From: Gilvimarinus polysaccharolyticus
Lineage (GTDB): Bacteria > Pseudomonadota > Gammaproteobacteria > Pseudomonadales > Cellvibrionaceae
Assembly: GCF_001187555.1 (NCBI RefSeq)
Contig: NZ_LFIJ01000001.1
Location: forward strand, 646,169-710,168
Length of the DNA stretch: 64,000 bases
Reading direction: 5' to 3'
Below are positions 1 through 64,000 of this stretch, in pieces. The position numbers and the translations under genes were made by a program. Below the pieces are notes generated by a model. That model saw nothing but the letters and a program-made list of their open reading frames with translations. It did not search any database and was not told where the DNA came from. Numbering within the stretch: position 1 is the first letter of the stretch; every line of letters starts with the position of its first letter.

Positions 1-513
1 AGCGCCGCCGTCCTTTTTTACGGCCCAACGCTCGGGGGTAGGGTCGGTTAACGATTTTCCATTAAAACCTAATATCCAATCGCTTTTGTTGGTGTCGACT
101 TTATCGCCGAGTCCCGGTGTCTCTTTGTGGGTTAGTGCCCGCGCACCGGCGACACTGCCATCGCGATTGACCCCGACCAACAAACGAATGGCGCCACTGT
201 ACCCGTCGGGGGCGATAGCGGGCACGATCACGGCAATGACTTTACCATTTTTACGTGCGCGGTAAATGGGCTCCGATTGGCTGAAGCCTAACTCGGCCAT
301 CATCTCCGCTGGGGTTGCAAGGGTGTCGTTTAATAGGTCGTTATCGACACGATCGGCCGCGACTAACTCAAACAGGGCGCGCTCGGCGGCTTGGCGTTCG
401 GCCTCGGCAATACGGTCGCGAGTCCCGACATTAGTGACGGCCAATATGCCGGCGGTCACCAAGGCGAATAATCCGAGTAACAGACTGTTTTTACTGATTG
501 ATGCACCCAACAT
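1..513 (-). CDS. rnfG: Rnf complex subunit G, partial at window edge
   Basis: RnfG is a membrane-anchored periplasmic subunit of the Rnf/Rsx ion-translocating ferredoxin:NAD+ oxidoreductase and carries covalent FMN. The frame opens at 513 with MLGASISKNS, has one N-terminal membrane segment (residues about 10-27), then a soluble domain containing HKETPGLGDKVD, the conserved stretch of the FMN-binding domain. About 171 codons are present. The usual length is about 210, so the C-terminal part with the flavinylation S/TGAT motif lies outside the window. Its ATG overlaps the rnfD stop (TAATG), so it is translationally coupled in the rnfABCDG order. Confidence 0.93.
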   Translation of the reverse strand, partial: MLGASISKNSLLLGLFALVTAGILAVTNVGTRDRIAEAERQAAERALFELVAADRVDNDLLNDTLATPAEMMAELGFSQSEPIYRARKNGKVIAVIVPAIAPDGYSGAIRLLVGVNRDGSVAGARALTHKETPGLGDKVDTNKSDWILGFNGKSLTDPTPERWAVKKDGGA

Positions 514-1565
514 TAGAGGTCGCCCTTTTTCGTTGCGCGTTGACTTTTTTTATGGCCGTAAGTGCGCGGCACCGTGTAGTAGTCGATAAACGGAGCGGCA
601 AAGTTCATTAGCAGTACGGCAAAAGCGATAGCGTCTGGGTAATTGCCCCAGATGCGAATAACGTATATCAGTACGCCGATGGCAGCGCCGTAAATCATTC
701 GGCCGCGATTGCTTACGGCTGAGCTTACTGGATCGGTAACAATAAAAAATGCACCGAGCATAGTGGCGCCCGAAAACCAATGAAACAACACCGAGCCGCC
801 ACTGCTTGAGCTGCCGCTGTCGTAAAAGATAACAGCCATTAACGCCAGCGCTGCGAGCATACTAACCGGTGCGTGCCAGGTAAAAATACGGCGGTATAAC
901 AAATAGGCACCGCCGGCTAAAAACGCGAGATTGACCCACTCCCAGCCTGCACCGGCAAAACTACCGGCCGCCAGTACCGGATCTTGCAGGTAAACGCTGT
1001 CGAGCATCAGCGAGCTGTTTTGTTTTACAGTATCCAGCGGTGTCGCGGCGGTGTAGCCATCAATGCTGGTGCCAGTCCAAATTTGCTTGAGTGCTTCAAT
1101 CAATGTTGGCGTGTGACCACCTACATCCATGGGTGCCGCCCATTGGCTCATCTGCAGCGGGAATGAAATCAACAAAATGACATAGGCCACCATAGCGGGG
1201 TTGAAGGGGTTAAACCCCATGCCGCCGTAGAGTTGTTTGGCCAACACAATAGCGCAAAAGCTACCGAGGATAACCAGCCACCAGGGGCAATAGGGCGGTA
1301 GCGCCAAGCCCAGTAGCACACCGGTGACCAGTGCGCTGCAATCGCGTAAATAAAATAGTACTGGCCGGCCGCGCAGCGCCATAATGGCCGCTTCAAAACC
1401 CATGCATGCAGCGCTGGCTAGCAGCACATTATGCAGCGAGCCAATACCAAAAAAATACGTCAGTACCGCAAGCCCCGGCAGTGTTGCCATAACCACGATA
1501 CGCATAACCTGACTGGTGCCAAGAGCACGGTGTGTATGCGGTGATGTGATGCGTGTCAGTGCCAT
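513..1565 (-). CDS. rnfD: Rnf complex membrane subunit D
   Basis: RnfD is an integral membrane flavoprotein of the Rnf complex and part of the ion-translocating core. The 350-residue frame has about ten hydrophobic segments and the NqrB/RnfD signature, with SGATMLGAFFIVTDP near residues 262-278 carrying the threonine that receives FMN by phosphoester linkage. Length fits the family. It follows rnfC by 28 bases and overlaps rnfG by one base. Confidence 0.95.
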   Translation of the reverse strand: MALTRITSPHTHRALGTSQVMRIVVMATLPGLAVLTYFFGIGSLHNVLLASAACMGFEAAIMALRGRPVLFYLRDCSALVTGVLLGLALPPYCPWWLVILGSFCAIVLAKQLYGGMGFNPFNPAMVAYVILLISFPLQMSQWAAPMDVGGHTPTLIEALKQIWTGTSIDGYTAATPLDTVKQNSSLMLDSVYLQDPVLAAGSFAGAGWEWVNLAFLAGGAYLLYRRIFTWHAPVSMLAALALMAVIFYDSGSSSSGGSVLFHWFSGATMLGAFFIVTDPVSSAVSNRGRMIYGAAIGVLIYVIRIWGNYPDAIAFAVLLMNFAAPFIDYYTVPRTYGHKKSQRATKKGDL

Positions 1566-1593
1566 GCTGTATTCCGTTAGTTAAAAATCAGAC

Positions 1594-3897
1594 TTACTCG
1601 TTGTGTTCGGCCAGTTGCTCGCGAGTCGCGGCCAATTTAACTTCTAGTTTTTCTACGCCGGTTTTAAACGCATCTAGGTTAGCATCGTTGTCGGCTTGGG
1701 CTTTGAGCAAGCGCGCCTGCGATTTTTCTAATCGTGCCTCCAGCGACTCCACTTGGTTGCGCAGCTTATCGGCAACGCTCATGGTGCCCATTGCGGCGGC
1801 GCGGGCTTTGGCCTTTTCAATAGCTTGGCTCGCAGCATCGTTGGCAACGTTTACTTCGGCCTCGGGGGTGGCCGAGTTTCGCGGTGTTGGCTCGGCTACA
1901 CTTGTGGGCGCTAATTCGCTCAGCTCTTTTTGGTTGCTGGCGATCTTCTCTTTCAGTTTGGCAACGCCTTGCTCTAAGGCCTCGGCGTTATCCGAGGCTT
2001 GTTCGCGTGCCTCGCGGGCTTTTTGTTCGGCCTTGGTTAAGCGTTTATACAACGACTCTAGTGTTGTGCGCAGTTTTTCCTCGGGTGCCATCGCCATTTT
2101 AGCTTTGGCGCGCTCAATCGCGGCGCTTACTGGATCGTCGGCAACGGGTTTGCTGGCAGCGGGCGGCACTGTGCTCGCAGGCGCTAAAGCGGCTAGCTTG
2201 TCGCGCGCAGCGGCAAGTTTTAGCTCGGCCTGTTTAATACGGGCTTGCTGTTTTTCTAACTGCTCTTCAGTGGCATCGTCTTGCGGTTTTTGTGCTTGCT
2301 TTAAGCTGTCTTGAGCGGCGGCCAACAGTCGTTCAAGCTTGGCGCGCTGCTTGTCGTCATCTGCAGCCGTGGTAGCCGGTTGTGCCGCTGGGGCGTTTTG
2401 CTCGGTGGCAGGCGCTGCCGCTTTTTGTTCGGCGAGTTTCTTTTTGGCCAGCTCAGCGGCTTTTTTACGGGCTAAACGCTTGGCTTCTTTCTCGGCTTCT
2501 TCTTTGTCGATTCGCTCTTGGCGAAACTCAAAGCGGCGGCGCGAGCGATCGGATTTTTCTTTGTCGCTGCGATGTTGGCGAATCTCACCTTTGGCCGCGC
2601 GGTAGTATTGCACCAATGGAATATGACTGGGGCAAACAAACGAACAGGCACCGCATTCGATGCAGTCAAATAAGTTATGCGCTTCGAGCTTTTCCAGGTC
2701 TTCACTTTGAGCGTACCAAAACAGTTGTTGCGGCAGTAAATCGGCCGGACACGCCTCGGCGCACATACCGCAACGAATACACGCTTGGGCCGGCTCGGGT
2801 GGCGGTAACTCTTTGCGCGATGGCGCCAAGATGCAGTTGGTGGTTTTAATTAATGGCACCGAGGTGTCGGGCAATGAGAAGCCCATCATCGGCCCCCCCA
2901 TCACTAGGCGCGAGGCTTTTTTCTCGCTATAGCCATGTTGTTCTAAAATAAATTCAATTGGGGTGCCCAGTAGCACTTCGATATTGCGTTGGCGCTCGAG
3001 TGCTTCACCGACTACCGTGGTAATGCGCTTAACCAATGGCTCGCCAAACCGCACCGCGCGATACACGGCGGCGGTGGTGCCGACATTTTGGCAGACAATC
3101 CCAATGCTTGCGGGGATCTGGCCTGCAGGTACTTCTTGGCCGGTTAAAATTTGAATGAGCTGTTTCTCACCACCTGATGGGTACTTGGTGGGAAAGCTCA
3201 CCACTTCTATCGTTGTGCCGGCAGCCGCATCGCGCATAGTGGCAATGGCTGCAGGTTTGTTGTCTTCGATACCAATAACGACTCGGCTGGGATTGCCCAG
3301 CAGCGTGCTTAAAATTTGTGTGCCCGCAATGACCTCTTGAGCGCGGTTTTGCATCAGTATATCGTCGGCGGTGATATAGGGTTCACACTCGGTGCCGTTA
3401 ATAATCAGCGTATCAATGGTTTGATTGGCGCGCGGATTTAATTTTACGGCGGTAGGAAACCCCGCGCCGCCAAGACCTGTAATACCGGCAGCACGCACAC
3501 GTTCAAGCAGCGCGGTCTTATCAATATCTTGATAGTTGGGCGCTTCATCAAGTGCCAGCCAGCGGTCTTCACCGTCGGTGTCTAAAATAATACAGGTGTC
3601 AGTCATACCCGAGGGGTGCGGTACTACATGATCGGTAATGGCTGTGACAGTACCCGAGGTGGGGGCGTGTACATGGGCACTAAAAACGCCATCGGCCTCG
3701 GCCAGTAGTTGTCCGCCCAGAACCTGTTGACCAACCTCTACCAGCACTTTAGCGGGGGCACCAATGTGCTGGTTGAGTGGCAACACCAATTGCGGTGGTA
3801 TGGCCAGTGTTGCTAACGGCTCTAGCAGCGACTGAGCTTTGTTTTCGGGCGGGTGTATACCACCGGAAATATCCCAAACTTTAATCAACTGCGTCAT
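1594..3897 (-). CDS. rnfC: Rnf complex iron-sulfur/NADH-binding subunit C
   Basis: RnfC is the peripheral subunit that binds NADH and FMN and carries two [4Fe-4S] clusters. The N-terminal half (to about residue 440) has the barrel-sandwich domain, a Gly-rich Rossmann-like stretch (GLGGAGFPTAVK) and two ferredoxin motifs, CIRCGMCAEACP and CIECGACSFVCP. The C-terminal ~320 residues are a highly charged Ala/Lys/Glu coiled-coil extension with repeats such as AIERAKAKMAMAP and AIEKAKARAAAMG. This extension is common in gammaproteobacterial RnfC and makes the protein 767 residues long. Its start overlaps the rnfB stop by one base. Confidence 0.95.
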   Translation of the reverse strand: MTQLIKVWDISGGIHPPENKAQSLLEPLATLAIPPQLVLPLNQHIGAPAKVLVEVGQQVLGGQLLAEADGVFSAHVHAPTSGTVTAITDHVVPHPSGMTDTCIILDTDGEDRWLALDEAPNYQDIDKTALLERVRAAGITGLGGAGFPTAVKLNPRANQTIDTLIINGTECEPYITADDILMQNRAQEVIAGTQILSTLLGNPSRVVIGIEDNKPAAIATMRDAAAGTTIEVVSFPTKYPSGGEKQLIQILTGQEVPAGQIPASIGIVCQNVGTTAAVYRAVRFGEPLVKRITTVVGEALERQRNIEVLLGTPIEFILEQHGYSEKKASRLVMGGPMMGFSLPDTSVPLIKTTNCILAPSRKELPPPEPAQACIRCGMCAEACPADLLPQQLFWYAQSEDLEKLEAHNLFDCIECGACSFVCPSHIPLVQYYRAAKGEIRQHRSDKEKSDRSRRRFEFRQERIDKEEAEKEAKRLARKKAAELAKKKLAEQKAAAPATEQNAPAAQPATTAADDDKQRAKLERLLAAAQDSLKQAQKPQDDATEEQLEKQQARIKQAELKLAAARDKLAALAPASTVPPAASKPVADDPVSAAIERAKAKMAMAPEEKLRTTLESLYKRLTKAEQKAREAREQASDNAEALEQGVAKLKEKIASNQKELSELAPTSVAEPTPRNSATPEAEVNVANDAASQAIEKAKARAAAMGTMSVADKLRNQVESLEARLEKSQARLLKAQADNDANLDAFKTGVEKLEVKLAATREQLAEHNE

Positions 3898-4535
3898 TAG
3901 GAAGCGTCACTTGTGTTGCGTTGTGTATGACCGCGACCGCTGTCGGTTGCGATTAAATTGGCGACCTGTTTATGGCTTGCCGCTGGTAGCTCCCAGCTCC
4001 ATTGGCGAATTCCCGATGCCACCGGGATCATGTCGATACAGTCTACCGGGCACGGCTCTACGCACAGGTCGCAGCCGGTACATTCATCGGCGATAACCGT
4101 GTGCATTTGTTTGGCGGCGCCTAAAATGGCGTCCATTGGGCAGGCCTGAATACATTTGGTGCAGCCGATGCATTCGTCTTCGCGAATAAATGCCACGGTG
4201 GGTATGTCGGATTCTTCACCGTGTTCTTCATCTAGCGTTGGAGCCTCTACATCCAATAGCGCGGCCAACTCATTAATGGTAGTTTGGCCACCGGGTGGGC
4301 ACTTGTTAATGGCATCGCCGTTGGCAATGGCTTGGGCGTAAGGTTTGCAGCCGGGGTAGCCACATTGGCCGCACTGGGTTTGAGGTAATAAGGTGTCAAT
4401 TTGTTCAACCAGCGGGTCGCCTTCGACTTTAAACCGAACGGCGGCGTAGCCCAGCAGGGCGCCAAATACGAGCGCCAAACCGATCAGGGCAATCAACGCC
4501 GAGGCGATGGGATGTTGTGCGATGGTTTCTAGCAT
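3897..4535 (-). CDS. rnfB: Rnf complex iron-sulfur subunit B
   Basis: RnfB is the membrane-anchored ferredoxin-like subunit thought to accept electrons from ferredoxin. It has one N-terminal membrane helix (residues about 12-32), a CGQCGYPGC cluster motif of the Fe-S domain, and two [4Fe-4S] motifs, [12 protein letters not shown] and [12 protein letters not shown]. The length of 212 is slightly above the usual 190. The start lies within the last copy of a degenerate tandem repeat (see the repeat entry at 4531-4600). Confidence 0.95.
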
Positions 4536-4600
4536 AGAGTACGTTCTAACATAGAGTGCTTTTAAACATAGGGTGCGTTCATATTGGGTGCTGTTAAATC
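4531..4600 (-). repeat. Degenerate ~17-bp tandem repeat over the rnfB start
   Basis: Between rnfA and rnfB there are about four imperfect copies of a ~17-base unit. On the minus strand three read close to CACTCTATGTTAGAAC, and the copy nearest rnfB supplies its ATG. Each extra copy therefore carries its own CTATG, which closes after a few codons. The fourth copy is weak. It looks like local duplication of the translation-start region; effects on coupling between rnfA and rnfB are unknown. Confidence 0.5.
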
Positions 4601-4619
4601 AAATGCGGCGCGGCGGCGC

Positions 4620-5204
4620 TTAAACCAAACCGCCGAACCCCATAAAGGCGAGCGACATTAAGCCTGCAGTGATCATCCCGATTGCAGCACCTTTAAACGG
4701 TGTGGGCACATCGGCGACCGCGAGGCGCTCGCGCATAGCAGAAAACAGTATGAGTACCAATGAAAAGCCCAGCGCAGCACCAAACCCAAACAGGGTCGAT
4801 TGCATAAAGTTGTGGGCCTTTTGGGTGTTTTGTAACGCCACTCCCAATACCGCGCAGTTGGTGGTGATAAGCGGTAAAAATACACCCAAGACGCGATACA
4901 ACAGCGGGCTGGTTTTTTCGATAAACATCTTGGCTAGCTGCACTACCACGGCAATCACCAAAATAAAGCTGATGGTGCGCATGTACTCAAGGCCGAGCGG
5001 TTGCAGCACCCAAGTGGCGACTAAATAACTGCAAATAGAGGCTAGGGTAAGTACAAACGTGGTGGCACTGGCCATACCAATGGCAGTTTCTAACTTGTTA
5101 GAAACACCCATAAACGGACACAACCCTAGAAACTGAACCAACACAAAGTTGTTCACTAGGATTGCGCTGAGCAAGATAACCGCAAGTTCGGTCACACTGT
5201 TCAC
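4620..5204 (-). CDS. rnfA: Rnf complex membrane subunit A
   Basis: RnfA is a six-helix inner-membrane subunit, homologous to NqrE and RnfE, forming the Fe-S-containing channel half with RnfE. The protein is 194 residues, typical length, with the family stretches [15 protein letters not shown] and [15 protein letters not shown], whose cysteines coordinate the intramembrane cluster. It is the first visible gene of the minus-strand rnf operon. The ~175 bases between it and metG probably hold the promoter, but I cannot define -10/-35 boxes. Confidence 0.95.
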
Positions 5205-5379
5205 CTCAAGTCGTCCGCAGGCCGGTGGCTACCGGCACTAAAGGCGCATTATCAGTGATGCGGCCCTTGCGGTTCAATATAAAACCCACTCTTAATTAGG
5301 CTGATTGGGTATATGCTTATAAACGACAGTACGCAGGCTTAACGACCCATTCGCCGTGTTATTCCCCGCTGAACTGTCG

Positions 5380-7389
5380 TTACATGACCCGTTGGCCGGG
5401 CTCTGAGCCACTGTCTGGCTCTAGCAAATAAATATCGCTGCCACCGGGGCCGGCGGCCAGCACCATCCCTTCTGACATGCCAAATTTCATTTTGCGTGGC
5501 TTGAGGTTGGCGACCATTACCGTCAGGCGGCCTTCTAGGTCTTCGGGCTGGTAAGCGGCTTTAATGCCGGAGAACACATTGCGCGTCTCGCCGCCCAAGT
5601 CCAGAGTTAGCTGGAGCAACTTGTCGGCGCCTTCTACGTGTTGTGCTTTAACAATACGCGCCACGCGCATATCCACTTTGGCAAAATCGTTAAACTCAAT
5701 TTCTGCCGCGATCGGCTCATCGGCTAACGGGCCGGTGGCGGCGGGCTGGGCGGCTTCTTCTTTACTCGCTTCAATCATGGCGTCAACTTGGTCCTTATCG
5801 ATACGCTGCAACAATGGCTTAAAGGTGTTAATGGCACCACTGCGATAGTTGGGGGCGCTGTTCCAATCGAGGGTTTCGCCTAAAAAGGCTTCGGCGCGCT
5901 TGGCAAGTTCGGGCAATACTGGCTTAAGGTAAATCATCAGCGCGCGGAACATGTTGATGCCTAAGCTACAAACCTCCAGCACCTCTTGCTCGCGGCCCGC
6001 TTCTTTGGCTAACGCCCAAGGTGCGGCGGCTGCGATGTATTCATTGGCGGCATCGGCCAGTGCCATAATTTCGCGCATGGCTTTAGAGAAACTGCGTGCC
6101 TCGTAAAGCTGAGCAATACTCTCGCTGGCGACTACAAAGCGCTGCCACAGCTCGGGGTCAACCGGTGTTGGGGCAAGCTCGCCACCGGCTTTGCTGACAA
6201 ATTTAGCTGTGCGGCTGGCGATGTTCACCACTTTACCGACTAGGTCGGAGTTAACGCGCTGCACAAAGTCGTCGAGGTTTAAGTCTAAATCGTCGACGTT
6301 GGCGGTGAGCTTGGCGGCAAAGTAGTAGCGTAAGTACTCGGGGTCTAGGTACTTTAAGTAGGTTTGGCCATTGATAAACGTGCCGCGGGACTTGGACATC
6401 TTCTTGCCATTGACCGTAACAAAGCCATGCACGTTAACTTTGGTGGGTGTGCGCATGCCGGCCGAGTGCAGCATGGCGGGCCAAAACAGGGCGTGAAAGT
6501 TGATAATATCTTTACCGATAAAGTGATGCACCTCGGCGGTAGAGTCGGGGCTCCAGTATTCCTGCCAGTCGAGCCCGTTGCGCTCGGCAAAGTTCTTTAA
6601 GCTGGCGATATACCCGATGGGTGCGTCGAGCCAAACATAAAAGTATTTGTTCGGGTGGCCGGGAATTTCAAATCCAAAGTAGGGCGCATCGCGGGAGATA
6701 TCCCACTCTTGTAAGTCGGTGTCGAGCCACTCGGCGACTTTGTTGGCGACCTCATCTTGCAGGTGTCCGGCGCGGGTCCAGCCTTTTAAAAAATCGCTAA
6801 ACTCAGGGAGCTTAAAGAAAAAGTGCTCGGATTCTTTGGGTACGGGGGTAGCGCCGGTAAGAACCGAGACCGGATTGATTAAATCCATCGGGGAGTAAGT
6901 GGCACCACAGGCTTCACAGTTATCGCCGTACTGGTCGTCGGTTTTACACTTGGGGCAGGTGCCCTTGATGTAGCGATCGGCCAAAAACAGTTGTTTTTCT
7001 GGGTCAAACGCCTGGACAATCGAGCGCTGGGCAATATGGCCATTGGCCTCAAGCTTGGTGTAGATCTGCTCGGCCAGCTCGCGGTTTTCGCTCGAGTGGG
7101 TGGTGTAGTAGTTGTCGTGCTGCACCAAAAAGCCCTGCGACACCTCGAGGTGGGCCGCGTGCATTTTTTTAATGTGCTCTTCGGGGCTAATGCCTTGCTC
7201 TTCAGCCTTAAGGGTAATGGCGGTGCCGTGAGCGTCATCGGCGCAAAAGTAATGGCACTCGTGACCGCGTAGGTTTTGAAACCTAACCCAAATGTCGGTT
7301 TGAATCTGTTCCATAATGTGGCCCAGATGCAGCTCGCCATTGGCGTAGGGCAGCGCGCTGGTAACCATAATTTTGCGGCGTGTGCTCAT
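5380..7389 (-). CDS. metG: Methionyl-tRNA synthetase
   Basis: Charges tRNA(Met) with methionine in the cytoplasm. Class I catalytic core: HIGH-type motif in [11 protein letters not shown] (residues ~13-23), zinc knuckle CPKCK...CEACG near 145-160, KMSKS in [11 protein letters not shown], anticodon-binding helices, and a C-terminal Trbp111-like tRNA-binding/dimerisation domain from about residue 560. An open frame reaches 29 codons further upstream, but those residues lack family similarity and overlap the divergent mrp leader, so I place the start at 7389 ([19 protein letters not shown]). Length about 669. A 9-bp inverted repeat (5322-5330 with 5373-5381) lies at its stop. Confidence 0.97.
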
Positions 7390-7632
7390 AGCGTCGATGT
7401 TTACTCTTGTTAGTGGCTGAAGTCGGCTCTGCCGTTTGCTCGATAACGGTTGATCATAGCGCGGCGGCCGAGACAAAAATGGAGCGGCACTATACCATTT
7501 TCATGCCTTTTTTGTGCAGCGTTTCAGGGCTTTAACGCTGTTTCAGATCCCCAGCGCTTGGATTTTGCAGGCGCGCCCCCACCAATAGGGGTTAGTTACT
7601 TATTAGAGCGCTTGCCAGAGGTTACCAACGTC

Positions 7633-8724
7633 ATGACAGATCAGACCGAAATTGCACATGTACTCGGCGCTATTGCCGACCCTTATAATGGTGCCAGCCT
7701 CGAGAGTTTAGGTGCAATTAAGGCGTTAACCGTTGCCGGTAGCAAGGTACAGGTGAGTCTAGAGCTGGGCTACCCCGCCGCCAAAGATGAACGATTGGCG
7801 GGGCAAGTACAGCAGGCGTTGATGGCGCTGGACGGTATAGACGAGGTGGATTTAGATTTAAGCTGGCGCGTAGTGGCACATCCGGCTGCTAACAGCGCCC
7901 AAGCGGTGCCAGGGGTTAAAAATATTATTGCAGTTGCCTCGGGTAAAGGCGGGGTGGGTAAATCCACTACGGCGGCTAACTTAGCCTTGGCGCTGGCGGC
8001 TGAAGGTGCCCGAGTGGGGATGTTGGATGCCGACATTTATGGCCCTAGTCAGCCACAAATACTGGGTGTGGGGCAGCGTCGGCCAAACATTGTGGGCGAG
8101 GGCAAAGCCCAGCAAATGGTGCCTATCGAGGCGCACGGCTTGCAGACCATCTCGATGGGGTACTTAGTCACCGAGCAAACCCCGATGGTGTGGCGCGGGC
8201 CAATGGTCAGCGGCGCGCTAAAACAGTTGTTAAGCCAAACTCGCTGGGACGAGCTGGATTATTTAATTATTGATATGCCGCCAGGCACCGGAGACATTGC
8301 CTTAACACTGTCGCAAAGCGTACCGGTGACCGGCTCGGTTATTGTCACCACGCCACAAGATATCGCACTGCTGGATGCGGTCAAAGGCATTGAAATGTTC
8401 CGCAAAGTACATGTACCGGTGTTGGGTGTTATCGAAAATATGGCGACTCATGTGTGCAGCGATTGCGGCCATAAAGAGGCGATATTTGGTGCCGGTGGTG
8501 GCGAACGTATTGCGCGAGACTACAACACCGAGCTGCTGGGGCAACTGCCTTTGACCATGGCGGTACGCGAACAGGCCGATAGCGGCCGGCCATCGGTGGT
8601 GGCCGACCCCGACAGCGATGTGGCGCAGACCTATCGCACCATTGCGTTAAAAATGGCCGCGTGTTTGTGGCGTGAAAACCAAGCGGCGGCGCCGACAACA
8701 ATATTGACCAGTGTTGACGATTAA
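7633..8724 (+). CDS. apbC: Mrp/ApbC iron-sulfur cluster carrier ATPase
   Basis: A ParA/MinD-type ATPase that binds and delivers Fe-S clusters to apoproteins. It has an N-terminal MIP18/DUF59-like domain (residues 1-80), a deviant Walker A GKGGVGKSTTAANL near 105, an ATPase core with DMPPGTGDIALT, and the C-terminal cluster-binding CSDC motif. The frame is open from 7450, but MTDQTEIAHVLGAI at 7633 follows an AGAGG ribosome-binding site and matches where the family starts, giving 363 residues. Divergent from metG, an arrangement common in gammaproteobacteria. Confidence 0.95.
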   Translation: MTDQTEIAHVLGAIADPYNGASLESLGAIKALTVAGSKVQVSLELGYPAAKDERLAGQVQQALMALDGIDEVDLDLSWRVVAHPAANSAQAVPGVKNIIAVASGKGGVGKSTTAANLALALAAEGARVGMLDADIYGPSQPQILGVGQRRPNIVGEGKAQQMVPIEAHGLQTISMGYLVTEQTPMVWRGPMVSGALKQLLSQTRWDELDYLIIDMPPGTGDIALTLSQSVPVTGSVIVTTPQDIALLDAVKGIEMFRKVHVPVLGVIENMATHVCSDCGHKEAIFGAGGGERIARDYNTELLGQLPLTMAVREQADSGRPSVVADPDSDVAQTYRTIALKMAACLWRENQAAAPTTILTSVDD

Positions 8725-8771
8725 GCCGGTGAGGCGGAGCTAAGGCTCTGCCATAGCGCGTCTGAAGGATT

Positions 8772-8799
8772 AAAGCCGCCCGTAACAGCGGCTTTTTTT
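8772..8799 (+). terminator. Rho-independent terminator after apbC
   Basis: AAAGCCGC (8772-8779) pairs with GCGGCTTT (8788-8795) across an 8-base loop and runs into a T tract. It sits 47 bases after the apbC stop. Confidence 0.85.
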
Positions 8800-8811
8800 G
8801 TGCCGCTAAGA

Positions 8812-9702
8812 CTAATGCTTAGCAAATGGGTTGGGGGTGTCGGCGTAATTAATAAGTTGCAGGTTATCGAAGCGTCCACTTGCGGCGGCCTCAAGCAGCA
8901 TCTCCAGCTCAGTTGAACGGTGCAACGCTACCAGTGGCTGCATATCGCTGGTGTTCATTATCGGGTTGTTTAGGTCAATCAGTGCCTGTATCTCTGGTTG
9001 ATTACGGGCGGCGTGAATGATCACTACGTTTACTTTATCGGCTTGCAGTTGGTTGTCGATATGGTCTAAGAACACAGATTTTTTGGTTTCTATTGGCACA
9101 TCAAACATAGTGATAAAAGCCTCGCCCATGCGCATCGACATACGCAATTGGTACTGCTTGGCAAGATCTGTGACAACGGCAATCATGGCGTCAGTCGCCA
9201 GTGCGGTACGCATATGGTAGTCGACATATTCAATCGGCAGACCGGTGGCCAGTGCGCGTTTGATTTGCGCCTCAAGCTCCAACCTTACTTCATCAAGGTT
9301 GATATCTTGCTGTAAAAACTCGTCAGTGGATGGATAAAAGTATCCATTTTCATTGATTAAGCTTGGCACCTCTTTACGTCCGGCGATTGGCCCCCAGCGG
9401 TAATGGCGCCATTCGGCGTTAAGCGTTAAGTGCACACCTACCGAGATCTGCGGATTAGCGCGCAGGATTTCTACCGCCTCTTGATGCCAAGGGGTGGTAA
9501 ACATCACTGATGCGGCAAAAGGAATCTTAAGTGCGGCCAAGTCTTGTAAGCCTTGGTTAGTGGCGTGAGTCATGCCTATGTCATCGACTCGAATAATTAA
9601 TTGGTCTGGCTGGGCTACTGCTTGTGTGCCACTAAAGGTGAGTGACGCAAACAGTAATACGCTTAAAACGTGTAGTCGGCGAATGATGTGCAGAGTGTTC
9701 AT
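8812..9702 (-). CDS. Secreted ChbG/HpnK (YdjC-like) carbohydrate deacetylase
   Basis: Family members remove N-acetyl groups from small sugar substrates such as chitooligosaccharides, using a metal held by Asp and His. Visible are a signal peptide ending near AVAQ (residues ~1-31), then RVDDIGMTHATNQG, which carries the metal-binding Asp pair and His, VGVHLTLNAEW and VDYHMR with further His ligands. The length of 296 fits PF04794 plus a signal peptide. A good AGGAGA site precedes the ATG. Export is unusual compared with cytoplasmic E. coli ChbG and suggests a periplasmic or extracellular glycan substrate, which is not identified. Confidence 0.82.
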   Translation of the reverse strand: MNTLHIIRRLHVLSVLLFASLTFSGTQAVAQPDQLIIRVDDIGMTHATNQGLQDLAALKIPFAASVMFTTPWHQEAVEILRANPQISVGVHLTLNAEWRHYRWGPIAGRKEVPSLINENGYFYPSTDEFLQQDINLDEVRLELEAQIKRALATGLPIEYVDYHMRTALATDAMIAVVTDLAKQYQLRMSMRMGEAFITMFDVPIETKKSVFLDHIDNQLQADKVNVVIIHAARNQPEIQALIDLNNPIMNTSDMQPLVALHRSTELEMLLEAAASGRFDNLQLINYADTPNPFAKH

Positions 9703-9950
9703 AAGATCTCCTTTTAATTTGGCTTTAGCTTGGTGGGATTGGACAACGTTGTCAATTTGTTGTTGGTAAAGTAATGTTGGGGTTTGGGTGTCGCTCGGGG
9801 CGGGCTTGCAGGGTGAATGTTATAAGCCAGGTTACGTGAGTTGTAGCTAGTGCGCGGTCGATTGCGCAGCTATGAGTTTAGCCACTCCCAAAAACCGCAA
9901 AAAAACGCTATCATGCGCGCCGGAATCTACCGTTACCTAAGGGGAGCACA

Positions 9951-10520
9951 ATGAGTATTAAATCCGATAAATGGATGCGCCGTATGGCTGCCGAGCAAGG
10001 TATGATCGAGCCGTTTGAGCCAGAGCAGGTGCGCTACGGTGCCGATCAACAGCGCATTGTGTCTTATGGCACCTCTAGTTACGGTTACGATGTACGTTGT
10101 GCTGATGAGTTTAAGATTTTTACCAATGTCTATTCGTCGGTGGTGGATCCCAAGAACTTTGATGAAAACAGCTTTGTCGATATCAAAAGCGATGTATGCA
10201 TTATTCCGCCAAATTCTTTTGCACTGGCCCGCACGGTCGAATACTTTAAGATTCCGCGTTCAGTGCTAACTGTGTGTCTGGGTAAATCTACTTACGCCCG
10301 CTGCGGTATTATTGTTAACGTAACGCCGCTTGAGCCCGAGTGGGAAGGACATGTGACGCTGGAGTTTTCTAACACCACGCCATTGCCTGCCAAAATTTAC
10401 GCCAATGAAGGTGTGGCGCAAATGCTGTTTTTTGAATCAGACGAAGAGTGCGAAACTAGCTATCGCGATCGCGGTGGTAAATATCAAGGTCAGCGTGGTG
10501 TAACCTTACCAAGAACATAA
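9951..10520 (+). CDS. dcd: dCTP deaminase
   Basis: Converts dCTP to dUTP, feeding dTMP synthesis through dUTPase. 189 residues, normal for the proteobacterial trimeric enzyme. Diagnostic stretches are [10 protein letters not shown] with the substrate-binding Ser/Arg, and [17 protein letters not shown] with the catalytic Glu. A GGGGAG ribosome-binding site lies just upstream. A dimeric dUTPase (59917-60546) is also encoded in the window, so the dCTP-dUTP-dUMP route is complete here. Confidence 0.97.
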
Positions 10521-10591
10521 GTTCTTGGTGGGCCTTATGGCTGGAAAAAATTAACAAATATAAACCTTCGTGAAACTTTTCGTTTTACTCG

Positions 10592-10660
10592 ACGTCCTAA
10601 ACCTGCTTACAAAACATGCACCTGTTGTGTGTTTTGTCGGGAGGTTTTACTACAGGACGT
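10592..10660 (+). other. Composite long hairpin, candidate structured RNA
   Basis: Three nested arms can pair in one hairpin: ACGTCCT (10592-10598) with AGGACGT (10654-10660); AAACCT (10599-10604) with AGGTTT (10642-10647); ACAAAAC (10609-10615) with GTTTTGT (10631-10637). Between them are a 6-base one-sided bulge and a 4x4 internal loop, and the tip is a 15-base loop. It lies 72 bases after dcd and about 150 before the first barrel gene. No T tract follows directly, so a simple terminator is unlikely. I do not recognise a known riboswitch class. The 290 bases around it hold no gene. Confidence 0.6.
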
Positions 10661-10810
10661 ATCTGTTTAGCCCCTCCATTTTTTAATTGTCACTATGTTA
10701 ATGTCCGCGTTTGTCTGAGCGCGGAGCGCTTTTGGCTGGCCAAAAAACGTGGCTGCCGTGTAAGCAATTAACTGTACCAATAGTGGGTCGTTATTGTTAA
10801 TGGAGTTTTT

Positions 10811-11662
10811 ATGCGTTTTAAATTAGGGTTGATTGCATCGGTTGGTTTTTTGGGTTCCATGCATGCATTGGCGGAGCCGTACCAGTGGGAAGTCGAGGGT
10901 AGTTATCGCAGTGGCGAAGACACATTACCGTCTTATTTTGGCCAGGATCGTGATGCCTATAGCGTTTCGGGGAAGTACTATTTTTCGCCAGTATCTAGCG
11001 CTGGTCGGCCACTGGCTGAGGCTGCGTTTTTAGCCCGAGCCAGCAGTGTTAATATCTTGATGGATCACCATACGGACGTGGTCGATCAAAGCTATTGTTC
11101 CAGTGAGGACGATTGTACAACTAATAAGAGTGACGAGTCTGAAAGTGGTTTGGGGGTGGGGCTTGAGTATTACGTCCCCAATAGTATTTTTTATCTTGCG
11201 GGGCAGGTTAAGCAAAGTCAGCGTGAGGTAAATAGTTATTATTCTGGCGCTGGAAGCGAATGGTATCACTCTGAGGATAGTAGTCGTACATCGTGGGCAG
11301 CTACTGTTGGTGTGATGCCCATTGATGGATGGTTAATTGCCGCAAAGATCGGAGAGCAAAACGACTTTAATGGTAGCGAACAGAGCATTGAAACCAAGTA
11401 TGTTTTACCCATGGGGCAGCAAGCACTTAAATTAACGGGTGCTTATTATTTGGATGGTTACGACTACCTCCAGCGTGATTGGCAGGTCGGCGCTGATTAT
11501 TTCTTTACGCCCTCGCTCAGTATTGGTGGTACGTACGCCGATGGCGATAGCTACGGCGTGCGAGCCGAGAAGTTCTTTACCGAATCTTTTAGTTTATCTG
11601 CTGACTATCAGGATGGTGATTACGAAGAGTCCTTTGGGGTTTCGTTAAAAGCACGCTTTTAA
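10811..11662 (+). CDS. Putative outer-membrane beta-barrel (porin-like), copy 1
   Basis: 283 residues with a signal peptide ending near HALA-EP (residue 21), then a sequence of alternating polar and aromatic residues with a final SFGVSLKARF. The terminal Phe is the usual signal for the BAM complex. It resembles putative general porins, but no specific function can be given. It is a paralog of the next gene: both share YYFSP, then AEAAFLxRASSV, and a repeated FFTxSxSLS-type C-terminal strand. GGAG precedes the ATG. A terminator follows, so it is probably transcribed alone. Confidence 0.75.
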   Translation: MRFKLGLIASVGFLGSMHALAEPYQWEVEGSYRSGEDTLPSYFGQDRDAYSVSGKYYFSPVSSAGRPLAEAAFLARASSVNILMDHHTDVVDQSYCSSEDDCTTNKSDESESGLGVGLEYYVPNSIFYLAGQVKQSQREVNSYYSGAGSEWYHSEDSSRTSWAATVGVMPIDGWLIAAKIGEQNDFNGSEQSIETKYVLPMGQQALKLTGAYYLDGYDYLQRDWQVGADYFFTPSLSIGGTYADGDSYGVRAEKFFTESFSLSADYQDGDYEESFGVSLKARF

Positions 11663-11690
11663 TCACGCTTTTTGAGACTCATGCTTTAGT

Positions 11691-11725
11691 AAACAGCGCC
11701 AAGTGGTTACACTGGCGCTGTTTTT
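11691..11725 (+). terminator. Rho-independent terminator after barrel gene 1
   Basis: AAACAGCGCCA (11691-11701) pairs with TGGCGCTGTTT (11713-11723); AGTG/CACT can extend the stem inward. A T run follows. Confidence 0.85.
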
Positions 11726-11827
11726 CGGGTTGCCCATGCCCGAGGTGCGTAGTTGAATATCAAATACAATAAAGTAGAGGTTGATAAAGTCTCTATCGAG
11801 AGCGCTTATTTATTACAAGGAGTTTAT

Positions 11828-12640
11828 ATGAAACGAATTTTTTATGGCGCATTACTAAGTGCTGTTAGCTTTTCAGCGATGGCAGACCCCTATAGTTATC
11901 AAGCCGAAATAGGTGGTCGTTATAACTACACGGACGGCGTTTTTGATGATGATGATAGCTATAGTGTGTATGGCAGCTATTATTTTTCACCGGTACAACT
12001 AAAGAACCATGCGTATGCAGAGGCTGCTTTTCTTGAGCGGGCAAGCTCGGTTACCTTGGGTGGAACCTTTGCAGATAACTCCTTCACTGCCTATAACGTG
12101 TGTGCGGCCAGCAGTTGTTCAACTGTGCCGAAAAATCTGCAGTCGCAAAACTACAGCCTGAGCACGCGGGGCTATGTTCTTGATTCTATAATTTATGCAT
12201 CGGCAACATATAATTATCACGACCATAAAATTGAGTATTCCAATGGTCAAAGCCACTCAGGTTCAGATACACACTGGTCTGCTCAATTGGGTGTGGCACC
12301 CTTGGAAGGTTGGTTGTTAACCACCGGTTTTTCAGAAGATTCTGCATTGTTTGAAGATGGCTGGAATGTGCACAGTAAATACGTCGGCGAGTTGACCAAT
12401 GGTCGCGCTTACAACCTAGAAGCTGGTTATGCTGATTGGGATAATGGCGATAGCAGCTGGACTGTGGGTGGGGATTTTTACTTTACCCGTGCAGTTAGCG
12501 TAGGTGGTACTGTAGGCGAAGACGATGTTTACTCATTGCGTGCACAGAGCTTTTTTACACCAAATGTGAGCCTTTCTGTTAATTTGATGAACAGTGAGTA
12601 TGCTGATTCTTACTCGGTAGGTTTAACCGCAAGATTTTAA
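11828..12640 (+). CDS. Putative outer-membrane beta-barrel (porin-like), copy 2
   Basis: 270 residues from ATG 11828, which has an AAGGAG site 5 bases upstream and begins a clean signal peptide (MKRIFYGALLSAVSFSAMA). The frame is open for 25 more codons upstream, but these lack a signal sequence. The mature part ends in YSVGLTARF with a terminal Phe. It aligns by eye with the previous gene (YSVYGSYYFSP, AEAAFLERASSV, SVGGTVGEDDVYSLRAQSFF), so the two arose by tandem duplication followed by strong divergence. Ligand unknown. Confidence 0.75.
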   Translation: MKRIFYGALLSAVSFSAMADPYSYQAEIGGRYNYTDGVFDDDDSYSVYGSYYFSPVQLKNHAYAEAAFLERASSVTLGGTFADNSFTAYNVCAASSCSTVPKNLQSQNYSLSTRGYVLDSIIYASATYNYHDHKIEYSNGQSHSGSDTHWSAQLGVAPLEGWLLTTGFSEDSALFEDGWNVHSKYVGELTNGRAYNLEAGYADWDNGDSSWTVGGDFYFTRAVSVGGTVGEDDVYSLRAQSFFTPNVSLSVNLMNSEYADSYSVGLTARF

Positions 12641-12668
12641 TGTTTAAGGTGGCCGCCCGTTGCGGCTG

Positions 12669-12710
12669 ACACAAAAAAAGCCGACGTGTTAGCGTCGGCT
12701 TTTTTTGTGT
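12669..12710. terminator. Bidirectional terminator between barrel gene 2 and aroA
   Basis: A perfect 18-bp stem: 12669-12686 pairs with 12693-12710 around the loop TGTTAG. GC-rich core GCCGACG/CGTCGGC is flanked by A and T runs on opposite sides, so it can serve both converging genes. Confidence 0.93.
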
Positions 12711-12740
12711 CGTTTATTTTTTAGGCTCTAATAAAAGCAG

Positions 12741-14024
12741 TTACTGAGTAACCCGCGCAAACTCATCAAAGTAGCTGGGGAAGGTCTTAGAGGTGCACTT
12801 AGGGTCGTTAATCACAATCTCGGCCTCGCCAAAACTTGCCAGTGAAAAACACATAGCCATGCGGTGGTCGTTGTAAGTGTCAATGGCGGCAGCCTGCATC
12901 TGCTCGGGCGGCTCGATGTAAATATAATCTTTGCCTTCGTCGACAACCGCACCCAACTTGCGTAGCTCGATGGCCATGGCCGCTAGGCGGTCGGTCTCTT
13001 TAACACGCCAGTTATAAATATTGCGAATGCGGGTTGGTCCATCGGCAAACAGTGCGGCAGTGGCAATGGTCATTGCCGCGTCGGGGATATGGTTTAAATC
13101 CACATCAACGCCTTGTAGCTTGCCAGTGCCTTTTACTTCAATCCACATGTCCGAATAGGTGACCTCGGCGCCCATTTGCTTTAATACATCGGCAAATTTT
13201 GCGTCGCCTTGAATGCTGGCGCTGCCGGTACCGTGTACTTTTATTGGGCCGCCGCCAATGGCCGCTGCCGCTAAAAAGTACGAGGCCGACGAAGCATCGC
13301 CTTCGACCATAATCTCGCCCGGCGATTGATAAGTCTGATTACCGGTAACGTTAAAGCTTTGATAGTTGTTGTTGGCAACGCTCACGCCAAATTTGGCCAT
13401 GGTGTCGAGGGTAATATCGATGTAAGGCTTAGAAACTAGCTCCCCCTCGACTTTAATGGTTGTGTCTCCGCCCAGCAGCGGGGCCACCATTAACAGCGCG
13501 GTCAGGTATTGGCTTGAGATGTTGCCTTTGATGCTGACTTCACCGCCGGCTAGGGTTTTACCGGTAATCAGTAGCGGCGGAAAACCGTCGTCTTGTTGGT
13601 ACTGGATATCGGCACCCAGCTGGCGCAAAGCATCAATCAAGTCACCAATGGGGCGCTCGTACATGCGTGGCTCGCCAGTAATGGTGAACTCGCCAGCGCT
13701 AACCGCTAGTGCGGCAGTCAGTGGGCGTACGGCTGTGCCGGCATTGCCAAGGTACAAAGTGGCGGCGGCATCGATTGCAAACGTGCCGCCTAAGCCTTCA
13801 AGAGTACAAGTCTGTTTGTCATCGCTCAGCTGGTAATTCACGCCTAAAGCGGTTAACGCGCCAAGCATATAACTCACGTCATCACTGTCGAGCAAGTTGG
13901 TGATGGTGGTTTTGCCTTTGGCCAATGCCGCCAACAGCAAAATGCGGTTAGAAAGGCTTTTTGAGCCGGGCAGAGTCACTTCGCCCCGAGCACTGGTGAT
14001 AGGTTTTAGGGTTAAAGTTTCCAT
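12741..14024 (-). CDS. aroA: 3-phosphoshikimate 1-carboxyvinyltransferase (EPSP synthase)
   Basis: Transfers enolpyruvyl from PEP to shikimate 3-phosphate in aromatic amino acid synthesis. Family signatures: [10 protein letters not shown] near the N terminus, [15 protein letters not shown], and DHRMAM near the C terminus. I place the start at METLTLKPI (14024), which matches the E. coli protein start and gives 427 residues, the same length as E. coli AroA. The frame allows five extra residues but without a ribosome-binding site. Confidence 0.97.
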
Positions 14025-14061
14025 AAATTGCCAGCTCATTATATAAAAGGCGGCATTTTAC

Positions 14062-14097
14062 CAAAAACTGGCACCACTGCGCTATGGGCAGTGGTGC
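14062..14097 (-). terminator. Terminator between Gfo/Idh gene and aroA
   Basis: A perfect 10-bp stem, GCACCACTGC (14071-14080) with GCAGTGGTGC (14088-14097), is followed on the minus strand by TTTTT (14063-14067). It should stop transcription from the upstream oxidoreductase gene before aroA. Confidence 0.7.
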
Positions 14098-14115
14098 TGT
14101 GGATGACAGGTGGGG

Positions 14116-15108
14116 TTATTCAAAGCTGTATTTAAGTGGTAGTTGCTCTCGAATTTTGTCCAGCACCTGCATAATGCCGAGTGTTTCGGCAAGCGGGATG
14201 ATCGGACTTTCAAGTTCACCGGCACGAATACAGCGGGCGGCCTCACGCACCTGAAAGATAAAACCGTTGTCGGCGTTGGTTGCGCTAAGTGATTCGGCCT
14301 CAGCCCATTCGCGGCCATTTAGTTCGCGCAAAGTGAATGAATCGGCCGACTGAAAGTCGGGGTAATCGATGCGCCCGGCGCTGCCAAATAAGCTCACGTC
14401 TTGCCCCAGCAGTAAGTTAAAGCTGGTGTTAACGGTTGCAATGCAGCCTGATGGAAAAACCAACTGATACGATGCGATCTCATCGACTCCAGTCTTACTA
14501 AAGTGGCAATGGCTATGAGTAATACGGGGTAACTCTCCCAGCCAATAGCACAACATACTAATCGGATAGATGCCCATATCTAGGGTGACGCCACCGGCCA
14601 GCGCGGGGTCGATTAACCGTGGCAGGTAGTGATCGGGGGCAATGCCGCCAAAATTGATATTGGCAATTTTAACCGCGCCAATACGGCCACTTTTAATGGT
14701 ATCGCGCAGCTTAACCATCGATGGCAAAAAACGTGTCCAGATGGCCTCCATTAAAAACACCCCATGGCGCTGGGCGCAATCTATTAATACCTGTGCCTGA
14801 GGGGCGTTTACGGTAAAGGGTTTTTCAATCACCACATGTTTGCCGTGGGCTAGGGCCAGCAGAGCGTTATCGGCGTGAAAATTGTGAGTGGTGGCAATGT
14901 AAACAACATCAATATCATCCCGGGATACTAATCGGGCGTAGGTTTCACTGTCGATTTGGTGTTGATTGGCAAAGGTTTGCGCCCGCTCGGGTGATTTAGA
15001 TGCAATAGCGATAAGTGTGTTGTCGGGCTCTAAAGCGATAGCCTCGGCCATTTTATGAGCAATAATGCCGGCTCCGATAATGCCCCAACGAATTGTATGA
15101 TTGGCCAT
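14116..15108 (-). CDS. Gfo/Idh/MocA family oxidoreductase
   Basis: An NAD(P)-dependent oxidoreductase of the glucose-fructose oxidoreductase/inositol dehydrogenase family. Rossmann motif GIIGAGIIAHKMAEA at the N terminus, HVVIEKPFTVNAPQA with the family EKP, and a C-terminal alpha/beta domain containing GGVTLDMGIYPI. 330 residues, typical of the dihydrodiol-dehydrogenase-like branch. An AGGAGG site precedes the ATG. There is no signal peptide, so it is cytoplasmic. The substrate, probably a sugar or polyol, cannot be told from sequence. Confidence 0.88.
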   Translation of the reverse strand: MANHTIRWGIIGAGIIAHKMAEAIALEPDNTLIAIASKSPERAQTFANQHQIDSETYARLVSRDDIDVVYIATTHNFHADNALLALAHGKHVVIEKPFTVNAPQAQVLIDCAQRHGVFLMEAIWTRFLPSMVKLRDTIKSGRIGAVKIANINFGGIAPDHYLPRLIDPALAGGVTLDMGIYPISMLCYWLGELPRITHSHCHFSKTGVDEIASYQLVFPSGCIATVNTSFNLLLGQDVSLFGSAGRIDYPDFQSADSFTLRELNGREWAEAESLSATNADNGFIFQVREAARCIRAGELESPIIPLAETLGIMQVLDKIREQLPLKYSFE

Positions 15109-15203
15109 AACGCCTCCTGTTATGATATGAACTGGCGAATAAACGTGTTGCCAGTAAGAACGTGCTCCAATACTACACCGTTGTAAATGGCAGTGATGTA
15201 AAA

Positions 15204-15329
15204 ATGGCCAGCGCCGGCAGTAAAGAAATGTATAAAAACACCAATGTCATATTAAGCTATTGTGTACTTTTTGCGCTCGTCGCCGTGGCACTTATTAGCG
15301 TCGCAGATACGCTATTGATCTTTCGCTGA
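15204..15329 (+). CDS. Possible 41-residue single-span membrane protein
   Basis: A short frame, starting MASAGSKEMYKN and continuing as one hydrophobic helix of about 23 residues (ending VADTLLIFR), lies 29 bases before the ZIP transporter gene. Helix-like composition and position suggest a small membrane protein or leader peptide. There is no convincing ribosome-binding site, and a chance frame cannot be excluded. Confidence 0.3.
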   Translation: MASAGSKEMYKNTNVILSYCVLFALVAVALISVADTLLIFR

Positions 15330-15358
15330 CAGATTTAAAGGATAAAAAGGGGTAAATC

Positions 15359-16069
15359 GTGCAACAGGAAGTCGTTATTATCTTAATTACATGGGCGGCC
15401 GGTGTTACCGCGTTGCTTGGTGGCTTTGTCGCTCGTATCGAAACATTTAAAGAGGGTGTGGCGAAACAAGAATTTGTACATGGCATTATCGCTTTTGGTG
15501 GCGGCGCACTGCTTGCCGCTGTGGCGTTTGCATTAACGCCCCACGCAATGGCGGCGTTATCGCCGCTAACCTTAGCCCTAAGTTTTTGTGCCGGAGCGTT
15601 GTTGTTTTTTGCACTGGATGGATACCTTGCTAAGCGCGGCGGTGCATTTTCGCAGTTTTTAGCCATGCTAATGGACTTTGTTCCCGAGGCCATTTCGCTC
15701 GGCGCTATTTTCACCCATAACCGTAAAATGGGTTTGGTCTTGGCCGCCTTTATTGGCCTGCAAAATTTTCCCGAAGGGTTTAACGCGTTTCGCGAGTTAA
15801 AAAAGAGCGGTGTGCGCGCAGGCACTATTTTATGGGTGTTTTTAGGGGTGAGTTTTTTGGGGCCATTGGCGGCGTTAACGGGGTACTATTTTCTTCAGGG
15901 GCAGGAGCAAATAACCGCTATTATTATGTCGTTTGCCGCTGGGGGAATTTTGTATCTCATTTTTCAAGATATAGCGCCACAAGCGGTAATGCGGCGTCAT
16001 TGGTCGCCGCCGTTGGGTGCTGTGCTCGGGTTTTTGATCGGCATGCTCGGCACGGCTGCTATTTCTTAA
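15359..16069 (+). CDS. ZIP family divalent metal transporter
   Basis: A membrane protein of 236 residues with about seven to eight hydrophobic segments. ZIP-type metal-path motifs are seen: DFVPEAISLGA in the fourth helix, QNFPEGFNAF in the fifth (usual HNxPEG), and FQDIAPQA later (usual HExxPE). Replacement of the motif His by Gln in QNFPEG and in the FQD segment makes metal choice uncertain. It starts with GTG after AAAGGGG. The ZIP family normally brings zinc, iron or manganese into the cytoplasm. Confidence 0.8.
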   Translation: MQQEVVIILITWAAGVTALLGGFVARIETFKEGVAKQEFVHGIIAFGGGALLAAVAFALTPHAMAALSPLTLALSFCAGALLFFALDGYLAKRGGAFSQFLAMLMDFVPEAISLGAIFTHNRKMGLVLAAFIGLQNFPEGFNAFRELKKSGVRAGTILWVFLGVSFLGPLAALTGYYFLQGQEQITAIIMSFAAGGILYLIFQDIAPQAVMRRHWSPPLGAVLGFLIGMLGTAAIS

Positions 16070-16171
16070 ACTATTATTTTTTAAACCGTTATCGGTTAAA
16101 CCCAGAGCGATTGCTTTGCCGCGCGGTTAACACGCCGCACCAACCTAAACCTTTTGTGCGAGACATAGCTT

Positions 16172-17074
16172 ATGCGTATTGCCTTAGTCGGGCTGGGCGA
16201 TATTGCCCAAAAAGCTTACCTTCCTGTTGTTGCCCGCCACGGTGATATCACCCCTATTTTGTGCACTCGTAACCACGCAGTGTTGCAATCGTTATCGGCG
16301 CGTTACCGAATTGCCGAAACTTACCCAAGTTACGATGAGCTGCTGGCTGCGCGTCCCGCTGCAGTCATGATTCACTCTGCCACCGATAGTCACTATCGGC
16401 TTGCCCGTACAGCGCTAGAGCAGGGCATAGCTGTGTTTGTCGATAAACCCATCAGCTACCAATTGGCTGAAGTGGAAGCGTTGATTACGCTTGCACAAAA
16501 TAACAACACGGTATTGTTTTGTGGTTTTAATCGGCGTTACGCCCCCCTGTATCAAGCACCCTTGGCGGTGCAGCCCATTAACGTGCACTATCAAAAAAAT
16601 CGGCATAACCTCGCGGACGATGCACGTATTTTTATTTATGATGATTTTATTCACGTATTAGATTTTGTTCGGCATTGCGCTAAGGTAGAAAAGGTTGACG
16701 CGATTAAACCGTGGGTGAGTGCTTATAGCGAGCAGGGCAAACTGGGTAGTGTGCAGGTAAGTTTTAGCGTTGCGGGCGGCTCTTTTACGGCAGCCATGAA
16801 CCGTTTAAGTGGTCAGGCTCGCGAGCGGTTAGAGTACAGCGGATACAATCAAAGCTGGCAGGTCGATAACGTCGCATCGGGCATTCACTACAAAGATAAT
16901 AAAGCAATTGCTATGGGCTTTAGCGACTGGGATGACACCCTGTATAAACGCGGATTTGTCGATATGATTGATGCGTTTTTCGCTATGTTGCAACAAGGCA
17001 ACGCCGATACAGAGTATTTGGCGGGCGTGTTAGCCAGCCATCGCTTATGTGAGCGAGTGCTGCAAGAAATCTAA
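16172..17074 (+). CDS. yceM: YceM/MviM-like Gfo/Idh/MocA oxidoreductase
   Basis: 300 residues, Rossmann motif ALVGLGDIAQKAYLP, FVDKPISYQL as the EKP-like segment, FCGFNRRYAPLY, and IYDDFIHVLDFVR. These align with E. coli YceM (MviM), whose reaction is not firmly known. Short C-terminal domain for the family, as in YceM. It follows the ZIP gene by about 100 bases. It is a different branch from the two other oxidoreductases of the family in this window. Confidence 0.85.
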   Translation: MRIALVGLGDIAQKAYLPVVARHGDITPILCTRNHAVLQSLSARYRIAETYPSYDELLAARPAAVMIHSATDSHYRLARTALEQGIAVFVDKPISYQLAEVEALITLAQNNNTVLFCGFNRRYAPLYQAPLAVQPINVHYQKNRHNLADDARIFIYDDFIHVLDFVRHCAKVEKVDAIKPWVSAYSEQGKLGSVQVSFSVAGGSFTAAMNRLSGQARERLEYSGYNQSWQVDNVASGIHYKDNKAIAMGFSDWDDTLYKRGFVDMIDAFFAMLQQGNADTEYLAGVLASHRLCERVLQEI

Positions 17075-17090
17075 GGCGGTGAGGTTAATG

Positions 17091-18299
17091 TTACCAGTTG
17101 CCCATCAAGCTTAAGCAGAGCTTGATGGTGGAGGCGTTAAGGATATCGATAAAAAACGCTCCCACCAAAGGCACAATTAAAAATGCTTTAGGCGAGGGGC
17201 CATAGCGCCCAGTGGTCGAATCCATATTGGCAATCGCCACCGGTGTAGCGCCAAGTCCCAGCCCAGCAAAGCCTGCCGATATGACCGCTGCATCATAGTC
17301 CCGGCCCATGACTTTAAACACAATATAAATTGCAAATAACGTCATGGTTAAAGTTTGCAGTAATAGCGCAATAATAATAGGGGTAAAGTTACTGGCCAGT
17401 GACCATAACTGTAAGCTCATTAGGCTTATGCCTAAAAATAAGCTTAATGACACTTCACCAAATTTAGCAATTGCGCTATGGCTTACTGGTAGCTTCAATC
17501 GGTCGGCAGCATTGGTGAGTACAATACCTGCGAACATAGCGGTGAGAAACCCCGGCAACAAAATGTTGCGCTTAAACAATAACTGGTTAGCCAGCTCGCC
17601 TAACTGCACACACAGTGCAAGCAGCACAATAACAGTCAAGATAGCGCTAAGGTCCCAAGGGTCTTGTTCTACATCGACTGTTGCTGTTTCTATGTCGTGT
17701 GGCTCGGTTGCCTCAATTAAATTTGGCGATAACTGATTTTTTTCAATCAACCACTTGGCGATGGGCGCGCCAATAATCCCCCCAGCCACCAAACCAAAGG
17801 TGGCAAAGGTGATGCCTATAGTGCCGGCCTCATACAAGCCCGCCGCCTCGGCCTCGGCGCCCCAAGCAATGGCCGTACCGTGGCCACCAGCCAGCGAAAT
17901 ACTGCCCGCCATTAAACCGTAACCAGGGTGTACGCCATAAAAAACGGCGATAGCGACACCAATAATATCTTGTAGGATTAAAAATACGGCTGCTACGGCC
18001 ACTAATTTAACTAATGCCCGCCCGCCACTGGATAAGATGCTGAGCTTGGCGGCAAGACCAATAGTAGAGAAAAACACCAACAGTAAAAAATCGCGTACCT
18101 GCATATCAAACAGCAGTTGCACACCACCGATAAAATATAAGGCGGCGGTCAACACACTAAATAATATACCGCCGGTAACAGAAGGGGGGATGTTGCTATT
18201 GCCTAAGAGCTTAAGGCGTTGGTTAACATAGATACCGACAAACAGCACAAAGATGCACAGAATTAACGTGGGGATGGGCGGTAGGGATAGGGTAATCAT
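17091..18299 (-). CDS. gltS: Sodium/glutamate symporter
   Basis: Na+-coupled glutamate uptake across the inner membrane. 402 residues (E. coli GltS 401), about ten to twelve helices in two inverted halves, with Gly-rich re-entrant loops SLAGGHGTAIAWG and SAGFAGLGLGATPVAIANMDS. Both loops are family hallmarks. It converges with yceM, which ends 16 bases away, and no terminator hairpin is seen between them. Confidence 0.95.
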   Translation of the reverse strand: MITLSLPPIPTLILCIFVLFVGIYVNQRLKLLGNSNIPPSVTGGILFSVLTAALYFIGGVQLLFDMQVRDFLLLVFFSTIGLAAKLSILSSGGRALVKLVAVAAVFLILQDIIGVAIAVFYGVHPGYGLMAGSISLAGGHGTAIAWGAEAEAAGLYEAGTIGITFATFGLVAGGIIGAPIAKWLIEKNQLSPNLIEATEPHDIETATVDVEQDPWDLSAILTVIVLLALCVQLGELANQLLFKRNILLPGFLTAMFAGIVLTNAADRLKLPVSHSAIAKFGEVSLSLFLGISLMSLQLWSLASNFTPIIIALLLQTLTMTLFAIYIVFKVMGRDYDAAVISAGFAGLGLGATPVAIANMDSTTGRYGPSPKAFLIVPLVGAFFIDILNASTIKLCLSLMGNW

Positions 18300-18348
18300 G
18301 ACGAGCCTTGCGTAGCTTGAGCAATTGGCCCTGATTATAACCTATTGA

Positions 18349-18376
18349 CAAAAAAAGCCCCGGCATTGCCGGGGCT
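18349..18376 (-). terminator. Terminator after the TonB receptor gene
   Basis: AGCCCCGGC (18356-18364) and GCCGGGGCT (18368-18376) form a 9-bp stem with a 3-base loop. The run of A at 18349-18355 gives the T tract on the minus strand. Confidence 0.9.
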
Positions 18377-18381
18377 AGGGG

Positions 18382-20463
18382 TTAAAACTGATAAGCCACT
18401 GTGGCTTTTATATTGCGGCCTGGCTCGTAGTCGGTTAGGTACAGCTCGCCAAAGCGCGGGTGAAAACTGGTGCCGGTGCGCGATGATTGCGAGGCGTAAA
18501 ACTCGTCAAACACATTGTCGATGCCGGCGGTAAATTGTAACCGTTGCAGCGGCTGCCATTGCAAAGAAACATTATGGATGGTGAAACTATCTTTAGAGTT
18601 TTCAAGCGAGGCGCCGTCTAAGTCTGGGCCGGCGGCCACATCGCCTACCATTTGCACATCGTAATGCAGCGCTAAATCTACATTGCTAAAGCTGTAGTCA
18701 AGGTTAACGCTCCAGGTGTCGCCTTGCTGACGGTCGATGCGGGCACCGTCAAATTGGCTGTACTGCTCATAAGCGTCCAGCTCACTTTCGGCATCCGAAT
18801 AGGTAACTAACGCACGTAAGCCGCCAATGTCGTAACCGATGTAAGCTTCAACCCCTTCGATCTCCATATCGCCGACGTTGTCCAGCGACGGGCCTGCGTA
18901 TTGATAGGTGTAACCATCAATATTGGTGCGAAACATGGTTGCCCCCACGCTAAAGCGATCGGCACCTAAAATAGCGTCGCCGTAAGCAAAGGCCAGCTCG
19001 GTGTTGTTGCCAGTTTCGGCTTTAAGGTCTGGGTTGGCGGTTTCAAATAAGCCCGCGCCGGTAAACACCTCAGACAGTTCTGGGCCTTTAAACAGCTCTG
19101 TGGTCGAGGCTTTAAATACCAGCGTGTTAATGGGCTGGAATTCTGCGGCGAGTGAGGTGGTTACGTCGTCGTAAGATTTATCCACCACGGCCGAGTTAAC
19201 ATCGTACTCGTCAAAGCGTACACCGGGAATAATCGCAAACATGCCAAGCTCGATGCGGTCTTGTAAAAATATCGCGCTGTTAGTGGCGTCTTCACCCGCA
19301 GCGTCAATGCCGCCTTCTAGGTAGCTTGCCTGATAATCAGTTTCGTACTTAATAACATCCAACCCGTAGGTTAGGGTGTGGGTAATTTTGTCGCCCAGTA
19401 GCGTTTCGGCTATAACATTAAAGCCGGTGTTTTTTGCTTCGCCATCAACAACCGCCGCCCAAGTGGTGTAGTCGGGGTTTTCGGCGTAGCCGGTTTCGTC
19501 ACGCCACAAGTTACTCTCGTTTTGAAATAACGCCGCTTTAATCTCGGTGTGCGAGCCAATAATAAGATCGTAATTAACGGTAAGAGTATCGCGGGTAAAC
19601 TCGGTGGGCCACAATAACGGCACACCTAGCGAGTTAGTAATGGCGGTGTCGGTGGCTAAGCCCATGTCGGGGCGGTAGCTGTAATTGCCCTCATCTTTGT
19701 AAGATTCGTAACCAACCTCTAAGCGTTGGTTTGGGGTAATATCAAAGCCTGCTTTAATTAAGGCATCGTTAACTTCGCCTTCAAGTCCGCGCACGGTGCC
19801 ATCGGTGCCAGCTAATTCCGAGCCATCGCTGATTAGAATTTTACCGCCGCCTACTTCGTAGTTCTCACGCTCTACGTGGTTGTAATAGGCCAGTAAATCT
19901 ACGCTATTGCTTAACTGGGCAAAGGCCGCAATCGAGTAATTGTGGCCCGAGTTATCGCTGGCGGTGCCTTGCAGGCGTGCACCAAAGCTTTCGCCTGCGG
20001 CCAACATATCTTTGGCTTCTTTGGTTTCAAAACGCACTGCGCCGCCCAAGCCGCCGTTAATAACCGAGTTGGTGCCCACATCAATATCCACCGATTTTAA
20101 AATGTCGGCGTGAATTTGCAGGTTGCCCATGTGGTGGTACATGTAAGTGTTTTGATTGGCGCCATCAATGCTAATGCGCAGATCTTTGTCATCCATGCTG
20201 CGAATAGTAATGCGCTGGTTCATGGAGTGAGCGCCGCCTACATCTACCCCAGGAATCGTGCGCAGTAAGTCACTCACGTGGTCGGCTTGGCGCATGGTGA
20301 TGTCGGTGGTATCCATATACACAGACGAGGCTTTAACCTCGGTGCCCCAAACAACAACTTGCTCGATCTCGTCAGAAGTGTCGACGGCTGAATGATTGTT
20401 TTGGGCGAAGGTAGTGCCAGAAACGGTCAGTAAAACAGCCGCGGCGCAGGTTGATTTAAGCAT
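18382..20463 (-). CDS. TonB-dependent receptor, probable iron/siderophore or heme uptake
   Basis: Outer-membrane 22-strand barrel with a plug domain. The start is set at 20463 (MLKSTCAAAVLL) because AGAGGAA stands just upstream and a signal peptide ending near TFAQ follows; the frame is open for 18 more codons. Plug motifs include DLLRTIPGVDVGG, IRSMDDKDLRISIDG and GGLGGAVRFETK; the chain ends in ATVAYQF. About 693 residues. A Fur-box match in its promoter and a divergent PchR-like AraC regulator point to iron-responsive uptake. The ligand is not identifiable. Confidence 0.9.
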   Translation of the reverse strand: MLKSTCAAAVLLTVSGTTFAQNNHSAVDTSDEIEQVVVWGTEVKASSVYMDTTDITMRQADHVSDLLRTIPGVDVGGAHSMNQRITIRSMDDKDLRISIDGANQNTYMYHHMGNLQIHADILKSVDIDVGTNSVINGGLGGAVRFETKEAKDMLAAGESFGARLQGTASDNSGHNYSIAAFAQLSNSVDLLAYYNHVERENYEVGGGKILISDGSELAGTDGTVRGLEGEVNDALIKAGFDITPNQRLEVGYESYKDEGNYSYRPDMGLATDTAITNSLGVPLLWPTEFTRDTLTVNYDLIIGSHTEIKAALFQNESNLWRDETGYAENPDYTTWAAVVDGEAKNTGFNVIAETLLGDKITHTLTYGLDVIKYETDYQASYLEGGIDAAGEDATNSAIFLQDRIELGMFAIIPGVRFDEYDVNSAVVDKSYDDVTTSLAAEFQPINTLVFKASTTELFKGPELSEVFTGAGLFETANPDLKAETGNNTELAFAYGDAILGADRFSVGATMFRTNIDGYTYQYAGPSLDNVGDMEIEGVEAYIGYDIGGLRALVTYSDAESELDAYEQYSQFDGARIDRQQGDTWSVNLDYSFSNVDLALHYDVQMVGDVAAGPDLDGASLENSKDSFTIHNVSLQWQPLQRLQFTAGIDNVFDEFYASQSSRTGTSFHPRFGELYLTDYEPGRNIKATVAYQF

Positions 20464-20503
20464 GCATATTCCTCTGGATGGGATTCGGTATCCCTTGCTA
20501 ATC

Positions 20504-20522
20504 TTGATGATAATCATTTTTA
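20504..20522. promoter_or_regulatory. Fur box upstream of the TonB receptor
   Basis: The core TGATAATCATT (20508-20518) matches the centre of the 19-bp Fur consensus exactly, with T-rich flanks. It lies about 41 bases before the receptor ATG, where Fur-Fe2+ would block the promoter. The AraC-type gene is on the other side and may be co-controlled. Confidence 0.75.
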
Positions 20523-20558
20523 TTTATGATACATTTGCCGGAATGATTATGCAGGCTG

Positions 20559-20592
20559 AAAAATCGTCAAATAGTGATTAAAAATCGTCAAA
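20559..20592 (+). promoter_or_regulatory. Paired 13-bp direct repeats, candidate AraC-family operator
   Basis: AAAAATCGTCAAA occurs twice, at 20559-20571 and 20580-20592, exactly 21 bases apart, i.e. two helical turns on the same face. It lies between the receptor and the AraC/PchR-like gene. Direct repeats with about two-turn spacing are the usual architecture for AraC-type regulators, so this may be its binding site. Inference only. Confidence 0.55.
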
Positions 20593-20648
20593 CATTAACA
20601 GGGTCCTTATTTCTCGGGGCCTAGGCCAAGCCAATAAAGGTTGTCGTT

Positions 20649-21638
20649 GTGCAAAAAACCAACAGCTATGCCGCAACTGGCGGCTCAGTCGATAGCGTTC
20701 AATTGCGTCAGCATATAGCGCCCATTGCTCGGGAACACCGGTTACAAGGGGAGTCTCACGGCACTTTATTGCAGGGGCATATTTTTAGCTGGCGCTTTGG
20801 TGCGGGCATGACGATGCATTGCGTGGATGCCCACGAACGGCAAGATTGCGTTAGCAGCAGTGAATGTCCGGCGGGTATTAGCATTAATATTTTATTGGCT
20901 GGCCGTGTGCGATTTAGCTTGGGGCCACACCAGTACGATTGCGCTGCAGATGACCAGGCACAAGGCTTAGGCTTGCGCCTGGCCGAGTGCGAGGTGTTTA
21001 CGCGTCAGCTGCGTCGCGATGCCTACACTTGCAAAGTCAATGTGAGTTTATCCGCAGCTTGGTTGCGCGACCGGTTTGCTGGCAGCTTGCCTTATATTAA
21101 TGCTCCTACCCCAGAGCCGCAGGCGGTGGTCAGCTGGCAGCCGAGCGATGCGCAAGTGCAGCTAGCCCATCGGATGCTAGATTTGAGTGTGCAAGCCAAG
21201 CTTGACGGCAATCATCGGGCGTTGCTGGCGCTTGAGGCCGCCGCCATAGAGCTGACCGCGTTAGTCTTAAATGGTAATGCTGAGGCAACACCATTAACAA
21301 GAAGCGTTACCGACACCGCCGCCGAATCGCTGCGGCAATTGCTTGAGCGCGATATTGCCGGCACCTTTGATTTGCCGGTGCTGGCCCGCCGTGCCGGTAT
21401 GAGTGTTAGCACCTTACAGCGCCGTTTTAAATCTGAGAGCGGCATGACGGTAATGGAGTATGTACGCCGCCGTAAGCTCGAAATAGCGCGCAACGCGCTG
21501 GTGCTAGAAGGGCGCTCAATCCAAGAGGCCGCTTATTTGGCAGGCTATGAACATTCATCTAATTTTATTAAAGCGTTTAAACAGCGCTTTGGTATAACGC
21601 CGGCCAATTTGGTACGCCAGCACGGGGCAGGGGCATAG
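20649..21638 (+). CDS. AraC family transcriptional regulator, PchR-like
   Basis: 329 residues with a non-conserved N-terminal sensing domain and a C-terminal double helix-turn-helix (residues ~235-325): VLARRAGMSVSTLQRRFK in the first, and EAAYLAGYEHSSNFIKAF in the second. Both match the AraC/XylS signature. It starts with GTG after AAAGG. Divergent from the TonB receptor over a promoter region with a Fur box and paired direct repeats, the layout of PchR/FptA-type siderophore-sensing pairs. The effector is probably the iron chelate taken up by that receptor. Confidence 0.87.
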   Translation: MQKTNSYAATGGSVDSVQLRQHIAPIAREHRLQGESHGTLLQGHIFSWRFGAGMTMHCVDAHERQDCVSSSECPAGISINILLAGRVRFSLGPHQYDCAADDQAQGLGLRLAECEVFTRQLRRDAYTCKVNVSLSAAWLRDRFAGSLPYINAPTPEPQAVVSWQPSDAQVQLAHRMLDLSVQAKLDGNHRALLALEAAAIELTALVLNGNAEATPLTRSVTDTAAESLRQLLERDIAGTFDLPVLARRAGMSVSTLQRRFKSESGMTVMEYVRRRKLEIARNALVLEGRSIQEAAYLAGYEHSSNFIKAFKQRFGITPANLVRQHGAGA

Positions 21639-21766
21639 CCTAGTGCCTGTCTGGTTGTTGTATACTTCCTCTAACAATCGCTTTTGCTGTTATCGCAAAG
21701 CCCCGCGCTAGACTTTGTAATATTTATTCGCATAAGCTCTGGATTTTACCGTTTCAAGGATCGATT

Positions 21767-23674
21767 ATGATTGTTTTCTCTGTTGGCGCACGTCGTTTAC
21801 TTGCCTTACTGTTGCCGTTTATCGTGTGTGCTGCACCCACTTGGGTTTGGGCGCACAGCTCGGGCGAGCACCAGCACCTTGCGGGCGATAATAACAGTGC
21901 CGAGTTTGTGCAAATTCGCGCGAGTGACATGGTAAACCCCTGGACTCATCTGCAATTTAATAACGACCCTAACGCCTTTCAGTTTGCCATTGTCACTGAC
22001 CGTACCGGTGGTTTACGCCCCGGCGTGTTCTCGCAGGCGGTAGATAAACTGAATTTACTGCAGCCCGAATTTGTTGTCAGCGTGGGCGACTTAATTGAAG
22101 GCTACACCGAGGATCGCGCGCAACTGGCTACCGAGTGGAACGAGTTTGACTCGATGGTTAAGCGCCTAGCCATGCCATTTTTTTACTTGCCCGGCAACCA
22201 CGATTACACCAACCCCGTAATGGCCGATGTGTGGCGCGAGCGCTATGGCGCCAGCTACTATCACTTTGTCTACCGCGATGTGTTGTTTGTAATGCTCAAC
22301 TCCAACGATGGTGGCAGCACACATACCATGTCGGGTGAGCAGGTCGATTGGTTAAAAGGCGTATTACAAGCTAACCCCGAGCCTAAATGGACTTTGGTGT
22401 TCACTCACTCGCCGCTGTGGGACAGAGACGAGCAAGACCGCTGGGGCGAGGTTGAGGCGCTATTAGAGTCGCGCCAGTACACGGTATTTGCCGGGCATCA
22501 TCACCGCTACGTAAAAACCCAGCGCAAAGGCCATAAGTATTTCACTCTGGCCACCACCGGCGGCATTAGCAGTATGCGCGGCACCCGCTTTGGCGAGTTT
22601 GACCACGTAGTGTGGGTGACGATGAGCGATGACGGGCCGATTATTGCCAACTTATTGCTCGACGGTATTTGGGATGAAAATGTACGCACCGCACAAATGC
22701 GCGACAACCAAAACAACATGATCGATAAAGGCCGTTTATCGGCCCCGGCATTACTGCATCGCGGTAACTTTACCGAGGGCGTCGCCGAGCTGCGTTTTAC
22801 CAACGACTCAGACATTCCCTATACAGTAACCACAACCGCTCGTGCCAATCAGGGTTTTAGTGTGCTAAGCGAATCACCACAAACACTGACCGTGCCGCCC
22901 AACGAGGTACGCACCTTGCCGGTAGCAATCAAAAGTATCCAGCCCGCTAGCGGCAACCACAACGCCGCCCATGTAGATTGGCAGCTTGAGTATCAAGACG
23001 GCGACACTCCCATCAGCTATAAGGGCAGCCGTACTATTGCGGTAAGTCGTGAGTATCCTATTGCCGCTATTAACGATATCGAGCTCGACGGCAAGCTCAC
23101 CGAGTGGCAGGGCCGCGATTTTTTTAACGCAGCCGATAATCAGTATTTTCAAGCAGAGAACTGGAGTGGTTTAAGCGATGCCGACTTTAGTTGGTCGGTG
23201 GCCGAAAGCGGCAAGTTTTTGGTGCTCGCGCTAAAAGTTACAGATGACGCTCTGGTGCGCAACGACAGCGAAAACATCTGGAGCCAAGACGCCATGCTTA
23301 TCACCCTAGACGCACGACCCAAAAGCCGCCGCTTACTAAAACAAAGCTACGACAACCGCGTGCCGGGCGAGCGCTACATCGTATTGCAGCCAACCGCCAA
23401 TGGTTTTGTCAGTGCTTTAAAAGGCAACCCCAAAGTGCCGGGTTTGGTACTGCACAAAGTGGCGTTAACAGATACGGGCTATACCGCCGAAATTGCGATC
23501 CCTTTTAGTTTGCTCGATGCCGATCACGGCAGCGAGTGGAATGGCGTGCGGCTGAATGTGTTGCTACGCGATGTCGACCCCAACGAGCCGGGAATGGTAG
23601 GGCGCGAGTGGTTGTCGGCGTGGGGGTACGAGAGTACGGTTGCGGGAAGTGGCAGTTTTTATCGGGTGGAGTAA
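21767..23674 (+). CDS. Secreted metallophosphoesterase with C-terminal CBM9/DOMON-like domain
   Basis: 635 residues. Signal peptide to about VWAHS, then a calcineurin-like phosphoesterase domain (residues ~60-300) with the metal motifs GDLIE, GNHDY, FTHSPLW and FAGHHHRY; the usual first DxH appears as VTDRT. A middle beta-rich region (~330-440) is followed by a CBM9/DOMON-like module beginning IELDGKLTEWQGRDFF, typical of carbohydrate- or heme-binding folds on exported proteins. The substrate is unknown. The gene has its own 128-base upstream region after the AraC gene; whether it is part of the iron regulon is open. Confidence 0.8.
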   Translation: MIVFSVGARRLLALLLPFIVCAAPTWVWAHSSGEHQHLAGDNNSAEFVQIRASDMVNPWTHLQFNNDPNAFQFAIVTDRTGGLRPGVFSQAVDKLNLLQPEFVVSVGDLIEGYTEDRAQLATEWNEFDSMVKRLAMPFFYLPGNHDYTNPVMADVWRERYGASYYHFVYRDVLFVMLNSNDGGSTHTMSGEQVDWLKGVLQANPEPKWTLVFTHSPLWDRDEQDRWGEVEALLESRQYTVFAGHHHRYVKTQRKGHKYFTLATTGGISSMRGTRFGEFDHVVWVTMSDDGPIIANLLLDGIWDENVRTAQMRDNQNNMIDKGRLSAPALLHRGNFTEGVAELRFTNDSDIPYTVTTTARANQGFSVLSESPQTLTVPPNEVRTLPVAIKSIQPASGNHNAAHVDWQLEYQDGDTPISYKGSRTIAVSREYPIAAINDIELDGKLTEWQGRDFFNAADNQYFQAENWSGLSDADFSWSVAESGKFLVLALKVTDDALVRNDSENIWSQDAMLITLDARPKSRRLLKQSYDNRVPGERYIVLQPTANGFVSALKGNPKVPGLVLHKVALTDTGYTAEIAIPFSLLDADHGSEWNGVRLNVLLRDVDPNEPGMVGREWLSAWGYESTVAGSGSFYRVE

Positions 23675-23782
23675 GATCGCTCGCCAATGCCGATCTTAGT
23701 GGGCCGCATCGTCACGCCAGCATTGTTCTTAAGTTGGATGCTGGCGGTACCAGGAGCGGTAACGGCAATATAACCAACTATT

Positions 23783-24077
23783 AGCCCATACACCGTTGTT
23801 CAGGGGGAAACCCTTGAACAACGTGGGCTTAAAACCTGTAAGTAACAATATATTAAACAACAATTTCAATGGGTTAGCCGACACTTGCGCTTGGTTCTGA
23901 AAAAGCTTACATTGCCTTTCTAATAAAATTCTGTCGCACTTTCCCCAGACAAGGAGCTGTCAAAATATGTCTATTTCCCTTTTTTCAATGCCTTCTATGT
24001 CTATCCTCATCCAATCTCTACGGGGGATAGGGTGCCGGGGTAAAGTGCGACTTAGTCGTATGAATTAGCTGTTAGCC
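23783..24077 (+). repeat. Structured ~290-bp repeat heading cassette cluster 1
   Basis: Copy 1 of a repeat found again at 60682-60966. It starts with hairpin A, CGTTGTTCA-GGG...CCC-TTGAACAACG (23794-23823), extended by AGCCCA/TGGGCT. A variable AT-rich middle follows, then hairpin B, whose arms GTCGCACTTT (23933) and AAAGTGCGAC (24042-24051) enclose a further CTATCC/GGGATAG stem. It ends TGAATTAGCTGTTA at the first base of the cassettes. The other copy has CGTTACTCA/TTGAGTAACG in hairpin A, a compensatory change. The whole non-genic stretch 23675-24113 holds only this. Confidence 0.8.
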
Positions 24078-24113
24078 CTCAAATTAGCTTTATCACGTAA
24101 ATTGGATTTATAG

Positions 24114-25514
24114 ATGATTTCAAAAGATTTTTTAGATGAAGAGCGAAAAAAGCTCTGGAAGGAAGTCCTTTCTCTAAAGGATGAGATCGCATCTCTTCGA
24201 GAGGACGTAAATAAAGCTACGCCAGATTATGAAGCTGAAGCTAAGCAGTCGTCAAAGAAGGCATCTGAATATCGCAATAGGAGCAGGGAGGCAAAAGAAT
24301 CAGCTGATTCAGCATTGGCATCAACGCTTTCCGTAAAAAAATCTATCGAAGACTTTCATTCTGACCTCAGCACGAAAAAAGAAGAGGTCCAATCTGCCTT
24401 AACTGTATGTGGTGAAGCTACTGAAAATGTTGAGGAATTCTATAAAAAGATCGTTAAGCTAGATGATCTATTATTAAAATATGATGAGTATTCTTCTCAA
24501 GTTGAAGAAATAAAATCCTATCATGATAAAGGTGAAGAAACTTCGACAAAGATCAATCTCCTATATAGCACCATTTCAAAGAAAAAGAAGGAGGTTGATG
24601 AAGTATATGTCAATATATTTGGCTATGAAGAAGAGGATGAAGAAACCGGAGAGGTTAAGCCTGTTGCAGGCTTAAAGAAAGATCTCGAAAAAGCATACTC
24701 GGATCTAAGTAGTAGTATAGAACAGGCTCATGTAGCACTTAATACGCTAGAGGAAACCACCTCTGAAAAAAATGATAAGTTTTTAATTTCGCAAGAAGAA
24801 AAGGTTGTTGAAAAAATCGGTGAATGGGAGTCAGAGCATGCAGCGACTTCAAAAAAAGTAAAAGATCTACTTCCTGATGCTCTGACTGCTGGACTAAGTC
24901 ATGCGTTTTCGGAAAAGCGAACATCGGAAATAGAGTCTGGGGAAAAATTAAACAAAGTCTTTAATTGGTCTATATTTGGCTTAGTTCTTGTGTCGTTAGT
25001 ACCTTTTGCTGTTAATGCCTACCTTCTCAATCACGGAAAAGGCCTGGAAGATGTAATTCGTGATCTGCCAAGATTGCTGACGTCGATAATACCGCTTTAT
25101 ATTCCTTTGGTTTGGTTGGCTTATTCGTCAAATAAGAAGGCCAATCTTTCAAAACGTTTAGTTGAGGAATACACACATAAAGAGGTTCTAAGTAAAACTT
25201 TCGAAGGGCTTTCCAGCCAAATAGAATCAATTGAAGAAGATAGTATTTCGGCTGAGTTAAGAATCAAATTACTATACAATCTTTTAGATGTAAGCGCTGA
25301 AAACCCTGGAAAATTGATATCAAACTACGACACATCTGACCACCCGTTAATCGATGCCCTAGAAGCTAGCTCCAAGCTAGGCGAAAGCGTGAAAAAGCTA
25401 GATAAAATTCCTGGGCTAGCTAAAATATCTGGCCTTTTAGACAAAAGAGCAAAGCGTCTAATTAAAGAACAAACAGATAATATTACCGATGCACTGGAGT
25501 CCGTTGATGGGTAA
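24114..25514 (+). CDS. Coiled-coil protein with two C-proximal membrane spans
   Basis: 466 residues, unrecognised. Residues 1-270 are strongly charged and helical with long heptad-like stretches (Lys/Glu/Ser rich, e.g. KASEYRNRSREAKESADSAL). Two membrane segments follow at about 284-305 and 318-340, then a second short helical region to the C terminus. There is no signal peptide, so the coiled coil probably faces the cytoplasm. It is the first gene of cassette cluster 1 and unusually long for a cassette. The architecture resembles membrane-tethered coiled-coil proteins in general, but no family is claimed. Confidence 0.7.
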   Translation: MISKDFLDEERKKLWKEVLSLKDEIASLREDVNKATPDYEAEAKQSSKKASEYRNRSREAKESADSALASTLSVKKSIEDFHSDLSTKKEEVQSALTVCGEATENVEEFYKKIVKLDDLLLKYDEYSSQVEEIKSYHDKGEETSTKINLLYSTISKKKKEVDEVYVNIFGYEEEDEETGEVKPVAGLKKDLEKAYSDLSSSIEQAHVALNTLEETTSEKNDKFLISQEEKVVEKIGEWESEHAATSKKVKDLLPDALTAGLSHAFSEKRTSEIESGEKLNKVFNWSIFGLVLVSLVPFAVNAYLLNHGKGLEDVIRDLPRLLTSIIPLYIPLVWLAYSSNKKANLSKRLVEEYTHKEVLSKTFEGLSSQIESIEEDSISAELRIKLLYNLLDVSAENPGKLISNYDTSDHPLIDALEASSKLGESVKKLDKIPGLAKISGLLDKRAKRLIKEQTDNITDALESVDG

Positions 25515-25523
25515 TCCCGCTAG

Positions 25524-25602
25524 AAATTACGGGGATCAGGCCTTACATTTTACATTTACACTAATTAGCTCTAGTGCATGTAAATTGTAAGGCCTGACCG
25601 TG
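25524..25602 (+). repeat. REP palindrome copy 1
   Basis: Imperfect palindrome AGGCCTTACATTT...AAATTGTAAGGCCT, with flanks AAATTACGGGG and TGACC and a centre CTAATTAGCTCTAG. Close copies at 26453, 28942 and 29618. The GGTCAGGCCT-type ends recall REPs mobilised by RAYT transposases; no RAYT gene is in the window. Confidence 0.85.
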
Positions 25603-25630
25603 ATACTTGAATATGTTATGAAGACTGCAA

Positions 25631-25660
25631 GGTTCTTGGAGGTTCTTGGAGGTTCTTGGG
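25631..25660 (+). repeat. 10-bp tandem repeat, three copies
   Basis: GGTTCTTGGA is repeated three times head to tail, the last base changed. It is non-coding, between REP copy 1 and the attC site of the first cassette. Confidence 0.85.
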
Positions 25661-25725
25661 GTGGTATTAGTGGGCTCACTTGAAGTTATTGAGTTTGATT
25701 TAGGTCAAAGAATTAGTGCAGCCAA

Positions 25726-25785
25726 AGCTAATAAAGCCAGCTAGTAGGACGCAGCAAAGCTGCGCCTCTGCTGGCGGGGTTAAAC
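25726..25785 (+). other. attC-like recombination site A
   Basis: A 60-base imperfect palindrome: GCTAAT (R''), GCCAGC with GCTGGC, GGaCGCAGC with GCTGCGcC, and R' GTTAAAC (GTTRRRY) at 25779-25785. R'' GCTAAT is near the complement of the cassette start GTTAGC at 24071. Size and box order fit a short 59-base element. Confidence 0.8.
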
Positions 25786-25807
25786 TTACAAAAAAATCGG
25801 AATAAAA

Positions 25808-26443
25808 ATGAAAGTTATCATTACCCTATTTCTAATAGTTTCAGTGTTAAGTTCATCAGGTTGCGGAACTATTACGAGATTCGATCAGAAATCTGAAGGT
25901 AGAAGATTGCATGATGGGCATTATTACCTTTCAACAAAATTTGATATCTCTATTTTCGAAGCCCCATTTACAGATGCTTGGTTTGGAGGGATGGCCTTTT
26001 TCTTTTATCCATTTACCATCATTGATTTCCCCATTTCTCTAACGACAGATACTTTACTTTTACCTTTTGATGCATACAAAGATGCAAAATGGAAAAGAGA
26101 CGAAAAGTTCTGGAAGTCTGTGCATAGCATGGAAATACAAACACCCTCATTAAAGGCTGCCAATAAACACTATAGTCTAAGAGGTGGGTTTGTTATATCT
26201 ACATCCAATACTAACTTCAATGATGATATTCTAAAGTTACATTTTGATGTGGAATTAGAAAATATTAAAAATGGTTTTAGTCAGCGAATAATCGATGGAG
26301 TAGCATATCAGTCAAAGCAACGCCCTGAGCTCAATAAATATATTTGCAATGCATTGCTCACTCAAAACAAAAATATGCCATATCAAGAAGCGTTAAGCGT
26401 AACGTATAGCAATAACTGCTTAACAGAAGAACATTTGCAGTGA
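25808..26443 (+). CDS. YceK/YidQ-like lipoprotein
   Basis: 211 residues. Signal peptide with a lipobox (VLSSSGC, Cys at ~19), so it is probably a lipoprotein. The first 90 residues match the YceK/YidQ pattern: CGTITRF, a Tyr/Phe-rich stretch, then FPISLTTDTLLLPFD. The remaining ~110 residues are an unrecognised extension absent from short YceK proteins. Function of the family is unknown. It fills a single cassette: it starts 28 bases after R' GTTAAAC, and the stop is followed by R'' GTTTAAC. Confidence 0.75.
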   Translation: MKVIITLFLIVSVLSSSGCGTITRFDQKSEGRRLHDGHYYLSTKFDISIFEAPFTDAWFGGMAFFFYPFTIIDFPISLTTDTLLLPFDAYKDAKWKRDEKFWKSVHSMEIQTPSLKAANKHYSLRGGFVISTSNTNFNDDILKLHFDVELENIKNGFSQRIIDGVAYQSKQRPELNKYICNALLTQNKNMPYQEALSVTYSNNCLTEEHLQ

Positions 26444-26446
26444 TGA

Positions 26447-26548
26447 GTTTAACAATTACTGGAGGCAGGCCTTACATTTACACTAATTAGCTCTAGTGCA
26501 TGTAAACTGTAAGGTCTGACCCTGACACTCTTGAATTAGCTGTTATAT
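26447..26548 (+). other. attC-like site B, enclosing a REP palindrome
   Basis: R'' GTTTAAC (26447-26453) is the exact complement of the start of its own cassette (GTTAAAC, 25779). R' is GTTATAT (26542-26548), preceded by TGAATTAGCT, the same 3' arm that closes both cluster-heading repeats. The hairpin between them is REP copy 2, so the REP takes the place of the variable attC terminal loop. Confidence 0.72.
26453..26524 (+). repeat. REP palindrome copy 2
   Basis: AGGCCTTACATTTACAC...GTGCATGTAAACTGTAAGGTCT; one arm carries a C-to-T change. Lies inside attC-like site B. Confidence 0.85.
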
Positions 26549-26561
26549 TTCGGAGGGAACC

Positions 26562-27017
26562 ATGAAGCACATTCTAATATTAATCGGTATCTTATTTTCC
26601 GCACTGGCTTATTCCTCAATGCCACTTGAGGTTTCACTGGAGGAGCTAGTGGAAAATTCTGACCACTTATTGGTCGGTCATGTTGTTGGTGTTGATATGA
26701 TTGACAGTAAAGGAGAGGAAATTACGAATCTAAGTGCTAGAACAGGCCCAGGCGGTAAGAATTTAATACGGCTTATCATCAAAGTCGATGAGGTTGTTGT
26801 ATCAAGTGTGGAGACGGTACCGGATACCCTGAAAGTACCTCTTGATCCATTTATGCATTACAGTCTAGGCCAAATAAAAGAAGCGCACAGCATTGAAGGT
26901 GAAAAAACTCTATTGCTTTTAAAAGGAGCCAACTTCCAGCCTCCATTTGCAGGTATATTTCGGCGAAATCTGTCAGAGAGACAAAAAATTATCGAGCTAA
27001 TAAAATCTAATAAATAA
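26562..27017 (+). CDS. Exported protein of unknown function
   Basis: 151 residues, signal peptide at the N terminus (MKHILILIGILFSALAYS) and a beta-rich mature part with EELVENSDHLLVGHVVGVDM and a C-terminal EKTLLLLKGANF. I do not recognise the family. The opening 'signal, then VENSDHLLVGHV' plan resembles small secreted proteins often annotated as hypothetical. A GGAGGG ribosome-binding site precedes the ATG. It is a single-gene cassette starting 14 bases after the R' GTT. Confidence 0.65.
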   Translation: MKHILILIGILFSALAYSSMPLEVSLEELVENSDHLLVGHVVGVDMIDSKGEEITNLSARTGPGGKNLIRLIIKVDEVVVSSVETVPDTLKVPLDPFMHYSLGQIKEAHSIEGEKTLLLLKGANFQPPFAGIFRRNLSERQKIIELIKSNK

Positions 27018-27101
27018 AATCATGCGGACTTGGTAAAGCTGTCATCTTTTTTTTCCAAAAAATCCGCCAACTTCATCAAGCCGGTGTTTGAGGCGTTAGG
27101 C
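27013..27101 (+). other. Weak attC-like site C
   Basis: R' GTTAGGC (27095-27101) is a perfect GTTRRRY box. A stem GCGGActTGG can pair with CCAA...TCCGC. The R'' side (AAATAAAATC) matches the cassette start GTTATAT only poorly, so this is the weakest internal site. Confidence 0.5.
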
Positions 27102-27109
27102 AATTAGTC

Positions 27110-27580
27110 ATGGACATCGAATTTAAATCAATAGACTTAGGTGAAGCCTTAGCGTTATGTGTAAAGTTTCGAAGAGATACTCACAAAATTAGCTACGGAA
27201 ACCTCGCGACATATAACGAAGAGGAAGTTGTAAATTGGTTTCATCGAAACAAAGCAGAGAATGATCAGGGTTTTAAGCATATTTTCGTTAATGGAAAAAT
27301 TGCCGGTCAACTTGAGTTTAGATCTCCAATTAAAGAAGACGAGGTTACGTTCGGGTACATATATCTTATTTATTTGGCGGGGATGTTTCGGAATAAAGGG
27401 GTTGGTAAGTTGGCGCAGGAATATATGTTCGACCAATTTAAGGTGGACGGTTGTAGTGAGGCGAGACTTAGGTACATTCCTGGGAATGTCGTGGCTGAAC
27501 CTTTCTATTTATACACTGGCTGGGAAAAGTCTGGGGAGGTAGGTCCGCGTGGTCAACTATTGGTGCGGAAACTTGCCTAA
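27110..27580 (+). CDS. GNAT family N-acetyltransferase
   Basis: 156 residues in the acetyl-CoA-dependent GNAT fold. Motif A appears as YLIYLAGMFRNKGVGKLAQE (the R/QxxGxG/A acetyl-CoA loop is RNKGVG), and motif B ends with PFYLYTGWEKSGE. The substrate cannot be told; cassette-borne GNATs include antibiotic- and toxin-acetylating enzymes. It is a textbook cassette: 8 bases after R' GTTAGGC, and its stop codon overlaps R'' GCCTAAC. Confidence 0.85.
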   Translation: MDIEFKSIDLGEALALCVKFRRDTHKISYGNLATYNEEEVVNWFHRNKAENDQGFKHIFVNGKIAGQLEFRSPIKEDEVTFGYIYLIYLAGMFRNKGVGKLAQEYMFDQFKVDGCSEARLRYIPGNVVAEPFYLYTGWEKSGEVGPRGQLLVRKLA

Positions 27581-27651
27581 CAATCGCAGTCTGTCGGAAT
27601 GCCTTTCCGCTCCTTCGTCACTACAAGGCGTCCGCACTGCGGGTGTTAGGC
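27575..27651 (+). other. attC-like recombination site D
   Basis: 77 bases. R'' GCCTAAC (27575-27581) is the exact complement of both R' GTTAGGC (27645-27651) and the start of its own cassette (27095). Inner boxes GCAGTctgTCGGA and TCCGcACTGC pair with unpaired bases on one side, as in attC sites. Confidence 0.88.
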
Positions 27652-27684
27652 AAATAAGCATTATGTCTAATTAAGGAGTTTTTT

Positions 27685-28896
27685 GTGTCAAAGGTATTTA
27701 TGTTGATCGTGTTATTGGGACTTCTCGGCTGTGGTAGTGGTGGCACTCCTCCTTCGGAAAGTGAATCACTTAGTTCTAGCTCTAGCTCTAGCTCTAGCTC
27801 TAGCTCTAGCTCTAGTTCGGGTGCAGCTTCAGAATCAATTGATTGCGAAAGGTTAAATCCAGATAAGGTGTACATATTCGGAACTCTTCAGGAAGATGAG
27901 CACTTATATGCTATTGCCGATATTGAAGATCCTACAAACTTCTGCGTTGGCTTTGACAACGAATGGACTTACAAAGGGGTTATTAATAGCTCCGGTAATT
28001 ATATTTATGCCGTTAGTGGGGTTGAGAGCGAACCGCTTCTATCAATGATTCCTGATGACCTTATTAAGGACGTAGATAATAGATGGATTTATCCTTCATT
28101 TGCTTCATCAGATGACACAGTATTATTTATTCCGCCCAATGAAGGCTGCGGCCTATTAACGATAGAAATACAACCAGTTTCTGATGAAATTTATTACTCA
28201 TGCCCGAATAAACTAATCAATACAAGGAATGCTCAGCCGCTTTACGATATTGGAAGCAATTCGGAAAACAAACTCTTAACTGTGCTGCCTGACGGAGGAA
28301 TGTTGGTGGTTAACGATCCTGAGGGTATTAAATATGTTGATCCAAATCAGAATGAGATGGCATTAACAATGCCTTCTGATTCGAGATATATTTTTGGTAA
28401 TGCAAAACAGTTCATTGATTCAAGCTCCGGTAATTTAAGTGTATGGGTTGCTGTAGCTACTAATTTATCGGAATTTTACGGCGCTTCTGGGGCGCGTCGC
28501 GAAGAGTTATTTCGCAGGTTGAAGCTTGATATCACAACTATGGAGGTAGTTGATGAAGGGGGGTTTATGCCATTGCCTAGCGGGTTTGTTGCTTCTTACT
28601 TTGAGGGTGAATTTGATGGAGATGGCAACTTATACCAACCAGGAAGAGCTATAGAAGACCTTGATGATGACTGGGTAGTCAAGCGAGGGATTAAAGCGGG
28701 AGATACAATAAGCACCACTGTATATAAGGAAAGTGATCTTTATTTACAGGAGGTTTACGCCGGCCCAGAAGATCTGTGCACAGAGCAAGAATTATTGTTT
28801 GGTGACACGGATAATTGTAACGATGGGGTTTATGATTGGAGAGAGCAGGATAATTTGTTTATTAAATATAACAGAATATTAATCACTGGAATGTAA
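27685..28896 (+). CDS. Lipoprotein with polyserine linker
   Basis: 403 residues, starting with GTG after AAGGAG. Signal peptide and lipobox LLGC (Cys ~15), then a serine-rich linker (about residues 26-47) encoded by alternating TCT/AGC codons, then a ~350-residue domain that may be a propeller-like beta structure (repeated YIFG, LYAI, VFIP strands); no family recognised. Polyserine linkers are typical of exported proteins in Cellvibrionaceae, where they tether binding or catalytic domains. The linker would hold the domain off the membrane. Confidence 0.75.
   Translation: MSKVFMLIVLLGLLGCGSGGTPPSESESLSSSSSSSSSSSSSSSSGAASESIDCERLNPDKVYIFGTLQEDEHLYAIADIEDPTNFCVGFDNEWTYKGVINSSGNYIYAVSGVESEPLLSMIPDDLIKDVDNRWIYPSFASSDDTVLFIPPNEGCGLLTIEIQPVSDEIYYSCPNKLINTRNAQPLYDIGSNSENKLLTVLPDGGMLVVNDPEGIKYVDPNQNEMALTMPSDSRYIFGNAKQFIDSSSGNLSVWVAVATNLSEFYGASGARREELFRRLKLDITTMEVVDEGGFMPLPSGFVASYFEGEFDGDGNLYQPGRAIEDLDDDWVVKRGIKAGDTISTTVYKESDLYLQEVYAGPEDLCTEQELLFGDTDNCNDGVYDWREQDNLFIKYNRILITGM
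27775..27816 (+). repeat. Hexanucleotide repeat coding for polyserine
   Basis: TCTAGC is repeated six times and followed by TCTAGT. Each unit adds two serines and keeps the frame, so slippage would change linker length without disrupting the protein. Confidence 0.9.
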
Positions 28897-28941
28897 CTTA
28901 TATTTTTAACCAGCATCAAGTATGTGGGATCGCAATTCAAG

Positions 28942-29014
28942 TAAATTACGAGGCCTTACATTTTACATTTACACTAATTAGCTCTAGTGCATGTAAATTG
29001 TAATGCCTGACCCT
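28942..29014 (+). repeat. REP palindrome copy 3
   Basis: Same sequence as copy 1, including the duplicated ACATTTT segment; one arm reads TAATGCCTGACC. Lies between the polyserine gene and the Sel1 gene. Confidence 0.85.
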
Positions 29015-29070
29015 GATGCTTAAAACGCTCTCCGCAATATTTGCGGGTGAGTTTAACGTTAGTTACTACT

Positions 29071-29550
29071 ATGATCAGAGCACTTTTATTTTTAGTATTA
29101 ATAATATTGGCTTCTTGTGCAGAGGAAACCGAGCACGTAAGAGCAAGTAAATTACTTTTTAATAGTGATGACAAGAACGATCACGCAGAAGGGTTTGCTA
29201 TTCTACACTCTGAATATGAAAAAGGTTCTGCCTATTCTGCAGGTAAAATTGGTTGGGCATACCAAAAAGGTTTAAGTGTAGACGCCGATCTAGATAAAGC
29301 TTTAGAGCTTTATGATTTTGCTGCTCGTAGAGGTATGACGTATTGGCAGTATATGCTAGCTCATGCGTATGAAATGGGCTATCTAGGCTTGGAGAAAAGT
29401 GATGAGCAGCGGGATTATTGGCTCAGCTACAAGCCAAAAGTACATATTGATATCTATGAGTGTTGGGTTGAATATTATTATTCAAAAGGCTTTTATCCGG
29501 AAAATTCTGATCTAGAAATTCTTTACTATGAAAAGTGTAAAAATACTTAA
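29071..29550 (+). CDS. Sel1-repeat lipoprotein
   Basis: 159 residues from ATG 29071, which begins a lipoprotein signal (MIRALLFLVLIILASC). The open frame begins ten codons earlier, but those residues are not signal-like. Sel1/TPR-like helical repeats are visible: KIGWAYQKGLSVDADLDKAL and MLAHAYEMGYLGLEKSDEQ. Such proteins act in protein-protein contacts. The gene begins directly after GTTAGTTACTACT, close to a possible cassette boundary, and has no clear ribosome-binding site. Confidence 0.7.
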   Translation: MIRALLFLVLIILASCAEETEHVRASKLLFNSDDKNDHAEGFAILHSEYEKGSAYSAGKIGWAYQKGLSVDADLDKALELYDFAARRGMTYWQYMLAHAYEMGYLGLEKSDEQRDYWLSYKPKVHIDIYECWVEYYYSKGFYPENSDLEILYYEKCKNT

Positions 29551-29617
29551 TATCAAGTTTGAAGTGCGACAATAGTCATTAAATTCCATAGTATATTTCC
29601 TCTGGTGTTTTATAGTT

Positions 29618-29684
29618 GGAATTACGGGGTCGGGCCTTACATTTACACTAATTAGCTCTAGTGCATGTGAATTGTAAGGCCTGA
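29618..29684 (+). repeat. REP palindrome copy 4
   Basis: GGGCCTTACATTTACAC...GTGAATTGTAAGGCCTGA, with upstream GGAATTACGGGGTC as in copy 1. Short form lacking the ACATTTT duplication. Confidence 0.85.
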
Positions 29685-29704
29685 TGTTTTATAAAAGGAG
29701 AAGC

Positions 29705-30178
29705 ATGAAAGGAACATCAATAACAGCAGCTCTTGTTATGTTGCTCGCTGGGGTATCGGTAGTATTTGCTTCTGGCTCAGGCGAACATGTTGATCTCGGT
29801 AAGCTTGGTCATGGCATGATGGGGATTGATGTTCCAGGAGGCCCGTATTACATAATTCGTCGTTCTTCTGAAGAGCAAGAAATGCTTATTAAGAAGTACG
29901 GTCAAGAGAATTTAAGATCAGGGCACAAGAACTTCATCCTTATTAAAGCAAAAAGCCCTGATAGTGAATGTGCGCTATTACATGTAGTAAGTGGCAACAA
30001 AGAATATTCGCATCATCCAATCTCATCTACAGGTGGATTTCTAGATCTGTGTTCTTGTGCTTGGTTCGATCTAACTGGAAGGCGTCAATCAACTAGCTGT
30101 CTTGGTAAAGATATTGAAATCGCACCACATAAATTTATACATGATGAGGTAGTAATCGTTGGTGGAAAAGAGGCATAA
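29705..30178 (+). CDS. Exported protein of unknown function
   Basis: 157 residues from ATG 29705, which follows AAAAGGAG by 4 bases; an upstream in-frame ATG at 29684 lacks a site. Signal peptide MKGTSITAALVMLLAG...VFAS, then a mature domain with a His-rich end of the loop (KEYSHHPIS), two close cysteines (DLCSCAW) and a third later (TSCLG). The cysteine cluster could form disulfides or hold a metal. No family is recognised. Confidence 0.62.
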   Translation: MKGTSITAALVMLLAGVSVVFASGSGEHVDLGKLGHGMMGIDVPGGPYYIIRRSSEEQEMLIKKYGQENLRSGHKNFILIKAKSPDSECALLHVVSGNKEYSHHPISSTGGFLDLCSCAWFDLTGRRQSTSCLGKDIEIAPHKFIHDEVVIVGGKEA

Positions 30179-30420
30179 CAAGAAAATCATGTCGCTCACT
30201 ATCGTTCGCTAGAAGCAGGAATAAAGCTTAACTACTTGCGCGGCTGAGTCGTAGATCCTCCGTGAGTACAGATTGCAGTTTTAGGCTGGTGCAGGATTGT
30301 GCTACTGTCAAGTTTTTGGGTGTTCTATAATTGTTTAATCGGGGGCATCGATAAAATCTACTAAGCTGAAAACGGTTACGCTAGAATGGAGCCGCTCACA
30401 TGATTCTTATTGCGTTATAT
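30173..30420 (+). other. Possible extended attC-like site E
   Basis: R'' GCATAAC (30173-30179), overlapping the stop of the previous gene, and AATCATGT at 30185 have counterparts GCTCACATGATT and R' GTTATAT (30414-30420). The pairing arms are good, but they are about 230 bases apart, longer than usual, so a later insertion may sit in the loop. Confidence 0.4.
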
Positions 30421-30426
30421 TAATGG

Positions 30427-30645
30427 ATGCTTAACTTGAAAAAACCACTTCTGTATTTTATTAGCTTTATAGTCTCAGGAATCACTTGTCTGTTATCAGG
30501 CATTTATTACGCTGTGAAGTGTCAGTGGGGATGTGACTATTTGGCTGCTCCGGCTATCTATCCATATTTTTCATTCTGGATTTTTCTTATTCTTTCATTC
30601 TATCTTCTGGTCAAGCTCGTCATGCTGGTTTTATCCAGAAAATAA
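30427..30645 (+). CDS. Small membrane protein of unknown function
   Basis: 72 residues, with two hydrophobic helices (about 9-27 and 44-66) and a short cytoplasmic-like end RK. It starts a few bases after R' GTTATAT. A different frame continues past its stop as ENKIREAERRRLGYPMHM..., which reads like protein, so the gene may be a frameshifted remnant of a longer one (to about 30727). No family is recognised. Confidence 0.45.
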   Translation: MLNLKKPLLYFISFIVSGITCLLSGIYYAVKCQWGCDYLAAPAIYPYFSFWIFLILSFYLLVKLVMLVLSRK

Positions 30646-31385
30646 GATTCGAGAAGCAGAGCGCAGAAGGCTCGGATACCCAATGCATATGCCTCATAGG
30701 TTATACGATGTTCAATATAGAAACTAAGAGGAAGCAGAAGTGGAAGACTTACAAACAATCACTACTTTTTTAGGTTGATGTACTGTTGTCAATTTGGGTA
30801 TATGTTGACTGTTTTGGCGTTGGTGGGATTTAGATATTCTATTAAAAATATACACTAAAAATTTCTTCTGTCCCAAGTGGAAAACTAAATGATATTTATT
30901 TTAGCTGTTTAGTCGGATTTAAAATTTTTTCCATCATTCTTAGTGTCGAGGTCAGGCCTTATCGTTCGAATGAATTATAACCTGAAACCTAAGTGTGGAA
31001 CGTAAGGCCTGATCCCCATGTTTTTTTACCGGCAGTAAACGTGACTTAGGTTTGCCGGGGAAAGATCACCTTTTGGCTCGGCTTTTGAGAGAAATTCTGA
31101 AGGTAAATTGATTGAGGTTGAAGAATAAAAAAATTAAATTCCGAACGAAGCAGAAGTGCTAAAAGTTATAACCTCTTTATAGTTCGTTAAGTCTGTAAAT
31201 CATCCTGCCAAAGCTGGTGTATGTCTACTTTAAAGGGCGCTAATCACATTTTTTAATGCTATCAATGTTTGGCCTTTCTATACGGCATGATTTCCTTTAT
31301 GTTATGGATGCATTAACGGTATTTACGCCTTTGGTTGCATAAACTGTTAGACGACACATGACCTGATAACCTTGCGAGGGTAAGC
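30646..31385 (+). other. Non-coding end of cassette cluster 1
   Basis: AT-rich stretch without a convincing gene. It holds a possible frameshift extension of the 30427 gene, REP copy 5, and the last GTTRRRY box, GTTAGAC (31346-31352), 34 bases before the next chromosomal gene. A possible R'' (TATAAC near 31165) exists, but its pairing is weak. Confidence 0.5.
30950..31016 (+). repeat. Divergent REP palindrome copy 5
   Basis: GGTCAGGCCTTA...TAAGGCCTGATCC arms as in copies 1-4, with inner GTTC/GAAC, but a different centre. A second REP subtype. Confidence 0.7.
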
Positions 31386-32288
31386 ATGAGTAACTCCGAA
31401 GAAAATGCAAAAACGTCTAGTATCCCCCAAGAAGCTTTTGACTGGTATGACGAATATGCTCATGGTGGGATGGATCGGCGTGCCTTTATGGGCAAGCTGG
31501 CCACCTTGGTTGCTGTGGGTTATTCGATGACGGTGTTAACCTCGGCGTTATTGCCCAATTACGCTTTGGCAGAGCAGGTGTCTTTTAACGATTCTGACAT
31601 AGTGGCCAACTACCAGAGGTTTGATTCACCCAAAGGCCACGGTACGGGCCAAGGTTATTTGGTTAAGCCTACCAGCGGAAATGCGCATTACCCTGTGGTT
31701 TTAGTGATTCATGAAAACCGAGGTTTAAACCCTTACGTTAAAGATGTTGCCCGCCGCTTAGCTAAAGAGGGGTTTGTGGCTTTTGCGCCAGATGCGTTGT
31801 TTCCGTTGGGCGGCTACCCAGGTAATGATGATGAAGGCCGAGCGATGCAGAAATCGTTGGATAAAGAGAAAATCCAACACGATTTTGTGGCTGCCGCACA
31901 ATATTTAAAAGCGTTGCCCGAGAGTAATGGCAAGCTTGGCGCGGTAGGTTTTTGTTTTGGTGGTTATATGGTGAACTACTTGGCGGCAATCGATAGTGAG
32001 TTGTTGGCTGCCGGTGTGCCTTTTTACGGAACGCCTGCCAGTAAAGAGCTGCGTAATAATATTAAAGCGCCGCTGCTGATTCAACTTGGCGAGCTTGATG
32101 AGCGGGTGAATAACACTTGGCCTGATTATGAGAAAGACCTAAAAGCCAATAAGGTCGACTACAAAATGTTTATGTATAAAGGCGCTCATCACGGCTTTCA
32201 TAATGATTCAACAGGCCGCTTTGATAAGCTAAACGCTGAGCTTGCTTGGCAGCGTACGGTAGCGTTTTTTGCTAAACACTTGAAATAG
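31386..32288 (+). CDS. Dienelactone hydrolase family protein, exported or anchored
   Basis: 300 residues. An N-terminal region with DRRAFMGKLATLVAVGYSM resembles a Tat signal (RR pair at residues 31-32, imperfect SRRxFLK), ending near YALA. The alpha/beta-hydrolase core follows with VIHENRGLNPYVKD, the nucleophile elbow GAVGFCFGGYM (Cys in place of Ser, as in dienelactone hydrolases), GELDERV with the acid, and GAHHGFHND with the catalytic His. It begins 34 bases beyond the last cassette boundary. Substrate unknown. Confidence 0.85.
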   Translation: MSNSEENAKTSSIPQEAFDWYDEYAHGGMDRRAFMGKLATLVAVGYSMTVLTSALLPNYALAEQVSFNDSDIVANYQRFDSPKGHGTGQGYLVKPTSGNAHYPVVLVIHENRGLNPYVKDVARRLAKEGFVAFAPDALFPLGGYPGNDDEGRAMQKSLDKEKIQHDFVAAAQYLKALPESNGKLGAVGFCFGGYMVNYLAAIDSELLAAGVPFYGTPASKELRNNIKAPLLIQLGELDERVNNTWPDYEKDLKANKVDYKMFMYKGAHHGFHNDSTGRFDKLNAELAWQRTVAFFAKHLK

Positions 32289-32335
32289 TATGGTTGTTTG
32301 GGTTTTGCATTTACTAGGCTACAAGGGGTCTGCTT

Positions 32336-32938
32336 GTGTGGGATGAAAGATACGATGAAGAGGGCTTTGCCTACGGAGCTGCACCTAATGATTTTTTAAG
32401 GTCTGAATGTGTGCGAATCCCCAGCGCTGGCAAAGTGCTTTGCTTGGCCGAAGGCGAGGGTAGAAATGCTGTTTTTTTAGCTCAGCAGGGCTATGCCGTT
32501 ACGGCGGTAGATCAGTCGGCGGTAGGCCTTAAAAAAGCTCAGCGCTTTGCGGCGCAATGCGGTGTAGAGATAACAACCCAAGTGGCCGACTTGGCTCATT
32601 ATGATTTTGGTTGTGAGCAGTGGGATGGCATTGTTTCTATATCGGCCCATGTGCCTGCGTTGTTGCGCAAAAGGCTTCATGCCGAGGTTGTGCAGGCTTT
32701 AAAACCAGGTGGGGTTTTTATTTTAGAGGCCTACACAGCGCACCAGCTGGATATGCCGGGAGTGGGCGGGCCACCTGCGGCGCAACAAGATTTGTTTATG
32801 TCGTTAGCTGAATTGCGAGTCGAGCTTGACGGCCTTGATATGCTGGTTGGTGCTGAAGTAGAGCGGTATATTTCTGAGGGTAAGTATCATCTGGGTGAGA
32901 GTGCCGTTGTGCAAGTAATCGCCGCTAAAACAGTCTAA
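32336..32938 (+). CDS. Class I SAM-dependent methyltransferase (TehB-like)
   Basis: 200 residues, GTG start (MWDERYDEEGFAYGAAPNDFL), the usual opening of this TehB/thiol-methyltransferase-like group. SAM motif I LCLAEGEGRNAVFLAQQ, motif II AVDQS, and the downstream LKPGGVFILEAY. It follows the dienelactone hydrolase by 47 bases. Substrate unknown; tellurite or thiol methylation is possible for the family. Confidence 0.85.
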   Translation: MWDERYDEEGFAYGAAPNDFLRSECVRIPSAGKVLCLAEGEGRNAVFLAQQGYAVTAVDQSAVGLKKAQRFAAQCGVEITTQVADLAHYDFGCEQWDGIVSISAHVPALLRKRLHAEVVQALKPGGVFILEAYTAHQLDMPGVGGPPAAQQDLFMSLAELRVELDGLDMLVGAEVERYISEGKYHLGESAVVQVIAAKTV

Positions 32939-32955
32939 AAAGTATTTGTCTTATT

Positions 32956-33000
32956 AAGCGCCGCCATCATGTCCATGCCGTCGTGCTATGTGCGGCGCTT
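32956..33000. terminator. Weak hairpin between convergent genes
   Basis: AAGCGCCGC (32956-32964) pairs with GCGGCGCTT (32992-33000) over a long loop. No T tract on either side, so terminator function is doubtful. Confidence 0.35.
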
Positions 33001-33016
33001 GCCAACCCTAAGGTCG

Positions 33017-34108
33017 CTACAGGGTAATTCTTTTGCCCTTATCCGATGATTTTATCGCCGCCTGGACAATGGCAATATCCCGCATTGCCTCTTCACCCGG
33101 CACCAGTATGGGTGAGTCGTTAATAATGCTTAGGGCGTCATCGTCCATTTGTTTGGCTTGCTGGTTGGCGAGAAATTTATCGAGTTTTTTGCCGTCGCTG
33201 GTGCTGCCTTGTACGCCGCTGTATTCCGACAAGGGTTGCAGTTGATACCAGCCTTTTTCGCACTCTACACGCATTTGGTTGCCGGGCAGCACTACCGATG
33301 TCATGCATTCGGCGACTATATCGTGGGGAAACTCCAGTGTTAAATGAGTGGTGTTGTCCACCTCGGTAAATTTGGGGTGGTCGAACAAGCGTTTGGCGGT
33401 AACGGCAATAGGCTCGAGGCCGGTGGCGTAGCGCGCGCCGTTAATGGCGTACACACCCATATCGTACAGTGCGCCGCCGCCCATATGCTTTTGCATGCGC
33501 CAGTAATCGGCTGCTGCGCCGTTGCCGGCGTAGGCCGCTTGAGCATTAACGCTGCGAATGGCGCCATAGGGCTGGGTGCGGGCGTATTGCATAACGGTTT
33601 GGGTGTTGGGCTCGTGTTGCATACGATAACCCACCGATAGCTTCACTTTATTTTTGCGGCAGGCGTCGATAATGCTTTGGCATTCTTCGGCAGTTAGTGC
33701 CATAGGTTTTTCACACCACACATGCTTACCGGTGTTGGCGGCGATAACAGCATATTTTTTATGTAAACCGGTGGGTACAACGATATACACCACATCTATA
33801 TCGGGGTTGTTGGCAATGGTGTGCATGTTGTCGTAGTTGTAGATGTTGGCGTCTTTAATGCCGTACTTTTGTTGCCACAGTGGAATTTTATCGGGGCTGC
33901 CGGTCACGATGCCTTTCAGTTCGCAGTGCTCGGTTAGTTGCAGCGCCGGAGCTAATAAGTCACGGCTGTAATAACCAAGCCCTACCAGCGCGACCCCGAG
34001 TTTTTTACCGCTGCTGGCAGCCAGTGTCTGACGGCCGGCACCAACGCTGAGTAAAGTAGCGCCTAAGCCTGCGTGTCGTAGTAGTTGCCTGCGGGTGTAA
34101 TGACTCAT
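33017..34108 (-). CDS. Tat-exported Gfo/Idh/MocA oxidoreductase
   Basis: A glucose-fructose oxidoreductase-type protein with a Tat leader: TRRQLLRHAGLGATLLSVGAG at residues 5-25. Rossmann motif ALVGLGYYSRDLLAPAL, WCEKPMALTAEECQ, and GGALYDMGVYAINGAR in the C-terminal domain. Proteins with this layout carry NADP into the periplasm. The start at 34108 follows AGGAAG with good spacing; two upstream codons (GTG TTT) are also open. About 363 residues. Substrate probably a sugar. Confidence 0.88.
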   Translation of the reverse strand: MSHYTRRQLLRHAGLGATLLSVGAGRQTLAASSGKKLGVALVGLGYYSRDLLAPALQLTEHCELKGIVTGSPDKIPLWQQKYGIKDANIYNYDNMHTIANNPDIDVVYIVVPTGLHKKYAVIAANTGKHVWCEKPMALTAEECQSIIDACRKNKVKLSVGYRMQHEPNTQTVMQYARTQPYGAIRSVNAQAAYAGNGAAADYWRMQKHMGGGALYDMGVYAINGARYATGLEPIAVTAKRLFDHPKFTEVDNTTHLTLEFPHDIVAECMTSVVLPGNQMRVECEKGWYQLQPLSEYSGVQGSTSDGKKLDKFLANQQAKQMDDDALSIINDSPILVPGEEAMRDIAIVQAAIKSSDKGKRITL

Positions 34109-34263
34109 AAACACTTCCTAAGTTGCGGCTGCAAGTTCGATAATGGTTATTTAATAGCCTTGATGCCAACTAATCAATAGCGGGGGTATCACCAGCAGAA
34201 TCCTCTTACCCCTATTGGGTAATTGACAAACCTCGGCCTGCACCGTAAATTGCCGCCACGATA

Positions 34264-34412
34264 ACAGGTGCCTACTGCTAGCTTTTAACGTTAAGAGTCA
34301 GTCGAGTAGGTTAAACGGGAAGTCCGGTAATCCGGCGCTGCCCCCGCAACGGTGATCAGTGGTAAGTCGCGCAAGCGCCTCTGCTGTAAGCCCGATACCG
34401 GCCTGGATCGAA
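34264..34412 (+). promoter_or_regulatory. Cobalamin riboswitch
   Basis: Conserved segments in order: ACAGGTGCC; TTAAACGGGAAGTCCGGT; GCTGCCCCCGCAACGGTGA; and AAGCCCGATACCGGCCTG, the B12-box part. These match the adenosylcobalamin-type aptamer. It stands about 110 bases before btuB, so it probably turns off btuB, and perhaps the following operon, when B12 is plentiful. The rest of 34115-34522 is leader and promoter. Confidence 0.95.
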
Positions 34413-34522
34413 CCGTGATGGAGCGGAGGGCTACCATCTGGCAATACGATCTCTCACGCTTAGCGTGCCGCGTTGCTATTCCTCCCTCGATCCCAAGCCA
34501 ATATCGACTTAGGGGTTGAACC

Positions 34523-36364
34523 TTGAAAAAAACCATTATTGCGACGGCCATTGCCGCCGCTGTCAGTACACCTGTGCTGGCGCAATCTAACGATTCAAAC
34601 AGTGATTTACTGCCATCGCTCGAGACCATTGTCGTGGTCAGTTCGCGCCAGGATACGCCATTACGCGAGGTTGCCACCTCGGTTGCGGTGATGGATGAGG
34701 CACAAATTAAGGCCCGTGGTTTTACCGCACTGGCCGATGTGCTGCGCACCATGCCGTCGGTTTCGGTCACCAACTCGGGTGGGATGGGTAAAGCCAGCTC
34801 GATTCGTGTGCGCGGCGAGGCGGGTTTTCGCACGCTAGTGCGGGTAGATGGTGTTGACGTAACGGACCCAACCGGCACTCAAGCGAGCAGCCAAATTCAG
34901 CATGTGTTGAGCACTAACGTGGGCAAGGTTGAGCTGCTGCGCGGGCCGCAGGGCATGATGTACGGTGCCGATGCCGGCGGTGTGTTAAATATTACCACTC
35001 GCGGTGTAGATCAAGGCACGCAGGTTGATTTGTCGGCCGAAGGCGGCAGTTTTGGTAGCCAGCGTTATAACGCCAGTGTTGGCGGCGCCAATGACAGCGT
35101 CGATTACTATGTGTCGGCCGCTTACGCCGAGACCGATGGTTTTAACACCAGCCTAAACGATACCGAGCTGCAAGACGATGACGGCTACGAGAACACCACC
35201 TTGCACGGTCGCATCGGCTGGAACATAAGCGACAGTCTACGGCTAGAGGCCGTGGCTCGTGATACCGATGCGACCAATGAGTTTGATCGCTGCGGTTACC
35301 CTTATATTGATGCCTGTGTGGGTGAGTTTGATCAAACCAACACCCGCGTGAGTATTGCTCACAGTGTTGCCGGTTTTGATAACCAGCTGGCTTACTCTAA
35401 TACCGATATTACCCGTAAGAATTTTGCCGATGGCGTTAACTCGTACGATACCGAAGGCGACATTCAAAAGCTGGAGTGGATCGGTCGCGCGGCACTGAGC
35501 GATACCCATACGGTGGCTTATGGCCTAGAGCAGCGCCAAGACACCGTACGGGATATGAGCCGCGACCAGTGGGGCGCCTATGCTGAGTATCAAGGTAATT
35601 ATGCCGATCGGTTTTATCTTACCGCCGGTGTCCGCCGCGATGACAACGACGATTTTGGTGAATACGACAGCTACCGTGTAAGCGCCGCTTATGTGATTGA
35701 TGCACTAAGCTCGGGCACTGTTAAGTTAAAAACCAGCTACGGCACCGGCTTCCGTGCGCCTAGCTTGTTTGAGATAGACTACAACCATTCGCAAAACAAC
35801 CCAACGCTACTGCCGTTAGAGCCAGAAGAGAGTGAAGGCTTTGATGTGGGTATCGAATACTTTGGTCATAGCGGTTTGCACTTAGAAGCGGTAGTGTTCG
35901 ATCAGACCATTGATCGCGAGATTGGCTTTGATCTGGTTGGCTACACAGGCTACATTCAAGGTTCTGGTGAAAGCCAGTCTGAGGGTGTCGAGCTGATTGT
36001 GGATGCGCCACTGGGCGATTCACTGGTGCTAAACGCTAATTACACCTACACCGATGCCAGTGATAACGACGATTCACCGCGCGCTCGTCAGCCTAAAAAT
36101 ATGCTGAACTTAGGTTTAACGTATCTGCCGACAGATGCGTTAACCGTATCGTTCAATGCACGTGCTGCCGATGGTACGGTCGATAATGGTGATGTCCAGT
36201 TGGCCGATTACGAAGTGTTAGATGCTAGCGTGCGTTACCGCTTAAACTCGGCACTGACTTTTTATGTAAGAGCCGAAAACCTTACCGATGAAGACTATGT
36301 CGAAGTGTCAGGTTATCGCACTGCTGGAGCCTCGGGTTACGCCGGTGTTGAAGTTACTTTTTAA
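34523..36364 (+). CDS. btuB: TonB-dependent vitamin B12 receptor
   Basis: 613 residues (E. coli BtuB 614). Starts with TTG, at the expected distance from AGGGG, and opens a signal peptide ending VLAQ. TonB box region ETIVVVSSRQ, plug with RVDGVDVTDPTG and MYGADAGGVLNITTR, barrel ending GYAGVEVTF with terminal Phe. B12 riboswitch upstream and cob genes downstream fix the ligand as a corrinoid. The rare TTG start would limit synthesis. Confidence 0.95.
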   Translation: MKKTIIATAIAAAVSTPVLAQSNDSNSDLLPSLETIVVVSSRQDTPLREVATSVAVMDEAQIKARGFTALADVLRTMPSVSVTNSGGMGKASSIRVRGEAGFRTLVRVDGVDVTDPTGTQASSQIQHVLSTNVGKVELLRGPQGMMYGADAGGVLNITTRGVDQGTQVDLSAEGGSFGSQRYNASVGGANDSVDYYVSAAYAETDGFNTSLNDTELQDDDGYENTTLHGRIGWNISDSLRLEAVARDTDATNEFDRCGYPYIDACVGEFDQTNTRVSIAHSVAGFDNQLAYSNTDITRKNFADGVNSYDTEGDIQKLEWIGRAALSDTHTVAYGLEQRQDTVRDMSRDQWGAYAEYQGNYADRFYLTAGVRRDDNDDFGEYDSYRVSAAYVIDALSSGTVKLKTSYGTGFRAPSLFEIDYNHSQNNPTLLPLEPEESEGFDVGIEYFGHSGLHLEAVVFDQTIDREIGFDLVGYTGYIQGSGESQSEGVELIVDAPLGDSLVLNANYTYTDASDNDDSPRARQPKNMLNLGLTYLPTDALTVSFNARAADGTVDNGDVQLADYEVLDASVRYRLNSALTFYVRAENLTDEDYVEVSGYRTAGASGYAGVEVTF

Positions 36365-36377
36365 AATCTAAACTATT

Positions 36378-36403
36378 AAAGCCCGGAGTTTCCGGGCTTT
36401 TTA
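36378..36403 (+). terminator. Terminator after btuB
   Basis: AAAGCCCGGA (36378-36387) pairs with TCCGGGCTTT (36391-36400), loop GTT, followed by TT. The T tail is short, so read-through into cobO is likely. Confidence 0.75.
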
Positions 36404-36418
36404 ACGTTGGAGAGCCTT

Positions 36419-37021
36419 ATGACTGAGAGCAAAGACGAACGTCACAAAAAAGCCATGCAAAAGCAAAAGACTAAAGTCGATGCCAATATTGCAGCAGCCG
36501 CAGAAGAGCGCGGCGTGTCGATTTTGCTCACCGGCAATGGCAAAGGAAAATCCAGCTCGGCGTTTGGCATGGTTATGCGCGCCCTAGGTTACGATCACAA
36601 AGTCGGGATTGTACAGTTTATTAAGGGTGTGCAACTGTCGGGTGAAGAGTTGTTTGCAAAAAAATGCCCAGCAATAACTTTGTATCAAATGGGCACCGGC
36701 TTTACCTGGAACACGCAAGATCGCAGTGGCGATATAGCCGCCGCTGAAAGAACGTGGGAACAAGCCGAGGCGATGCTAAAAGATGACAGTTACAACTTAG
36801 TGGTATTGGACGAGCTGACCTATATGATCGGCTACAAATATTTAGATGAACAAAAAATTCTAACTGCTATTGCCAATCGCCCGCGCGAACAAAGCGTTGT
36901 GGTTACCGGCCGTGGCGGCGGTAGCGCACTGCAAGAGCTAATGGATACCGTAGCCGAGGTGAAAGACGTTAAGCACGCGTTTCGCGCTGGGGTTAAAGCG
37001 CGTCAAGGCGTTGATTATTAA
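36419..37021 (+). CDS. cobO: Cob(I)yrinic acid a,c-diamide adenosyltransferase
   Basis: CobO/BtuR-type adenosyltransferase that attaches the upper adenosyl ligand to the corrinoid cobalt. 200 residues from ATG 36419, which follows GGAGAG; the frame also opens at TTG 36407. P-loop GNGKGKSSSAFGM and VVLDELTYMIGY are conserved. First gene of a cluster running, with one repeat insertion, to btuF. Confidence 0.93.
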   Translation: MTESKDERHKKAMQKQKTKVDANIAAAAEERGVSILLTGNGKGKSSSAFGMVMRALGYDHKVGIVQFIKGVQLSGEELFAKKCPAITLYQMGTGFTWNTQDRSGDIAAAERTWEQAEAMLKDDSYNLVVLDELTYMIGYKYLDEQKILTAIANRPREQSVVVTGRGGGSALQELMDTVAEVKDVKHAFRAGVKARQGVDY

Positions 37022-37051
37022 TCACTAGGCAGTTTAGGCAGTGGCTTTACT

Positions 37052-38581
37052 ATGCGCGCATTAATGGTTCAAGGCACCACCTCCGACGCCGGTAAAAGTA
37101 CCCTGGTGGCAGGTTTGGCGCGGCTATTAAAACGTCGTGGTGTGTCTGTGGTGCCTTTTAAACCGCAAAACATGGCGCTTAATAGTGCGGTAACGGCTAA
37201 TGGCGGCGAGATTGGCCGCGCCCAAGCATTACAGGCCCAAGCGGCAGGGCTGGTGCCCCACACGGATATGAACCCAGTGCTGTTAAAGCCGTCATCCGAT
37301 ACTGGGGCGCAAGTTATTATTCACGGTAAGGCGCTGGGCAATATGCAGGCGCTGGATTACCACGCCTATAAAACTACTGCTAAAGCGGCGGTGTTAGAAT
37401 CTTTTGCTCGCTTATCCGAGCAGTACCCATGTGTATTAGTCGAGGGGGCCGGCAGCCCCGCCGAAATTAATTTACGCGCTAACGACATCGCCAATATGGG
37501 TTTTGCCGAGGCGGTCGATTGTCCGGTCATTATTGTTGCCGATATCGACAAAGGTGGCGTGTTTGCGCACTTGGTGGGCACGCTAGAGTTACTCTCGCCC
37601 AGCGAGCAAGCCTTGGTGAAAGGTTTTGTAATTAATCGCTTTCGCGGCGATATTGCCTTGCTGCAACCGGGCCTCGATTGGTTAGAGCAGCGCACCGGTA
37701 AACCTGTGTTAGGGGTTATTCCGTATTTGCACGATTTATACTTGGATGCCGAAGACGCGATTAGCACCGCTCAAGTCACCGGCGATCAGCAATTAAATGT
37801 TGTGGTGCCGGTGTTATCGCGCATTAGTAATCACACCGATTTTGATCCGCTGCGTTTGCATCCGGCGGTGAATTTACAGTTTGTTTCCATGCGCGATGAA
37901 TTGCCGCCGTGCGATTTAATTATTCTGCCTGGCAGTAAAAATGTGCGCGCCGATTTACAGCAACTGCAACTGAATAACTGGCAAGCCAAGCTGGATAAAC
38001 ACTTGCGCTACGGCGGTAAATTATTAGGTGTTTGCGGCGGCTTGCAAATGCTGGGCAACAGGATTGATGATCCGGCGGGTATAGAAGACACTCCAGGCAG
38101 CATTAACGGATTTGGTTATTTGGATTTTAATACCGAGCTAACGGCCCATAAAGCGCTGTTAAATGTCAGCGGTACGCTTTGTTTAAATAGCGAAGCCAGT
38201 AATCAGGCTTGCAGCGGCGAGTTTACCGGCTACGAGATTCACTGTGGCGCAAGCCGTGGTCCCGCGTTTGATGCCGCGACACACAAGGGTGCGCCTTTTA
38301 CGATTGCCGCCACCGGTGCAGAGCAAGTCCGCACCGAGGGAGTTGCCAGTGCCGATGGGCAAATCTTAGCCACTTATATTCACGGTTTATTCGATGCCCC
38401 CAGTGCTTTAAATGCGTTACTAAATTGGGCCGGGCTCGCGTGCGACGCTAATACCGCGTTTGATTTGCAAGCGCATCGCGAGGCGCAACTGAACCGTTTA
38501 GCCGATACCCTAGAGCAACATCTGAGCCGCGATTGGCTGGCGCAGTTGGCTGCAACCTCTAACGCTAAGGCAAACCTATGA
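37052..38581 (+). CDS. cobQ: Adenosylcobyric acid synthase (glutamine-hydrolysing)
   Basis: 509 residues. N-terminal dethiobiotin-synthetase-like ATPase ([16 protein letters not shown]) and C-terminal class I glutamine amidotransferase domain ([11 protein letters not shown] nucleophile Cys, IHGLFDAP His). Amidates four carboxylates of adenosylcobyrinic a,c-diamide. Its stop overlaps btuC (ATGA). Having cobQ but no earlier corrin genes here fits salvage, or ring synthesis elsewhere. Confidence 0.96.
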
Positions 38582-39606
38582 GTCAGCCATGTAAGCGCTT
38601 TGCCCCACGTTTAGCTTGGTTGGCACTGTTGTTGTTATTGCTTTTAAGCTTTATGGCCGCCGTGGCATTTGGCTCGGTCGATTTATCAATCACCCAAGTG
38701 TTGGGCGCGCTGACCGGGCAGCCACTAGAGGGTTACGGCGCCGCCATTGTGCAATCGATTCGTCTTCCTCGGGCGCTGTTGGCTGCCGTTGTTGGGGCGA
38801 TTCTCGCCATCAGCGGTGCTTACCTACAAGGCTTGTTTCGCAACCCATTGGCCGACCCTTCATTAATTGGCGTTACCGCTGGCGCCTCGGTGGGGGCCAG
38901 CTTGGCTATCGTGTTTGGCGCCGCCGGATTGGGTTTTGTTAGCGGGTTGTCGCTGGTGTCGCTGGGAGCTTTTGCCGGCGGGTTACTGGCGGTGTGGCTG
39001 GTGTACAAAGTGTCGTCATCGGTTAACGGCACCTCGGTGGCCACGATGTTGTTAATGGGCATTGCCGTTAGCGCACTGGCCGCCAGCTTAACCGGGTTAA
39101 TGGATTACTTTGCCGATAACGAAATGCTGCGCCGTTTAAGTTTATGGCGGATGGGCGGGCTTGATGGGGCCGATTATTGGCGCGCCAGTATGGCCGCCGC
39201 GATACTCGTTATTATGTTGTTGAGCATGGCTGGTTTTTCTCGCGGCTTAAATACCTTGTTGCTGGGTGAGTCGCAGGCGCGACATTTGGGTATAGACGTC
39301 GAGCGGTTAAAAACTCGATTGATTATTTTAGTCGCCGCCGGTGTGGGTGTGTCGGTGGCCATGGCCGGCAGCATTGCGTTTGTCGGGTTAGTCGTGCCGC
39401 ATATGGTGCGTTTATGGGTGGGCCCCGATCACCGTTTATTGCTGCCGCTGTCGGCGCTGGGCGGTGCCAGCTTGTTATTGTTGGCCGATACTGCGGCGCG
39501 GGTTGTGGTGGCGCCTACCGAGTTGCCTGTGGGTTTGGTTACCGCCATTTTAGGTGCGCCGTTTTTTATCTCATTATTGCGCAGTCGCCGAGACACGCTG
39601 CGATGA
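38578..39606 (+). CDS. btuC: Cobalamin ABC transporter permease (FecCD family)
   Basis: 342 residues with about ten helices, FecCD signature. The cytoplasmic coupling region [14 protein letters not shown] contacts the ATPase. ATGA overlap with cobQ and 22 bases before the ATPase gene. Assigned to B12 rather than iron from the operon and from btuF downstream; the family alone does not distinguish these. Confidence 0.87.
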
Positions 39607-39628
39607 GTAACAGTGCCGAGGCCGCGTT

Positions 39629-40417
39629 ATGAACATATTATACGTTGATGACTTAAGCGTTAGCATTGCTGGGCGCAAGTTATTAAGCAACATTAACTTA
39701 GCGGTTAATGTGGGTGAGGTGGTATGCATTATTGGCCCCAATGGCGCAGGTAAAACCACACTGCTGCGAACAATTAGCCAAGACTTAACCCCCGATAACG
39801 GCAGCATTATTTTTAATCACCGCTTATTGTTTGAGATGCCACCGCAAGTGCGCGCACGCCACATTGCGGTGCTCACCCAGCACAACCCACTGGGTTTTGC
39901 TTTTACCGGTTTAGAGGTGGTGGCGTTGGGGCGCACACCGCACAGCACCGGCGTGGCGATTGATACAGAAATTTGCCACGCGGCTATGGCGGCACTGGAT
40001 GTTACCCACTTGACCGAGCGCTTGTACCCGTCGTTATCCGGTGGCGAGCAACAGCGCATTCAACTGGCCCGAGTGCTGGCACAAATTTGGCGCGCCGATG
40101 ACGCCCAAGCGCGGTTGTTATTGTTAGATGAGCCGGTCACCAGTTTGGATATCGGTCATCAATATCAACTGATGCAAGCGGTACGCGCGTTTGCTAAATC
40201 TGGCGTGGCGGTGGTAATGACAGTACACGACATGACCTTAGCGGGCGCTTTTGCCGATCGGCTTATCGCCCTAAAACAAGGTGCGTGTATTGCCGAGGGT
40301 GATCCGCAGCAAGTGTTAACCGAAGCGCTGATTAACGACGTTTTTGCCACCAAGGTTACGGTGATTAACCACCCGCAAACCGGCAAGCCTGTGGTGTTAG
40401 GGGCAAACACTTTATGA
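39629..40417 (+). CDS. btuD: Cobalamin ABC transporter ATPase
   Basis: 262 residues. Walker A GPNGAGKTTLLR, signature LSGGEQQRIQLARVL, Walker B LLLLDEPVTSLD, and a His switch VMTVHDMTL. Resembles FepC/HmuV/BtuD ATPases. ATGA overlap with cobU. Partner of the permease just upstream. Confidence 0.88.
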   Translation: MNILYVDDLSVSIAGRKLLSNINLAVNVGEVVCIIGPNGAGKTTLLRTISQDLTPDNGSIIFNHRLLFEMPPQVRARHIAVLTQHNPLGFAFTGLEVVALGRTPHSTGVAIDTEICHAAMAALDVTHLTERLYPSLSGGEQQRIQLARVLAQIWRADDAQARLLLLDEPVTSLDIGHQYQLMQAVRAFAKSGVAVVMTVHDMTLAGAFADRLIALKQGACIAEGDPQQVLTEALINDVFATKVTVINHPQTGKPVVLGANTL

Positions 40418-40953
40418 GTAATGCCATGCAGCAACTTATTTTAGGCGGCGCGCGCAGTGGCAAAAGCCGTTTAGCCCAACAGCGCGCCGAGACTTGGCGC
40501 GAGCAAACCGGCGGTGCTTTGTACTACTTGGCCACAGCAGGTATTGGCGATGATGAAATGCGTGCGCGTATTGCCCAGCACCGCGCCGACCGTGATGGCC
40601 AATGGCAAACTCTTGAAGAACCGGTTGCCTTAGCCGCCACTCTTAAACAGTTTCGCGGTCAGCCGGTGTGCATTTTGGTTGATTGTTTAACCCTTTGGAT
40701 CAGCAACTGTTTGCATCAAGGGCTATGGTTAACAGAGCGGGATGCGCTGTTGGCCGAACTCGATATACAAAGTGAACAAGCGGCAGGCCCCGAGTTGATT
40801 TTTGTCAGCAATGAAGTCGGCTCGGGCATTGTGCCTTTAGGTCAGTTGTCGCGAGATTTTGTCGATGCCTCGGGCTGGTTGCATCAGGCCTTGGCGGCAC
40901 GCTTTAGTTCCGTCACGCTGGTGGTGGCAGGGTTGCCGTTAGCGCTTAAATAA
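40414..40953 (+). CDS. cobU: Adenosylcobinamide kinase / guanylyltransferase
   Basis: 179 residues. P-loop GGARSGKSRLAQ at the N terminus and SNEVGSGIVPLG near the middle are CobU hallmarks. Phosphorylates adenosylcobinamide and transfers GMP to it. Overlaps btuD by four bases. Its stop codon abuts a long repeat, which separates it from cobT. Confidence 0.96.
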   Translation: MSNAMQQLILGGARSGKSRLAQQRAETWREQTGGALYYLATAGIGDDEMRARIAQHRADRDGQWQTLEEPVALAATLKQFRGQPVCILVDCLTLWISNCLHQGLWLTERDALLAELDIQSEQAAGPELIFVSNEVGSGIVPLGQLSRDFVDASGWLHQALAARFSSVTLVVAGLPLALK

Positions 40954-41514
40954 GGTTTATCGTAGATTTTTGTGGAGCAGTTAATCTGACAGGCTCATAT
41001 TTTACGGGATAGATTTTAACTGGCTAGTGAACCATATGTATTGAAAGCGCATAGGCAGAAGCCAGAAAGGTAGTATGCGAAACTGGGCTCCGCTAACGCG
41101 GACTTTATTTATATGCTCGTATCGCCGAGCGTGGCGAGTGACTTTTCTTTGTTTGGCCAAAGCAAAGTAACCAAAAGGCAGCTCCTGCGCTCCATGCGCT
41201 CGCGGCATTAGTGCATCCGTGCACGTCAAAGGCCACCCCGGCATCTCAGCCCTTCGGGTGCCCTCGCTCCGGCCGATTTTAGAAGGCCGCATCGACAGGC
41301 CGTCCATGGCCTGACGATGCTTGCGCAAATGTCCTATTTGCTTACCCCCTAAAATAGGCCTACGTTCGGCTGGTTGCAGGGGGCCTAAAGACGACACTTC
41401 GTAGCTGGATGTGAACGTTTTAATAATGGTAGATTGCCATCGCCATTTTGTGCTGTGTATAGCAACGATATAATAAACAGTGACACTGATTTTTACACGG
41501 ACCTACTAAGAACC
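40953..41514 (+). repeat. ~550-bp intergenic repeat, copy R1
   Basis: Fills the 598-base gap between cobU and cobT. Left end AGGTTTATCGTAGATTTTTG matches the R2 left end (46952), and the ACCTACTAAGAACC right end resembles the TCTACGAAGAACC right end of R2 and R3, in inverted relation to the left end. Inner module: terminator-like CCGCtaacGCGG (41090-41101) then a T-rich run, the stretch TCGCCGAGCGTGGCGAGTGA, and a ~150-base block ending CACTTCGTAGC. R1 has an extra ~55-base insert compared with R2. No gene. Confidence 0.85.
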
Positions 41515-41551
41515 TTAAATAAAAGCAGAGTAATTATATGGAAGCACTCTT

Positions 41552-42607
41552 ATGACGCTACCCAGCTGGATTACCCACACCATTACGGCCCCCGATGTCG
41601 CCGCCGAAACGGCTGCGCGCGAGCATCAAGCGCAACTGACTAAACCTGCGGGTTCGCTCGGGCGCTTAGAGCAATTGGCGGTTGCGTTTGCCGGTTTTCA
41701 AGGGTGTGTTAAGCCCCAGCTTAAGCGCATTAAAATTCGTGTGTTTGCGGCCGATCACGGCATTGCCGCGCAGGGCACCTCGCTTTACCCGCAAGAAGTT
41801 ACCGCGCAAATGCTGGCCAATTTTTGCCGTGGCGGCGCCGCCATCTCGGTGTTGGCAAACTTGCTGCAGGCCGATTTTTGTGTGGTTAATTTAGGTTGCG
41901 TGGGTGAAGTGGCAGCCCATAAAAAACTGATTGATAAAACCATTGCGCCATCTACCGCCGATTTTTCTTGTGCACCAGCGATGACTGCCGAGCAATTAAA
42001 CGCCGCACTTAATGGCGGTTACAGTGAAACTAATGATCTCGACATAAAAAATAACCAGCTGTTTATTGGCGGCGAGATGGGCATAGGTAACACCACTTCA
42101 GCGGCGGCGTTGCTCGCGGCGTTGTTGCAGTTGTCGCCTGCGGATATCACCGGTAAAGGAACGGGCATTGATGATGCTACCTTAACCCGTAAAACGCAGC
42201 TGATTAGTAAAGCGCTAGAGTTACACCGCGATCAGCTAACAAACCCCGCTGCACTGTTGCGCTGTTTGGGCGGGTTTGAAATTGCAGCTTTGGTGGGCGC
42301 TTATATTGGCAGTGCTCAGCAGGGGGTACCGGTGCTGGTCGATGGGTTTATCAGCACCGCAGCGGCGGCCATTGCCGTGGCCTTGCAGCCAACGCTTGCG
42401 CCTTGGTTGTTATACGCGCATTTATCCAATGAGTCTGGCCATAAGTTGGCTTTAAATAAACTTAATGTTCAACCTATTTTAGCGTTAGATATGCGCTTAG
42501 GTGAGGGCAGTGGTGCGGCGTTGGCGGCTGGTGTTATTGCTCAGGCGCTGGCGCTCCACAACAAGATGGCGACCTTCGCCGATGCCGGTGTGACAGATGC
42601 AGATTGA
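41552..42607 (+). CDS. cobT: Nicotinate-nucleotide:DMB phosphoribosyltransferase
   Basis: Makes alpha-ribazole 5'-phosphate from 5,6-dimethylbenzimidazole and nicotinate mononucleotide. 351 residues; KPAGSLGRLE at the N terminus, GGEMGIGNTTSAAALL in the centre, and MRLGEGSGAALA with the catalytic Glu near the C terminus. It overlaps cobC by 11 bases. A repeat lies just upstream, so a promoter of its own may be needed; none can be pinned down. Confidence 0.96.
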   Translation: MTLPSWITHTITAPDVAAETAAREHQAQLTKPAGSLGRLEQLAVAFAGFQGCVKPQLKRIKIRVFAADHGIAAQGTSLYPQEVTAQMLANFCRGGAAISVLANLLQADFCVVNLGCVGEVAAHKKLIDKTIAPSTADFSCAPAMTAEQLNAALNGGYSETNDLDIKNNQLFIGGEMGIGNTTSAAALLAALLQLSPADITGKGTGIDDATLTRKTQLISKALELHRDQLTNPAALLRCLGGFEIAALVGAYIGSAQQGVPVLVDGFISTAAAAIAVALQPTLAPWLLYAHLSNESGHKLALNKLNVQPILALDMRLGEGSGAALAAGVIAQALALHNKMATFADAGVTDAD

Positions 42608-43196
42608 TTTACTGCGCCATGGCGAATGCGAAGGCGGGGCGATTTTTCGCGGCTCGTTAGATGTCGCCTTAACCGCTAACGGTTGGCAACAAATGCAAAA
42701 CGGTTTGGCCGAGTTAAATAGCGGCTGGAGCCGTATTGTCAGCTCGCCATTGCTGCGCTGCGCTCGGTTTGCCGAAGTGCAAGCTGACAATACCGGCCTG
42801 CCGCTTGAGTGGCAGCGCGATTTGCGCGAGATTTGTTTTGGCGACTGGGAAGGGCAATCGGTGGAGCGAATTTGGCGCGAGCAATCGCCCCTATGTAATG
42901 CCTGGAGCCGCGCCCCCGATACCACAACACCGCCTAATGGCGAACCGTTTAAGCAGTTTCGCGCCCGTGTACTTAAGGCTTTAGCCACACTTGCGCAACA
43001 CTACCCCGGCGAGCGGTTGCTGGTTATTACCCACGGCGGCGTCATTAAGCTGTTGTTAACCGAGGCCTTAGGCACTGGTGCCGCCGGCATGATGCAATTA
43101 AATGTCGGTTACGGCTTTAGTACATCGATGTCGGTGATTAACGGCAAGTTAACACTGTTACAGCCGCTTAATAACGCGCTAGAGGTTAATCTATGA
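42597..43196 (+). CDS. cobC: Alpha-ribazole phosphatase (histidine phosphatase)
   Basis: 199 residues. Catalytic LRHGE near residue 5, the second conserved Arg region, and the second catalytic His in VITHGGVIKLL. Removes phosphate from alpha-ribazole-P or cobalamin-5'-phosphate. Tight overlaps with cobT (11 bases) and cobS (ATGA). Confidence 0.9.
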   Translation: MQIDLLRHGECEGGAIFRGSLDVALTANGWQQMQNGLAELNSGWSRIVSSPLLRCARFAEVQADNTGLPLEWQRDLREICFGDWEGQSVERIWREQSPLCNAWSRAPDTTTPPNGEPFKQFRARVLKALATLAQHYPGERLLVITHGGVIKLLLTEALGTGAAGMMQLNVGYGFSTSMSVINGKLTLLQPLNNALEVNL

Positions 43197-44023
43197 CGCC
43201 GCCTAAGCTTGCCTTAAACAAACCCGTTGCGAGCGCACTGCAAGCGCTTTTGTACGCACTGATGTTTTTAACGCGTTTGCCAGTGGGGAGCTGGCTCCAC
43301 GAAGTCGATGAGCAAACCGCTAAACGCGCGGTGTTTTTTTATCCTCTGGTGGGTTTGGTCATTGGGTGTTTACTAACCGTAGCCGCCTTGTTGTTAATGC
43401 CATTAGGCCCGCCGTTGGCTGCCGCTTTAGTGTTGATGTTGTGGGTGGCGGTGACAGGCGCCTTGCACCTAGATGGCTTAGCTGATTGTATGGATGCCTA
43501 CTACGCGGGCCACAAATGCAGCGATGCCAAGCAGCGCCGCGAGCGAATTTTAACCGTAATGCATGACCCAGCTTGTGGGGCGGTGGCGCTGGTATCGTTG
43601 GTGTTATTGTTGTTGGTTAAGTGGGCGGCATTGGCGGCGCTGTTTACGCTTGCGGCAAGCTCATCGCGGTTTTTGATGGTTTTTGTTTTGTTGACTCTGA
43701 GTCTCGCCCCAGTATTGGCGCGCACTATTATTTTACCTTTTATGACGCTCAATAATTATGCCCGTCACGATGGTGCCGCAGCGGTTAATGCCGCCGAGCA
43801 CCACTCACTTTATTGGGTTATTACGTTGGTTGTTTTTGCGCTGTGTGGGCTATGGCTGGGGCTGCTAACGGCGTTGGCCTTGTTGTTGGCGCTAACGCTA
43901 TTGATGTTGTATTGGGCGCAGTTGTGGCGCCGTCAAATTGGTGGCTACACCGGAGACTGCTTAGGCGCATTGGTAGAGCTTGCCGAAGCGCTAACGTTAA
44001 TTGTCTTGGTGGCCTTGTGGTAA
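43193..44023 (+). CDS. cobS: Adenosylcobinamide-GDP ribazoletransferase (cobalamin synthase)
   Basis: Polytopic inner-membrane enzyme joining adenosylcobinamide-GDP and alpha-ribazole. 276 residues with six or seven helices. MFLTRLPVGSWL and GALHLDGLADCMDAYYAG (metal/substrate Asp residues) are hallmarks. Overlaps cbiB by a few bases. Confidence 0.95.
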   Translation: MTPPKLALNKPVASALQALLYALMFLTRLPVGSWLHEVDEQTAKRAVFFYPLVGLVIGCLLTVAALLLMPLGPPLAAALVLMLWVAVTGALHLDGLADCMDAYYAGHKCSDAKQRRERILTVMHDPACGAVALVSLVLLLLVKWAALAALFTLAASSSRFLMVFVLLTLSLAPVLARTIILPFMTLNNYARHDGAAAVNAAEHHSLYWVITLVVFALCGLWLGLLTALALLLALTLLMLYWAQLWRRQIGGYTGDCLGALVELAEALTLIVLVALW

Positions 44024-44949
44024 CGGCTATTGCTTTGTTACTTGCTGTATTGCTCGATTACCGTTTAGGAGAGCCGGCGCGTTTTCATCCGCTAGTTGGT
44101 TTTGGTTTTTGCGCCGATAAAATAGAACAACGTTTGAATCGTAGCGCTATTAACGGGCGGCTAATGGGTGTGTTGGCATTGTTGCTGTGTCTGGTGCCGG
44201 CGCTGTTGGTCAGTAGTTGGCTGTGGTGGTGGCTGTTAAAAAATTACCCGTTGTTGGCCATTGTTGTGGGCGCTATAGGTTTGTATTTCACAGTGGGCTG
44301 GCGCAGTTTGTTACAGCATGTAATGGCGGTGCAAGTTGCACTGGAAACGCCAGATTTACCCAAGGCTCGCGCTGCCGTGGGGCGTATTGTTAGCCGTGAT
44401 TGCGAACAGGCCGATAGCTTGCAGGTACGCCGCGCGGCGCTCGAGTCGCTGCTTGAAAATAGCGCCGATGCAGTGGTTGCGCCGCTGTTTTGGTTTGCCG
44501 TGGCGGGTTTGCCGGGCGCAATTGTGTACCGCTTAAGCAACACCTTAGATGCCATGTGGGGCTATAAAAACAATCGCTTTTGGCATTTTGGTTGGGCGGC
44601 AGCGCGCTGGGATGATGTGTTAAATTTTTTACCGGCACGCTTAACCGCGTTAGCCTTTGCTGCCGTGGGCGATGCCGCCGGGGCTTTGCAAAGCTGGCGT
44701 AACAGCGCGGGCAACTGGGCGAGCCCTAATGCCGGCCCGGTTATTAGTGCCGGTGCCGGAGCCTTGCAGCTAAGCTTGGGCGGCGGCGCTTTTTATCATA
44801 AACGTTGGCAAGATAAACCCGCGACAGCTGGCGCACAACCGGCCGCAGATGCAATACCGCGCGCCGTGGCATTGGTTAATCGTGCGTTGGTGTTGTTAGT
44901 GGTTGTATTTATGTTGGCGGCGCTCTTTATTAATGGCGCGATACACTAA
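44017..44949 (+). CDS. cbiB: Adenosylcobinamide-phosphate synthase
   Basis: Membrane enzyme that attaches aminopropanol phosphate to adenosylcobyric acid. The frame is open from 43813, inside cobS, but the protein similarity begins at TAIALLLAVLLDYRLGEPARFHPLVGFG, so the start is placed at GTG 44017, overlapping the cobS stop by 7 bases. About 310 residues, normal for CbiB/CobD-type synthases. Conserved RRAALESLLENSADA. The start could be a few codons later. Confidence 0.9.
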   Translation: MVTAIALLLAVLLDYRLGEPARFHPLVGFGFCADKIEQRLNRSAINGRLMGVLALLLCLVPALLVSSWLWWWLLKNYPLLAIVVGAIGLYFTVGWRSLLQHVMAVQVALETPDLPKARAAVGRIVSRDCEQADSLQVRRAALESLLENSADAVVAPLFWFAVAGLPGAIVYRLSNTLDAMWGYKNNRFWHFGWAAARWDDVLNFLPARLTALAFAAVGDAAGALQSWRNSAGNWASPNAGPVISAGAGALQLSLGGGAFYHKRWQDKPATAGAQPAADAIPRAVALVNRALVLLVVVFMLAALFINGAIH

Positions 44950-45998
44950 TGCCTAATAAGTTTGCTTGCGAGCTACCGCACGGCGGCGATTTAACCTACG
45001 CCAGTGCTGTTTTTGGCGAGCCGAGCGAGCCTTGGCAAGACTTGTCGACCGGGATTAGTCCTTGGGGTTATCAGTCAGAGAATATTCCCGCGCATGTTTG
45101 GCGCGACTTACCCGCCAGCAATACGATGTTGTGCCGCGCGGCGGCCGAATATTACCAATCGGCCCCAGAGTTTATTGTACCGGTGCCAGGCAGTCAGTTT
45201 GCTATTAGCCAATTACCGCAACTTGTGCCGTGCGGCTGCGTGGCATTACCGGCGATTGGTTACGCCGAGCATGGCAAAGCTTGGCAGCAGGCCGGGCACC
45301 AAATTGTGTTTTACTCATCGGTGGCGCAGTTGTGTAAGCTGGCCGAGCAGGGCGAGCTTTTGCATGCGGTGCTGATCAACCCAAACAACCCTACAGGTGA
45401 TGTTTACGCGCTTAATAGCCTAGAGTCTTTACACGGTGCGCTGCAGGGCGTGGTGGTGGTGGACGAAGCTTTTATTGATGCTCTGGCACTGCCCAGCGCG
45501 GTTACTTTACTGCCCAGTTTGCCGCGTTTGTGTGTGTTGCGCTCGGTGGGTAAGTTTTTTGGTTTGGCAGGTGTTAGGTTGGGTTTTTTTCTTAATGGCG
45601 GAGCGTTTTCCGAGCCGTTGCGACAAACTCTGCAGCCTTGGTCTGTTAGTCACCCAGCGCAGTGGATAGGCAAGCGCGCGCTTAACGATCGCGCTTGGCA
45701 AGACGCCCAAAGGTTGCGCATACACCGCGCGCAGCAACAATTATCAACCCTATTACAACGTTCTTTAGGCGATGAGTGTAGCGTGGCCAGCGGTGGTTTA
45801 TTTGTTACCTTGCGTGGGCCGTGGCACAGGCTAATGTTTTTTTACCAAGGCTTAGCCGAGCAGGGTATTTATACCCGTTGGTGTCATTGGCCCGAGCCTA
45901 CCGCCGGCAATACCAAGGGTGATGCTTGGTTGCGCTTGGGCTTGCCCATTGATGGCGGCGTTCGTTTAGCGCGGGCGTTAAAGACCCTTACTTTATAG
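44949..45998 (+). CDS. cobD: L-threonine-O-3-phosphate decarboxylase
   Basis: PLP-dependent class I aminotransferase-fold enzyme that makes (R)-1-amino-2-propanol O-phosphate. 349 residues; NPNNPTGDVYAL, VVVDEAFIDAL and the PLP Lys in SVGKFFGLAGVRLGF. Named CobC in Pseudomonas. It overlaps cbiB by one base, and its product is the substrate of CbiB. Confidence 0.93.
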   Translation: MPNKFACELPHGGDLTYASAVFGEPSEPWQDLSTGISPWGYQSENIPAHVWRDLPASNTMLCRAAAEYYQSAPEFIVPVPGSQFAISQLPQLVPCGCVALPAIGYAEHGKAWQQAGHQIVFYSSVAQLCKLAEQGELLHAVLINPNNPTGDVYALNSLESLHGALQGVVVVDEAFIDALALPSAVTLLPSLPRLCVLRSVGKFFGLAGVRLGFFLNGGAFSEPLRQTLQPWSVSHPAQWIGKRALNDRAWQDAQRLRIHRAQQQLSTLLQRSLGDECSVASGGLFVTLRGPWHRLMFFYQGLAEQGIYTRWCHWPEPTAGNTKGDAWLRLGLPIDGGVRLARALKTLTL

Positions 45999-46007
45999 GA
46001 GTAGTTT

Positions 46008-46916
46008 GTGAGCACTATTGTGAATCGTGGTGGTAAATATCTTAGCCTGTTGGCGTTACTACTTTGTCTGATGGCTGTTAGCCATAAGGCCACCGCCGAG
46101 CCGATTAATGTGGTCGATGCGCGCGGCAAATCGATTCAATTAAAGGCTCCCGCGAAACGTATTATTGCCTTGGCTCCACACTTGGTGGAAAACGTTTATA
46201 GCGCCGGGGCCGGCAACAACTTAGTCGCGGCGGTAAGTTACAGTGATTACCCGCCCGAGGCACAAAACTTACCTCAAGTGGGCAGTTACAAAACGGTAAG
46301 CTTAGAATCTATTTTGGCGCTTAAGCCCGACTTAGTATTGGTTTGGTCGTCGGGTAATGGTTTGGCTACCGCCAATCAGTTAGAGCGCTTAGGTATTACG
46401 GTGTACGTTGATGAGCCGCGCACACTGGACGATATCGCCCACGAGGTGCGTACTATTGGGCTGTTAGCGGGTACCACAACCGTGGCCAATAAAATTACCG
46501 ACGCTTGGTTGGCGCGGTTACAGATGTTGCGTCAAACACATCTCGATAGCGCCGTTGTGTCGGTGTTTTATCAAGTTTGGAACCAACCGTTGCAAACCTT
46601 AAATGGCGAGCATTTGGTGAGCGATGTAATACGGTTATGTGGTGGGCGCAACGCTTTTGCCGATGCGTTATCTTTGGCTCCTAAAATTAATGTTGAATCG
46701 GTACTGGGGCGCAACCCAGATACCATTGTCGCCAGCGGTATGGGAGAAGAGCGCCCCGAGTGGTTAGACGAGTGGCGCCAATACCCAGCATTAGCGGCGG
46801 TGACAAACAATCATCTGTTTTTTGTGCCGCCCGATCTTATTCAGCGCCATACTTTGCGAATTTTAGACGGCGCGGAACTGATGTGTGAATATTTAGATGT
46901 GGCGCGCGGCCATTAA
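46008..46916 (+). CDS. btuF: Cobalamin-binding periplasmic protein
   Basis: 302 residues, GTG start after TAGGAG. N-terminal signal peptide ending ATAEP, then a TroA/BtuF fold: RIIALAPHLVENVYSAGAG, SLESILALKPDLVLVW and the C-terminal lobe with NNHLFFVPPDLIQR. Partner of the BtuC/BtuD genes earlier in the operon, from which it has been separated by the cob genes. Confidence 0.9.
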   Translation: MSTIVNRGGKYLSLLALLLCLMAVSHKATAEPINVVDARGKSIQLKAPAKRIIALAPHLVENVYSAGAGNNLVAAVSYSDYPPEAQNLPQVGSYKTVSLESILALKPDLVLVWSSGNGLATANQLERLGITVYVDEPRTLDDIAHEVRTIGLLAGTTTVANKITDAWLARLQMLRQTHLDSAVVSVFYQVWNQPLQTLNGEHLVSDVIRLCGGRNAFADALSLAPKINVESVLGRNPDTIVASGMGEERPEWLDEWRQYPALAAVTNNHLFFVPPDLIQRHTLRILDGAELMCEYLDVARGH

Positions 46917-46951
46917 TGGGTGGCGTGTGGTTGTGCTGGCGGGAATAGAAA

Positions 46952-47490
46952 AGGTTTTTCTTAGAGTTTTGTGGAGCTATATTCTAGTTTCTACATGCCG
47001 AACCGTAATCTGGCAGTTTGAAACAAATAATTAAATTTGAAAATTAATCCGCAAATAAAGACTGTATAGAGCTACCGCTACCGCGGATTTTTTGTTTGCT
47101 CGTGTCGCCGAGCGTGGCGAGTGACTTTTCTTTGCGTGGCCAAAGCAAAGTAACCAAAAGAAAGGCCACCCCGGCGTCTGGCCCTACGGGTTCCCTCACT
47201 CCGGCCGATTTTAGGGGGCCGTATCGACATGCCGTCCATGGCCTGACGATACTTGCGTGAGCGTCCTGCTCACTTACCCCCTAAAATAGGCCTCCGTTCG
47301 GCTCAGTCGCAGGGGACCCAAAAGCGGTACTTCGTAGCAACACTGGCAGCGTTCATTGCTTGGCTGACAAGGTTTTAAAGTCTAAAAAAACTACAATAAA
47401 AACATGCGTCTCGCGAATAGTATATGTTCGTGTAGATTTCGCGGTAACGCCTTATTTGCACTAGGTTTCCATAGGAATCTACGAAGAACC
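46952..47490 (+). repeat. ~550-bp intergenic repeat, copy R2
   Basis: 36 bases after btuF. Left end AGGTTTTTCTTAGAGTTTTG, right end AATCTACGAAGAACC. Terminator-like CCGCtaccGCGG (47075-47086) followed by TTTTTT, then the shared TCGCCGAGCGTGGCGAGTGA and CCCCCTAAAATAGGCCT blocks. Lacks the ~55-base insert of R1. The remaining gap to lpxH (47491-47536) shows nothing else. Confidence 0.85.
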
Positions 47491-47536
47491 ATAACAAAAC
47501 ACTTGTCACTAACGAGCAAGCATGCCTAGAACGCGG

Positions 47537-48271
47537 TTAAGCGTTATGGGTAATAGGCCAATGCTCTAGGGTTAGCGAATCTTTATTCGCCACTAAACAC
47601 CAAGCGTTGTCATGCCAGTCGCCCAGCACAATGCGTTCGGCGGCTGCGCCATCGACTGTTAGCGGGTGACGCTGGGGCCGGTGGGTATGGCCGTGAATCA
47701 TTAAACTGGCGTTGTTTGCTTGCAATAGCTCAATCACCGCCTCGGGGGTGACATCCATGATGTCCTCGGGCTTTGAGCTGTTCATGGTTTTGCTTTTGCT
47801 ACGCAATTGCTCGGCCAGTGCGCGACGCACCGGTAACGGTTGCGCTAATGCTTGCGCTTGCCACTCGGGTGATCGCAGTTGCGCACGCAAAGCCATATAA
47901 GGTTGGTCGCGGGTGCACAAGCTATCACCGTGCAATAACACCGTAGTGCGGCCGTATAGGTCGATCACGGTTGGATCGGCCAGTAAGGTTGCACCGGCGC
48001 GCTCGGCAAACACATGCCCCAGCACAAAATCGCGGTTACCCGGCATTAGATAGATGCTAACACCACTGTCGGCCAGTGCGCGCAATTGCGCCGCCACTTC
48101 ATGGCCTAAGGGTTCGTCGTCATCGTCGCCGATCCAGGCGTCAAAAAAGTCACCTAAAATATACAGCGCGCGGGCGCCGCGTGCGCGTTGACTTAAAAAG
48201 TCGTAAAACGCCTGCACCGCTGCCGGTTGGGCAGGGTGCAAGTGTAGGTCTGATATGAAAAGAGTATTCAT
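47537..48271 (-). CDS. lpxH: UDP-2,3-diacylglucosamine hydrolase
   Basis: Calcineurin-fold Mn enzyme of lipid A synthesis, peripheral to the inner membrane. 244 residues; metal motifs ISDLHLHPAQP, GDFFDAWIGDD, GNRDF, LLHGD and IHGHTHRP all present. Two bases after ppiB, the usual ppiB-lpxH pair of gammaproteobacteria. Confidence 0.96.
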   Translation of the reverse strand: MNTLFISDLHLHPAQPAAVQAFYDFLSQRARGARALYILGDFFDAWIGDDDDEPLGHEVAAQLRALADSGVSIYLMPGNRDFVLGHVFAERAGATLLADPTVIDLYGRTTVLLHGDSLCTRDQPYMALRAQLRSPEWQAQALAQPLPVRRALAEQLRSKSKTMNSSKPEDIMDVTPEAVIELLQANNASLMIHGHTHRPQRHPLTVDGAAAERIVLGDWHDNAWCLVANKDSLTLEHWPITHNA

Positions 48272-48273
48272 GC

Positions 48274-48768
48274 TCAGTCTTTAACAGTAACGCTTTCGAT
48301 TAATACGTTCTCTAGCGGTACGTCTTGATGCATGCCTTTGTTACCGGTTTTAACTTTGCGAATTTTCTCAACCACGTCCATACCTTCGGTCACTTTACCG
48401 AATACGCAGTAGCCCCAACCTTGAGCATTTTTGCCCGAGTGGTTTAAAAAGTCGTTGTCTTGGACGTTAATAAAAAACTGTGAGCTGGCGCTGTGCGGAT
48501 CGTTGGTGCGAGCCATAGCGACTGTGCCGGCCAAGTTTTTTAGGCCGTTGTCAGCTTCGTTCTCGATCACGGGGCGGGTTTCTTTTTGTTGCATGTTTTC
48601 ATCCATGCCGCCGCCTTGCACCATAAAGCCATCGATGACACGGTGAAAAATAGTGCCAGTGTAAAAGCCGTCCTCGGCGTATTGCTTAAAGTTGGCGGCG
48701 CTTTTAGGCGCTTTGTCAAAATCCAGCTCTAAAGTGATATCGCCGTAGTTGGTGTGCAGGGTAATCAT
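48274..48768 (-). CDS. ppiB: Cyclophilin-type peptidyl-prolyl isomerase
   Basis: 164 residues without a signal peptide, so cytoplasmic. Cyclophilin core [27 protein letters not shown] and [16 protein letters not shown]. Catalyses cis-trans isomerisation of prolyl bonds. Cotranscribed with lpxH. Confidence 0.96.
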
Positions 48769-48837
48769 AATGAATCCTTAAGGTCTTTCAGAAAAAGGCG
48801 CCATGATACGACGCTGGGGCCAGTTACGGAACCCACA

Positions 48838-49551
48838 TCAGTGCTCGTTAATAGAATTGATGCAAGCTTTTAAGCCTGCCAGCTCAATACTGATTAGGTG
48901 ATTAAACATTTTTGTCTGTTGTTCGGGCTGGCTTGCCGAGAAGGACACGGGCCAATGGCCGCAGTGTACCGCGCCTTCTATAGCGCCCGAGCGCACTAGC
49001 ATGGTCATGCCGTGTACCAGCGACCACGTGCTCATAGAGGCAACGCTGGCACGGTAGTCTCCAGCCGTGACGCCGTATTCTGCCAACATGTCACACAGAG
49101 TGTCATGAAGGGTTCCCTCGCAGTTGGCGCCGGCTTCAATGCAGTCTGGCTTAATGCGTTCCAGCTCGGGAGTCCAGGTAAACAGCGTGTCAAACAAATT
49201 GGGGTACTGCCGGCCAAATTGCATGTAGGTATGCCCCAGTAACCGCACCTTTTGCTCGGCGGTCTCGTTACTGGCGTGGGCTAGGGTGTCGAGTAACGCG
49301 TTATTGAGCAGGTGAAAACCCTGAGTCCGCAGATCAATCAGTAGGTCGGTTTTATCGGTAAAGTGGCTGTATACCGCCGTCGCACTTACCCCTAAGTCTT
49401 TGGCCAGCGCGCGTAAGCTAAGGTTGTCGATACTCTCGTGTTGCAGTATTTGCATGGCCCGCTCAAGCAGTGCCTCGCGCAGGTTGCCATGGTGATAACC
49501 GGCTTTTTTGTCGCTGGCCGGCTTGCGGCCGGTGGGGGTTTTACTGCTCAT
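48838..49551 (-). CDS. TetR family transcriptional regulator
   Basis: 237 residues with an N-terminal DNA-binding domain (LSLRALAKDLGVSATAVY as helix-turn-helix, SHFTDKTDLLIDL) and an unconserved ligand domain with a TetR_C-type helix bundle. Same strand as the barrel/LolA-like/MMPL genes upstream, whose operon it may regulate; the gap to the barrel stop is 86 bases. Confidence 0.87.
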   Translation of the reverse strand: MSSKTPTGRKPASDKKAGYHHGNLREALLERAMQILQHESIDNLSLRALAKDLGVSATAVYSHFTDKTDLLIDLRTQGFHLLNNALLDTLAHASNETAEQKVRLLGHTYMQFGRQYPNLFDTLFTWTPELERIKPDCIEAGANCEGTLHDTLCDMLAEYGVTAGDYRASVASMSTWSLVHGMTMLVRSGAIEGAVHCGHWPVSFSASQPEQQTKMFNHLISIELAGLKACINSINEH

Positions 49552-49637
49552 ATGCGCTATCGGTTCGCGTTATCGTAAAACCCCCAGTTTATCAGATACG
49601 TTAGTTGCTGTCGGGTGCAAAACTAACGGCACTAAAA

Positions 49638-51014
49638 CTACAGTGCCCAGCGCAGGTTTAGCAGTAAGCTGTCGTTGTGGCGATAGGCATAAAGCGTGTC
49701 CTCTGGCTGCTGCGCATCGTACTCGACTACGGTGAGCTCGGTTTGCAGCCGGTCACTCCATACCCATTTAGCACTTAGACGCCACACCGCGCCTGCATTG
49801 CCCGGTAACACTAGGGCGTAGGCCTGCAGTGTTAATCGCTCGTTGATGGCGCTATAGGTGGCGCGGGCCGAGGCGCCATTTTGCCAGCGATCTGTGTCTG
49901 TCGCACAATTACAGGTTTGGCTGCGCTGCCAGGTTAGTTCGCCAGTAAGCACTAAGTTGTGGATGCCGCTGTAATCGGCGCCCACCATGCCGCGCCATTG
50001 ATCGCCCGGTGGTGCGGAAGCTGTGGCCTCATTTTCTACCCATGTCAGCGTGCTGGACGATAGGTTGTGATACCAAGCCTGTTCGCTGCGCACTAAAAAA
50101 TTGCCGTACACCGTTTGCAAGCTAACGCCGGCGATCTGTTGCCGAGTGGTAGCCAGCGTGATCTGTGGCTGCAGGTTGGCATTTAGCTCAAAGGCGTTGG
50201 GTGCCAGCTCGTAACTGTCTACCTCGGCCAGCAGTACTTGGGTGTCTATACCGCCCCAGTGCTCGCGCCAGCGCAGGGCAAAGCCGGGTTTGTTGGTAGG
50301 TTGCTCAATCAAGAGCGGGTCGTTTGCCAGGTTACCTGTGCGCAGGGCGAGGTAGGGGTCAAACTCCTCGTAGGCGGCGGGTAAACGATCTGGCAGCGGC
50401 TCAATTAACGCGACAAAGTCCAGTCGGTTTTGCCATGTGGCGCGCACCGCTGGTACAGGTAGGCGAGTTTGCTCTAAATCTTGCTGGCCGGGCCAACGCT
50501 GATCGCGCCTAGCTAACACATCGGTTACTTTGAGTGATTCGGCCTCGCCCCAAGCAAAGGTCTGGTAGCCCGCTTTGAGCCACCAGTCGCCTTGCTCCCA
50601 CGATATATAAGTGTCAGATAAATCTAAGCGCCAGCGTCTTTGCTGGCGTTGCTCGGGGGTGAATTCGTAACCATTCCACAGGCCTGCCTGTTCTAGCTCT
50701 GGTAGCCAGTCTTGGGTTAACGAGCCCGATACGCGCGCCTTAAGCGGCCCCGAGCGCCATTCCAGCGCGCTGTATAGCTGAGTTTCTGCGCGGGTTAAAT
50801 CGGCCGATTGGCGGTTTACGTTGGCCGCTGGGCTGCGGTAGCCAAAGCCTGCGTTTTGTTGCAGCCAAGCTTTGTGCTGCCACGGGCTGTCGGCATCTAC
50901 GTTGCTGGTTTGAGAGGCAGTTTCTACGGTCGCAAAAAAGTCTTGAGCGTACGCTGGCAGTTGTAGGCCCAGCGTTAGAATGCTGGCGTAGGTAATGGTG
51001 TTAAAGATCTGCAT
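49638..51014 (-). CDS. Putative outer-membrane protein of the DUF1302 type
   Basis: 458 residues. Signal peptide ending YAQD, then a beta-rich, Trp/Arg-rich chain; features recalling DUF1302-type proteins are GDWWLKAGYQTFAWGEAESL and LPVPAVRATWQ. It ends LLLNLRWAL, barrel-like but without terminal Phe. It overlaps the LolA-like gene by one base. In other proteobacteria such proteins sit beside MMPL and LolA-like genes, suggesting lipid export, but the substrate is unknown. Confidence 0.65.
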   Translation of the reverse strand: MQIFNTITYASILTLGLQLPAYAQDFFATVETASQTSNVDADSPWQHKAWLQQNAGFGYRSPAANVNRQSADLTRAETQLYSALEWRSGPLKARVSGSLTQDWLPELEQAGLWNGYEFTPEQRQQRRWRLDLSDTYISWEQGDWWLKAGYQTFAWGEAESLKVTDVLARRDQRWPGQQDLEQTRLPVPAVRATWQNRLDFVALIEPLPDRLPAAYEEFDPYLALRTGNLANDPLLIEQPTNKPGFALRWREHWGGIDTQVLLAEVDSYELAPNAFELNANLQPQITLATTRQQIAGVSLQTVYGNFLVRSEQAWYHNLSSSTLTWVENEATASAPPGDQWRGMVGADYSGIHNLVLTGELTWQRSQTCNCATDTDRWQNGASARATYSAINERLTLQAYALVLPGNAGAVWRLSAKWVWSDRLQTELTVVEYDAQQPEDTLYAYRHNDSLLLNLRWAL

Positions 51015-51838
51015 TAGTCGAGGCCGCGCTGCATTTGTTGGGTGGTAAACAGCGATTCATCGGTGCTTTCGTTGTACACGGTATTGCTAAAACGAAACAC
51101 ACTGGCGTGCTCGCGCTCTTCGTTGCGGGTGGTGATCATTTGTAAGCGCATCGGCGTCCAGATATCACTGATCAATTGCAGTTGGTCGGCGCGAAAGAAT
51201 TTGATTCGGCCGGCGCGGTTCATCCAAATTTTGCCTTGCACCTGAACAAAATTGTCTTTGCGTATCCACAGGTGAGATTTTTCGTAGCCGGTCTCGCTGG
51301 CGACTTTGTCGGCAAACTCGGGTTTTGGCGTGGACTCGATCAACCAAGCTTCGGCGTCATCGACGGTTTCGTTAGCGCTTAATATTTTATAATCGTACCA
51401 ATCGATATTAACGCCGTTGATGTCTGAGTAAGTAAAATCGCTGCCCATAAAAGCGCCCGATTTATCGCCCGCAGCAACCCTCCGCACTTGCTTTAGTGCG
51501 GGTAAGTACAACCACGAGTCATCGTCGCGGGCGTCTTGGTAGTCGTAATTCATATAAGTGGTGCCGGCGACATCGGTAGGGCTTAAAAAGAACGAAATCG
51601 ATTTTTCGACCTCGGGCTTATCGAGCGTATACAGGCGAATATCGCGGATGCGCTCGCGGCCTTTGCGGTCGATCAATACCAATTGTGCATCGGCGCGCGA
51701 TGAGTCACCGGTGTAGCGAGTATCGACTTTTTGCATAATCTCGCGCGCCGACAGTGGCGCGTCGGGCTCGGTTGCGCCGTGGCTTACGGTTGCGCTCATT
51801 AACAGCGCGGCGGCCAGCGTGGTGAGTGATTTAATCAT
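51014..51838 (-). CDS. LolA-like outer membrane lipoprotein-sorting protein
   Basis: 274 residues from ATG 51838 (MIKSLTTLAAALLM, signal peptide, AGGAGATC upstream). The open frame goes 19 codons further, but inside the MMPL gene. The mature part has the LolA/LolB-fold features YDYQDARDDDSWLYLPAL, VAAGDKSGAFMGSDFTYSDI and IWTPMRLQMIT of the PF17131 branch. It overlaps the MMPL gene by 8 bases. Probably carries a lipid between the MMPL pump and the outer membrane. Confidence 0.83.
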   Translation of the reverse strand: MIKSLTTLAAALLMSATVSHGATEPDAPLSAREIMQKVDTRYTGDSSRADAQLVLIDRKGRERIRDIRLYTLDKPEVEKSISFFLSPTDVAGTTYMNYDYQDARDDDSWLYLPALKQVRRVAAGDKSGAFMGSDFTYSDINGVNIDWYDYKILSANETVDDAEAWLIESTPKPEFADKVASETGYEKSHLWIRKDNFVQVQGKIWMNRAGRIKFFRADQLQLISDIWTPMRLQMITTRNEEREHASVFRFSNTVYNESTDESLFTTQQMQRGLD

Positions 51839-54179
51839 GAGTGTGGATCTCCTGTGGCGTGACAAGGTGCTGGGCCGCGCGCTCGTGGCGGCCATCGATG
51901 CAGTGCAAAAGTGCTGGTAAAAACAATAAATCGCCCAGTAGTGCTAACGCCATAATGGTGGCGGCAAATAGGCCGGTGTAAATATAGGGGATAAACGAAC
52001 CCAGTAGCATGACACTAAAGCCACTGACCAACACGATTGAGGTAAATATCACCGCGCGGCCGGATTCGTTCATCGCCTGGGTGATGGATTCGTGAGTGCT
52101 GGCGCCGGCACGCTTAGCCTTTAAGTAACGGGTCATCACATGGATGGCATCATCCACGGCAATACCCATCGTCATGGCGCCGACAATCATGGTGCCTAAG
52201 TTGAGCGGTATACCCAACACCACCAGTAACGCGCCGGTCATTAAGATGGGTACGATACTTGGCACCAAGGCAATTAAACCGTATTTAACCGAGCGAAACA
52301 GCGCCACAAAACTCAACCCGATAACCGCTAAGGCAATCATAAATGAGCGCGACATACCCTGGTTGATGTAAGTGTCCTGGGCGTTGTACATCACCAATGA
52401 ACCGGAGGCTTGTACCGATAAATCGGCAAACTGCTGGGCCAGTTGGGTTTCAATCCGATCGAGCAGGGCGCGAGTATCACTGGCCGGTAAGTTAGTAGCC
52501 GGCACCGCTAAACGCAGGTAACGCTCGTAAAAATCTTTGGCGTCTTCTAGATCTTCTTTGGGGCCGGTGTTATCAAACAGTAATAAAAATTGCGCGGCCA
52601 TTTGGCGTGAGCCGGGCAGTACATACCAAGCGTTATCGTCATAGTGCAATGCGCGGTTAATTTGCTTGTGAAAATCCACCAGCGAATTAATTGGCCCTGT
52701 TTCGGGCTGTGCTTCGAGCCACTGTTGCAGCTCATCGACGCGCTGTAAAAAATCGGGCTCGTGGATACCGCCCTCGGCGCCGCTATCAATCATTAAATCG
52801 ATATTTTGCACGCCGCGATAGGTGTTATCAAAATACTCCAGCGCCTGGCGGGTGGGGTTGTCCTGTTTAAAGTAGGTAATAAAGTTGGAGTCGACCGAAA
52901 GCTTTGGAATTAGCATGACACTAACCACCAGCAATACACCGCCAATCAGCAATAGCTCGCGGCGCCTGCGGTAGGTAAAGCTCGGCAGTGCTTGAGTGAT
53001 GCGAGCAATAACGCCGGTGGTAACCGAGCGCTGGGTGCGCGGCGTGAACGCACTGATAAAACTCAGTAGCGCTGGCAGTACGGTAATGGCTATAAAAAAC
53101 AGCATCATCGCGCCAATGGCGCCGAGCCAGGCAAACTGTTTAACCGGCAGTAGCTCGGTAATGCCTAAGGCTAAAAATCCAGCGGCGGTGGTCAGAGCCG
53201 TGTAAAACGCTGGCGACCAAAGGTGAATAATGGCATCGCGGGCAGCCTGTTGCGGTGTTTGGCCGCGAGCTCGGGCGTGGTAAAACTCGACAATCACATG
53301 CACCGAGATACCAATGCCGATAATAATCAGCGCCGGCACCAGTGCCGATTCCACTACCGAATGAGGCCAGTGGGCCAAACCTTGAATGCCGGTAACCAGC
53401 ACAATCGAGGTGCCAATAACCACCCAGGGCAACAGCATACCGGCCCATGAGCGAAAGCTAAAAAACAAAATCACAATCATCACCACCGCCATGGTGGGGT
53501 TAATCCAGCTTTGATCGCGTTTGGTTAACACCTCAAATTGTTCGTTAAACACCGGCTGACCACTGAGCTCAAGCGGGTAGCCTTGGGCGGCAAAGTTCTC
53601 TTGGGCGATAAATTCCCGCAGTGCGGCCATTAGCTCCATCTTGTATTCGTTACTGCCGGCCTGATAGCGCACCCGTGCGACCACGCGGGTGTGGTGCAAA
53701 TCATCGGTTACTAACGAACCCATGGCCATCGGCTCGTTGCGGATAATCTCGCGTGCGGTGTTAAGCGCCGCTGGGGTAAAAGGCGCCTCGATCAGCGGGT
53801 CGGTGGCCATCATCGCGCCGTCCGAGTGGGTGTACTCGTACTGACTTAACGAGCGCACCTGAGTGACTTGCGGCTGCTCTTCTAAAAAGCGTGAGAGTGA
53901 CTCAATAACGGTTAGAGTCTGGGGAGTAAAGACATCACTGTCCGCGCTGGGTGATTTGATGCCGATAGACAGATACTCGATATCGCCAAACAGCTCTAGC
54001 AACTGGTTAAACGCACTGAGGTTAGGGTCGTGCTCGACAAAAAAGCGCTCGTTGGCATTGTCGTAGTACAGGTTTTTCATGGGGATAAACGCCAAAGCGC
54101 TTAACACTAGGGTCATCATAAGCAGCGACACACGGCCGCCAATCACGATGTTGGCCCAGCGAGTAATAAATGTTTTCAC
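51831..54179 (-). CDS. MMPL-type RND transporter
   Basis: 782 residues with two sets of six helices around two large periplasmic loops. RND signs: GIGISVHVIVEFYHARARGQ and GIAVDDAIHVMTRYLKAKRA, each with the pore acid group of the MMPL branch. Moves hydrophobic molecules, e.g. lipids, using proton flow. First gene of an operon with the LolA-like and barrel genes; substrate unknown. Divergent from tmk. Confidence 0.87.
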   Translation of the reverse strand: MKTFITRWANIVIGGRVSLLMMTLVLSALAFIPMKNLYYDNANERFFVEHDPNLSAFNQLLELFGDIEYLSIGIKSPSADSDVFTPQTLTVIESLSRFLEEQPQVTQVRSLSQYEYTHSDGAMMATDPLIEAPFTPAALNTAREIIRNEPMAMGSLVTDDLHHTRVVARVRYQAGSNEYKMELMAALREFIAQENFAAQGYPLELSGQPVFNEQFEVLTKRDQSWINPTMAVVMIVILFFSFRSWAGMLLPWVVIGTSIVLVTGIQGLAHWPHSVVESALVPALIIIGIGISVHVIVEFYHARARGQTPQQAARDAIIHLWSPAFYTALTTAAGFLALGITELLPVKQFAWLGAIGAMMLFFIAITVLPALLSFISAFTPRTQRSVTTGVIARITQALPSFTYRRRRELLLIGGVLLVVSVMLIPKLSVDSNFITYFKQDNPTRQALEYFDNTYRGVQNIDLMIDSGAEGGIHEPDFLQRVDELQQWLEAQPETGPINSLVDFHKQINRALHYDDNAWYVLPGSRQMAAQFLLLFDNTGPKEDLEDAKDFYERYLRLAVPATNLPASDTRALLDRIETQLAQQFADLSVQASGSLVMYNAQDTYINQGMSRSFMIALAVIGLSFVALFRSVKYGLIALVPSIVPILMTGALLVVLGIPLNLGTMIVGAMTMGIAVDDAIHVMTRYLKAKRAGASTHESITQAMNESGRAVIFTSIVLVSGFSVMLLGSFIPYIYTGLFAATIMALALLGDLLFLPALLHCIDGRHERAAQHLVTPQEIHTHD

Positions 54180-54337
54180 CTCGATACCTCCAAATGTATT
54201 CGGGTCTTACTATAAAAGCACAGGGCGCAGCCGAATGCTCAATGGATGTTGATAAAGTGCGTAGTTAACACTGTAAAGTTTACGGTGTAAAGATATTGTT
54301 GTAAAAAAAGTTTGATCCGAGCTCTTGCCGGGTTTGA

Positions 54338-55075
<738 letters not shown>

Positions 55076-55099
55076 GGTAACCGCTAAGGGCGGCCGAGA

Positions 55100-55750
55100 C
55101 TAAAACGGCGCTAGTGATTCAATGCTCAGTGGCGCGGCGGTAATAGGGTGCTCAAAACCAATATACTCGGCGTGTAACAGTAAGCGCGGACTTGCGGCTA
55201 TAACCGCCTCGGGGGCGTAAAGCGTATCGCCTAATATAGGGTGGCCCAGTGCAAGCATATGCACCCGCAATTGGTGTGAGCGACCCGTTACCGGTGTTAG
55301 CGCTACTCGGGTTTGTTGTGTGTTGCTATCACGGGACAACACTTGGTAGTGGGTAAGGGCGGCTTTGCCGTTATCCCAGTCGACCATTTGTCGTGGGCGG
55401 TTGGGCCAGTCGCAAATTAATGGTAGCTCTACCGAGCCCTCATCTTGCTCGACAATGCCCGCCACCACGGCAATGTAACGTTTGCTCACTTGGCGGGTTT
55501 CAAACTGGCGGCCAATGTGGCGCAGCGCTTCGTAGCTTTGCGGCACAATCACGATCCCCGAGGTAGGCTGGTCTAGCCTATGCACAATACGGCTGTTGGG
55601 GTGGCTGGTAAGCAGTCGGTTAATTAAGCAATCTTGTTTTTCTGGGCCGCGCCCGGGCACTGTCAGCAATCCCGAAGGCTTATTGGCGATAATAAAGGCA
55701 CTATCTTCGTACACTAAAGGTACAGATGTCGTAGGTGAGGACGTAGTCAT
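55100..55750 (-). CDS. RluA-family RNA pseudouridine synthase
   Basis: 216 residues, catalytic domain only, no S4 domain. The active-site motif HRLDQPTSGIVI (Asp catalytic), KRYIAVVAG and HQLRVHMLALGHPILGD are present. Isomerises uridine in rRNA or tRNA; the exact site cannot be told. It stands between tmk and holB on the opposite strand, interrupting a usually contiguous tmk-holB pair. Confidence 0.88.
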   Translation of the reverse strand: MTTSSPTTSVPLVYEDSAFIIANKPSGLLTVPGRGPEKQDCLINRLLTSHPNSRIVHRLDQPTSGIVIVPQSYEALRHIGRQFETRQVSKRYIAVVAGIVEQDEGSVELPLICDWPNRPRQMVDWDNGKAALTHYQVLSRDSNTQQTRVALTPVTGRSHQLRVHMLALGHPILGDTLYAPEAVIAASPRLLLHAEYIGFEHPITAAPLSIESLAPF

Positions 55751-55890
55751 AACGATGTGGCCATAGTAAAGCTCGGCAGCGGTTGGGGCCGGCCATTATC
55801 CCAGACATCGCCGTTCACACAAGGGCGATTATCGCCAAATGTGTCGCCGCTTGGTAAGCTGCGCTCTTGCAACTTTGGACGAAACAAGAC

Positions 55891-56892
55891 ATGAGTGATT
55901 TCCCTGCGCTGCCGTACCCTTGGCAACAAGAGTTGTGGCAGGGTTTTATACAACAGTTTAGCGACCGCCACTTACCCCATGCCCTAATGTTGGTAGGCCC
56001 AGAGGGATTGGGCAAACGGCACTTGGCGCGCGCCATGGCGCACTACGCACTGTGCTCGCAGCCGGTGTCTGAATCGGCCTGTGGCAAGTGTAAGTCGTGT
56101 GAGCTAAACCGCGCCGGCACTCACCCTGACTTTTTTCAGTTGGCGCCCGACGAACCGGGTAAGATGATTAAGGTCGATAACGTTAGGGCCTTAACCGAGG
56201 CGCAAAACAAAACAGCGCAACAATCGGGTTATAAAGTTGTTACGTTAATGCCCGCCGAAGCCATGAACAGCAATGCCGCTAACGCCTTGTTAAAAACACT
56301 AGAAGAACCGGCTGCCGATACCTTGCTGATTTTGGTGGCCGATTCGCCCAGCCGTGTCCTGCCGACTATTCGCAGTCGCTGTCAGTTGCGCACCTTACCA
56401 ATTCCGCCTCGCGAGCAAAGCCTGCATTGGTTAACCCCGTTAATGTCGGGCACTGGCCGCGATGCCGCCGAGCTATTAACGCTGGCCCGAGGTGCGCCCC
56501 TAGCGGCGCGCGATTTACTGCAAGGCGATACACTGGATCAGCAGGAGCGTTGGCTGAGTGATTTGTACCAGTTAAGCTTGGGCCAAACCGATACCTTAAC
56601 TGTTGCTGCCGGTTGGCAAAAAGGCGATGGTAAAGCAGCGGTGGCGTGGTTTAGTGGCTGGCTGCACGATTTAGCTTGTTGGCAGGTTGGGGCCGAGCGC
56701 GCGCGCTTTGCCGATCTAGATGCCGAACTAAGTGCGGCCCTTAAAGCGATATCGCCTGCGTTGCTGCATCGCTTTCAAGAAAAGCTACTACACAGCAAAA
56801 AGCTGTTGGCCGGTGGCGCTAACCCCAATGTACATTTATTGCTAGAGGAGCTGTTAATGGATTGGGGGGTACTGTTAAAGGCTCGCCGTTAA
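55891..56892 (+). CDS. holB: DNA polymerase III delta' subunit
   Basis: Clamp-loader subunit. About 333 residues from ATG 55891 (MSDFPALPYPWQQ); the frame is open from 55867. GPEGLGKRHLARAMA (P-loop-like, degenerate as in delta'), zinc module CGKCKSCELNRAGTHPDF, and the SRC-like RSRCQ. The C-terminal helical domain follows. Confidence 0.93.
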   Translation: MSDFPALPYPWQQELWQGFIQQFSDRHLPHALMLVGPEGLGKRHLARAMAHYALCSQPVSESACGKCKSCELNRAGTHPDFFQLAPDEPGKMIKVDNVRALTEAQNKTAQQSGYKVVTLMPAEAMNSNAANALLKTLEEPAADTLLILVADSPSRVLPTIRSRCQLRTLPIPPREQSLHWLTPLMSGTGRDAAELLTLARGAPLAARDLLQGDTLDQQERWLSDLYQLSLGQTDTLTVAAGWQKGDGKAAVAWFSGWLHDLACWQVGAERARFADLDAELSAALKAISPALLHRFQEKLLHSKKLLAGGANPNVHLLLEELLMDWGVLLKARR

Positions 56893-57029
56893 AAACTTTA
56901 TTGGCCTATTGTTACCGGTTTAACAAATGTTGCCAATTTACCGCGCTGTGACCCACAAAAAATCTACCGGCTATGATAATGTTGTGGTTACACCCTTTGC
57001 CTTGTCTGTTGGTTAATGAGTAACCCATT

Positions 57030-58079
57030 ATGATCAAAATCGCCAAACGCTTGCTGCAGCTGTCGCTGTTAGGTTTGTCGTTAAGTGTAATCACCAGCCC
57101 AGCTTTGGCCGCCGAGCCGGCCGCGCCAGACCCCGAGTTTCAGCAGTGGCTAGAAGCGCTGTACGCCGAGGCCCAAGAGCGCGGCATTAGCGAGCAAACC
57201 CTAACCCAAGCGTTTGCCGATATTACCCCGCCGATCAAACGCATTATTAAAACCGATCGCAACCAAGCTGAGGTGGTGCAAACCTATAACAGCTACCTAA
57301 GTGCTCGCTTAACCGATTGGAAGTTTGCCACTGGCCGTAAACTAATGGCCGAAAACACCGAAGTACTAAACCAAGTTGCGCAAAAATACGGTGTACAGCC
57401 GCGCTTTTTAGTGGCTATTTGGGGCATGGAAACCAATTACGGCACTTACCCTATCAAAGAACCCATCTTTAATGTGTTGGCGACTCTTGCCTACGATAAA
57501 CGCCGTGGGCCGTATTTTCGCGCACAGTTTTTAGCCGCCCTCGATATTCTCGACAGCGGCTTTCCCACTTACGAGCAATTTAAAAGCTCGTGGGCCGGCG
57601 CCATGGGGCAATCGCAGTTTATGCCCGAAAGCTACCAGCAGTACGCGGTAGATTTTGACGGCGATGGCAAGCGCGATATCTGGAACACCAAAGCCGATGT
57701 GTTTGCCTCTATCGCCAATTACTTTAAGCCCAGAGGTTGGCGCGATGATCAAACCTGGGGCCGGCCAGTACAGTTACCCAAAGGTGGCGAGCAAAGCTTA
57801 GTCGCCGAGCAAGCCGCTGGTTTAAGCCCCGATGCCGACTGCAAACGTTTTAAAAGTTTAGGGGTGTGGCGCGACTTACGCGATTGGCAAAAATTGGGGG
57901 TGCGCCGTGCCGATGGCTCGGATCTACCCGACGTATCGATTCCCGCAGCGCTGGTGTTGGCCGATAAAGGCGATAACCGTGGTTATATCGTCTACCGTAA
58001 CTTTTGCACCATCATGAGTTTTAACCCGTCGTTTAAGTACGCGTTATCTATTGGTTTACTGTCTGACCAATTAAAATAA
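57030..58079 (+). CDS. mltB: Lytic murein transglycosylase B
   Basis: 349 residues. Signal peptide ending LALAAE, then the MltB fold with WGMETNYG holding the catalytic Glu, AGAMGQSQFMPESY and GDGKRDIWNTKADV. Cleaves peptidoglycan strands to anhydro-muropeptides in the periplasm. No lipobox, so soluble. Inserted between holB and pilZ. Confidence 0.95.
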   Translation: MIKIAKRLLQLSLLGLSLSVITSPALAAEPAAPDPEFQQWLEALYAEAQERGISEQTLTQAFADITPPIKRIIKTDRNQAEVVQTYNSYLSARLTDWKFATGRKLMAENTEVLNQVAQKYGVQPRFLVAIWGMETNYGTYPIKEPIFNVLATLAYDKRRGPYFRAQFLAALDILDSGFPTYEQFKSSWAGAMGQSQFMPESYQQYAVDFDGDGKRDIWNTKADVFASIANYFKPRGWRDDQTWGRPVQLPKGGEQSLVAEQAAGLSPDADCKRFKSLGVWRDLRDWQKLGVRRADGSDLPDVSIPAALVLADKGDNRGYIVYRNFCTIMSFNPSFKYALSIGLLSDQLK

Positions 58080-58286
58080 CGGCCTGCGGCAAGCTTGTGT
58101 GGCACATGCCAAACCACCGGCATTTGCCGCAGCAGGTGGTAAAGTTATACTAAGCCGGTATTAGAGCCGTGCCAGTAGGGCCAACGCTGGACACCGTGCG
58201 GCTTATCTATTACCTTAAAGACATATAAATTATCGTATAAATAGTTAGGGCAGTAGCGTATTGCCCTTATTGATCGGATCGATTCT

Positions 58287-58637
58287 ATGCAAGCACTTGG
58301 CGGCGCCCGCAACGGCATTCTCTCGTTAACCATCAAAGACAAAGCCGTACTTTATGCCGCGTATATGCCCTATGTGTTAAATGGCGGGTTGTTTATCCCC
58401 ACCAATAAGGCTTATAAACTGGGCGATGAAGTCTTTATGTTGCTTAATTTAATGGACGAGCCAGAAAAAATCCCCGTCGCCGGCAAGGTTGTATGGGTAA
58501 CACCTAAAGGCGCGCAGGGTAATCGCGCCGCTGGTATTGGCGTACAGTTTACCGATGAAGACAATACCGCCGTTACTAAAATAGAGAACTACTTGGCCGG
58601 CTCGCTCGAATCTGACCGGCCCACCCATACCATGTAA
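58287..58637 (+). CDS. pilZ: PilZ-domain type IV pilus assembly protein
   Basis: 116 residues. PilZ fold from ARNGILSLTIKDKAVLYAAY to GIGVQF. The c-di-GMP residues RxxxR are missing and DxSxxG is replaced by NGGLF, as in true P. aeruginosa PilZ, which does not bind c-di-GMP and acts in pilus biogenesis with PilB. The usual holB-pilZ-tatD order is kept apart from the inserted mltB. Confidence 0.85.
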   Translation: MQALGGARNGILSLTIKDKAVLYAAYMPYVLNGGLFIPTNKAYKLGDEVFMLLNLMDEPEKIPVAGKVVWVTPKGAQGNRAAGIGVQFTDEDNTAVTKIENYLAGSLESDRPTHTM

Positions 58638-58704
58638 ATAGCGTTGTTCGACCCCGTAACAGCCCAACTACCGCTCAACACTCACAGCCAACAATGGTGA
58701 CAAT

Positions 58705-59496
58705 ATGCTAGTGGACTCCCATTGCCACCTGGATAGAATTAACCTCGACCCCTACGACGGCCAACTGGCACAAGCATTGGCTGCCGCCCACGCGCGCGAC
58801 ATTAAGCAAATGCTGTGTATCAGTATTAGCCTAGATAACGTCGAAAAAATCATCGAAATCGCGCAACAACACCCCTCGGTACTCGCTTCTGTGGGGGTGC
58901 ATCCGTGCGATGTATCGGCCGGCACCGCCAGTCGCGAGCAACTAACCGAATGGGCCGGGCGCGATAAAGTCGTCGCTATTGGCGAGACCGGGCTCGATTA
59001 CTATCACGACACCGACAGCGTAGAAACGCAGCAACAAAGCTTTGCCTTGCATCTAGAAGTAGCGGGCGAGGTGGGCTTACCCGTTGTGGTACACACCCGC
59101 AGTGCGCGCCAAGACACCCTCGATTTAATTAAACGTCACGGCAACCCCGAGCACGCTGGTGTGCTGCACTGCTTTACCGAAAGCTGGGAAATGGCCCAAG
59201 CCGCTATGGAGATGAACTATTACATCTCACTGTCGGGTATTGTCACCTTTAAAAACGCCAAAGAGCTGCAAGAGGTCGCGCGTAAAATGCCTCTCGATCG
59301 CTTGCTGGTCGAAACCGATTCGCCGTACCTAGCGCCAGTGCCGTATCGCGGCAAACCCAACGAGCCACAATACGTGCGCGAAGTGGCCGAGTTTGTCGCC
59401 GACCTTAAAGGCATTAGCTACGCCGAGCTGGCCGAGATTACCACCGAGAATTTTTATTGTTTGTTTAATAGGGCGCAAGCGCACCGGCCGGCTTAA
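58705..59496 (+). CDS. tatD: TatD family metal-dependent hydrolase
   Basis: 263 residues, TIM-barrel amidohydrolase. DSHCHLD metal motif at the N terminus, ETGLDYYHD, HTRSARQD, HCFTESWEMA and TDSPYLAP. Most like E. coli YcfH (TatD homolog beside holB). Probably a 3'-5' exonuclease or deacylase; substrate not certain. Confidence 0.93.
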   Translation: MLVDSHCHLDRINLDPYDGQLAQALAAAHARDIKQMLCISISLDNVEKIIEIAQQHPSVLASVGVHPCDVSAGTASREQLTEWAGRDKVVAIGETGLDYYHDTDSVETQQQSFALHLEVAGEVGLPVVVHTRSARQDTLDLIKRHGNPEHAGVLHCFTESWEMAQAAMEMNYYISLSGIVTFKNAKELQEVARKMPLDRLLVETDSPYLAPVPYRGKPNEPQYVREVAEFVADLKGISYAELAEITTENFYCLFNRAQAHRPA

Positions 59497-59498
59497 GA

Positions 59499-59880
59499 AC
59501 ACCGCTAACGCGGACTTTTTTATAAGCTCGCATCGCCGAGCGTGGCGAGTGACTTTTCTTTGTTTGGCCAAAGCAAAGTAACCAAAAGAAAGGCCACCCC
59601 GGCACCTCAGCCCTAGCGGGTCTCCTCGCTCCAGCCGATTTTAGAGGGCCGCATCGACAGGGCGTCCATGCCCTGACGATGCTTGCGCAAATGTCCTATT
59701 TGCTTACCCCCTAAAATAGGCTTCCGCTCGGCTGGTTGCAGGGGACTTAAAGACGGCACTTTGCCGCGGGTTATTAATGGCGTTGTCAAAAATTCAATGC
59801 TATATCGTCACCTTATGCTGGGCGAAGCAGTGATATAGTGATAATTATATTGGGTTTTCACACAAATCTACGAAGATCCA
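59499..59880 (+). repeat. ~550-bp intergenic repeat, copy R3 (left end missing)
   Basis: Starts two bases after tatD with the terminator-like CCGCtaacGCGG (59502-59513) and a T run, then the shared TCGCCGAGCGTGGCGAGTGA block and CCCCCTAAAATAGGCTT, to a right end CAAATCTACGAAGATCC. Lacks the first ~120 bases of R1/R2. Covers most of the gap between tatD and the dUTPase; no gene. Confidence 0.83.
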
Positions 59881-59916
59881 AAAATACTAAATTTAAAAAC
59901 ATTGAGGAACACACCC

Positions 59917-60546
59917 GTGTCACTGGAAACCATCAAACAACAAACCCGCGCCATGCTGCAATTGCAAGACGATATGAACAGCAAAGTTCACCCCGCGTGG
60001 CGCGAGCAGGGCAACGCTTGGTATCGAGCTATTTGGATCGAATGCGGCGAGCTGATGGACCATTACGGTTGGAAGTGGTGGAAGCACCAAACCCCAGACA
60101 CCGAGCAAGTGGCGCTAGAGCTGATCGATATTTGGCACTTTGGTTTAAGCATCCTGTTAGAAAGTGGTGCCAGTGTTGAAGAAATTGCCGATAAAGTTGC
60201 AAGTGAGCTTGATATCAACACAGATCAAGCGGACTTTCGTTTAGATGTAGAAGCCTTTACCGCTGCCACACTTAATGACCAAGCGTTTCATCTAGAGTTG
60301 TTTGGTTGTTTAATGGCCGGCGTTAATATGAGCTACGCCGAACTTTACCGCCGTTATGTGGGTAAAAACGTGCTTAACTTTTTCCGTCAAGACCACGGTT
60401 ATAAAGATGGCAGTTACCGTAAAATTTGGGCCGATGGCCGGGAAGATAACGAGCACTTGGTTGAGGTGGTTGAGGCTTTAGATTCCTCGGCGGAGGGTTT
60501 TTCTAAGTTGGTTTATAAGGCTTTGGAAGGGCGCTACGCTAAATAG
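59917..60546 (+). CDS. Dimeric dUTP diphosphatase (all-alpha NTP pyrophosphatase)
   Basis: 209 residues from GTG 59917, placed by the TTGAGGAA ribosome site; TTG 59902 is in frame upstream. An all-alpha dUTPase_2 (PF08761) protein, not the common trimeric dUTPase: IWIECGELMDHYGWKWWKH and VALELIDIWHFGLS carry the Mg2+-binding E/D pattern. Hydrolyses dUTP to dUMP. Unusual choice for a gammaproteobacterium, more common in phage, Campylobacter and Trypanosoma-type sequences. Confidence 0.85.
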   Translation: MSLETIKQQTRAMLQLQDDMNSKVHPAWREQGNAWYRAIWIECGELMDHYGWKWWKHQTPDTEQVALELIDIWHFGLSILLESGASVEEIADKVASELDINTDQADFRLDVEAFTAATLNDQAFHLELFGCLMAGVNMSYAELYRRYVGKNVLNFFRQDHGYKDGSYRKIWADGREDNEHLVEVVEALDSSAEGFSKLVYKALEGRYAK

Positions 60547-60553
60547 TTGAGGC

Positions 60554-60634
60554 TGGCTTCGCCAACTTTTTTATAGGCCCGCGTCGCCGGGTGTGGCGAG
60601 TGTCTTTTCTTATTTGGTCAAATCAAAGTAACCA
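60554..60634 (+). repeat. Partial copy R4 of the ~550-bp repeat family
   Basis: A hairpin TGGCttcGCCA then TTTTTT (60554-60572), followed by a degraded TCGCCGGGTGTGGCGAGTGT and AAATCAAAGTAACCA block. Shorter, diverged copy 7 bases after the dUTPase stop. Its stem differs from CCGC/GCGG of the other copies but still pairs. Confidence 0.7.
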
Positions 60635-60681
60635 CTGTTGTGAATCTGAAAGCCCGCAGTCAAACGATTGACGTTCTATCC

Positions 60682-60966
60682 GTTACTCAGGGGAAACCCT
60701 TGAGTAACGTGGGCTAATAAATGTTGGCGAGATAATATATTTCTAAATAATTCAATGGCTTGAGCAGGGCTTGCGCGGTGAGATAAAAAAGATTAGATTA
60801 AGCCCTCAATTAAAGTTAGTCGCACTTTCCCCAGACAAGGAACTGTCAAAACATGTCTAATTCCCTTTTGTTTTCAACAATCTCCATGTCTATCCTCATC
60901 CAATCTCTACCGGGGATAGGGTGCCGGGGCAAAGTGCGACTGAGTCGCATGAATTAGCTGTTATTT
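60682..60966 (+). repeat. Structured ~290-bp repeat heading cassette cluster 2
   Basis: Copy 2 of the repeat at 23783-24077. Hairpin A is CGTTACTCA-GGG...CCC-TTGAGTAACG (60682-60710); GTT in copy 1 has become ACT with a matching change on the other arm. Hairpin B is again GTCGCACTTTCCCC with GGGGcAAAGTGCGAC, inner stem TATCC/GGATA, ending TGAATTAGCTGTTA at 60963. The middle is alignable only in patches (AATATATT, TTCAATGG). It fills most of 60547-60960, after R4. Confidence 0.8.
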
Positions 60967-61363
60967 GCCAGATAAAACGCGGTTGGTAAACTAAGCTTAG
61001 CACAAGATTTTAATAGTGCTGTATATAATAACAGCATAAGTGTGCTAATCAACATTAGGAAAAAATATTGGAAATTGAATTGACAGCCTATTACTCTGTT
61101 TTAGACCTTAAGACTAAGTGCCTGCCGCTGTGCAAGTCCGTGGTTTGCATCAGAGGACAGGCACTTAGTCTTAAGGTAAAGAAAGAGTCATCAATACTCC
61201 TTTCATTCCGCGTTTTCTCCAGTTCCGTTCACGGATTAATGCAGCTTCTTCGTGACCTCAGAAGCGCTTTATTTTCCGTGCCCGCAAATAACAAGGCCAA
61301 GCATTGCGACAACTTTTTCGTTACGGCTTCGCCTTCACAAAAAAGCTGCGCATGTTGGCAGCG
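60960..61363 (+). other. Cassette without a clear gene, with a long palindrome
   Basis: About 400 bases between GTTATTTGC and attC-like site F. It holds a perfect 20-bp inverted repeat: 61105-61124 pairs with 61158-61177, loop 33 bases, arm beginning ACCTTAAGACTAAG. The palindrome looks like another REP-type element. A 99-codon frame over it is most likely chance. It may be a promoter or regulatory cassette. Confidence 0.6.
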
Positions 61364-61369
61364 TTAGGC
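61284..61369 (+). other. attC-like recombination site F
   Basis: R'' GCAAATAAC (61284-61292) is the exact 9-base complement of its cassette start (60960-60968). Inner CCAAGCATTGCG pairs with GCGCATGTTGG leaving two single unpaired bases, the extrahelical-base pattern of attC bottom strands. R' GTTAGGC at 61363-61369. Confidence 0.87.
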
Positions 61370-61387
61370 TCCCCACAAGGATGAATC

Positions 61388-63163
61388 GTGAAAATTGAAA
61401 ATATTATAATTAAGAATTGGAGATCGATAAAAGATCAAGAACTCCAAGCCCAAGATTTGATGGTGATAATTGGACAAAATAATCATGGCAAATCAAACCT
61501 TTTATCATCGGTACTATTCTTCTTCGGCGAGATAAAACACCAAGACCTTGATTTCTATCACGGCTCGACAGAATTGTTTGTAGAACTCCAGTTCGGAGGG
61601 CTAGATGACAGCGACAAGATAACCTTTAAAAAATACTTAACTTCTGAGGATAAGATTGTAGTCCGAAAATCTGCATTCTTAGGAGGTAGCTTTGAGTATC
61701 GGGGTTATATTGAAAACCCTGATGAGGAATGGCTTCAAGAAGAAAATGCATCTGCATACACAAAAAGAGAGTTGGCTAGCAGCCTGCCATTTCATCCGTT
61801 TCTTCCTGATTCAGGCAGAATCACAAAGCAAAATATTGTTGACGCACAAGCCTCTTATATTGAACAAAACAGAGAAGAAATTGAGTTTAGCTTTGAGCTT
61901 GAAACCACCAACTTTTTGGGGCTTAAATCTGTTGCTAAAGGTATTTTTGGCGAGGTCTACTTTATTCCAGCCGTCAAAGAAGCTTCCGACGATTTTACGT
62001 CAAAAGACTCCAGCGTTTTTGGGAAAATGTATTCCGATGTCGTAGAGTTAATGTCAGAGAAAAATAATGACTGGAAAGAAACGAAGGAAAAACTCGGAAA
62101 GCTGTTCTCGACTCTTAATAAAAATGATGATGATGGCAATGAGAACGAAGACCGCCCCCAGCAATTGATTGATTTTGAAGAGGAGCTAACCAATGAGCTA
62201 GTTTCTTGGGGTGCAGAAATAGATATCGAAGTTAGTCCACCAGATATCGAGAGCGTATTTAAAGCAAACACACAGGTTTGGGTTAATGATGGTGTAAGAA
62301 CCGATATAAAACGAAAGGGGCATGGCTTACAAAGAGCATTAACTGTTGCACTAATTCAAGTAGTAGCAAAAAGGTCAATGGCTGCCGCGGAAGACGAAGA
62401 CCCCGAAAATGCTGGAAACCGTAAGGTGTCAAATTCTAGATACTTTATTTTTGAAGAACCAGAGCTTTATCTTCACCCTCAAGCTCAGAGGTCTCTTTTT
62501 GACTCTTTCGTTAGTTTATCAGAATCGGGTAGCCAAGTTATTCTGTGCACACATTCAAGCGGTCTGATTGATGTAGAGAGATATAAATCAATATATATCG
62601 CTACCAAGGAAAATAATTCGGACGAGACCAAGGTTAAGCAATGCACTGAGGATTTGTTTGAAGGTGATTCAAAGAAAGATTTCAACTTATCTTATTGGAT
62701 CAACCCTGATAGAGGCGAGCTGTTTTTTGCAAGTAAAGTAGTATTATTGGAAGGGGCCACGGAGAAAACGGTACTTCCTTTGCTAGCCAAGGAATTGGGT
62801 GTATTCAAATACGAATACACTCTGATAGGCTGTGGTTCGAAAGATAATATTCCGCTATACGTCAAGCTCTTGAATAAATTTTTGATTCCTTATGTAGCTG
62901 TTTATGACCAAGATCATCAGGCACATAAAGGCGAAGATGCCATTGCCTCAGCCGATATTTCTACACAAAAAATTGAAGACGAGATAGACAATAATGTTGG
63001 CACCTCAATTATATTAATTAACGATATTGAAGAAGAGCTTGGGTTGCCAAATGGAAGCAACAGTAAACCTTTTGTGGCGCTAAATCATATAAACACTGAA
63101 GGATTTACTATTAGCGAACCCATGATTTCAAAGATTCGAGATATCTATGATTCCCAAGCCTAA
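61388..63163 (+). CDS. OLD-family ATP-dependent endonuclease
   Basis: 591 residues, GTG start after AAGGAT. N-terminal ABC/SMC-like ATPase split by a coiled-coil insertion: Walker A GQNNHGKSNLLSSV near residue 28, signature GHGLQRALTVAL, Walker B YFIFEEPELYLHPQAQR, His switch LCTHSSGLID. C-terminal TOPRIM nuclease with VVLLEGATEKTVLPLLAKEL and YVAVYDQDHQ. The Class 1/2 split cannot be set by eye. OLD proteins and GajA of Gabija defend against phage; no GajB-like UvrD helicase follows here. It is a single-gene cassette: the frame begins 25 bases after R' and its stop lies within R'' GCCTAAC. Confidence 0.92.
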   Translation: MKIENIIIKNWRSIKDQELQAQDLMVIIGQNNHGKSNLLSSVLFFFGEIKHQDLDFYHGSTELFVELQFGGLDDSDKITFKKYLTSEDKIVVRKSAFLGGSFEYRGYIENPDEEWLQEENASAYTKRELASSLPFHPFLPDSGRITKQNIVDAQASYIEQNREEIEFSFELETTNFLGLKSVAKGIFGEVYFIPAVKEASDDFTSKDSSVFGKMYSDVVELMSEKNNDWKETKEKLGKLFSTLNKNDDDGNENEDRPQQLIDFEEELTNELVSWGAEIDIEVSPPDIESVFKANTQVWVNDGVRTDIKRKGHGLQRALTVALIQVVAKRSMAAAEDEDPENAGNRKVSNSRYFIFEEPELYLHPQAQRSLFDSFVSLSESGSQVILCTHSSGLIDVERYKSIYIATKENNSDETKVKQCTEDLFEGDSKKDFNLSYWINPDRGELFFASKVVLLEGATEKTVLPLLAKELGVFKYEYTLIGCGSKDNIPLYVKLLNKFLIPYVAVYDQDHQAHKGEDAIASADISTQKIEDEIDNNVGTSIILINDIEEELGLPNGSNSKPFVALNHINTEGFTISEPMISKIRDIYDSQA

Positions 63164-63229
63164 CAAGGCGCTGCTGCCGGACAAATTTTCCGCTGCGCTC
63201 CAAATTTTCCGCAGAGCGCGGCGTTAAAT
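63158..63229 (+). other. attC-like recombination site G
   Basis: 72 bases: R'' GCCTAAC (63158-63164), matching the cassette start GTTAGGC (61363); inner CGCtgCTgcCGG pairs with CCGcAGaGCG; R' GTTAAAT (63223-63229). The stop of the OLD gene lies within R''. Confidence 0.9.
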
Positions 63230-63241
63230 TTCAAGGATAGA

Positions 63242-63532
63242 ATGGATACTATTTTTCTAGCAGAAAGATCAATTTGGTTTCTAATGCCATTGTTGTTGGT
63301 GCTAACTTCCAATATTTTCACGAGAGGAGCTCCCTGGGTTCCAAAGAAAAGGCTGTACATCGGAGCAATTGTTTTAGGCTTAATAAGTGTTGTGCTTGGC
63401 CCACAATGCATGTGTGTGGATTTGAAGGATGCCATAATCGGCACACTATTATTTTCTGCTGTATTCAATATCATAGCATTGGTTATTGCATTAACAGTAT
63501 TTAGAATGAATTCGAGTGCAAGTAGAATTTAA
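63242..63532 (+). CDS. Small three-span membrane protein of unknown function
   Basis: 96 residues with three hydrophobic segments (about 12-25, 38-53, 64-88), a CMC pair between the second and third (GPQCMCVD), and a GGAT ribosome-binding site. It occupies one cassette; its stop overlaps R'' ATTTAAC. No family recognised. It could be an accessory of the OLD nuclease, but cassette borders between the two make independent acquisition as likely. Confidence 0.65.
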   Translation: MDTIFLAERSIWFLMPLLLVLTSNIFTRGAPWVPKKRLYIGAIVLGLISVVLGPQCMCVDLKDAIIGTLLFSAVFNIIALVIALTVFRMNSSASRI

Positions 63533-63617
63533 CAAGCTGCTTAAACATCGTTCCGGCCGAAAAAATAACGGCCTCCACTGGACTCGCCATTGCTCGCCGT
63601 TTAGAAAGGCGTTGAGG
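63527..63617 (+). other. attC-like site H, ending at the IS
   Basis: R'' ATTTAAC (63527-63533), complement of its cassette start GTTAAAT. A GGCCG...CGGCC hairpin is at the centre; AAACATCG-like and CGCCGTTTAG arms flank it. The R' position reads GTTGAGG (63611-63617), where the insertion sequence begins, so its last bases probably belong to the IS. Confidence 0.65.
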
Positions 63618-64000
63618 CTGTAGAAAAACTCCAAAAATTAGGAGGACTTTGATAAAATAAGGCATCGTAAATGGAGCTTCCGTTATGCCAAACTTCAAAA
63701 AATATAATTACAACCAAGATGCCATGGTGGTGATTAACTTCGAAGAGAAAATCCAGCCAGGAACCTTTGAATTTACCCTCCATAATCTGATCGATAATCA
63801 CATTGATCTTTCCGAGTTCTATAAAAACTACAGTAACGATGCTGGTGGGCGCTCTGCATACGACCCTGCCATACTGCTTAAAATTATTCTTTTTGCCTAC
63901 GCGAAGGGAATCACCTCTAGCCGTGAAATTCAGTGGCAGTGTGAACACAATATAATATTTAAAGCCTTGTCTTGTGATGCGGTACCTCACTTTACCAGTA
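63614..64000 (+). mobile_element. IS1182-like insertion sequence, left part
   Basis: Starts with GAGGCTGTAGAAAAACTCC, which recalls the inverted-repeat end of IS1182-family elements, 71 bases before the transposase ATG. The right end lies beyond the window. The end position is inferred. Confidence 0.65.
63685..64000 (+). CDS. IS1182-family transposase, partial
   Basis: The frame opens MPNFKKYNYNQDAMVV and runs open to the window edge (105 codons). Hallmarks of the family's N-terminal region: PGTFEFTLHNLIDNHIDLS, YDPAILLKIILFAYAKGITS and SREIQWQCEHNIIFKALS. The catalytic DDE part lies outside. An opposing frame on the minus strand over the same bases is a shadow. Confidence 0.88.
   Translation, partial: MPNFKKYNYNQDAMVVINFEEKIQPGTFEFTLHNLIDNHIDLSEFYKNYSNDAGGRSAYDPAILLKIILFAYAKGITSSREIQWQCEHNIIFKALSCDAVPHFTS

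Follow-up and report, generated by a model that had tools for sequence, protein, structure and literature searches.

The window analysed here is a stretch of 64,000 nucleotides from Gilvimarinus polysaccharolyticus (positions 646169-710168 of contig C1), whose genome of 3.74 Mb is held in 7 contigs. Towards its right end lies a row of gene cassettes on the forward strand, cassette 1 (60960-61362), cassette 2 (61363-63222) and cassette 3 (63223-63613), each a unit bounded by GTT points in which the R'' box of the attC site pairs with the start of the cassette itself. The preliminary description had reported exact complementarity between start and R'' box in all three cassettes, over 9, 7 and 7 bases; the pairing was confirmed and its lengths were measured as 9, 8 and 8 bases (starts 60960, 61363 and 63223). 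Beyond the GTT/AAC anchors 16 further bases match, for which simple arithmetic gives about 4^-16 for fixed placements, in agreement with the earlier judgement that chance pairing is very unlikely. Pattern scans for attC were noisy and were superseded by a covariance model, R1, built from 27 attC sites of the genome. It scored attC 1 (61286-61369, forward strand) at 65.8 bits (E 2.5e-14) and attC 2 (63158-63229, forward) at 55.5 bits (E 1.5e-11), scores that are partly circular because both sites belong to the training set. The third site, attC 3 (63527-63617, forward), was left out of the model and scored 21.4 bits (E 0.024); its R' box (63611-63617) is partly replaced by insertion sequence, because an IS1182-type element begins directly after its GTT. 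Among the 27 sites the R''/R' and L''/L' pairs had 96 cells with changes on both sides, compared with 37.0 after shuffling, and 0 of 500 shuffles reached this number.

The contents of the cassettes differ. Cassette 2 encodes an OLD-family ATPase with a TOPRIM domain (61388-63163, forward; PF13175 1.5e-40, PF20469 6.8e-15, PADLOC Old 6.7e-72), which is probably a phage defence nuclease. Cassette 3 holds a small ORF (63242-63532) without a Pfam match. Cassette 1, also without a Pfam match, contains a perfect 20-bp stem and a strong hairpin formed by an inverted repeat (61105-61177), the fold of 61000-61290 having a z of -8.0, and a LexA-like box was spotted by eye at 61019-61034; it is possibly a small gene or RNA under SOS control. 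The row continues past the window to about C1:716527 and has ten attC matches at E <= 1, including two weak ones; it is interrupted at an attC by the IS1182-type element, which runs on the forward strand from 63614 through the window end at 64000 to about C1:711552 (L009:4782-6552; NF033551 259 bits, under the cut-off of 270). There are six matches to this element in the genome (3 full, 3 partial), all within cassette arrays, and each of the 3 full copies occupies the GTT of an attC and is flanked by GTT on either side, a placement by which the element is predicted to target attC.

A first cluster lies about 30 kb away, with attC sites at 27005-27101 (38.1 bits) and 27575-27651 (25.9 bits). 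Both clusters lie on the forward strand with other genes in the gap, just as had been described. A Sel1-type cassette gene is common to the two window arrays (29041-29550 and L009:6838-7377; 81% identical over 504 nt), and a cobalamin riboswitch was seen at 34249-34419.

Ahead of cassette 1 stands an attI-like leader (60680-60959, forward) that ends at the cassette's GTT (60960-60962), homology to other copies stopping at GTTA. Its left end is marked by a hairpin (60682-60708); in the alignment of 15 of the 20 leaders this hairpin has 18 cells with changes on both sides, where shuffles gave 8.1 (0 of 500). All-against-all alignments of 20 leaders, together with alignment A2, showed that the core at 60818-60959 (forward) is common to the most distant copies. 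A 15-pair inverted repeat around this core was rejected as a structure and kept as conserved sequence only, with 0 cells changed on both sides against 0.8 in shuffles, and Rfam at gathering thresholds gave no match at the leader. A 34-aa ORF (60853-60957, forward) has its stop two bases 5' of the GTT and is kept to that stop in 7 of the 8 copies in this genome and in 10 of 20 type-I copies. The first cluster is headed by a leader of its own (23804-24070, forward), which is 78% identical to that of the second and ends at the GTT of 24071-24073.

When the 273 bases 5' of cassette 1 were used as query, eight full or near-full copies and two fragments were found in the genome. The copies lie at C1:706858 (the window array), C1:669972 (the first cluster, window 23804-24073), C2:1475245 (array A), C2:1582068 (array B), C2:21623 (array C), C1:1064556 (array D), C2:928786 (array E) and C2:498741. 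All eight are alike through GAATTAGCT and the GTTA that follows and diverge afterwards, except that the window array, A and B have a common first cassette. The copy at C2:498741, 88% identical to the window leader, has an intact integron integrase gene on one side (TIGR02249 411 bits, cut-off 265) and the first cassette of that gene's array on the other, and is thus attI by position; a LexA-like box was seen by eye 5' of this intI. The genome has two intI over the cut-off, both on C2, and the second carries one internal TGA. An intI-less copy of the second gene's leader (C2:981996-982273) likewise ends at GTTA. On sequence evidence, the window array is an integron cassette array without an integrase gene and with its own attI. 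With about ten attC and no intI nearby it counts by definition as a CALIN (at least two attC, no intI nearby); of the features of a complete integron it has the attI ahead of the first cassette, recognised by homology to the intI-linked attI and by its end at GTT, and lacks the adjacent intI.

About ten such attI-led rows are scattered over the genome. At least one attC stands on the same strand behind each of the eight leaders, the nearest at 0.3 to 1 kb, or at 2.9 kb in the case of the first cluster. In the genome scan 150 of 1010 first-look candidates were scored, so that the attC counts are lower bounds. On this basis there are 49 matches: 37 follow the eight leaders (34 of them in arrays that lack intI), 4 follow the second intI, 3 follow the intI-less copy of its leader, and 5 lie elsewhere, with no leader found for them in the genome. 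Hence 44 of the 49 stand behind attI leaders, 37 of the 44 without intI. A partial leader was seen directly after the last attC match of array D (C1:1074070-1074198), as if two arrays stood in tandem. A dispersed intergenic repeat was also observed in the window (59638-59751, 41270-41415, 47202-47337 and 23693-23718), with relatives upstream of many leaders; an Rfam TwoAYGGAY match (47196-47299, minus strand) overlaps one of its copies.

Several cassettes recur between arrays. Cassette 1 occurs in four arrays of the genome and leads three of them: first in the window array, A and B, it is internal in D (99.3% identical to the window array and 99.8% to B). The cassette that heads C has an internal place in B (99.7% over 579 nt), with a GTT start in both arrays and, in C, a far end that falls in a run of N. 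One cassette is common to C, D and a G. agarilyticus array (98%; far end GTTA, near end N-masked in C), another to A and a G. agarilyticus array (95%; ending at GTTA, starting 16 bases 5' of GTT), and one intI-linked and one intI-less array of G. agarilyticus have a cassette in common at 99.3%, from GTT to GTT. Wherever the end can be read outside N runs, these near-identical cassettes end at GTT or a few to 16 bases off. It had been proposed that the cassettes behave as units between GTT points, with breakpoints unrelated to GTT in sister genomes named beforehand as the outcome that would speak against it; near-identical copies with GTT ends are present in other arrays and in a sister species, the breakpoints lie at or near GTT, and the proposal stands.

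The leaders extend through the genus. The exact 21-mer of the leader end was found in 9 stretches of a collection of 84,980 species, which may leave out the window's own genome; all are Gilvimarinus, six in G. agarilyticus JEA5 (G002) and one each in G. xylanilyticus (G003), G. chinensis (G007) and G. sp. 2_MG-2023 (G006). The 21-mer was not found in viral contigs, nor was the leader found on plasmids by distant blastn. Leaders of G000-G004, G006 and G007, 22 in number, went into a profile, R2, which gave matches in every one of the 8 Gilvimarinus genomes (14, 7, 10, 7, 7, 6, 6 and 5 times in G000 to G007, the first being the present genome; 62 in total), and outside the genus it gave a weak match in 1 of 136 other genomes of the family. 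Of the 62 matches 51 reach the crossover (model position 148 or 149) and the others are degenerate. Scanning 30 leader loci (29 from Gilvimarinus) with R1 in flanks of up to 1.5 kb gave 38 attC hits, 37 of them downstream on the leader strand, at least one attC being found within 1.5 kb downstream in 22 of the 30 loci. Integrases over the cut-off number 2, 1, 1, 1, 0, 0, 3 and 2 in G000 to G007.

Beyond the genus, the region next to intI was taken from each of 9 other genera and used as query in its own genome, and dispersed copies of the own attI were found in 4 of them, with 15 hits besides the query in G028, 6 in G030 and 2 each in G022 and G018. Two of the 15 hits in G028 are pieces of one copy, and 14 have their end no more than six bases from the crossover GTT. 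In G011, G019 and G033 the search gave the query only, and in G027 and G031 the hits stop at query or contig ends. Among 20 loci from these genera, 2 are intI-linked, and tblastn found intI only in those two (upstream sequence mostly about 1 kb, 55 bases in one); 17 of the other 18 have more than 1.5 kb downstream, and in 13 of the 17 the leader is followed by attC. The attC hits at the loci of other genera, 35 in number, are all downstream on the leader strand. Three draft contigs of G028 (C17, C18 and C20) stop at the attI crossover or no more than about 50 bases from it, as is expected if the first cassette varies or repeats.

We interpret these observations as a distributed integron, in which many attI-led arrays would be served by one integrase acting in trans, and we give this reading a probability of about three in four. 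It draws on the homology of the leaders to the intI-linked attI, the GTT breakpoints, the attC behind eight leaders and the cassettes common to several arrays. One SOS-regulated IntI, encoded on contig C2, would insert and remove cassettes at the scattered arrays by binding and using the intI-less leaders; a free cassette would join at the leader-end GTT or at an attC, and a cassette released from one array could enter another. Expression of the first cassette may be aided by the leader with its 34-aa ORF; in class 1 attI an ORF has a similar role. Some findings count against the interpretation. The leader ORF is shortened in half of the type-I copies, and a promoter scan of the leader gave 3 matches against 1.3 expected, which is weak and near chance. 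The intI-linked array of this genome has only the IS in common with other arrays and no cassette. G. agarilyticus retains leader types whose intI it is without, and since G004 and G005 have no intI over the cut-off, service in trans cannot hold there now.

The preliminary description had taken the two clusters as a spread of cassettes to secondary sites. An intact intI elsewhere in the genome and the five single attC matches without a leader would suit insertion at ordinary attG-like sites, an attG-type target being neither attI nor attC (PMC12444791, in the text available). This account has to be given up for the window clusters, which both begin at leaders homologous to the attI beside the intact intI on another contig; with six other arrays they start at a 230-273-bp homologue of it, and such insertion is now very improbable. 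More serious is the idea of fossil integrons, which holds that a complete integron once stood at each locus, that intI was lost, and that the leaders are remains ahead of frozen arrays. G004, in one contig, is without intI over the cut-off and has 7 leader matches, the draft G005 has 6 matches and an intI fragment (C159:4108-4305) less than 1 kb from a leader, and at some loci an array is retained in the same position in different species. On the other hand, no trace of intI was found upstream of 17 of 18 intI-less leaders, up to 4 kb being examined (2.1 kb for the window leader), and the sole exception is a 46% identical intI about 2 kb off in G007. The common left end of the intI-less copies near the same hairpin, and cassettes 99% alike between arrays, which point to recent traffic, also make a fossil origin unlikely.

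Arrays and leaders could also have been copied without IntI, by homologous recombination via shared leaders, repeats or IS copies. In its favour, the leader end and cassette 1 make up a single stretch that the window array, A and B share at 99.4-99.8% identity (from -60 to +406), and the dispersed repeat lies less than 700 nt upstream of 10 of 20 leaders in a constant direction, with a probe made partly from one such locus. Against this, shared cassettes stop at GTT and change their place between arrays (one heads C and is internal in B, another heads the window array and is internal in D), and recombination of this kind is a rather improbable explanation of the whole.

Sites were also compared between species. 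In all 7 relatives the place behind the same dUTPase-like gene is taken by other genes, with neither leader nor cassettes there. By their flanks, site A is orthologous to that of a G. agarilyticus leader, and one site is common to G002, G003 and G004. G. agarilyticus carries a diverged leader at sites B and D, and its leader at site E belongs to the second intI's type. Site C measures 209 bp in G. agarilyticus against 4.3 kb, and site B 0.75-0.85 kb in G001 and G004 against 13 kb; at these sites in the three genomes no empty site for leader and cassettes alone was found, the left breakpoints not lying at the leader edge. A tree of 18 of the 20 leaders, from which the partial G2e and G3c were dropped, rejects grouping by site (p 3e-5 and p 0.0085) and the pairing of the two intI-linked leaders (p 0.0028). 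Leaders within one genome are more alike than their counterparts at orthologous sites, and the intI leader of G. agarilyticus pairs with another leader of that genome (99/99). We read this pattern as homogenisation of leaders within genomes, in a tree with several long branches where the intI leader of G. polysaccharolyticus is joined to the leaders of A, B, C and the window array with weak support (55/72). A broader proposal, which we hold as tentative and at somewhat less than even odds, is that attI multiplies as a discrete unit from the left hairpin to the crossover GTT, founds arrays at new loci and is kept similar to the intI-linked attI, that one integrase serves many arrays, and that many CALINs of marine gammaproteobacteria would be such daughter arrays.

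As far as the accessible text goes, a single attI near the integrase is given as typical of integrons, with attI poorly described and undetected outside class 1 (PMC9024848), and off-target insertion, intI loss and rearrangement have been proposed for the origin of integrase-less arrays (PMC8618304). The window cluster would be classed as a CALIN and differs in having its own attI. In the part of the report available, the Shewanella prophage M16-3 is described with an integron and a CALIN each with attI, and so has an intI-less array starting at a copy of the intI-linked attI (PMC9892861); that is one case in a prophage, whereas Gilvimarinus has 5-14 leader matches per genome in 8 genomes, besides the copies in 4 further genera. 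The CALINs of Xanthomonas likewise lack intI, recur at particular loci of the chromosome and belong to a genus that has a resident integron, and attI ahead of the arrays is not mentioned in the text of that paper at hand (PMC12444791), unlike the leaders here. Delta-attI-type cassettes also carry attI sequence outside its usual place, usable by IntI1 in that case, but there, by the passages seen, pieces of attI replace the attC of a cassette, while in Gilvimarinus whole leaders head separate arrays (PMC12901181). For an attI-led array without intI there is thus one published precedent, the Shewanella prophage; in the open-licence literature no report of many dispersed attI in one genome was found, and no paper on Gilvimarinus and integrons.

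If IntI uses the leaders in trans, several cassettes would be first in an array simultaneously. Repeats that end at GTT ahead of attC arrays also offer a route to attI sites that are still to be recognised. The scattered integrase-less rows with their docking sites suggest that one integrase may serve many storage sites and not one.
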